A stretch of DNA of 34,306 nt from Nocardioides sp. (GTDB lineage Bacteria; Actinomycetota; Actinomycetes; Propionibacteriales; Nocardioidaceae): NCBI GenBank assembly GCA_025964835.1, contig JAOPYB010000491.1:1-34306 (forward strand), written 5' to 3'. A model generated the notes under the pieces. It saw only the letters and a program-made list of their open reading frames with translations. It did no database searches and was not told where the DNA came from. Shown one piece after another: positions 1-34,306 of this stretch (its first letter is position 1; each line of letters starts with the position of its first letter). The translations under genes and the position numbers were made by a program.

Positions 1-2
1 TC

Positions 3-347
3 GCCCGGCAGGTCGGCCAGAAGTTCGCCCGCGAGATCTTCTTCCTCGGCGACGAGTACTCCGCCGAGGACGCGCACCGGATGGGGATGGTCAACAAGGT
101 GGTCCCGCACGCCGAGCTGGAGGCCGAGGCGCTCGAGTGGGGCCGCAAGATCAACGGAAAGTCCCCGACGGCGCAGCGGATGCTGAAGTATTCGTTCAAC
201 CTGATCGACGACGGACTCGTCGGCCAGCAGCTGTTCGCGGGGGAGGCGACCCGGCTCGCCTACATGACCGACGAGGCGGCCGAGGGCCGTGACCAGTTCC
301 TGGAGAAGCGTGACCCCGACTGGTCGCCGTTCCCCTGGTACTACTGA
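3..347 (+). CDS. menB: 1,4-dihydroxy-2-naphthoyl-CoA synthase, C-terminal part (5' truncated by window edge)
   Basis: Open from base 3: ARQVGQKFAREIFFLGDEYSAEDAHRMGMVNKVV...SPTAQRMLKYSFNLIDDGLVGQQLFAGEATRLAYMTDEAAEGRDQFLEKRDPDWSPFPWYY*, characteristic MenB C-terminus. Confidence 0.93.
   Translation, partial: ARQVGQKFAREIFFLGDEYSAEDAHRMGMVNKVVPHAELEAEALEWGRKINGKSPTAQRMLKYSFNLIDDGLVGQQLFAGEATRLAYMTDEAAEGRDQFLEKRDPDWSPFPWYY
332..347 (+). repeat. Putative attL core: CCCCTGGTACTACTGA (last codons and stop of menB)
   Basis: Identical 16-mer recurs at 7927-7942. Confidence 0.6.
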
Positions 348-390
348 TCTCACGTGTTTGCCCAGGTCAGGAGGGGGTTCGAGCCTCGAA

Positions 391-418
391 GTCCGCGCCT
401 GGTCCGCAGAAAGTCCGC
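391..418. repeat. Phased GTCCGC triplet (391, 402, 413; 11-bp spacing)
   Basis: GTCCGCGCCTGGTCCGCAGAAAGTCCGC; the same arrangement occurs at 7779-7806 and 8004-8031. Confidence 0.65.
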
Positions 419-543
419 AAGAAATCGACTTCGGCCGTCCGCACTCGGCTCCCGGAGCGCCGCATGGCTCGCGAGGGGGCGGATCTGACAACACCACCGT
501 CAGACGGTGGCGTGGCGTTTTCTGGCGGCCGTTCTCCTCCCGT

Positions 544-1157
544 CTATGTCCACTTAGCCGGTCGCGAGTATGCGCGACCGGCGGCACCTTGGACCGTCTC
601 GGGGAGCTGGCTCTGGCGGATCTTTGCCGGGCTGATGTGGAACGAACTGGGCATCAACTTCTTGAGCTCGGACGAGTACCGCTTCGGCGGGAAGGCGGCG
701 GCAACGAAGAGCTTGGGGCTAAGAGTCCGGGCCGCCTTGACCGCGGGAGTGAGGTCGCTGTCGGCGCTGACGAGGAGGGCGGAGCCGGAGAGACGCCGCG
801 CGGCGTCTGCAACGAGGGACGTCGCGATGTTGACGTCCGTCTCCTTCTCCTCGTAGTGGGTCCACACGGCGCCGCACTTGCGACACTTCATCGGCTTCTT
901 CTGGTAGCGCCCCTGCACGATGTCTACTAACCCGGGGTTCTGGGCGAGCAGCGCGTGCTGGTATCGCCCCTGCCGGGAAGCCGCTGGTGGCTCGTCGAGG
1001 ACCGGGGCGGTGAAGTAGCGAACCTGAACGAGGGAGCTTCGGGCCGCAGGCTTCGAGAGAGTTCGACGAGGTCGAGCCAGAGCATGCGCCGCCCGAACTG
1101 GTCCTTGAGCCCGTGGTAGAGGTTGAAGCCGTCCACGTACACGATCAGGCTCGACAA
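544..1157 (-). pseudogene. NYN-domain (LabA/DUF88-like) protein, frameshifted
   Basis: MSSLIVYVDGFNLYHGLKDQFGRRMLWLDLVELSRSLRPEAPS in one frame, then LVQVRYFTAPVLDEPPAASRQGRYQHALLAQ...KETDVNIATSLVADAARRLSGSALLVSADSDLTPAVKAAR in another. TTG start with AAGGAGG upstream. Frameshift near 1030-1045. Confidence 0.75.
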
Positions 1158-1289
1158 CGGGTGCTCCTCCTTGGAATAGGGCGATCACCCTACGTCGTTG
1201 ACCTGGTCGGCAAATGCGACGCGGCGAGTTGGCCGTTTTGATCCGCATGCGCGCGTGTGGCTATAGTCTTCCGTACACCACACCAAGGC

Positions 1290-1605
1290 CTAGCGGCTTT
1301 GGTCCAACGGCCCCATCTTACGGTGGGGCCGTTTTTGTCCGCCCGTCTCAGGTGCGCCGCGGTGGGCTGAATCTGCATCGCTCGGGCCGGTCGGTCGGCC
1401 CGTGGCCTGACTCATGAGATCCGCGGCGGCAGCCCGCGTCCGGTCCTCCGCTGTCGGCCACAGATGGCTGTAGGTGTTCAGCGTGGTCGTCGCCGACGAG
1501 TGCCCCAGCGCCCGCTGGACGGTGACGACGTCGCACCCTGCGGCGATCAGCCCCGACGCGTAGAAGTGCCGCAGGTCGTGTAGCCGCACCTGCGGCAGCC
1601 CGGCT
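1290..1605 (-). pseudogene. Tyrosine recombinase/phage integrase, C-terminal remnant
   Basis: LPQVRLHDLRHFYASGLIAAGCDVVTVQRALGHSSATTTLNTYSHLWP: HxLRH, LGH and catalytic Tyr motifs; N-terminal half missing. Confidence 0.85.
1306..1336 (+). terminator. Intrinsic-terminator-like hairpin with T-tract
   Basis: AACGGCCCCA-N8-TGGGGCCGTT followed by TTT. Confidence 0.5.
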
Positions 1606-2233
1606 CGATCATGTCTCGTATGCCGACCGAGTGCAGTCCCCGCCAGGCGCCCTTCGCGAACACCCGCGCGTTGATCTGAAGGTGCAGATGCCGGTGCGGA
1701 TCCCCTGCCCGTGACGTGTAGTGCCGGATCACCGCAGCCTCGATCTGCTCCACCGGGACCTGCACCTGCCGATCGCGTGGACCGACACGTGTCGTGGCGT
1801 GCTTCGCCAGGTACTCGATGATTTGCTCCGCAGCGCGCTCCTGGGCGGCGTCGAGCGCGGCCGACACCTCCGGATGGAGTGCGGCCGCGAGTGACCAGGT
1901 CTTCGGCCCGTTGATCGTCACTTCTACGAACCGCAGGCCGTTCGCGTCCTTGCGGAGTCGCCCCTTCGGTTGTCCGGTCTCCACGACGATCCCGGCGACC
2001 CAGGCTTCGTAGGTTTCACCGTTCATGCCCGGCTGCTTCTCGAGGGCGACGTCGCCAGCGGCTGTCGCTTCGGCGACGAAGCGCATCGCGATCCCGTCGC
2101 CCTCGGCGAGGTAGTAATCGTCGTAGCGGGCGCAATCCGTCTCGACGTAGTTGCGCGCGGCCTTCGCCGCACCGCGGTAGAACTTCACGCCGCCATGCAT
2201 CCGGATCACCGCCCTCACGACGTCCGTCGACAA
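1606..2233 (-). pseudogene. MobF/TrwC-type conjugative relaxase, N-terminal remnant
   Basis: MSTDVVRAVIRMHGGVKFYRGAAKAARNYVE...VTINGPKTWSLAAALHPEV...HYTSRAGDPHRHLHLQINARVF with HRHLH three-His-like motif; truncated at the integrase junction. Confidence 0.75.
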
Positions 2234-2259
2234 CCAACGGACCCCTAGAAATGCGCCGC

Positions 2260-2283
2260 GGGCCGCCCGATCACGGGCGGCCC
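2260..2283. terminator. Perfect 10-bp hairpin
   Basis: GGGCCGCCCG-ATCA-CGGGCGGCCC; no T-tract. Confidence 0.4.
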
Positions 2284-3086
2284 ATCTACGTCCTTCGTAG
2301 CATGCGTGCCGCTTGAAAGGGAGGGGTTGAGATGGCGGGGAAGCAGGTATCTGAGAGAGATTTCAGGGACCGTAGGTAGTCAACGAAATTGGAGGATCAG
2401 GAGATCGGGCCGAGTGGAAGTCAAGGGTCGGTCGGTGGCGGAGGAGAAGTGGTTGGCCAATCCGAGCCCGTAGAAGGCCCCCTTCCCGGCTTGGCCGCCG
2501 GACGGGGTAAACGGGACCGGTTGTCCAGGGCCAGCCGACCTTCCGTCGCGCTCCCCGCAGGAGGTTGGGCTTCCGGTGCCCCGCGCCAGCCATCGTGACC
2601 TGGCGACCTTCGCGAAAGCGGCGCCGATGCGGTTCGTCCGGGGGGACGGATAATCGTGCACGGCCTCAACAGCACCGAGAGCTTGCCCGAAACAGACCAG
2701 CGAGAAGCCCACCAAGAACCTCGTCGTGGTCGACAACCCCTTCGGCGAGGTCGGCGTCTCGCTCAAGTACCTATCTGCCGGATCGAGTAGGCCGAGCGCG
2801 CCGTGGGCCCAGCCGGCTGAGGATGGGGCTGGCCCGAAGGATCTCGTCGTACGGTCCCCGGACGGTTGCTCGCAGGGATGCCACACGTCCTGGCCTCAAG
2901 CTCACCTAGACCGCGGATTTCCGGCTGCCCGGTCAGCGACGACGTGAGCGGGCGGCGAACGCGTCGAGAGCAGTGATCACCCCTCGGCGGCCACCCCACA
3001 CGCGGTCACACGTGTCGGAGGTCGAGTCGAAAGCCAGAGTTGCGCGGGAGAGCGACGCTGGCGCGAAGCTCTCCCGCGTAACGCGT

Positions 3087-4358
3087 TCAGTCTTGCTCGA
3101 CTACGACGTTCCACCGGTCGGTGAGCTGTTGGATGCCGACCGCGATGCTGATGCTCGAGCAGCTGCCCGCCTCGAAACCTGCGGTGTCAGATGGGCAGGA
3201 TACGGAGTTCAGGCCTCCTGAGTGGATTCCGCGTGCGCCGACACTGCCGTCCGCTCGCTCGACGTAGACGGGCGCCCCGCTGTCTCCGCCTGTCGTAGTT
3301 ACCCCAGAGCCGGAGTACACGAACCCGGAACAGTTGGTGGTCGTGCCGGGGCAGTTGAACTCGACCCCTGTGTTGGTGATTGTTCTGTTGCAGCGTTCGC
3401 CGGTGTTCGCTCCTGACACGCATACCGTGTCGCCGACTGACGGCGCTGCGGACCCGCCGACGTGGAACTGGTAGCGCGCGTTGCCGGTACCGGCGTCCCA
3501 GGGCCCGCCAAACACCTTTCCGATCGTGGCCGGGGATGCGGGTGGGTCAATGAGGAGCGAATCATAGTTCGGTGCCCACTGCATGTCCCCGTTGTTCGCG
3601 ATGAGGTCGCCTCCACCGTCATTCACTCGGGTTGTCGCCTCGTTCTCGCCGTTCAATTTGCAGTGTCCGGCGGTGAGAAGGCGCCCCTCGCCGCCGGTTG
3701 TGAGCACCGAGAAGCCTGAGGTGCAGACGTTGTGCAGGTTCGTTCCCGGGAAGTGGAGTTGGCCACCGCCTTGCCAGGGGGACGAGTCATTCCGCCTGGT
3801 TTGGAAGTCGACAGCCTGGCCACTTCCGATCTCTACAGAGACGCCTGCTGCCTTCTGGTAGTCGTTGATCAGGGCTGTAGCGGCCTCGAGTTGCTTCGGG
3901 TCGACGTTGGCGATCAGTCCTGAGTAGTCCTTGTTCTTGAAGATCGTGTTGATCAGGGGGCCGTCTAGCAGCCGACTGGTATCCATGAGTGCTTGTGCGC
4001 CTGCATGAAGTTCGGGCTCGCTGTACTTCGTGGGCACGATCTCGACACGCACGCCGTCGGCGTTCGGTGCCTGGGCGGCCAGCGCGTCCTCTGGTGGCGT
4101 GCCCTTGTAGTAGAGCGTGACGATGCGGGTGTCGAAGTCGAGAGCCGTGTAGGCGTACCCCGCGTCGTTGTAGTGAGCGGCCATGGCGTCCGCTACGTCT
4201 CGTACCTGGTCCATGGAGACCAAGACCGGGTCGAGTTCCTTGGGCGGTGTGAAATCGCCGCCTTCTTCGGCCGCGGACGGTGTCACCATGGCCGCGAATC
4301 CAAGTAGTACACCGCTCAAGCCCAGCGCTATCGCTGCTGCATGTCGTCGCCTGTTCAA
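3087..4358 (-). CDS. Secreted S1-family serine protease with pro-region (alpha-lytic/streptogrisin-like)
   Basis: Signal peptide MNRRRHAAAIALGLSGVLLGFAAMVTPSAA; LLTAGHC (His) and TTGGDSGAPVY (Ser) motifs; ~150-aa pro-region. Confidence 0.88.
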   Translation of the reverse strand: MNRRRHAAAIALGLSGVLLGFAAMVTPSAAEEGGDFTPPKELDPVLVSMDQVRDVADAMAAHYNDAGYAYTALDFDTRIVTLYYKGTPPEDALAAQAPNADGVRVEIVPTKYSEPELHAGAQALMDTSRLLDGPLINTIFKNKDYSGLIANVDPKQLEAATALINDYQKAAGVSVEIGSGQAVDFQTRRNDSSPWQGGGQLHFPGTNLHNVCTSGFSVLTTGGEGRLLTAGHCKLNGENEATTRVNDGGGDLIANNGDMQWAPNYDSLLIDPPASPATIGKVFGGPWDAGTGNARYQFHVGGSAAPSVGDTVCVSGANTGERCNRTITNTGVEFNCPGTTTNCSGFVYSGSGVTTTGGDSGAPVYVERADGSVGARGIHSGGLNSVSCPSDTAGFEAGSCSSISIAVGIQQLTDRWNVVVEQD

Positions 4359-4454
4359 TACCCCGATCCCATCCCTCCCGAGTCGACCTACTGTCGCGTC
4401 GGTCTTGACGAGGATGAAACCGCTTCGAAGACGAACTGTCTACGGGTGACGAAG

Positions 4455-5159
4455 TTACTGGAAGGCCACCTTCTCGCCGACACGGACGTGGACAGAAACG
4501 TTGGCGACGCTTTCGAGGCTCTCGGACAAGGCGTCGAGGTCGCGTCCCTTGGCGTCCTGCTCACCGATGTACACGACAATTCCAGACAGGTCGTCGGTCT
4601 TAGTGACGTAGTTGACTTCGACTCCGAACTGCGGCCCGCTGTCGGCGACGCGCTGGGCTGCGTCGGAGAGCTCCGCGTCGCTGTACGCCGCAGAGCGAAG
4701 CTCGACTGTGACTCCATTGTCGTCCGTCCCGACCGCTTCCATCACTTGCGAGGGCGCGGGGCCCTTCCACCAGACGGTTACTGTGCGGGTGCCGAAGTCG
4801 AGCGCCACAGAACCGAATCCAGGGGCGCGGTACAGGCTGGCCAAGGGCGCCGCTGCGTCGCGCACCTCGTCCCGCGACCGCAGCTCCGGGCGCTGAGATG
4901 ACGAAGTCGACGTCCCGTCGGGGGCGGAGAGGGGCGAGTGCGCCGGTGAGGCCGGCTTCGGCCCCGGCGACCAGTACGTGCCGGCCGCGTAGCCAGTGCC
5001 GGCGATGATCACCACCGCCGCCGCGGAACCAATGACAATGTGGACTTTCCGCCTGTCTGATCTCGTCGGGTAGTTGACGCCGTGGGATCTAAAGGGTGGA
5101 GCTTCGTCTGCGATTTGCCGAAGCACCTGCGCGAGCCGTGTTTCCTGGGTCGGAGACAT
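4455..5159 (-). CDS. Single-pass membrane protein in anti-sigma position; ectodomain similar to the pro-region of the adjacent protease
   Basis: Short N-terminal segment, TM VHIVIGSAAAVVIIAGTGYAAG, P/S/T-rich linker, then DEVRDAAAPLASLYRAPGFGSVALDFGTRTVTVWWKG...; starts 3 nt after the sigma gene stop. Confidence 0.8.
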   Translation of the reverse strand: MSPTQETRLAQVLRQIADEAPPFRSHGVNYPTRSDRRKVHIVIGSAAAVVIIAGTGYAAGTYWSPGPKPASPAHSPLSAPDGTSTSSSQRPELRSRDEVRDAAAPLASLYRAPGFGSVALDFGTRTVTVWWKGPAPSQVMEAVGTDDNGVTVELRSAAYSDAELSDAAQRVADSGPQFGVEVNYVTKTDDLSGIVVYIGEQDAKGRDLDALSESLESVANVSVHVRVGEKVAFQ

Positions 5160-5162
5160 TGT

Positions 5163-5684
5163 CTAGACCCCTCCTGATTCATCGAGTAAATCTTCCGCGA
5201 GTTGGTCTCGAAGCCTCGTACGTGCTCGAGCGAGCAGGCTTCGGACAGTGGACGGACCGCAGTGCAGGGCTTCGGCAATGTCGGCGTCGTTGAGGTCTTC
5301 GTAGTAGCGAAGGATGATGACGGCCCGTTGCCTAGGCTTGAGGTGCTGGAGTGCCTGACGCACTGCTTCACGTTCAATCACGTCGTCGGCGACTCCCGCT
5401 TCGGCTATTGGCGTCCAGAGTCGAAGCGCGGCCTTTGCCAGAGGTAGCCGCCGCTGTTCGTTCAGAAACAGGTTGAGCAGGGACCGGCGGGCGTAGGCGA
5501 GTGGGTGTTCGATGTTGGCGAAGTCCGTCTTGGCGATGCTGACCAGCGTGTCTTGGACGAGGTCCTCGGCACTGTGCGCGCTTCCTGTCAGCAGGTAGGC
5601 ATGCCGCATGAGTGCGTCGCCGTGTCGGGCGGCGAACGCCCCTAGGTCTGTCTCGCGCCCTGCGTGGGTTTGGCTCATCATCAT
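5163..5684 (-). CDS. SigE-family ECF RNA polymerase sigma factor
   Basis: LVQDTLVSIAKTDFANIEHPLAYARRSLLNLFLNEQRR...LKPRQRAVIILRYYEDLNDADIAEALHCGPSTVRSLLARARTRLRD: sigma region 2 and 4 motifs. Confidence 0.9.
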   Translation of the reverse strand: MMMSQTHAGRETDLGAFAARHGDALMRHAYLLTGSAHSAEDLVQDTLVSIAKTDFANIEHPLAYARRSLLNLFLNEQRRLPLAKAALRLWTPIAEAGVADDVIEREAVRQALQHLKPRQRAVIILRYYEDLNDADIAEALHCGPSTVRSLLARARTRLRDQLAEDLLDESGGV

Positions 5685-5743
5685 CTCCGTTAGACACGCG
5701 AGATCGTGGTTGTGCTGCAGTTCTCGAAGGGAAACCCGTTGGG

Positions 5744-5975
5744 AAGATACGTCACCTCGGCATCGATCGGCACCCGCCCCATCGCAGCGTGCCTGTCCGG
5801 ACCACCCAGACCGGTGAGGTACTCGAGGCCACGCAGATCTTGAACGATGTGGACCGGCTCGACGGCGTGATCGCGCGGGTCTGAGGAGGGATCCTGAGGT
5901 GGTCCTGGAGGCGACCTATGGCTGATATTGGGCCGTGGACGCGCTCCGGGCCGCCGGCGCGGTCACGCTCCGCGT
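5744..5975 (+). pseudogene. IS110-family transposase N-terminal remnant
   Basis: HLGIDRHPPHRSVPVRTTQTGEVLEATQILNDVDRLDGVIARV then, after a frameshift, EVVLEATYG*YWAVDALRAAGAV (in-frame TGA). Confidence 0.65.
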
Positions 5976-6306
5976 GACGAACCCGGGGATCCCCCTATGG
6001 GGCGTCAGGGTCTCGCGGGCGCATCGAGTTGGAGCCCGCACTGGTCGCACCACCACGTTGGGGCCTCGGTCTCGAGGATCCGGATCGTCGGCGGCCCCTG
6101 GTAGTTCTCGAGCTTGAGGACTTGCGCGGGCAGCTGCGCCCGCTGGTGGACGCGGTGGAGTTGGTTTCGTGGGCACTGCGGCACCTGGTGGATGGACATG
6201 CGGCACACCCTGCCGGTCGCGACGGAATAGCGTCCACCGCTAACGCGCAGGGACCCATTCACCGATCACGTTGTGGGCATGGTTGAAAGACTTCGTGACG
6301 GTCTGA

Positions 6307-7515
6307 CTACTTCATCCCGTCGAGCAGGCGCGCGAATGCAGCTTCGGTGACTACTGGAATGCCGTAACTGCGGGCCTTAGCTGCCTTGCCGCTTTGGGAA
6401 TCGGGATCGGCGGCCACCACGATGCGAGTGCTCTTGTTGACGCCCCCGTGCCTGAGACCAGCAGCCTCGGCACGCTGCACCCATTGCTCACGGGGCACCG
6501 AGAGTTCGCCGGTGAAGACCACCTGATCGCCGCGAGCCAACTGAAACGTCGCACGTGCCGGCGCCTTGGCCCGTTCGGCCCGCTCCAGCGCGACATGGAC
6601 GAGGCGACGTGGGAGTCCGAGCATCTCGGCGACGCTCAGCAACTGTGCCGCCTCATCTTCGGTGACGACGCCGTCTTCCCAGGCTGCGATGGCCATCGAG
6701 TCCAGGAAGGTCGCGTGGAGAGCGGTGATCTGGTCGCGGTGCAGCCCGAGTTCCACGGCCACCTCAATGAGGGCTTTTTCCTCGTGGGCCGACAGGTAGC
6801 CGTCGAGCATCGCGTGCTCGAGCACCGCCAAGTAGGCCTCGATCCGCGGATCCGGATTCCGGGGCAGGTGGGACGTGATCCGATCCAACCAAGCATCTGG
6901 ACGTCGTACTCCGGCGCCCCTGAGGAACGTCCGTACGGTTGCGGCGGTCTGCACCGGCGGCCAGGTGTGCTCGCGGCTGAATCTGTTGGTGTCATCCCAC
7001 GGCACCGGCACGCCGCACCGGCGCATGTAGTGCAACAGCAGCCCCGCGACAGCGCGCGCATCACCGAGCGCAGTGTGCTCTGCGACGTGGTCGACGCCCG
7101 CGGCTGAGCAGCAGTCCTTCAGCTTCCGAGAAGCACCCCGCAGGAACCGAGCCGACCACTGCATCGTGCACAAGGACGGCGTCGGCGGGGTGGTGGCGAG
7201 GCCGGCGCGCGCGAACTCATAGTCCAGGAACGAGGTGTCGAAGCGGGCGTTGTGCGCCACCATCGTCTTGCCGACCAGCGAGCTGATCACCAGTGGGGCC
7301 ACCTCGGCGAAAGTCGGCGCATCCAACACCTCACGCGCCGTGATGCCGTGGATGTGCGTCGGCCCAACATCGCGCTGTGGGTTCACCAGCGTCGACCATT
7401 CCTGCTCGATGTGACCGGCGTCGGACACCGTGACGATGGCGATCTCAACGATCCGGTCATGCTGTTGCGGGAAGAGTCCCGTTGTTTCCAGGTCCACGAC
7501 TGTGTACCCGCTCAT
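6307..7515 (-). CDS. DEDDh 3'-5' exonuclease (DnaQ-like) with C-terminal BRCT-like domain
   Basis: MSGYTVVDLETTGLFPQQHDRIVEIAIVTV...HNARFDTSFLDYEF...HTALGDARAVAGLLLHYM; C-term VVFTGELSVPREQWVQRAEAAGLRHGGVNKSTRIVVAADPDSQSGKAAKARSYGIPVVTEAAF. Upstream Met at 7692 judged unlikely. Confidence 0.88.
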   Translation of the reverse strand: MSGYTVVDLETTGLFPQQHDRIVEIAIVTVSDAGHIEQEWSTLVNPQRDVGPTHIHGITAREVLDAPTFAEVAPLVISSLVGKTMVAHNARFDTSFLDYEFARAGLATTPPTPSLCTMQWSARFLRGASRKLKDCCSAAGVDHVAEHTALGDARAVAGLLLHYMRRCGVPVPWDDTNRFSREHTWPPVQTAATVRTFLRGAGVRRPDAWLDRITSHLPRNPDPRIEAYLAVLEHAMLDGYLSAHEEKALIEVAVELGLHRDQITALHATFLDSMAIAAWEDGVVTEDEAAQLLSVAEMLGLPRRLVHVALERAERAKAPARATFQLARGDQVVFTGELSVPREQWVQRAEAAGLRHGGVNKSTRIVVAADPDSQSGKAAKARSYGIPVVTEAAFARLLDGMK

Positions 7516-7778
7516 GTCCACCCCCGGGTGATCGACTCGATCAGCCACGGTAAGTCGGGGCCACCCGCCGCGCAGCGGTTTCAGACGGATCGGGAATCGC
7601 CCTGTCATCATGCCGCCGAGTGAGTCGGCGTTAGAGGAACGGTCTGAGGGCGGCGCTCGGCTGACCATCCAAGAACCGTCGTGATCCCGCAATGGATCCC
7701 GAACCGCTACGGCCGCGCGGACCGCGACTGCGGGCGCATCGGCGAGGGTTTCAGGGGCACTGACTCAGGACGGCCTCA

Positions 7779-7806
7779 GTCCGCAAAAAGTCCGCAAGAA
7801 GTCCGA
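7779..7806. repeat. Phased GTCCGC triplet (7779, 7790, 7801; third copy GTCCGA)
   Basis: GTCCGCAAAAAGTCCGCAAGAAGTCCGA. Confidence 0.65.
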
Positions 7807-7926
7807 AAGCGCTCGTCGGCGACCAACGCGGCCGTCGAGCCTCGTGGAGACGTTTGTGCAGGGCAGAAGGGCTATTCGGTGAAACCGAACGATGGCCGAT
7901 GACGTTCGGATCTGGCTAGGATGCTA

Positions 7927-7942
7927 CCCCTGGTACTACTGA
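7927..7942 (+). repeat. Putative attR core: duplicated menB 3' end CCCCTGGTACTACTGA
   Basis: 16/16 identity to 332-347. Confidence 0.6.
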
Positions 7943-8003
7943 GTCTCCGCGTCTCCGCGTCTGCGCAGGTCAGCGCAGGTCAGACCGGGTGTCAGGCTGA
8001 AAG

Positions 8004-8031
8004 GTCCGCGTTCGGTCCGCGGAAAGTCCGG
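8004..8031. repeat. Phased GTCCGC triplet (8004, 8015, 8026; third copy GTCCGG)
   Basis: GTCCGCGTTCGGTCCGCGGAAAGTCCGG, followed by CAAGGGATCGAC, resembling the left copy's CAAGAAATCGAC. Confidence 0.65.
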
Positions 8032-8082
8032 CAAGGGATCGACGGCGTTCCACGGCGTGACCTGTTCGGGAGTGGACGGGCC

Positions 8083-8355
8083 ATGGCTACCGCTACCTCG
8101 CCCATCAAGGTCGACGCTGCCCGACCGACGAGGTCTTGTCGCACGCAGCCCACTTCATGTCCCGCTCGAAGAAGGACATCGTCGACGCTGCAGTGCGCGA
8201 GTACGACGACGCGCACCGCGACGAGATCAATGCCGGCATCAAGACTGCCCTCGGCATCCTCAATGGCACTGATGTCGCCGCGTGTCTCGAAGATGACTGG
8301 TCTCAGCGCTGACGAGCTCGACGAACTCGACGAACTCGGCAGGCTGCCGAAGTAG
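8083..8355 (+). pseudogene. Small antitoxin-like (possible ribbon-helix-helix) protein with two compensating frameshifts
   Basis: MATATSPIKVDAA | TDEVLSHAAHFMSRSKKDIVDAAVREYDDAHRDEINAGIKTALGILNGTDVAA | RVSKMTGLSADELDELDELGRLPK; the first and third segments share one frame and the middle another. Confidence 0.5.
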
Positions 8356-8877
8356 CCGCTCATCGCGCGCCGGCGTCGTCGGACCCGGCCACTGGTTCCG
8401 GTGCCGCTCGACGAGATCGCTCATCCCGTCATCACCAGCGCCCTATTGCTGCCAGAAGAGCGAGACGCCCGGCGGGGCCGAGTGCGTGGTGCTTTCTGAC
8501 CGCGTCTGGTTCAAGGTCAGGACACCTGACCACCGGGCGGCCGCTACCGAACTTCGTCCAGATGAGGTTCCGAACTGGACCCCACCGAGCCGGGGCTTGG
8601 TGGACCCGGCGGTAAACCTCAGCTGCCGGAAGACCCGCCCGTTCATGGCCGACTCGCCGCATGCGGCCAGCGGAGTTCCCAACTGCTCCGCGTGAACCGT
8701 GCCGACCGGCATCTGAGCGTCTGGGCCCGGGTTCGAACGAGCGTGGCGAGCTACGACCACCCATACGGGGGGTTGCTGCATCATCGTTCTCCCTCTGGCG
8801 CGCCGACTCACGCGGAGTTGGCGAATCGCCGTTGCGTGGCCGTCACCAAATGTTGGGGCGCACATCACAATCTGATA

Positions 8878-8893
8878 TTGACATCGAAGTCGG
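8878..8893 (+). promoter_or_regulatory. Operator-like site 1 (TTGACATCGAAGTCGG) upstream of transporter operon
   Basis: Matches shared motif GATNTTGACATC...GTC; right arm imperfect. Confidence 0.65.
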
Positions 8894-8970
8894 ATTTGTG
8901 CCAAGGTGCGGCGTCCCCAGATGTGGCGGAGGACACAACTCGGGCCCACACCCACGCGAAAGGCAACAAG

Positions 8971-10050
8971 ATGCGCAAGTTCGGACTCGGCCAGAAGCAG
9001 GTCCTGTTCATCGCCGCAGCAGTGCTCGCCGGCGCCTCACTCTCGGCCTGCACCAGCAGTGCCGACGAGAAGAACAAGGACAGCTCCTCCAGCGACAAGA
9101 GCAGCAGCAGCGCCGACACCGGTGCGGCTGCCGACGTCAACGACCTCACGGTCGGGCTCATCTCGCACAACATCGCGTCCCCGGGCATCAAGCTCTACCG
9201 GGACACGTTCACCAAGCTGGCCGAGGATCGTGGGTGGACCGTCAAGAGCGTCGACACGGCCGGCGACGTGGTCGCCGCGGTCAACCAGACCAAGCAGTGG
9301 GTTGACGAGGGCGTCGACGTCATCGTCAACGACACCGTGCCGAACGACCTGATGTCAGACGGCATCGCTGCCGCCGGGGACGCCGGCATTCCGTGGTTCT
9401 CCGTCTCCGCCGGTGGCGGCGTCGACGGCGTGACCAACGAGGCCGAGGCCAACGAGTACGCCAGCGGCTCCCAGCTCGGTCTCGCCATGGTCGACAAGAT
9501 GGGTGGCAAGGGCAACATCCTGCGGCTCACCTGGAGCGGCCTGCAGTCGATTCGCGAGCGCGCCGCGGCGCTGGACGCGATCGTCGCGACTCGTCCTGAC
9601 GTCAAGATCGTCGACACGATCGAGCTCAAGGTGCCCGGCTGGGCCGACGACGCGTACAAGCAGGTCACCAACTACCTCCAGACGCACGACGACGTCGACG
9701 CGATCTGGATGCCGTGGGACGACTTCGCAGTCGACGTGAGCCGAGCGGTCAAGGAGTCCGGTCAGGACAACATCTTCATCGGCGGGTTCGACCTCGACGA
9801 CTCGGCTGCCGACGCGCTGCGCTCCGGTGGCGCCTTCCAGATGACGAACGCCTTGAACATCCCGGCGATGGCCTCGCTCCAGGTGGACCTCATCGCCCAG
9901 CAGGTCTCCGGAACCGACGTGCCCGCGATCTCCTACGTGCCGAACTGCCTGGCGACGCCGGACAACATCCCGGCACAGGGTGGACGCGACTCCGCGGCGT
10001 TCTGGACCGCCTGCTACGAAGCGCCCCTCAAGCTGGTCGCAGGCAGCTGA
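8971..10050 (+). CDS. Sugar-type ABC transporter substrate-binding lipoprotein
   Basis: MRKFGLGQKQVLFIAAAVLAGASLSACTSS lipobox; periplasmic-binding-protein-like LTVGLISHNIASPGIKLYRDTFTKLAEDRGWTVKSVDTAGD. Start reassigned from 8692. Confidence 0.88.
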   Translation: MRKFGLGQKQVLFIAAAVLAGASLSACTSSADEKNKDSSSSDKSSSSADTGAAADVNDLTVGLISHNIASPGIKLYRDTFTKLAEDRGWTVKSVDTAGDVVAAVNQTKQWVDEGVDVIVNDTVPNDLMSDGIAAAGDAGIPWFSVSAGGGVDGVTNEAEANEYASGSQLGLAMVDKMGGKGNILRLTWSGLQSIRERAAALDAIVATRPDVKIVDTIELKVPGWADDAYKQVTNYLQTHDDVDAIWMPWDDFAVDVSRAVKESGQDNIFIGGFDLDDSAADALRSGGAFQMTNALNIPAMASLQVDLIAQQVSGTDVPAISYVPNCLATPDNIPAQGGRDSAAFWTACYEAPLKLVAGS

Positions 10051-10099
10051 CCGAACGCCGCAGCAAGCACGCGAGCCCTGGGTAGGAGATGACGAGGCC

Positions 10100-11683
10100 A
10101 TGACGGAGATGTCGACGGTGAGTAGCACGAACGCACTCGCGCCGGTGCTGGACGTCAGGGACCTGGTCAAGGACTACCCAGGGCAGCGTGCGTTGGACGG
10201 CGCCAGCTTCGAGGTGCTCCCGGGAGAGATCCACGGGCTCCTCGGGGAGAACGGCGCGGGCAAGTCCACGTTGATCAAGTGCGTTGCCGGCGCGATCCGG
10301 CCGACGAGCGGAGAGATCCGCGTCGGCGGTGAGGTCGTGACGCCTCGGTCCGCGAAGGATGCCCACGACCTCGGCATCAGCATCATCCACCAGCAGTCGA
10401 ACCTCGTCGACACGCTGTCGATCGCCGACAACCTCGCCATCGGCGCCGGCGCCGGTCTGCTGATCCGCCCGCGAGCCGAGCGGCGGCAGGTGCGCGAGGT
10501 CCTGGACGGGGTAGGCCTGGACCTCGACCCGCGCACCCTGGTGTCGAGCCTGCGCCCGCACGAGAGCGCCATGGTCTCGGTGGCCAAGGCGCTGCACGCC
10601 CAGGCCCGTTTGATCATCCTCGACGAGCCCACCACGGCCCTGGCGGCCGAGGAGACCGACGTGCTGTTCGGTCAGATCCGAGCTCTGGCAGCCAAGGGCG
10701 TGGCCTTCGTCTACGTCTCGCACCGCCTCGGTGAGGTGTTCCGCCTGGTCGACCGAGTCACCGTGCTGCGCTCCGGTCGTCGGATCGGGACCTGGGAGCA
10801 ACCGGCCCAGCACCAGACCGCGATCATGGACGCGATCGTCGGCGACAAGGTGCCCCAGCGACCCGAGACCTCGTCGGGTCCTGACCGCGGCAATGTCGTC
10901 CTCGATGTCAAGGCGCTCGCCGTCGACCCCTGCGAGTCCGTGACCTTCGAGGTTCATGAGCACGAGGTGGTCGGGCTTGCGGGACTCACCGGTTCAGGCG
11001 CCGAAGAGGTGGCCACCGTGCTGTCCGGGGCGAGCAGCTCGCGCGGAGGGTCGATCGCGGTCCGCGGCAAGCAGACCCGCCTCAGCTCCCCGCGCCGCTC
11101 GATCGGCGCCGGCATCGCGACGATCCCCAAGGACCGCCACCGGGAGGCGCTGCTGCCGGGATTCTCGATCCTCGAGAACGCGAGCCTGGCCTCCTCCGGC
11201 CGCTTCCTGACCGACCCGGTGACGCGCACCGTTCGTGGCAGGCGGGAGCGGAAGTCCGTCGTAGCGGCCATGGAGTCCCTGCGTGTCAAGGCGACGGGTC
11301 CTCAGCAGAACGTCTCCACCCTCAGCGGCGGCAACCAGCAGAAGGTCGTCATCGCGCGCTGGCTGCTGGAGCACTTCTCCACCTACGTCTTCATCGACCC
11401 CTGTGCGGGCGTCGACATCGGCGCCAAGGCCGAGATCTACAACATCATCCGACAACGCGCCCGTCACGGCGCGGCCGTCGTCTTCACGTCCTCGGAGCCC
11501 GAGGAGTACCAGCGGGTCTGCGACCGGGTGCTGGTGTTCCACCAGGGCCGGATCGTCGCCGACCTCACCGGTGCCGACATCGCCGAGGCCACGATCGTCC
11601 GCTACTCCCTCGACCCACCGGTCGAGGCCGCCAGTCCCCGACCCGCCACGCCGGCCCCGGAACAGAAGGAAGTCGTCTCATGA
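10100..11683 (+). CDS. Sugar-type ABC transporter ATP-binding protein (tandem ABC domains, RbsA/MglA-like)
   Basis: Walker A GLLGENGAGKSTLIK; LIILDEPTTAL; second domain LSGGNQQKVVIARWL. Confidence 0.92.
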   Translation: MTEMSTVSSTNALAPVLDVRDLVKDYPGQRALDGASFEVLPGEIHGLLGENGAGKSTLIKCVAGAIRPTSGEIRVGGEVVTPRSAKDAHDLGISIIHQQSNLVDTLSIADNLAIGAGAGLLIRPRAERRQVREVLDGVGLDLDPRTLVSSLRPHESAMVSVAKALHAQARLIILDEPTTALAAEETDVLFGQIRALAAKGVAFVYVSHRLGEVFRLVDRVTVLRSGRRIGTWEQPAQHQTAIMDAIVGDKVPQRPETSSGPDRGNVVLDVKALAVDPCESVTFEVHEHEVVGLAGLTGSGAEEVATVLSGASSSRGGSIAVRGKQTRLSSPRRSIGAGIATIPKDRHREALLPGFSILENASLASSGRFLTDPVTRTVRGRRERKSVVAAMESLRVKATGPQQNVSTLSGGNQQKVVIARWLLEHFSTYVFIDPCAGVDIGAKAEIYNIIRQRARHGAAVVFTSSEPEEYQRVCDRVLVFHQGRIVADLTGADIAEATIVRYSLDPPVEAASPRPATPAPEQKEVVS

Positions 11684-12678
11684 CTGCAACGGTCGCCGAG
11701 GTGCGCAAGCCGGCCCGGTTCGACTTCGTCGGCCTCCTCAGCAGATGGGGCACGATCGCCAGCCTGGTCCTGCTCGTCATCGTGTTCACCATCCGCGAGG
11801 ACTCGGCGTTCGCGAACAGCCGAAACTTCATCAACATCCTCAACCAGGTGTCGATCCTCGCGATCCTCGCAGCCGGTCTGACCGTGTGCCTGACCATGGG
11901 CCTATTCGACCTGAGCATCGGCTCCGTCGCGACGCTCGGCGGCTACCTCGCCCTGCGCTGGGGTGCAGAGGGCGCCTTCGGCCTCGGGGCGTACGGCGTC
12001 CTTCTCCTCGTGCTGCTCCTGGCGGTCGCGATCGGTGTCGTCAACGGGCTGGTGGTCAGCTATCTCGGCGTGTCGGCGTTCATCGCCACACTCGCGACCG
12101 CGTCCATCCTCGACGGCATCGCGCTCGGCTACTCGGACACCGCGACCGTGCAGGTCGGCATCCCGTTCCGGATCCTCGACCTTGGTCAGGCGAAGTTCGG
12201 TCCGGTCCCGGCACCGGTCGTGATCATGCTCGTCGTGATGGCCGTGCTCTGGTTCTTCCTCGAGCGCACCCAGATGGGCCGCCACATGTACGCGATCGGG
12301 GGCAACCCGGAGGCGGCGCGGCTCGCCGGCGTACGAGTGAAGTACTACGCGCTGCTCGCCCTGGCGATCTCCGCGGTCTGCGCAGCGCTCGGCGGGACCG
12401 TGGCGGACGCGATCATCGGTGCCGGACGCCCGTACGGCGTTGGGTCGGTCTACCTCCTCGACGCCTTCGCCGCCGCCTTCATCGGTGCCGCGACGCTGCG
12501 CCCGGGACGGTTCCACATCCTCGGCACCCTCGTCGGCGTGCTCCTGCTGGGCGTCATCAACAACGGACTCTCGATCATGGGCGCCGCGACCTACTGGCAG
12601 CTGATCGTGAAGGGCGCAATCCTGATCATCGCCGTCTTCCTCTCCGGAACCGTCTCTCTCCGGCGACAGGGGGCGTGA
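11680..12678 (+). CDS. Sugar-type ABC transporter permease (RbsC-like)
   Basis: Hydrophobic multi-TM; ILAAGLTVCLTMGLFDLSIGSVATLGGYLAL; YAIGGNPEAARLAGVRV. ATGA overlap with ATPase. Confidence 0.92.
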   Translation: MTATVAEVRKPARFDFVGLLSRWGTIASLVLLVIVFTIREDSAFANSRNFINILNQVSILAILAAGLTVCLTMGLFDLSIGSVATLGGYLALRWGAEGAFGLGAYGVLLLVLLLAVAIGVVNGLVVSYLGVSAFIATLATASILDGIALGYSDTATVQVGIPFRILDLGQAKFGPVPAPVVIMLVVMAVLWFFLERTQMGRHMYAIGGNPEAARLAGVRVKYYALLALAISAVCAALGGTVADAIIGAGRPYGVGSVYLLDAFAAAFIGAATLRPGRFHILGTLVGVLLLGVINNGLSIMGAATYWQLIVKGAILIIAVFLSGTVSLRRQGA

Positions 12679-13355
12679 CGGGGGTGTCGCTTGACTCCGC
12701 CGTTCGATCCCGGCTCGACCTCACGCCTGCACTGTCGCTGCGTGCCGACCGTGATGTGGTCGAGCTCCTCAGCGCCTCCTGTCACGCCTGTGTGCCGTGC
12801 CGCCGCGGGCTGCCCGACCACTGCACGTCCCCGGCCGCGGCGACGCGCGTCGTGGCCTGGGAGTCGGTCGGTGCCGCCGCACCCTCGTTGGCGGCGTGGG
12901 GGGCGATGCTGGCCGCCGTCGACCAGCTGGCCCACTCAGGTGGGGCCGCCCCGCGGGTCGGGCTGGTCGGTCGCGGCGACGCCCTCGCCCTGATGCGCGA
13001 CTGTCTGGCGTCCGGCGGCATCCTCGCGCTCGTCGCAGAGCCCGACGGCGACCTGGACCAGGCGGAGGTGCGCCGTCTGTCGTCGCTCCTCCGCGAGGGA
13101 GGTCACGGCACGGCCGGGCCTCCGGACGTCGTGGTCGCGGTCGACGGTGACCTGGGCCTGGCGTCGCGGCTCGTGCGACGGGGCGGTGTGCTCGCCGCAC
13201 CCGTCACGGTCACCTCCCCGGTGGAGATGACGGCCCTGGTGCAGCGCGAGCTCACCGTCGTACCCACCCGTGACATGGCCGGCACCGCTGCCGGATCTCC
13301 CTGCCTGCGCACCGTCGGTGCGTGGACCCGTCGAGAGGAGCCCGTCCGTGGCTGA
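12675..13355 (+). CDS. Truncated medium-chain dehydrogenase-like protein (structural-Zn lobe and degenerate nucleotide-binding region only)
   Basis: CHACVPCRRGLPDHC has C-x2-C-x2-C-x7-C spacing; VGLVGRGDALALMRDCLASGGILALVAE. GTGA overlap with permease stop. Confidence 0.65.
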   Translation: MTGVSLDSAVRSRLDLTPALSLRADRDVVELLSASCHACVPCRRGLPDHCTSPAAATRVVAWESVGAAAPSLAAWGAMLAAVDQLAHSGGAAPRVGLVGRGDALALMRDCLASGGILALVAEPDGDLDQAEVRRLSSLLREGGHGTAGPPDVVVAVDGDLGLASRLVRRGGVLAAPVTVTSPVEMTALVQRELTVVPTRDMAGTAAGSPCLRTVGAWTRREEPVRG

Positions 13356-14187
13356 GCAGCACCCACGACCCGTGGCCCTGGTGACCGGCGCGGGGCGACG
13401 CACCGGCATCGGTCGCTCCATCGCCGAGCGGCTCCTGCGCGACGGGTACGCCGTGGCGATCAGTGACATCGGCGAGCGGTTCGCCGAGAAACCCGACTAC
13501 GAGGCAGTCGAGATGTCCGAGCTGGACGCCACGGTGGCAGAACTCGCCGTGCTCGGTGAGGTGCTCGCGGTCCGGTGCGACGTGCGCGACGAGGTCCAGG
13601 TCGACGCGATGGCCGCTCAGGTCGTCGAGCACTTCGGCCGGCTCGACGTGCTGGTCAACAACGCCGGTGTCGGCGGTGGGCTCGGCGAGGTCGTCGACAT
13701 GGCCCTCGCCGACTGGCAGCTCAACATCGACGTGATGGCCACGGGCGTCTTCCTGTGCTCGCGCGCGGTCGCCAGGCACCTGGTCGACCGGGGCGAGGGC
13801 GGCCGGATCATCACGATCGCGTCCCAGGCGGGCAAGAGCGGCATGCCGCTCCTGGGCGCCTACTCCGCGGCGAAGTTCGCCGCGATCGGGCTGACCCAGG
13901 CGATGGCCCACGAGCTCGGCCCGCACGGCGTCACCGTCAACGCCATCTGTCCGGGCACCATCGACACCCCGATGCTCGAGTTCGATGGCGGGCTGATGGA
14001 CGTGTACTCCCGGCGGTTCAACATGGAGAAGGACCAGTATCGGCGCCGCGTGACGCGCACCATCCCGCTGGGCCGATTCGGTCAGCCGGCGGACATCGCC
14101 GGGTGCGTGAGCTGGTTGGCGTCCGACGATGCGTCGTTCGTGACCGGCGAGGCCGTCAACGTCACCGGCGGGCAGGAGATGCACTGA
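13348..14187 (+). CDS. SDR family oxidoreductase
   Basis: VTGAGRRTGIGRSIAE; VLVNNAGVGGG; YSAAKFA; GTG start overlapping the upstream stop. Confidence 0.9.
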   Translation: MAEQHPRPVALVTGAGRRTGIGRSIAERLLRDGYAVAISDIGERFAEKPDYEAVEMSELDATVAELAVLGEVLAVRCDVRDEVQVDAMAAQVVEHFGRLDVLVNNAGVGGGLGEVVDMALADWQLNIDVMATGVFLCSRAVARHLVDRGEGGRIITIASQAGKSGMPLLGAYSAAKFAAIGLTQAMAHELGPHGVTVNAICPGTIDTPMLEFDGGLMDVYSRRFNMEKDQYRRRVTRTIPLGRFGQPADIAGCVSWLASDDASFVTGEAVNVTGGQEMH

Positions 14188-15170
14188 TGCCCCGGTTCGC
14201 GGTGTTCGAGGCCCCCGGTACGGTCGCGGTCGTCGAGCGGGCGACTCACGAGCTCGGCCCCCTGGATGCGCTGATCGACGTCGAGGCGTGCGGCATCTGT
14301 GGCTCCGACGTCGCGAGCTACCGCAGCGGCGTGTACGTCGCTCCGGGTCAGGTCATGGGCCACGAGTTCGTCGGCCGTGTCGTGGAGACCGGCTCGCAGG
14401 CCCGGGTCTCCGTCGGTGCCCGACTGGTCGTGCGCCCGATGCGTTCATGCACACGGTGCTGGTACTGCCGCGGGGGCGACATCCATCTCTGCTCGGGCAC
14501 TGCCGAGCTCAGCCTGTCGTACGGGCTGCCCGGGGGGTACGCCCAGCGGGTCTACCTGCCGTCGCCGACCCCGGGGGTCGACGTGTTCCCGCTGGCCCCG
14601 GAGACCGACGCGCTCGACGCGCTCTGGACCGAGCCGTTGGCGGTGGCGCTCCACGCCGTCGGCCTCGCCGGGCCGGTCGCCGGCCGTCGGGTCCTGGTCG
14701 TCGGTGCAGGGTCGGTGGGGCTGTGCCTGTTGACGGCCGCGCGGGTGTCGGGCGCCACGACGTACGTGGTGGAGCCACGCGAGGTCCGGCGCGAGCTGGC
14801 CCGGTCGCTCGGTGCCGACCACGTCCTGGCGGATGCCCGCGACGTCCCGTCGGGCGTCATCGACGTCGTCCTCGACTCCTCGGGCGTGCCGGAGGCCCTT
14901 GCCGCTGCCGTCCGCACGACCGAGCCCGGTGCCGTGCTCGTCCTCGTCGGCGTGACGCACCGTGCCCTCGATCTGCCGGCCGACCGGCTGGTGCGAGGCT
15001 CGTTCGGCTACCAGGCCGACGACTTCGCCGCGGCCGCTGTCCTCGTGGAGGGCGGCCGGGCCTCGCTTCGCGGGGCCGTGACCCACGAGTTCGATCTGAG
15101 CTCCTTCGACGACGCCATGGCTGTGGCGTCGTCAGATCCCAAGGCCGGAAAGGTAGTCATCAGACCATGA
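14187..15170 (+). CDS. Zinc-dependent alcohol dehydrogenase (MDR family)
   Basis: ACGICGSDV; MGHEFVGRVVETG; CTRCWYCRGGDIHLC; VLVVGAGSVGLC. Confidence 0.9.
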   Translation: MPRFAVFEAPGTVAVVERATHELGPLDALIDVEACGICGSDVASYRSGVYVAPGQVMGHEFVGRVVETGSQARVSVGARLVVRPMRSCTRCWYCRGGDIHLCSGTAELSLSYGLPGGYAQRVYLPSPTPGVDVFPLAPETDALDALWTEPLAVALHAVGLAGPVAGRRVLVVGAGSVGLCLLTAARVSGATTYVVEPREVRRELARSLGADHVLADARDVPSGVIDVVLDSSGVPEALAAAVRTTEPGAVLVLVGVTHRALDLPADRLVRGSFGYQADDFAAAAVLVEGGRASLRGAVTHEFDLSSFDDAMAVASSDPKAGKVVIRP

Positions 15171-16150
15171 CGACGATGAGCCCCGACGCAGGGCTGACGA
15201 AACAGCGGGAGACGCTGCTGCGTCTCTACCGCGAGACCGCGCGTGGACGCGCGCTGGAAGACGTCGTCAACCAGCTCGCGCAGACCCGCACGTTCCGCGG
15301 GTTCTTCCATCCCGGCCGTGGGCAGGAGGGACTGCAGGCCGCCGTCTGCACCGCTCTCAATGTGGACGACTACCTGCTCTACGCCCACCGGGGGCTCACC
15401 TACCTGACCGCGAAGGGCATGGATCCGGTGAGCATTCTCGGGGACTTCCACGGCCGGCTCGCCGGAAGCACCCGCGGCCTCGGCGCCGGCACGGTCCACT
15501 GCGTCGACCCGGCCCGCGGGATCATGGGTCAGGGCGGCACGCTCGGGAGCTGCTTCCCGCTCTCCGCGGGTCTGGCGCTGGCCAGCAAGACGAAGGGGGA
15601 GGGCAAGGTCGCGGCCGCCTTCTTCGGCGAGGGAGCCTCGGCGCGCGGCACCTTCCTCGAGTCCGGCGTCACCGCCAAGGCCTGGGGCCTGCCGGTCGTC
15701 TGGATCTGCGAGAACAACGGGTGGGCCGTTTCGGCCCGGGTCCAGGACGTCCAGGGCACGGCGGACATTGCGCCGCGTGCGGCAGCCCTCGGGTTTCACA
15801 CCCAGGTGGTCGACGGCCAGGACGTGCTTGCGGTCCACGAGGCCGCCATCGAGGCGATCAGGCAGGCCCGTGGGGGCGTGCCGGCCTTCATCGAGGCGAA
15901 GACGGAACGGATCGAGGGTCACTTCACCGGCGACATGCAGCCCTACCGCGACCGGGATGAGGTGGCCGCCGCGAAGACCCGGGACCCCCTGTTGCTGGCC
16001 GGCCAGCGACTCGTCGAGCTCGGCGAGGACACCGCCGTGCTCGACGACATCCGCGAGCAGGCGCGCGCCGAGATGAACGCCGCCGACGAGGCAGCACGCA
16101 CCTCGCCACTGCCGGACGGCACGCGCATCCACGAGGGGGTCTGGGCATGA
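15167..16150 (+). CDS. Thiamine-diphosphate-dependent dehydrogenase E1 alpha subunit (acetoin/2-oxoacid type)
   Basis: GRGQEGLQAAVCTALNVDDYLLYAHRGLTYLTAKG; FFGEGASARGTFLESGVTAKAWGLPVVWICENNGWAVS. Confidence 0.9.
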   Translation: MTTMSPDAGLTKQRETLLRLYRETARGRALEDVVNQLAQTRTFRGFFHPGRGQEGLQAAVCTALNVDDYLLYAHRGLTYLTAKGMDPVSILGDFHGRLAGSTRGLGAGTVHCVDPARGIMGQGGTLGSCFPLSAGLALASKTKGEGKVAAAFFGEGASARGTFLESGVTAKAWGLPVVWICENNGWAVSARVQDVQGTADIAPRAAALGFHTQVVDGQDVLAVHEAAIEAIRQARGGVPAFIEAKTERIEGHFTGDMQPYRDRDEVAAAKTRDPLLLAGQRLVELGEDTAVLDDIREQARAEMNAADEAARTSPLPDGTRIHEGVWA

Positions 16151-17133
16151 GTGACAAGCCGATCACCTACGCGTGGGCGATCAACCACGCCCTCGACGAG
16201 GAGATGCAGCGCGACCCCGACGTCTTCCTCATGGGACAGGACGTCGGCCGGATGGGCGGCGTCTTCGGTCTCACGCGCGGACTGCACGACAAGTTCGGGG
16301 GCGAGCGAGTGCGCGACGTGTCGATCGTCGAGCACCTCGTCGTCGGCGGTGCCGTGGGAGCCGCGCTCGGCGGGTTGCGCCCGGTCGCCGAGGTCCAGTT
16401 CGCTGACTTCCTGCTACTCGCCGGCGACGAGAGCTTTCACAAGATGGCGAAGTGGCGCTACATGCACGGCGGGATCCTGACGCTTCCGATGGTCGTACGG
16501 GCACCCTGCGGGATCCAGGGCGGCGTCGGCGCGGAGCACTCGCAGTCCCCGGAGGGTCACTACTGGCACACGCCCGGCATCAAGATCGCCGTGCCCTCCA
16601 CCCCGGCGGACGCCAAGGGTCTGCTCAAGTCGGCGATCCGGGACGACAACCCGGTCATCTACTTCGAGAACCGCCGGCTCTACCGCGTCAAGGGCGAGGT
16701 CTCGGCCGACCCGGAGCTGCTGGTGCCGTTCGGGCAGGGCAAGGTACGACGCGTCGGTCGCGATGTCACGATCGTCGCCTGGTCGGCGATGGTGGACGCC
16801 GCCCTGGAGGCGGCCGAGATCCTCGAGCGTGAGGAGATCAGTGTCGAGATCGTGGACCCACGGACTCTCGTGCCGTTCGACATGGAGACGGTGTCCACCT
16901 CGGTCCGCAAGACCTCCCGGCTCCTGGTGCTGCACGAGGCGTCGTTGACGATGGGCCCGGGTGCAGAGATCGCAGCGCGTGCGGCGGACGAACTGTTCGA
17001 GCACCTTGACGCCCCGGTCAAGAGGCTCGCCGGCACGGACAACCCGATCCCGCAGAACATGGCCCTCGAGCAGTTCTGCTACCCCCAGACCGACCAGATC
17101 GTCTCCACGGTTCGCGACCTCGCGAAGTGGTGA
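16147..17133 (+). CDS. 2-oxoacid/acetoin dehydrogenase E1 beta subunit
   Basis: AINHALDEEMQRDPDVFLMGQDVG; GGLRPVAEVQFADFLLLAGDESFHKMAKWRYMHGG; SVEIVDPRTLVPFDMETV. Confidence 0.93.
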   Translation: MSDKPITYAWAINHALDEEMQRDPDVFLMGQDVGRMGGVFGLTRGLHDKFGGERVRDVSIVEHLVVGGAVGAALGGLRPVAEVQFADFLLLAGDESFHKMAKWRYMHGGILTLPMVVRAPCGIQGGVGAEHSQSPEGHYWHTPGIKIAVPSTPADAKGLLKSAIRDDNPVIYFENRRLYRVKGEVSADPELLVPFGQGKVRRVGRDVTIVAWSAMVDAALEAAEILEREEISVEIVDPRTLVPFDMETVSTSVRKTSRLLVLHEASLTMGPGAEIAARAADELFEHLDAPVKRLAGTDNPIPQNMALEQFCYPQTDQIVSTVRDLAKW

Positions 17134-17161
17134 CGGCGTCACAGCGCAAGGAGCAGTCACG

Positions 17162-17533
17162 GTGATCCGTTGGGTCTATCTCATCAAGTACCCCGAGGGT
17201 GTGGCGATCGAGGACGGCGAGCGCTGGTACCTCGGAACGCACACCCAGGAGGCCAAGCAGATGGTCGACTACGGCCTGGTGTCCTACAAGACGTGGAGTC
17301 GGGTCACGGCGCCGATGGGGACCAAGAGTCGCTCGGTCGACTTCCTCAACCAGTGGGTCCGGGTGACGGAGCTGGTCTTCCCGGACTGGGACTCCTACAA
17401 GGCGGCGGTCATCGACGCGCCGATCGAGTACAGCGGAGCGCCGTACGGCGAGAAGGGTTTCGAGTACACCACGGTCTTCCTCGGCGAGGAGCCGGAGTAC
17501 GACCTCCTGAAGGAGATCCCCCAGGTCTCCTGA
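17162..17533 (+). CDS. Small EthD-like / dimeric alpha-beta barrel protein (123 aa)
   Basis: MIRWVYLIKYPEGVAIEDGERWYLGTHTQEAKQMVDYGLVSYKTWSR; similar to the C-terminal half of the 26319-27110 product. Confidence 0.65.
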   Translation: MIRWVYLIKYPEGVAIEDGERWYLGTHTQEAKQMVDYGLVSYKTWSRVTAPMGTKSRSVDFLNQWVRVTELVFPDWDSYKAAVIDAPIEYSGAPYGEKGFEYTTVFLGEEPEYDLLKEIPQVS

Positions 17534-17561
17534 CGCTGCGCTCGGGATGGGCGCCCGACAT

Positions 17562-17603
17562 CACGACGGTCGCCGGACCATCGATCCGGCGGCCGTCGTC
17601 GTG
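17562..17603. terminator. Bidirectional hairpin between convergent genes
   Basis: CACGACGGTCGCCGGA...TCCGGCGGCCGTCGTCGTG between E1/EthD operon and E2 gene. Confidence 0.55.
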
Positions 17604-17609
17604 CAGTGG

Positions 17610-18890
17610 TCAGAGCAACGAGCCCCAGGCGCGCTGCTCGAGCTCGGACCGGATCTTGGCGAGGAACGCCGCGGCGTACGCCCCGTCGAGCGCACGGTGG
17701 TCCCACGAGAGGGACAGGTGGCCGACGTGGTGGATCCCGATCGACGGGGTGCCGTCGCTCATGTGCACCACGACAGGCTCCTCGGCGATGCCTTCCAGGC
17801 ACAGGATCGCGACCTCGGGCGGGTTCACCAGCGGGGTACCGGCGAACGTGCCGAAGCCGCCCGGGTTGGTGATCGTGAACGTGCTGCCCGAGAGGTCGTC
17901 GGAGCCGAGCGTCTTGGCGCGAGCCCGTCGAGCGACGTCGCCGACGCGGGAGGCGAGTGCCTCCAGGCGCAGGTCCTGGGCATCGCGCACGACCGGCACG
18001 ACGAGTCCCTGGAAGTCGAGATCGACGGCGACGCCGAGATGGATCGCCGGGTGCACTAGCAGGCCGTCGCCCTTCACCGAGGCGTTGACGAGAGGGAAAT
18101 CCGCGATCGCGTTGACGACGGCGAGGGCGACGAACGGCAGGTAAGTGAGCGACTGTCCGGTGCGTTCCTTGTACGCCGGCCCGTGGGTCCGGCGCGTGAG
18201 GTAGACGTTCTCGTAGTCCACCCGCACGACGGTCGTGACCTGCGGGATCGTGGTGGCCGAGAGCAGCATCCGTTGCCCGGTCACCTTGCGGATGCGCGAA
18301 AACGGCTGCCAGTGCGGGTCGTCCGGAAAGCTCGTCGGGGTCGTCGGGGTCGGTGCGGCGGCGGGCTCCATGACCGTGACAGCGACCGCGGCCGGCGACG
18401 CGGAGGCGCGGGCCGTTGCGGCGAGCACGACGTCCTGCCGGGTGATCCGGCCGCCGTGTCCGGAGCCCGCGATCGTGGCGGGGTCGAGCCGGTGCTCGAC
18501 GAGCAGCCGGCGCACGATGGGCGTCCGGACCCGGTCGTCCCGGGGGGCGAGCGCGCCGGTGCCGCGGCCCGGGGCCGGAGCGGCCGCAACGGAGGCGGGA
18601 TCGTCGACCGACGAACGGGCGGCCGGCGCCTCTGGTGCGGGGGTCGCGGGCTCGTCCGCCGACGCGACCGTCCCGACCAGGGTGCCGATGTCCACTGTGT
18701 CGCCATCGCTCACGAGTTGCGCCGTGAGCACCCCCGCGACGGGGGAAGGGATCTCGGTCTCGACCTTGTCGGTCTCCACGAGCAGCAGCGGCTCGTCGAG
18801 CTCGACGGAGTCGCCGACCTGCTTCAGCCAGGAGGTGATCCTGGCCTCCTCGACGGTGTCGCCCAGTGGCGGCAGGTGGACCTCGACCAT
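17610..18890 (-). CDS. Dihydrolipoamide acyltransferase (E2 of 2-oxoacid dehydrogenase complex)
   Basis: Lipoyl domain VETDKVETEIPSPVAG; E3-binding domain RTPIVRRLLVEHRLDPATIAGSGHGGRITRQDV; catalytic LSLSWDHRALDGAYAAAFL. Confidence 0.93.
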   Translation of the reverse strand: MVEVHLPPLGDTVEEARITSWLKQVGDSVELDEPLLLVETDKVETEIPSPVAGVLTAQLVSDGDTVDIGTLVGTVASADEPATPAPEAPAARSSVDDPASVAAAPAPGRGTGALAPRDDRVRTPIVRRLLVEHRLDPATIAGSGHGGRITRQDVVLAATARASASPAAVAVTVMEPAAAPTPTTPTSFPDDPHWQPFSRIRKVTGQRMLLSATTIPQVTTVVRVDYENVYLTRRTHGPAYKERTGQSLTYLPFVALAVVNAIADFPLVNASVKGDGLLVHPAIHLGVAVDLDFQGLVVPVVRDAQDLRLEALASRVGDVARRARAKTLGSDDLSGSTFTITNPGGFGTFAGTPLVNPPEVAILCLEGIAEEPVVVHMSDGTPSIGIHHVGHLSLSWDHRALDGAYAAAFLAKIRSELEQRAWGSLL

Positions 18891-18965
18891 CGGCGGGGCT
18901 CCTCACAGTGGTTGCGCGGCCGCGGCGGGACGTGTGTCGACCGCCACAGAGCGAACCTAATTCGA

Positions 18966-18985
18966 TATTGACATCAGAGTCAATA
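18966..18985. promoter_or_regulatory. Operator-like site 2: perfect 7-bp inverted repeat TATTGAC-ATCAGA-GTCAATA
   Basis: Between divergent E2 (-) and SDR (+) genes; shares TTGACATC core with the other three sites. Confidence 0.8.
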
Positions 18986-19050
18986 CTTTGTACCGTCCCG
19001 GATGGGTTGTGGCGCCGGTCACGCACAGCATCGCGGACGAGGAGATGGGC

Positions 19051-19878
19051 ATGGAGCTGTTCGGGAAGATTGCGCTGGTCACCGGGGCGAGCCGTGGGCT
19101 GGGCAAGTGCATCGCGCTGGAGCTCGCGTCGAGGGGAGCCGACGTCGCGCTGGCCGCGCGCACCGCGGCGCCGGCGGCGGACGCCTTCGCCCCCGGCACG
19201 CTGCAGGAGACAGCGGCGATGATCGAGGCCATGGGTCGTCGCGCTCTGATCGTGCCGACCGACTTGGCCGACCAGCAGGCCGTCGTCGACATGGTCGAGA
19301 CGACGGTGCGGGAGCTGGGCGGGATCGACCTGCTGATGAACAACGCAGGCATGGGCACCGAGGGCGACATCTGCCAGACCGAGCTCGCCGACTGGAACGC
19401 GATCATCGCGGTCAACCTGACCTCCCAGTTCCTCGCGATCAAGACCGCCGGGCCACACATGCGCGCCCGAGGCGGGGGGGCGATCGTCAACATGGGCTCC
19501 TACCTGGCGCGCGAGTTCCCGGATCCCGACGACAGCAATCCGGTGTCCTCAGCCGCCACCGCGGCCTCGGGACCGGGGATGACGCCGTACGGACTCACGA
19601 AGGCCGCCATCGAGCGGCTCACGACCGGGGCTGCGGCCGACCTGGCGTCGTATGGCATCCGCGTGAACTGCGTGGCGCCCCGGTGGACCGAGACGGAGGG
19701 TCTCAACGCGTGGTTCCCTGAGATCGACAAGACTGAGTGGGAGCGCCCGGAGGACTGGGCCCGCGTCGTGGGCTTCCTGATGTCGCCAGCGGCGGCCGGG
19801 GTCACGGGCCGGATCATCCGGTCCGAGGAGAAGGAACTGATCTGTTCGGCGCAGGCCGGCAGCCCGGTCCTCGTCTGA
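19051..19878 (+). CDS. SDR family oxidoreductase
   Basis: MELFGKIALVTGASRGLGKCIALELAS; LMNNAGMG; YGLTKAA. Start reassigned (GAGGAG 6 nt upstream). Confidence 0.9.
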   Translation: MELFGKIALVTGASRGLGKCIALELASRGADVALAARTAAPAADAFAPGTLQETAAMIEAMGRRALIVPTDLADQQAVVDMVETTVRELGGIDLLMNNAGMGTEGDICQTELADWNAIIAVNLTSQFLAIKTAGPHMRARGGGAIVNMGSYLAREFPDPDDSNPVSSAATAASGPGMTPYGLTKAAIERLTTGAAADLASYGIRVNCVAPRWTETEGLNAWFPEIDKTEWERPEDWARVVGFLMSPAAAGVTGRIIRSEEKELICSAQAGSPVLV

Positions 19879-19905
19879 ACGACTCGAGCGACGGAGCAGA
19901 CAGAG

Positions 19906-20922
19906 ATGGCGAACATCGAGCAGCAGCTGCACGACTACCTGAGCGCGTCCGGGTCGGAGTACCTGACCGACCCGAGCGCCCTGGAGATCACCGCCTTCGC
20001 GCGGATGCCCGAGGGGTGGTCGCGTGAGTGCTTCATGTTCACACTCGAGTGGAAGGACGCCAACGGGGACCAGTCGCGCGACCTGATCCTGCGCAAGGAC
20101 CCGGCCGGCAGCCTCGTCTACACCGACCGTCTGGTCGAGGCGGGCGTGATCCGTGCCCTGGCCGGCACGTCGATCCCGGTGCCGAAGATCTGGTCGCTGG
20201 AGACCGACAACGCTGCGCTCGGTTCGCCCTTCATGATCATGGAGAAGCTGAGCGGCACCTCGTCGCCCGCGGTGCTCTACGCGCCGGACAACGCAGAGAA
20301 CCGCATGAGCATCGGCCGCGACTTCATCCGGCACCTGGCGACCCTGCACAGCCTCGACGTCGAGGCGCTGGAGCTGCCGTTCTTCGAGGACGTGCCGACT
20401 GTGGACAGCGCCGGTGAGGCGTCGCTGCGGCACTGGGAGCAGACGATGGCCGAGCAGCAGCTCGAGCCGCAGCCGTTCCTGACCCAGGTGACCCGGTGGC
20501 TGCGCAACCACATGCCGGTCGCGCCGCGGGTGTCCCTGCTGCACGGCGACTACCGCACCGGCAACTTCCTCTTCGCCGACGACCACGTCACCGGCGTCGT
20601 CGACTGGGAGCTGTCCCGCCTCGGAGACCCGCTGGAGGACCTCGGCTGGGTATTCAAGAACCTGTGGCGGCTCGACGACAGGATCTGCGGCTTCTTCGAC
20701 CGAGAGGAGTTCATCGCGCTGTACGAGGAGTACTCCGGGATCGCCGTCGACCGCGACGCGCTGCACTTCTGGGAGGTGTTCGCGGAGTACAAGCACAGCA
20801 TCATCGGGCTCACCGGCACTCGCACGGCCGTGGACCGCAAGACCGACGAGCTGAACTTCTCGATCGCCCACCTCTACCTGCCGCCGCTCTTCCAGGAGCA
20901 AGCCGTCCGGATCGGGATCTGA
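19906..20922 (+). CDS. Phosphotransferase family protein (APH/choline-kinase fold)
   Basis: LLHGDYRTGNFLFADDHVTGVVDWELSRLGDPLEDLGW. Confidence 0.9.
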   Translation: MANIEQQLHDYLSASGSEYLTDPSALEITAFARMPEGWSRECFMFTLEWKDANGDQSRDLILRKDPAGSLVYTDRLVEAGVIRALAGTSIPVPKIWSLETDNAALGSPFMIMEKLSGTSSPAVLYAPDNAENRMSIGRDFIRHLATLHSLDVEALELPFFEDVPTVDSAGEASLRHWEQTMAEQQLEPQPFLTQVTRWLRNHMPVAPRVSLLHGDYRTGNFLFADDHVTGVVDWELSRLGDPLEDLGWVFKNLWRLDDRICGFFDREEFIALYEEYSGIAVDRDALHFWEVFAEYKHSIIGLTGTRTAVDRKTDELNFSIAHLYLPPLFQEQAVRIGI

Positions 20923-20931
20923 GGAGACCGC

Positions 20932-21381
20932 ATGCGACCCACCACCACGGAGCTCCTCGAGCAGCTCGATCATGTCCTGGAGACGCAGATCATGCCGCGG
21001 CTGCCCGACGAACACACCAAGGCGCGGATGAACGTCGCCAGCCAGATCCTGCGCGCCGTCCACAACCGGGTGCTGATGCAGGGCGAGACGATCGCCGCCG
21101 ACAACGCGGACATCGTCGCCCTGCTCGCCCGACTCGACGGACGCTCGGACCCGGGAGGCGAGGCGCCGTACGTCAGCGTCGACACCCTCGCCGCGCGCAA
21201 CGACGAGCTCAAGGCACAGCTCGTCGGCGCCCTCAACGGCCTTGATGACCTCCCCGAGGAGGCACGTGCCGCCGCCGACGCGGCAGCCAACGCCTACCTC
21301 CGCCGTCAGCTCGACCGCGAGCTCGAGCTGACGGCACTGCCCTCCTTCGGGGACGCCCCCGTCGACCTGCCACTCGTCTGA
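20932..21381 (+). CDS. Conserved protein downstream of phosphotransferase (possibly DUF6285; recalled, not verified)
   Basis: MRPTTTELLEQLDHVLETQIMPRLPDEHTKARMNVASQILRAVHNRVL; start 10 nt after the kinase gene. Confidence 0.65.
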   Translation: MRPTTTELLEQLDHVLETQIMPRLPDEHTKARMNVASQILRAVHNRVLMQGETIAADNADIVALLARLDGRSDPGGEAPYVSVDTLAARNDELKAQLVGALNGLDDLPEEARAAADAAANAYLRRQLDRELELTALPSFGDAPVDLPLV

Positions 21382-21408
21382 CCCGACCCACTGCGAAAGG
21401 CACGTCCC

Positions 21409-22311
21409 ATGACCGAGGAAGTCCTCGACCCTGAGCTCAGCGCTGTTCTCGACAACGTGCTGGCCAAGGATGCTTCGCGCTTCTCCCTGCACGGGCGGGT
21501 CGCCGTGGTCACGGGGGCGTCGTACGGCCTGGGGCAGCTCTTCGCCGAGACCCTGGCCGCCGCCGGGGCAGATCTCGTGCTGACCGCCCGCTCCGAGGAG
21601 AAGCTCCAGGACACGAAGAAGCTCGTCGAGGCGCGCGGTAGCCGTGCCATCACGGTGCGTGCCGACATCCGCGTGTACGACGAGGTCGCGGCCGTCACCC
21701 AGGCCGCGGTCGACGAGTTCGGCCGGCTCGACGTGATGGTCAACAACGCTGGCATCGGCGACCCGCGAGGCCTGCACTCCGAGATCCTCGAGCCGGAGAA
21801 GCCCAAGGAGGAGATCGAGACCGACCTCATCGGCACCTGGTACGGCATGCGCGCCGCGGCGCCTCACATGCTCCGGCAGGGGCGAGGCAGCATCATCAAC
21901 ATCTCGTCGATCCTCGGCATGGCCGGCCACGAGCATCGCACCCCCGGCTACGTCGCGGCCAAGGCCGGCGTCAACATGCTGACCCGCTCGCTCGGCTGCG
22001 AGTGGGCCGACCGCGGGGTCCGGGTCAACGCCCTGGCGCCCAACTACTTCCTCTCCGAGTCCACCCGCTGGATGTTCGAGCAGAGCGGCATGGACGACTG
22101 GGTCCGCAGCCGGACGCCGATGCGTCGCGCGGGCCGCAGCGAGGACCTGATCGGGCCTCTGCTCTTCCTCGCGAGCGACGCGGCGTCGTACGTCACCGGC
22201 GCGGTCATCCCCGTGGACGGCGGCTGGAGCGCCAGTGCCGGCTACGCCCAGACCGCGCCGCCCTTCGACGGCTGGGACGAGGCCAACCGGCCGATCGTCC
22301 CCGAGGTGTGA
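21409..22311 (+). CDS. SDR family oxidoreductase
   Basis: AVVTGASYGLGQLFAE; VMVNNAGIGDP; YVAAKAGVNMLTR; PVDGGWSA. Confidence 0.9.
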   Translation: MTEEVLDPELSAVLDNVLAKDASRFSLHGRVAVVTGASYGLGQLFAETLAAAGADLVLTARSEEKLQDTKKLVEARGSRAITVRADIRVYDEVAAVTQAAVDEFGRLDVMVNNAGIGDPRGLHSEILEPEKPKEEIETDLIGTWYGMRAAAPHMLRQGRGSIINISSILGMAGHEHRTPGYVAAKAGVNMLTRSLGCEWADRGVRVNALAPNYFLSESTRWMFEQSGMDDWVRSRTPMRRAGRSEDLIGPLLFLASDAASYVTGAVIPVDGGWSASAGYAQTAPPFDGWDEANRPIVPEV

Positions 22312-23894
22312 GCGGGGTGGGTGACTCCGATGCCACCTCCGGGCGCAGCGACATCGAGGAGCTGATCCGGCGCCACGCCGCCGAGCGGCCACGTGACACC
22401 TGGCTGCTGTGGAAGGACGAGGCCTACTCGTGGTCCGACGTCCTCGACGCGGCACGCAAGGTCGCCAACGGGCTGGTCGAACGCGGCGTCCGGCCGGGTC
22501 AGCGCGTGGCGTTGATGATGCCGAACGGCCCGGAGTTCCTGTGGTCGCACTTCGGCGTCGTCTTCGCGGGCGCCTTGTCGGTGCCGCTGAACATCTCGCA
22601 GCGCGGCACCACGCTCGAGTACATCCTCGCCGACTCCGGCGCGGTCGCGACGATCTTCGCGGACGACCTGCGCGACGTCGTGACCCGAGCGGCGGGAGCG
22701 TGTCCCGACCTGCGCGAGCTGATCACCGTCGGCGGCGTCCGAGACGCCGAGGTCCGGCACACGTTCGACGACCTGATGGCATCGCCGGCCGCCGACCTCG
22801 ACCTGGGCAACGACGCCGCCGGTGGGGGCGTCGGCCTGATGTACACCTCCGGCACCACCGGCCCGCCCAAGGGCGTGGTGACCAAGGCCTACGACCTGCG
22901 CAGCCTCGAGGCCCTCATCGCCGAGGCCGGCATCCGGCCGGGCGAGACGATGTACACCCCGCTGCCGCTGTACCACGGCAATGCCCTGGTGGTCTCCGCG
23001 CTCGGGTCGATGGTCGCAGGCGGGCGCCTCGCCCTCGGCGCGAAGTTCAGCGCGTCCCGGTTCTGGGACGACATCCGCCGGTACGACGCGGTGGAGTTCA
23101 ACGCCCTCGGCGGGATCATCCCGATCCTGCTCAAGCAGCCGCTGCGGCCCGACGACTCCGACAACCCGGTGCGTGTGGTGCTCTCCGCGGGCGCACCCTC
23201 CGACGAGCGGTGGGACGAGTTCCAGGACCGGTTCGGCGTGCGCCTGGTCGAGTGGTTCGGCATGGTCGACTCGCCCGGCACGCTGCTCAACGCCTCCGGA
23301 CGCCCCGGCAGCATGGGCCAGCCGGTCGGCGGCGTCGACTTCCGCATCGTCGACGACCACGACCAGGAGCTCCCGCCGGGCCAGGTCGGGGAGCTTCTGT
23401 TCAAGCACCCCGCCGGGCAGCTCTCGCACTACCACAACAACGAGCAGGCGACCCAGGACGCCTATCGCGGCGGCTGGTTCCACTCGGGCGATCTCGCCTC
23501 GATGGACGCGGACGGCTGGTTCTACTTCCGGGGCCGCAAGAAGCAGTCGATGCGTCGCCGCGGCGAGAACATCTCCGCCTGGGAGATCGAGTCCGTGGTG
23601 ATCCAACATCCCGCCGTGCGCGAGTGCGCGGCGTACGGCGTGCCGTCCGAGATGGGCGAGGAGGAGGTCGTGGTGGCCGTGGTCCCGGTGGAGGGTGCAC
23701 AGCTGCGCCCGCAGGACGTCGTCACCTTCTGCGAGGGGTCCCTGGCCCACTACGCGGTGCCCCGTTACGTCACGGTCGTCGCCGAGCTGCCCAAGACCGG
23801 CACGCAGAAGATCCAGTACGAGGCGTTGAAGCAGACCTGGTCGCCGGCGGACGCCTGGGACCGCGAAGCACATGCCGAGGAGGCACGCTCATGA
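22308..23894 (+). CDS. AMP-dependent acyl-CoA ligase/synthetase
   Basis: GLMYTSGTTGPPKGVV; GWFHSGDLASMDADGWFYFRGRKKQSMRRRGENISAWEIE. GTGA overlap with SDR stop. Confidence 0.93.
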   Translation: MSGVGDSDATSGRSDIEELIRRHAAERPRDTWLLWKDEAYSWSDVLDAARKVANGLVERGVRPGQRVALMMPNGPEFLWSHFGVVFAGALSVPLNISQRGTTLEYILADSGAVATIFADDLRDVVTRAAGACPDLRELITVGGVRDAEVRHTFDDLMASPAADLDLGNDAAGGGVGLMYTSGTTGPPKGVVTKAYDLRSLEALIAEAGIRPGETMYTPLPLYHGNALVVSALGSMVAGGRLALGAKFSASRFWDDIRRYDAVEFNALGGIIPILLKQPLRPDDSDNPVRVVLSAGAPSDERWDEFQDRFGVRLVEWFGMVDSPGTLLNASGRPGSMGQPVGGVDFRIVDDHDQELPPGQVGELLFKHPAGQLSHYHNNEQATQDAYRGGWFHSGDLASMDADGWFYFRGRKKQSMRRRGENISAWEIESVVIQHPAVRECAAYGVPSEMGEEEVVVAVVPVEGAQLRPQDVVTFCEGSLAHYAVPRYVTVVAELPKTGTQKIQYEALKQTWSPADAWDREAHAEEARS

Positions 23895-25090
23895 GGAACG
23901 TCTACGTCGCGGGTGCACACATGACCCGGTTCGCCAAGCTGCCCGACGAGACCGTGCGGACGCTGACCGAGGCCGCTGTGGGCGGTGCTCTCGCCGACGC
24001 CGACATCGCACCCAGTGAGGTCGAGACGACCTTCTTCGGCAATGCGATCAGCGGGATCATCACCGGCCAGGAGATGGTGCGCGGGCAGTCAGCCCTACGC
24101 AACACCGGAGTCCTCGGCGGCCCGGTGGTCAACGTCGAGAACGCCTGCTCGTCCTCGTCGTCGGCGTTCAACCTCGCCTGGCTCGCAGTCGCCTCCGGGC
24201 AGGTTGACGTAGCGCTGGCTGTCGGCTCGGAGAAGATGACCGAGCCGACCGGCCTCAAGGCCAAGGCGGCGCTCGAGTCCGCCGTGGACCTCGAGGAGGT
24301 CGCCGTCCTCAAGGCTCGGCTCGGCGACAACGACGAGGGAGAGGGCGACCGCTCCTTCTTCATGGACCTGTACGCCGGCACCGCCCGCGCCTACCTCGAG
24401 CGCACCGGTGCGACAGCCGTGGACTTCGCACAGGTCTCCGTCAAGAACCACCTGCACAGCTCGCTCAACCCGCACGCTCAGTTTCGCAAGACCACCACTG
24501 TCGAGGAGGTCCTGGCGAGCCGGACGATCGTCGACCCGCTGACGCTGTTGATGTGCTCGGCTATCGGAGACGGCGGCGCTGCGGTGGTGCTTGTCTCCGA
24601 GGAGATGCTCCGGACCGACCGTGCCAAGGTCAAGGTGCTGGCGAGCGTCCTGACCTCGGGCTACGCACAGCAGACGACGGCGTACGACGACTCGGCTGTG
24701 GTTCGCGCCGCGCGGAAGGCGTACGAGATCGCGGGAGTGGGGCCCGAGGACCTCGACCTGGTCGAGCTCCACGACGCGGCCGCACCGGCCGAGCTCGTGC
24801 TCTACGAGGAGCTCGGGCTGTGCGCGCAGGGCGACGGCGCGAAGCTCCTGGCGTCCGGCGAGACGACGCTCGGCGGCCGGGTCCCGGTCAACACCAGCGG
24901 CGGGCTGCTGGGCAAGGGGCACCCGGTCGGGGCGACCGGGTGCGCGCAGATCACCGAGATCGTCGACCAGATGTGGGGTCGCGCGGGAGCGCGTCAGGTC
25001 CCCGGCGTCCGGGTCGCGCTCGCGGAGAACGGCGGCGGCTACATCGGGAGCGACTCGGCGGCCGCCGTCGTCAACATCCTGTCGCGCTGA
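23891..25090 (+). CDS. Thiolase family protein (SCP2/lipid-transfer-type thiolase)
   Basis: NVENACSSSSSAFNLAW; LVELHDAAAPAELVLYEELG; VNTSGGLLGKGHPVGATG. Confidence 0.9.
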   Translation: MRNVYVAGAHMTRFAKLPDETVRTLTEAAVGGALADADIAPSEVETTFFGNAISGIITGQEMVRGQSALRNTGVLGGPVVNVENACSSSSSAFNLAWLAVASGQVDVALAVGSEKMTEPTGLKAKAALESAVDLEEVAVLKARLGDNDEGEGDRSFFMDLYAGTARAYLERTGATAVDFAQVSVKNHLHSSLNPHAQFRKTTTVEEVLASRTIVDPLTLLMCSAIGDGGAAVVLVSEEMLRTDRAKVKVLASVLTSGYAQQTTAYDDSAVVRAARKAYEIAGVGPEDLDLVELHDAAAPAELVLYEELGLCAQGDGAKLLASGETTLGGRVPVNTSGGLLGKGHPVGATGCAQITEIVDQMWGRAGARQVPGVRVALAENGGGYIGSDSAAAVVNILSR

Positions 25091-25133
25091 CGCGGCACAC
25101 CAGACACACCAACAAGCATCGAAAGGATCGGTC

Positions 25134-25916
25134 GTGGAGTTCAAAGAGGTCGTCGGCAACCGGCGCTCCGTGAGGCACTTCCTGCCCTACAAGCAGGTTG
25201 AGCGGGAGAAGATCCAGGTCATGCTCGAGGCGGCCAACCGGTCGTCGAGGTCGATGAACGCCGACTACGTCAAGGCGATCGTCGTCAACCGTGACGAGCT
25301 CAGTGAGGAGCTGCGCGACTCACTGCGCAACCCCACGACGACGCTCGACCTGGACATGGCGCCCACCTACATCATGTGGTTCATCAACCTGAAGTACCCG
25401 GAGGGCACCAAGGAGCGGCTCAAGCAGCTCATCGACCACGGTGTCAACACGCCCAGCCACGGCTGGTCGCACGCGTACGTCGACGGCGTCATCCAGAAGA
25501 CCGTCATCGACAAGATCGCCGGTGACGACGCCCGCCTGAACTGGATGGGTGCGATCGAGACCGGACAGGCCATCGCCCAGGCACTCCTGGCGGCGTACGA
25601 CGAGGGCCTCGGCGCGTGCCTGCACAACTTCACCGACACCAAGATCCGCGAGGCGCTCAACGTGCCAGACCACTGGCGCCGCGCCTGGATCATGCTGGTC
25701 GGCTACCCGGCGATGGGTGCCGAGGACGGTGGCCAGCGCCCCCGTCGTCCGCTGGGCGAGAACTTCAAGTTCGGCAACGCCGACACGCCGTTCGAGTCCG
25801 ATCCCGCGGTAGTTGCACGACTCACCGAGGCCAAGCTCATCCAGGCCCCCAGTCCCACGCCACACCGGTTCGAGGAGATCCGTCTCTTCAACCGCGAGTT
25901 CGGACTGCCCGAGTGA
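25134..25916 (+). CDS. Nitroreductase family protein
   Basis: MEFKEVVGNRRSVRHFLPYKQVEREKIQVMLEAANRSSRSMN...; ETGQAIAQALLAAYDEGLGAC...MLVGYPAMG. Confidence 0.85.
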   Translation: MEFKEVVGNRRSVRHFLPYKQVEREKIQVMLEAANRSSRSMNADYVKAIVVNRDELSEELRDSLRNPTTTLDLDMAPTYIMWFINLKYPEGTKERLKQLIDHGVNTPSHGWSHAYVDGVIQKTVIDKIAGDDARLNWMGAIETGQAIAQALLAAYDEGLGACLHNFTDTKIREALNVPDHWRRAWIMLVGYPAMGAEDGGQRPRRPLGENFKFGNADTPFESDPAVVARLTEAKLIQAPSPTPHRFEEIRLFNREFGLPE

Positions 25917-25947
25917 CCGCGCGACCCATTCGATTCGAGCGAGAGAG

Positions 25948-26322
25948 ATGTCTGACGTCATGACGAACGAGCACACCGTCGAAAGCCTGAAGCCGACCTT
26001 CGAGGTCAAGCGTTGGCTCGAGAGCGCCAAGCTGGACACGGAGCCAGAGATCGAGCAGGACTCCCGGGTGCGGGTGCTGGCCCAGTTCTGCAACCATCAG
26101 GGTCGCCACCCCAAGGACATGATCGAGGCGGTCCTGCGCGGGGGCGAGGAGGACGGGCAGTACACGATCGCCATCAAGGCCCGCCGCGAGCTGGACGAGG
26201 CCATCAACACCTTCGGCGACACGCTCGGCCTCTCCTTGCACCAGAACATCACCGCCGGCAACGTCGTCCGGAGCTTCTTCATCCACAACGGCGTGCAGAT
26301 GCAGGGGCGTCCCTCGCTGTGA
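25948..26322 (+). CDS. Small protein of unknown function (124 aa)
   Basis: Frame bracketed by nitroreductase and an overlapping GTGA start of the next gene. Confidence 0.7.
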   Translation: MSDVMTNEHTVESLKPTFEVKRWLESAKLDTEPEIEQDSRVRVLAQFCNHQGRHPKDMIEAVLRGGEEDGQYTIAIKARRELDEAINTFGDTLGLSLHQNITAGNVVRSFFIHNGVQMQGRPSL

Positions 26323-27110
26323 CGACCGGAAGCCTGCTCGGTCCCCAACCGCTGAAGTGGACCTACATCTACGGGCTCGGCGACTCGCCAGAGGCGGCCG
26401 CCTGGCACCGGGACGAGTGGGTGCAGGGACTCGTGGACGTCGACGGAGTGAGCCGCGTCGTCGTCCACGAGTCTCGCAAGGCCCCCCAGCCCGACGACGT
26501 CTCGCGCCCGCTCAACGACTGGGCCGGTCTGGTCGAGGTGCACCTGGACGACCTGTCCGTCGTCACCGGCCCGCTGGCCGCACGCGCCCGCGCCGAAATG
26601 GGCGGCCGGTTCACGGCGCTGCGCGGCATCGTCTCCACGGTGAGCGAGGAGTACGACCTGCGCCGCGACGTGCCGGCACAGCAGCACCCGTACGCCACCG
26701 AGAGCATCACCTGGAAGACCGTGCCACCGCCGGCGGGCGAGCCGGGCGACACCGACGACCTGTGGCGCTACGTCTACTTCTTCCGCTACAAGGACGGGGT
26801 CCCGTGGGTCGAGGGTGAGGACTGGTATCTCGGCCACCACACCCGTGAGGGCCGTCAGCTCCCGGGTCTGCGGCGCTACGTGACCTGGCGACGCCGACGC
26901 TGCGACGCCCTGACCGGCGAGGATGCCGCCCTGTTCAACGGCTTCGCTCGCTACACCGAGCTGTGCTTCGAGACCTTCGAGGGCTGGCACGACGCGACCC
27001 ACGCCCGCGGCCCCAACTGGCGGATGCCCGAGGCATGGCCGGGCGGCGTGTGGACCGACTACCAACAGCTGTTCATCGGCACGTCGCCCGACCTCGACGT
27101 CACCGGCTGA
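26319..27110 (+). CDS. Two-domain EthD-like protein (263 aa)
   Basis: LWRYVYFFRYKDGVPWVEGEDWYLGHHTREGRQLPGLRRYVTWRR matches the 17162 product (YLIKYPEGVAIEDGERWYLGTHTQEAKQ); N-terminal half LKWTYIYGLGDSPEAAAWHRDEWVQGL resembles a second such domain. Confidence 0.65.
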   Translation: MTTGSLLGPQPLKWTYIYGLGDSPEAAAWHRDEWVQGLVDVDGVSRVVVHESRKAPQPDDVSRPLNDWAGLVEVHLDDLSVVTGPLAARARAEMGGRFTALRGIVSTVSEEYDLRRDVPAQQHPYATESITWKTVPPPAGEPGDTDDLWRYVYFFRYKDGVPWVEGEDWYLGHHTREGRQLPGLRRYVTWRRRRCDALTGEDAALFNGFARYTELCFETFEGWHDATHARGPNWRMPEAWPGGVWTDYQQLFIGTSPDLDVTG

Positions 27111-27138
27111 CCCACCCAACACGAGACGGACGGACATC

Positions 27139-27927
27139 ATGCGTATCGCACTCACCAACGACGATGGGGTGCACGCGCCCGGCATCGAGCACCTGGCTGT
27201 CGCCCTGCATGCGGCCGGCCACGACGTCGTCATCTGCGCCCCCGACGGCAACCTGAGCGGCGCCGGTGCGTCCACCGGTGCGGACCTGCGCAAGATCAGA
27301 GGCATCGCGATCGAGCCCACCACCGTCGCCGGACTCGAGGCGCACCGCGTCTCGTCGACGCCGGCCGTGTGCGCGCTCCTTGCGATCCGAGGAGCCTTCG
27401 GCGGGCCCGTCGACCTGGTGATGTCCGGGATCAACCCGGGCACCAACATGGGCCCGAGCGTGCTCCACTCCGGCACGGTCGGCGCCGTCGTCACGGCGGC
27501 CAACTTCGACGTGCCCGGCCTGGCCGTGTCGATGGACGCCGAGGAGGACGCGCCCGCCGAGATCTTCCAGGGTGCCGCGACCTGGGCGTTGTTCGTGCTC
27601 GACAACCTCGACCTCCGGGGTGCGCCGCGAGCCCTGAGCCTGAACGTACCGGGCGTCCGCGCGGCGGACGTCCGCGGTGTGCGCGCCACCGGTCTCGACG
27701 CCACTCCCGGCTTCCGGGCGGCAGGCGTGCGCACCGTCGAGCCGCTGCCTTCGGGAGGCCGCCTCGTGTCCTTCGTGTACGAGCCGGTCGAGCGGACGCT
27801 CGACGAGGACGGTGACGTGGCTGCCCTGCGTGCGGGCTGGGCCAGCCTCAGCTGGCTCTCGTCGATCGCCGCGGACGACGCGCCCCGGGGAGCCTGGCGC
27901 GCAGACCGGGTTCCGACCTCCGTCTGA
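27139..27927 (+). CDS. SurE-like 5'/3'-nucleotidase (survival protein E family)
   Basis: MRIALTNDDGVHAPGIEHLA; APDGNLSGAGAS; VMSGINPGTNMGPSVLHSGTVGAVVTAA. Confidence 0.9.
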   Translation: MRIALTNDDGVHAPGIEHLAVALHAAGHDVVICAPDGNLSGAGASTGADLRKIRGIAIEPTTVAGLEAHRVSSTPAVCALLAIRGAFGGPVDLVMSGINPGTNMGPSVLHSGTVGAVVTAANFDVPGLAVSMDAEEDAPAEIFQGAATWALFVLDNLDLRGAPRALSLNVPGVRAADVRGVRATGLDATPGFRAAGVRTVEPLPSGGRLVSFVYEPVERTLDEDGDVAALRAGWASLSWLSSIAADDAPRGAWRADRVPTSV

Positions 27928-27957
27928 CGGCCCATGACCAACTGAAGGGGTGGGCCG

Positions 27958-28674
27958 ATGCCCAACGAATCGCGTGCCGGACCGACCGAGCGGACGGGAC
28001 CGACGTCTTCAGCGGCCGCGCTGACGCCGAGCGCTGACGACGCGGACTCCGGCCTGGTCCGGGCCGACGCCCTGGCAGGCCTCTCGGCGAAGGGGCTGCG
28101 TACGCGCCGACGGCTGCTCCAGGGGGCACGAAGCGCCTTCGAGCTGAAGGGCTCGTACGTCGACACCCGCATCTCCGACATCGTCAAGGCGAGCGGGGTC
28201 GCCTACGGGAGCTTCTACACGTATTTCGACTCGAAGGAGGAGCTCTTCTACGAGCTCGCCGTCGAGGTCGTCGGCGAGATGTACGTCGAGGGAACCTCGC
28301 GATACCGCGGCGACAACCCGCTCGAGCGCATCGATGCGTCCAACCGGCAGTTCCTCGACTCGTACCGTCGCCACGCCGCGATGATGACGATCATCGAACA
28401 GGCGGCGGCGCTCTACCCGGAGTTCCGTGCCCTCCGTCGTCGACTGCGCCAAGGGTTCGTCGATCGCATCTCCGCCAACTTCGAGAGGCTCTCGAAGGCG
28501 GGCCGGATCGACACCTCGATCGACCCCGTCATCGCTGCACACGCGCTGGTCTCGATGACCGACAACTTCGGCTATCTCTGGTTCGTGCTGGGCGAGGCCT
28601 TCGAGGACGAAGTGGCGTTGGCGACCCTCACCCAGCTGTGGGGGAACTCGCTGGGGCTGCGGTCGCCCTCATGA
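27958..28674 (+). CDS. TetR-family transcriptional regulator
   Basis: RTRRRLLQGARSAFELKGSYVDTRISDIVKASGVAYGSFYTYFDSKEELFYELA: N-terminal HTH. Confidence 0.93.
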   Translation: MPNESRAGPTERTGPTSSAAALTPSADDADSGLVRADALAGLSAKGLRTRRRLLQGARSAFELKGSYVDTRISDIVKASGVAYGSFYTYFDSKEELFYELAVEVVGEMYVEGTSRYRGDNPLERIDASNRQFLDSYRRHAAMMTIIEQAAALYPEFRALRRRLRQGFVDRISANFERLSKAGRIDTSIDPVIAAHALVSMTDNFGYLWFVLGEAFEDEVALATLTQLWGNSLGLRSPS

Positions 28675-29616
28675 GGACAGCACGTCCACGGTCGCCAGGC
28701 AGGCGCTGACCAGTGCGGCCCGGCTGGCCGCGTCCTGGGCCACGATCGGTGCGACCGCACCGATGAGGCCCGACGGGAGGTCGTGCGCCAGGTGTGCGTC
28801 AGCGGGGTCGAGCACGACGTGCGTGGCGACATCCGCGAAGAGCTCCGCGACGGCCAGGGGTTCGTGGGCGATCCCGCGTGCGGCGAGCAGCGCGGCGCGG
28901 GCGTGGTGCCGCCGACGGTCACGCTCGAGCTCGGGCGACGTGCTCACCACCGGGCTGATCAGGACGACGGGGAGACCGGCCGCCTTCCGGGCCGTCAGCA
29001 GGTCGCGGATCCCGTCGAGCTCGAGGGTGGGTTCGAGCGAGGCCACCGGGCTGGATGACGTGAGCACGACCACGTCCGCGTCCGCCATGGCCGGGAGCAC
29101 GGACGGCGCCGGGGTCCGCGGACCCGGCCACCGCACGTCCTGGACGGGCGGAGCGGCGTGGTCGCGGACCAGCCACTCCTGGAAGGCCGAGGTCCCCTTG
29201 TCGGTCACGATGACCGTGCCACGCGGGTGCAGGCTGGCGGGCACGAGCCGGGCTGTGATGCCCACCTCCCGGGCGAGCACGTCGGTGACCGATGCCAGGT
29301 CGGCGCCCCCGGAGAGCAGGGCGCTGCGTCGTTCGTGGTGCGCCCGGTCCTGGGTGCCGAGGTTGAACCAGGGTGTGGCCGTCGAGCCGGACGGGGGGAA
29401 CTCGTCCCCGCGGATACCCCATCCGCGCTCCTCGTCGAGGCGGCCGCTGAGCGCGTAGATGACGGCGTCCGTGTCCGGACACACGAGGAGGTCGTCAGCG
29501 ACCCAGTCGTCGGCGACGTTGGTGACGAAGGTCGATCGGTCGGCCAGACCCTCCTGGGCGAGTGCCAGCGCGAATCGCGCGCCGCCAAGGCCGCCGCAGA
29601 GTGCCGTGATCCTCAT
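28669..29616 (-). CDS. cofD: 2-phospho-L-lactate transferase-like (CofD/FbiA family), F420 biosynthesis
   Basis: MRITALCGGLGGARFALAL; DDLLVCPDTDAVIYALSGRLDEERGWGIRGDEF; WFNLGTQDRAHHERRSALLSGGADLASVTDVL. Confidence 0.83.
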   Translation of the reverse strand: MRITALCGGLGGARFALALAQEGLADRSTFVTNVADDWVADDLLVCPDTDAVIYALSGRLDEERGWGIRGDEFPPSGSTATPWFNLGTQDRAHHERRSALLSGGADLASVTDVLAREVGITARLVPASLHPRGTVIVTDKGTSAFQEWLVRDHAAPPVQDVRWPGPRTPAPSVLPAMADADVVVLTSSSPVASLEPTLELDGIRDLLTARKAAGLPVVLISPVVSTSPELERDRRRHHARAALLAARGIAHEPLAVAELFADVATHVVLDPADAHLAHDLPSGLIGAVAPIVAQDAASRAALVSACLATVDVLSS

Positions 29617-29638
29617 CGGTCTCCTCCGGGTCAGAGCG

Positions 29639-30088
29639 TCAGAGAACGCGGACGACGAATGCCGCCACGCACGCGGGCTTGGTCGATCCCTCGAGCTCCA
29701 CGACCAGGTCCAGAACCGCCTGGTACCCGCGCCCCAGAGGCCTCACCTCGGCCAGCCGGCCGCTGCCGCGCACGCGGCTGCCGACCAGCACCGGGGTGGG
29801 AAACCGAACCTTGTTCAGGCCGTAGTTGACCAGCATGTCTGCGCCGCGCAGCTCCACCAGCTGGTCAAAGAAGTGCGAGATCAGGGACAGGCTCAGGAAG
29901 CCGTGCGCGATGGGTCCGCCGAACGGCGAGGCAGCCGCGCGCTCGGGATCGACGTGGATCCACTGGCGGTCCTCCGTGACCTCGGCGAACGCGTCGACGC
30001 GGTCCTGTCCGATGCGCAACCAGTCGGTCGTCCCGAGGCTGCTGCCGGCCAGCCCGGGCAGGGAGGCGGGGGAATCCACGGTCAGCAC
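29639..30088 (-). CDS. MaoC-family (R)-specific enoyl-CoA hydratase/dehydratase
   Basis: DAFAEVTEDRQWIHVDPERAAASPFGGPIAHGFLSLSLISHF. GTG start at 30088 preferred over the 30112 ORF start. Confidence 0.87.
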   Translation of the reverse strand: MLTVDSPASLPGLAGSSLGTTDWLRIGQDRVDAFAEVTEDRQWIHVDPERAAASPFGGPIAHGFLSLSLISHFFDQLVELRGADMLVNYGLNKVRFPTPVLVGSRVRGSGRLAEVRPLGRGYQAVLDLVVELEGSTKPACVAAFVVRVL

Positions 30089-30095
30089 GGGTGCC

Positions 30096-30833
30096 TCACA
30101 TCGACAGCCCACCGTCGACCGGAAGCACCACGCCGGTGACGTACGCGCTCTCCTCAGCGGCCAGAAAGGCGATGGTCGAGCACATCTCCGACGGCTCGGC
30201 GAACCGCTGGAGCGGGATCTGTGCTGTCAGCTCTGCCATCTTGTCGGCGGGGATACTTGCAACCATGCGGGTGCTGGCGTTGGGCGAGATCGCGTTCACC
30301 GTGATGCCGAACCGGGCGACCTCCTTGGCGACGGTCTTGGTGAAGCCGATGATGCCGGCCTTCGCCATGGCGTAGTTCGCCTGGCCGACGTTGCCGTGCA
30401 GGCCCGTGTAGGAGGTCACGTTCACGATCCGGCCGTAGCCCTGCTCGCGGAAGGTCGGGACACACGCGCGCGTCATCCGGAAGGTGCCGCCCCCGTGCAC
30501 GGCCAGGACCTGGTCCCAGCTCTCGTCGGTCATCTTCCACACGACGCCGTCGCGCAGGATGCCCGCGTTGTTCACCAGTACGTCGATCCTGCCCGACGTC
30601 TCCAGGGCCGCGGAGACCGCTGCCTCCGCCGTCGCGGTGACGGACACATCGCCCCCGACTACGCAGACGCGCTCGATCGCGGCTGCCGCAGCCAGGGTGT
30701 CCGCGTCCAGGTCGACCGCGACCACGTGGGCACCTGCCCGCGCGAAGAACCGCGTGATCTCCAGGCCGATGCCTTGCGCGGCGCCGGTCACGATCACCGT
30801 CCGTCCGGTGAAGTCCCAGTCGATGTTGCCCAC
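30096..30833 (-). CDS. SDR family oxidoreductase (FabG-like 3-oxoacyl reductase)
   Basis: TVIVTGAAQGIGLEITRFFARAGAHVVAVD; VLVNNAGILRD; YAMAKAGIIGFTK; VLPVDGGLSM. Confidence 0.92.
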   Translation of the reverse strand: MGNIDWDFTGRTVIVTGAAQGIGLEITRFFARAGAHVVAVDLDADTLAAAAAIERVCVVGGDVSVTATAEAAVSAALETSGRIDVLVNNAGILRDGVVWKMTDESWDQVLAVHGGGTFRMTRACVPTFREQGYGRIVNVTSYTGLHGNVGQANYAMAKAGIIGFTKTVAKEVARFGITVNAISPNASTRMVASIPADKMAELTAQIPLQRFAEPSEMCSTIAFLAAEESAYVTGVVLPVDGGLSM

Positions 30834-30863
30834 TCGGTGTGGTCTCCTTCTGCTGTAGAGCGG

Positions 30864-32012
30864 TCAGCTGGTGAGCTGGCGCCCGATGTAGTCCTTGAGC
30901 GTCTCGGTCGATCCGGCGTACACCGTCTGCACCCGGCCGTCGAGCCAGGACTGCGAGATGCTCGACTCCGCCATGTAGCCGAACCCGCCGTGGAGCTGCA
31001 GGCACTCGTCGGCGACTCGCCGCTGCAGCTCGGTGGTCCACCACTTGGCCTTGGCGGCGTCGAACGCCGAAAGATCACCCTGGTTGTGCTCCTCGATGCA
31101 CCGGTCCACGTAGGCGCGACCGATGTCGATCTCGGAGGCGAGGCCCGCCAGGGTCATCCGGACGTGCTGCAGGTCGGCGAGGCGGCCACCGAAGGCCTTG
31201 CGGTCGCAGACGTACTCGAGTGTCGACGCGAGCATGGTCTCGCTGCAGGCCACCGCCATGACGCTGACGCTGAGCCGCTCCTGCGGCAGGCCCTCCATCA
31301 GGTGGTAGAAGCCGCGGTCCACCTCGCCGAGGAGGCCCTCGCGGGAGATCCAGACGTCGTCGAAGAACAGCTCGGCGGTGTCGGACTCGTGCTGGCCGAT
31401 CTTGCGGAGCTTGCGTCCCTTGGTGAAGCCCGGGGCGTCCGCCGGCACGACCACCAGGCTGATGCCCCGGTGGCCGGCGTCGGGATCGGTCCTGACCGCG
31501 ACGATGACGAGATCGGCGTTCCAGCCGTTGGTGATGTAGGTCTTCTGGCCGTTGAGGACCCACCCTCCGTCCGCGGCTGTCGCCGTGGCCCGGATCGACT
31601 TCAGATCGCTACCCGCGTCCGGCTCGGTCATCGCGAGAGCCGTGATCAGCTCACCGGTCGCGAATCCGGGAAGCCAGCGGGCCTTCTGCTGGGGGGTCGC
31701 GAGGCCGAGGAGGTACGGCGCCACGATGTTGGTGTGGATGCCGATGCTCGATCCCAGCCCGAGCGAGCCGGCACGACACAGTTCCTCGACCAGGACCGCG
31801 TTGAAGCGGAAGTCGTCGACGCCGCTGCCGCCGTACTCCTCGGGCACGGAGATGCCGAGCAACCCGGTGGCGCCGGCGCTCAGCCAGAGCGAGCGCGGAG
31901 TGAGGCCGTCCTCGACCCACTGGGCGAGGTGCGGAGTGATCTCGCGCTTCACGAAGGTGCGCGCCATGTCCTGGAAGGCAAGGTGCTCCCCCCCGAGCAG
32001 TCGTCGCTTCAT
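30864..32012 (-). CDS. Acyl-CoA dehydrogenase
   Basis: ALAMTEPDAGSDLKSIRATA; ITNGWNADLVIVAVRTDP; LQLHGGFGYMAESSISQSWLDGRVQTVYAGSTETLKDYIGRQL. Start reassigned from 32075 to 32012 (AAGGAGG upstream). Confidence 0.93.
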   Translation of the reverse strand: MKRRLLGGEHLAFQDMARTFVKREITPHLAQWVEDGLTPRSLWLSAGATGLLGISVPEEYGGSGVDDFRFNAVLVEELCRAGSLGLGSSIGIHTNIVAPYLLGLATPQQKARWLPGFATGELITALAMTEPDAGSDLKSIRATATAADGGWVLNGQKTYITNGWNADLVIVAVRTDPDAGHRGISLVVVPADAPGFTKGRKLRKIGQHESDTAELFFDDVWISREGLLGEVDRGFYHLMEGLPQERLSVSVMAVACSETMLASTLEYVCDRKAFGGRLADLQHVRMTLAGLASEIDIGRAYVDRCIEEHNQGDLSAFDAAKAKWWTTELQRRVADECLQLHGGFGYMAESSISQSWLDGRVQTVYAGSTETLKDYIGRQLTS

Positions 32013-32059
32013 GCCGCCTCCTTCCGGGTGACGTGGGACCGGGCCCAAACTAGGTGATC

Positions 32060-32075
32060 TTGACATCAGGGTCAA
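32060..32075 (-). promoter_or_regulatory. Operator-like site 3: TTGAC-ATCAGG-GTCAA
   Basis: Perfect 5-bp arms; on the minus strand TTGACC-N17-TAGTTT forms a promoter-like pair toward the acyl-CoA dehydrogenase. Confidence 0.75.
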
Positions 32076-32089
32076 CTATATTCCTGATC

Positions 32090-32105
32090 TTGACATCGAA
32101 GTCAT
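32090..32105 (+). promoter_or_regulatory. Operator-like site 4: TTGAC-ATCGAA-GTCAT
   Basis: 30 bp from site 3, oriented toward the thiolase gene. Confidence 0.75.
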
Positions 32106-32166
32106 TTTCGTGTGGTCTTCGGGAGGCCGATGTCACAACGGCGAGGTCGTACCGGGGAGGAAGCGG

Positions 32167-33384
32167 ATGCCTGAGGCAGTGATCGTGTCGGTGGCCAGGT
32201 CGCCCATCGGTCGAGCGGGGAAGGGCAGCCTCGCCACCCTGAGGCCCGACGACCTCGCGGTGCAGATGGTCACCGCGGCCCTGGCGCGGGTTCCCGAGCT
32301 CGACCCCCGCGAGGTGGACGACCTGATGCTCGGGACCGGGCAGCCGGCCGGCGAGGGTGGCAACAACCTGGCCCGCGCCGTGTCCGTCCTCGCCGGGTTC
32401 GACCATCTGCCCGGCGTCACGGTCAACCGCTACTGCTCCTCGAGCCTCCAGACCTCTCGCATGGCCATGCACGCCATCCGCGCCGGCGAGGGAGACGCCT
32501 TCGTCTCGGCGGGTGTGGAGACGGTGAGCCGCTTCGGCAAGGGCATGGCCGACGGCATGCCGGACACGGACAACCCGCTGTTTGGCCCCGCCATGGACCT
32601 CACCCGCGAGCGCGCCGCCGACAACCGGGACTGGACAGATCCTCGCGTCTCGGGCGACCTGCCCGACCTCTACATCCAGATGGGCCAGACCGCGGAGAAC
32701 GTGGCCAGCCACATGCAGGTGAGCCGCCGCGACCAGGACGAGTTCGGCGTGCGGAGCCAGAACCTTGCAGAGACCGCGCTGGCCAACGGCTTCTGGGGCA
32801 GCGACATCGTCCCCGTGACCCTGCCCGACGGGGAAGTGGTCAGCGCGGACGACGGTCCCCGAGCAGGGGTGGTGTACGACGCTGTGTCCCAGCTCCGGCC
32901 GGTGTTCCGTCGCGACGGCACGGTCACGGCCGGCAACTGCTGTCCGCTCAACGACGGTGCAGCGGCGGTCGTGATCATGTCGGACACGAGAGCCCGCGAG
33001 CTGGGGATCACGCCGCTGGCCCGGATCGTGTCGACCGGCGTGAGCGGTCTGTCGCCGGAGATCATGGGGCTCGGCCCGGTCGACGCCAGTCGGCAGGCGA
33101 TGGCACGCGCCGGCATGGACATCGGCGACATCGACCTGGTGGAGATCAACGAGGCGTTCGCCGCCCAGGTGATCCCGTCGTACCGCGAGCTCGGGGTCGA
33201 CCTGGACAGGCTGAACGTCAACGGGGGTGCGATCGCGGTCGGCCACCCGTTCGGGATGACCGGGGCCCGGATCACGAGCACCCTGATCCACTCATTGCAG
33301 TTCCACGACAAGACCTTCGGCCTCGAGACGATGTGCGTCGGTGGCGGTCAGGGCATGGCCATGATCCTGGAGAGGCTGAGCTGA
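32167..33384 (+). CDS. Acetyl-CoA acetyltransferase (thiolase)
   Basis: MPEAVIVSVARSPIGRAGKGSLATLRPDDLA; VNRYCSSSLQTSRMAMHAI; EINEAFAAQVIPSYRELG; NVNGGAIAVGHPFGMTGARI. Start reassigned (GGGGAGGAAGCGG upstream). Confidence 0.94.
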   Translation: MPEAVIVSVARSPIGRAGKGSLATLRPDDLAVQMVTAALARVPELDPREVDDLMLGTGQPAGEGGNNLARAVSVLAGFDHLPGVTVNRYCSSSLQTSRMAMHAIRAGEGDAFVSAGVETVSRFGKGMADGMPDTDNPLFGPAMDLTRERAADNRDWTDPRVSGDLPDLYIQMGQTAENVASHMQVSRRDQDEFGVRSQNLAETALANGFWGSDIVPVTLPDGEVVSADDGPRAGVVYDAVSQLRPVFRRDGTVTAGNCCPLNDGAAAVVIMSDTRARELGITPLARIVSTGVSGLSPEIMGLGPVDASRQAMARAGMDIGDIDLVEINEAFAAQVIPSYRELGVDLDRLNVNGGAIAVGHPFGMTGARITSTLIHSLQFHDKTFGLETMCVGGGQGMAMILERLS

Positions 33385-34136
33385 TGCATCGGCTCCAAGG
33401 ACGCACGGCGATCATCACCGGCGCCAGCAGGGGGATCGGCCTGGCCATCGCCCACCGACTCGTCGAGGAGGGCGCCCGGGTCTGCATCACGGCGCGCAAG
33501 CCGGAGGCGCTGGCTGCCGCTGTCGAGGAACTCGGCGGTCCCGACCATGCCATCTTCGTGGCGGGCAAGGCCGACGACGCCGAGCACCAGGTGGCCACGG
33601 TCACCCGGACCCTCGCGGCGTACGGCAGCGTCGACCTGCTGGTGAACAACACGGGTATCAACCCGGTGGCGGGTCCGTTGGTCGACGCCGACCTCGGCGC
33701 CGGCGCCAAGATCGTGGGCGTCAACTGCCTCGGCACGCTCTCGTGGGTGCAGACCGTCTATCGGGCATGGATGCAGGAGCACGGCGGCAGCATCGTCAAC
33801 ATCTCGTCCGTCGCGGGCCTCAAGCCGGCGCCGGGGATCGGCCTGTACGGCGCGAGCAAGGCCATGTTGAACCACCTCACCCAGGGGCTGGCTCTCGAGC
33901 TCGCCCCGACGATCCGCGTGAACGCGGTTGCCCCAGCCGTCGTGAAGACGAGGTTCGGCGGGCCCCTCTATGAAGGCAAGGAGGCTGAGGTGGCGGCGGC
34001 GTACCCGATGGCACGGTTGGGAAGCCCCGAGGACATCGCCGGAGCCGTCGCGTTTCTCGCCTCGGAGGACGCCGCCTGGATGACAGGGCATATCCTGGTC
34101 GCGGACGGTGGCCTCACCATGACAGGCGGAGTGTGA
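33384..34136 (+). CDS. SDR family oxidoreductase
   Basis: TAIITGASRGIGLAIAHRLVEEGARV; LLVNNTGINP; YGASKAMLNHL. ATG overlaps thiolase stop. Confidence 0.92.
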   Translation: MHRLQGRTAIITGASRGIGLAIAHRLVEEGARVCITARKPEALAAAVEELGGPDHAIFVAGKADDAEHQVATVTRTLAAYGSVDLLVNNTGINPVAGPLVDADLGAGAKIVGVNCLGTLSWVQTVYRAWMQEHGGSIVNISSVAGLKPAPGIGLYGASKAMLNHLTQGLALELAPTIRVNAVAPAVVKTRFGGPLYEGKEAEVAAAYPMARLGSPEDIAGAVAFLASEDAAWMTGHILVADGGLTMTGGV

Positions 34137-34140
34137 AGCC

Positions 34141-34306
34141 ATGACGGACCAGGTGATCGAGCGGCTGGCGGGCCCCACCCCCCAGCAGGTACGTCGCTCG
34201 CTGGCGCGCGTGGAGCGTGGTGCGGCTATCGACGTGGTCGAGGCGGCGGTGCTGTTGGCGGCCACGGGCGTGGACCTGGACCGTCTGTGCGTGGCCGCGG
34301 CGCGGG
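34141..34306 (+). CDS. fbiC: FbiC-like (CofG/CofH) F420 7,8-didemethyl-8-hydroxy-5-deazariboflavin synthase, N-terminus (truncated by window end)
   Basis: MTDQVIERLAGPTPQQVRRSLARVERGAAIDVVEAAVLLAATGVDLDRLCVAAAR resembles the FbiC N-terminus; only 55 residues visible. Confidence 0.6.
   Translation, partial: MTDQVIERLAGPTPQQVRRSLARVERGAAIDVVEAAVLLAATGVDLDRLCVAAAR

Follow-up and report, generated by a model that had tools for sequence, protein, structure and literature searches.

The window analysed here is a stretch of 34,306 nucleotides of Nocardioides DNA, taken from a draft genome of 3.56 Mb in 546 contigs that is 72% complete. Three genes lie in a row on its minus strand, at the positions where a first-pass annotation had placed a sigma/membrane-protein/protease operon. 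A SigE-like ECF sigma factor (5163-5684, 173 aa) is followed after 3 nt by a one-TM membrane protein, which is a putative anti-sigma factor (4455-5159, 234 aa), and after another 96 nt by the precursor of a secreted S1 protease of streptogrisin/alpha-lytic type (3087-4358, 423 aa, TTG start). Inspection of the sigma and protease upstream regions in five genomes yielded no convincing common promoter motif. The window also encodes a protein with exonuclease (RNase_T), TerB-like, and BRCT regions (6307-7692), and sugar-type ABC transporter genes, with a Peripla_BP_4 binding protein preceding the ABC ATPase (8692-11683).

The sigma factor is composed of sigma region 2 and region 4.2 (Pfam Sigma70_r2, 3.5e-8; r4_2, 5.8e-17). 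It scores 124.7 bits against TIGR02983, the SigE-family ECF sigma model, which is under the family cut-off of 141.55, and hence we refer to it as SigE-like only. The membrane protein consists of a cytoplasmic helix (aa 3-18), a basic stretch, a TM helix at about aa 41-59, a Pro/Ser-rich extracellular linker (aa about 60-90, predicted to be disordered with an AF2 pLDDT of about 50), and an ectodomain (aa 91-234; 4458-4889, minus strand). The N-terminal flank of the TM helix is positively charged, consistent with an N-in/C-out topology. Its position directly behind the sigma gene, the single TM helix, and the inward N-terminus give the gene the layout of an anti-sigma factor. The cytoplasmic N-terminus comprises ~38 residues with one predicted helix and no Cys, and only a weak match to the NCBIfam model NF052375 'antisigma' was obtained (E=8e-4, 19.4 bits, cut-off 100). 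As these 38 residues contain no canonical anti-sigma domain, neither the zinc HxxxCxxC nor the four-helix ASD type, binding of the stem to the sigma factor is something we infer. In the same genome, several other SigE-like sigma genes are followed by similar short basic one-TM stems bearing unrelated ectodomains. A common stem with varied ectodomains behind sigma genes is the look of sigma/anti-sigma pairs, and the pro-domain-like ectodomain described below would therefore be the exchangeable sensor part.

The protease precursor is divided into a signal peptide, a pro-region (about aa 41-186; 3801-4238, minus strand), and a mature domain. With a chymotrypsin-type sequence and a conserved catalytic triad (His in TAGHC, Asp in YDSLL, and Ser in GDSGAP), the mature domain belongs to the streptogrisin/alpha-lytic group of S1 peptidases. 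Profiles of streptogrisin B (2.9e-8) and alpha-lytic protease (5e-6) match it, while the protease by itself gives no Pfam match. The poor AF2 model obtained for this domain was left out of the analysis. Beyond the protease lie fragments of a TrwC/MobF relaxase (1547-2233) and a phage-type integrase (1290-1589), and in the MAG REDSEA-S33_B3 a full TrwC relaxase adjoins a related, frame-broken protease (L101, 2661-5420). The protease may travel with mobile elements.

Homology of the ectodomain and the protease pro-region

The ectodomain and the pro-region were proposed in the first-pass annotation to be alike and collinear, and the alignment bears this out. BLASTP places ectodomain residues 91-234 on pro-region residues 44-186 with 34% identity over 145 aa (77.4 bits, E=6e-21). 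Scores of 500 shuffles averaged 31 and reached at most 54, well below the raw score of 202 (z=31). The matching C-terminal ends that had been remarked on are also found: the ectodomain stops after VAFQ, at the equivalent of the inferred pro/mature junction, which lies between VDFQ and TRRND in the protease. Neither Pfam nor NCBIfam has a family for the ectodomain or the pro-region.

We then compared the predicted folds. Between aa 91 and 227, most of the AF2 model of the ectodomain exceeds a pLDDT of 90, and the model runs through the order helix-strand-strand-helix-strand twice. Its two halves align with each other collinearly but weakly (P=7e-4). The pro-region model has a pLDDT of about 67-87 over most of its length, and its main elements are ordered as in the ectodomain; the two models share overlapping alignments and are not fully independent. 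In Foldseek searches of 350,542 PDB chains, the first match of the ectodomain model is 4pro chain D, an alpha-lytic pro-region (E=8.7e-5, prob 1.00), and the leading matches of the pro-region model are 4pro, 3pro, and 2pro (prob 1.00). Hence, on one of the points by which the proposal was to stand or fall, both AlphaFold models lead to one fold. The ectodomain is an old copy of the protease's presumed built-in inhibitor domain.

Recurrence of the trio and pairing within loci

The domain is present in 25 of the 220 genomes of the genus, in 35 of the 346 genomes of the family (searched with another profile), and in 26 of the 395 genomes of the class sample; the phylum sample contributed no further copies outside the class. 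Sigma factor, TM protein with the domain, and protease stand side by side in four Nocardioides loci, so the triad whose recurrence had been suggested as a check is found at three loci besides the window. In N. alcanivorans NGK65 (L053/L099), the sigma and membrane genes overlap and the protease is convergent. In G257 (L156), order and strand are as in the window, the ectodomain consists of the second half only, and the pro-region has a frame break. In G084 (L054), the protease is convergent and its 5' part is missing, toward a neighbouring IS transposase. The anti-sigma gene layout is conserved in all three. G223, a genome close to G257, retains the sigma factor and the membrane protein with no protease behind them. 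The broken protease frames in G257 and G084 may reflect a decaying pathway or assembly errors. Aside from L156, a half-domain version occurs in L056. A scan with the protease alignment retrieved only seven loci, and a single-protein scan of the genome contigs gave no matches.

The domain also occurs in other contexts. About ten Nocardioides genomes encode a sigma-linked protein of ~330 aa that contains it. In one group of these loci (L031, L034, L036, L038, L040, L041, L045, and L155; the others are L014 and L032), a SigE-like sigma gene precedes a one-TM protein with the domain and an extra N-terminal region. Of all the genomes encoding the ~330-aa protein, only G257 (L031) gave a match to a protease with the pro-region in question. 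The domain alone is therefore no proof of protease binding, and the argument for a protease link is carried by the short-ectodomain group, in which the genes are adjacent and the domains pair. Lipoprotein or secreted copies of the pro-domain that stand alone adjoin proteases with the same pro-region (L080, 114-2043; L096, 2-2103; L016, 27-2025; L100, 4161-6294), L055 being listed with L016 as such a locus, and copies of this kind are found outside Nocardioides as well, elsewhere in the class. In another family (G759; L159, 645-1927), the gene after a SigE-like sigma gene encodes a TM protein of 243 aa whose ectodomain is pro-domain-like, and no protease was found within the 8 kb examined.

We inspected how closely each ectodomain is related to the protease beside it. 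A tree built from 63 domains joins the window ectodomain to the pro-region of the window protease (99/95), the N. alcanivorans ectodomain to its own pro-region (99/96), and a stand-alone secreted copy from the MAG Bin_68_4 to the neighbouring protease (100/98). Ectodomain and neighbouring pro-region are reciprocal best matches in the window, N. alcanivorans, and G257, and are not in G084. This reciprocity, seen at three of the four trio loci, indicates that ectodomain and pro-region evolved as a pair. Where an accessory domain adjoins a protease, the local protease is the best of 28 in five of the eight loci scored. The ectodomains of G257 and Bin_68_4, like that of the window, stop within a few residues of the inferred junction.

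Comparison of the window with N. alcanivorans shows two layers of relationship. Local pairs score 202 and 218, compared with 159 between the two ectodomains, 149 between the two pro-regions, and 124 and 130 for the cross pairs. The identities follow the same order (35% and 36% locally, 28% for each of the ectodomain and pro-region comparisons, and 22% across), and so do the site patterns (34 local, 22 orthologous, and 9 cross). Therefore, both a signal of shared descent between the two ectodomains and a signal of local matching are present. This double signal would be expected from one old duplication followed by co-evolution or gene conversion, and also from repeated duplication. In AU tests, a single clade for the window and N. 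alcanivorans ectodomains was not rejected (p=0.18), and the hypothesis that the eleven sigma-linked copies all go back to one origin was rejected (p=4e-8). Separate duplications for these two ectodomains, favoured by the bootstraps, were dropped on account of the former p value and the mixed site patterns. A remnant of the mature N-terminus in the N. alcanivorans ectodomain (SWPFQ vs APWQG) was also considered, and the local alignment lent it no support. The sigma factors of the window, N. alcanivorans, and G257 group together weakly (88/78, plus one own paralogue), apart from the sigma factors of the ~330-aa group.

A tethered pro-domain as a candidate protease sensor

Gene order, homology, predicted fold, recurrence, and within-locus pairing are established here. 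The pro-region of alpha-lytic protease is a foldase; where it contacts the mature enzyme, a beta-sheet is continued from one to the other, and the pro/mature junction runs over the active site (PMC2829044). As the ectodomain ends at the equivalent of this junction, a product-like hold on the mature enzyme, and with it an occupancy signal, is possible. The membrane protein would thus be a tethered, in-trans copy of the pro-domain. The protease would leave the cell as a zymogen, and after processing, some free mature enzyme would be held at the cell surface by the ectodomain, whose C-terminal tail may act as a product-like inhibitor in the active site. Binding, or its loss when external substrate fills the enzyme, could be signalled via the single TM helix and the cytoplasmic segment to the SigE-like sigma factor encoded next to it, by which expression of the operon would be adjusted.

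Our best explanation, with a probability of about 0.5, is that the mature protease is bound by a membrane-tethered pro-domain, which in turn adjusts the activity of the sigma factor. Of its parts, binding of the mature protease is likely, as homology and the position of the C-terminal end in the sequence point to it, and control of the sigma factor by the membrane protein is reasonably probable. We lean slightly toward a negative, product-level feedback. The cell probably uses the tethered inhibitor copy to detect its own secreted enzyme. The fuller picture, which we hold tentatively and at a little under even odds, is a self-sensing circuit: the pro-domain was duplicated onto the regulator of the protease-controlling sigma factor, the cell meters free extracellular protease, and within each lineage co-evolution or gene conversion keeps pro-domain and sensor in step. 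The short cytoplasmic segment with neither a canonical anti-sigma domain nor a zinc motif, the unpaired G084 locus, the broken protease frames of G257 and G084, the ~330-aa type mostly lacking a protease match, and the lack of a common promoter motif count against the best explanation. As most genomes with the ~330-aa type give no match to a pro-domain protease, a sigma-linked protein can make use of the pro-domain even where no such protease is encoded.

The ectodomain might instead shield the cell surface from the protease or fold it in trans, with no sigma control and with a gene position that only ensures co-expression. The stand-alone copies beside proteases (L100, L016, and L080), which have no sigma factor or cytoplasmic part, agree with such an immunity or foldase role, and so does the foldase function of the alpha-lytic pro-region (PMC2829044). 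Yet the ectodomain is repeatedly found on a basic, N-in TM stem directly after a SigE-like sigma gene, and the like stems with unrelated ectodomains behind other SigE-like genes of the genome are a sigma/anti-sigma layout; we regard this role as unlikely. To a similar degree, we doubt that ancestry is all that the two domains share. In that case, the double-half domain would be an extracellular fold common in actinobacteria, and the ectodomain would by now read another signal. The clade of ~330-aa sigma-linked proteins, mostly without a detectable pro-domain protease, and the half-domain versions (L156 and L056) would fit this, but with a ligand unrelated to the protease, one would not expect the close adjacency seen in four loci or the reciprocal best matches in three of them.

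The mature enzyme could also act as a site-1 protease, cutting the tethered pro-domain or the Pro/Ser linker, such that the anti-sigma factor is destroyed and feedback is positive. Mature enzymes of the alpha-lytic/streptogrisin class are expected to degrade their own pro-regions, and the linker is predicted to be disordered. However, the compact ectodomain fold, predicted with high confidence, and its pro-like C-terminal tail fit binding at least equally well, and we consider such cleavage improbable, more so than the two preceding alternatives.

The predicted fold of the window pro-region and ectodomain is that of the pro-regions of alpha-lytic protease and streptogrisin (2pro, 3pro, and 4pro), whereas identity in the structural alignments is only 12-20% and a Pfam match is lacking. 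Different from the alpha-lytic pro-regions, the domain described here is also found apart from a protease, as part of a sigma-linked membrane protein. Pro-domain relatives that exist apart from their peptidase are found among PepSY and inhibitor I9-type proteins. These are different families from the window domain, and we know of no tie between them and an ECF sigma factor.

The combination of an ECF sigma factor and a membrane regulator with an enzyme-related or enzyme-binding ectodomain is a known arrangement; its pro-domain version was not found described in the open-access literature searched, mainly on sigma or anti-sigma factors. The ectodomain of the anti-sigma factor RsiV senses lysozyme through binding (PMC4183432), and sensing by enzyme binding therefore exists. 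The RsiV system and the window have in common an ECF sigma factor, a membrane regulator, and an ectodomain that binds an enzyme, or in the window is expected to. RsiV reads a foreign enzyme, whereas the presumed ligand in the window is the operon's own protease, and the window ectodomain is homologous to the pro-region of that enzyme. In the SigI-RsgI systems of Clostridium thermocellum, anti-sigma ectodomains have carbohydrate-binding or hydrolase-type modules like those of the controlled secreted enzymes (PMC6056542). There the shared module reads the substrate, whereas in the window it is the enzyme's pro-domain. If the reading is true, the enzyme would be measured directly after export, with its own pro-domain reused as receptor. 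A function could then be suggested for a domain that lacks annotation although proteases, lipoproteins, and sigma-linked membrane proteins throughout the class carry it.
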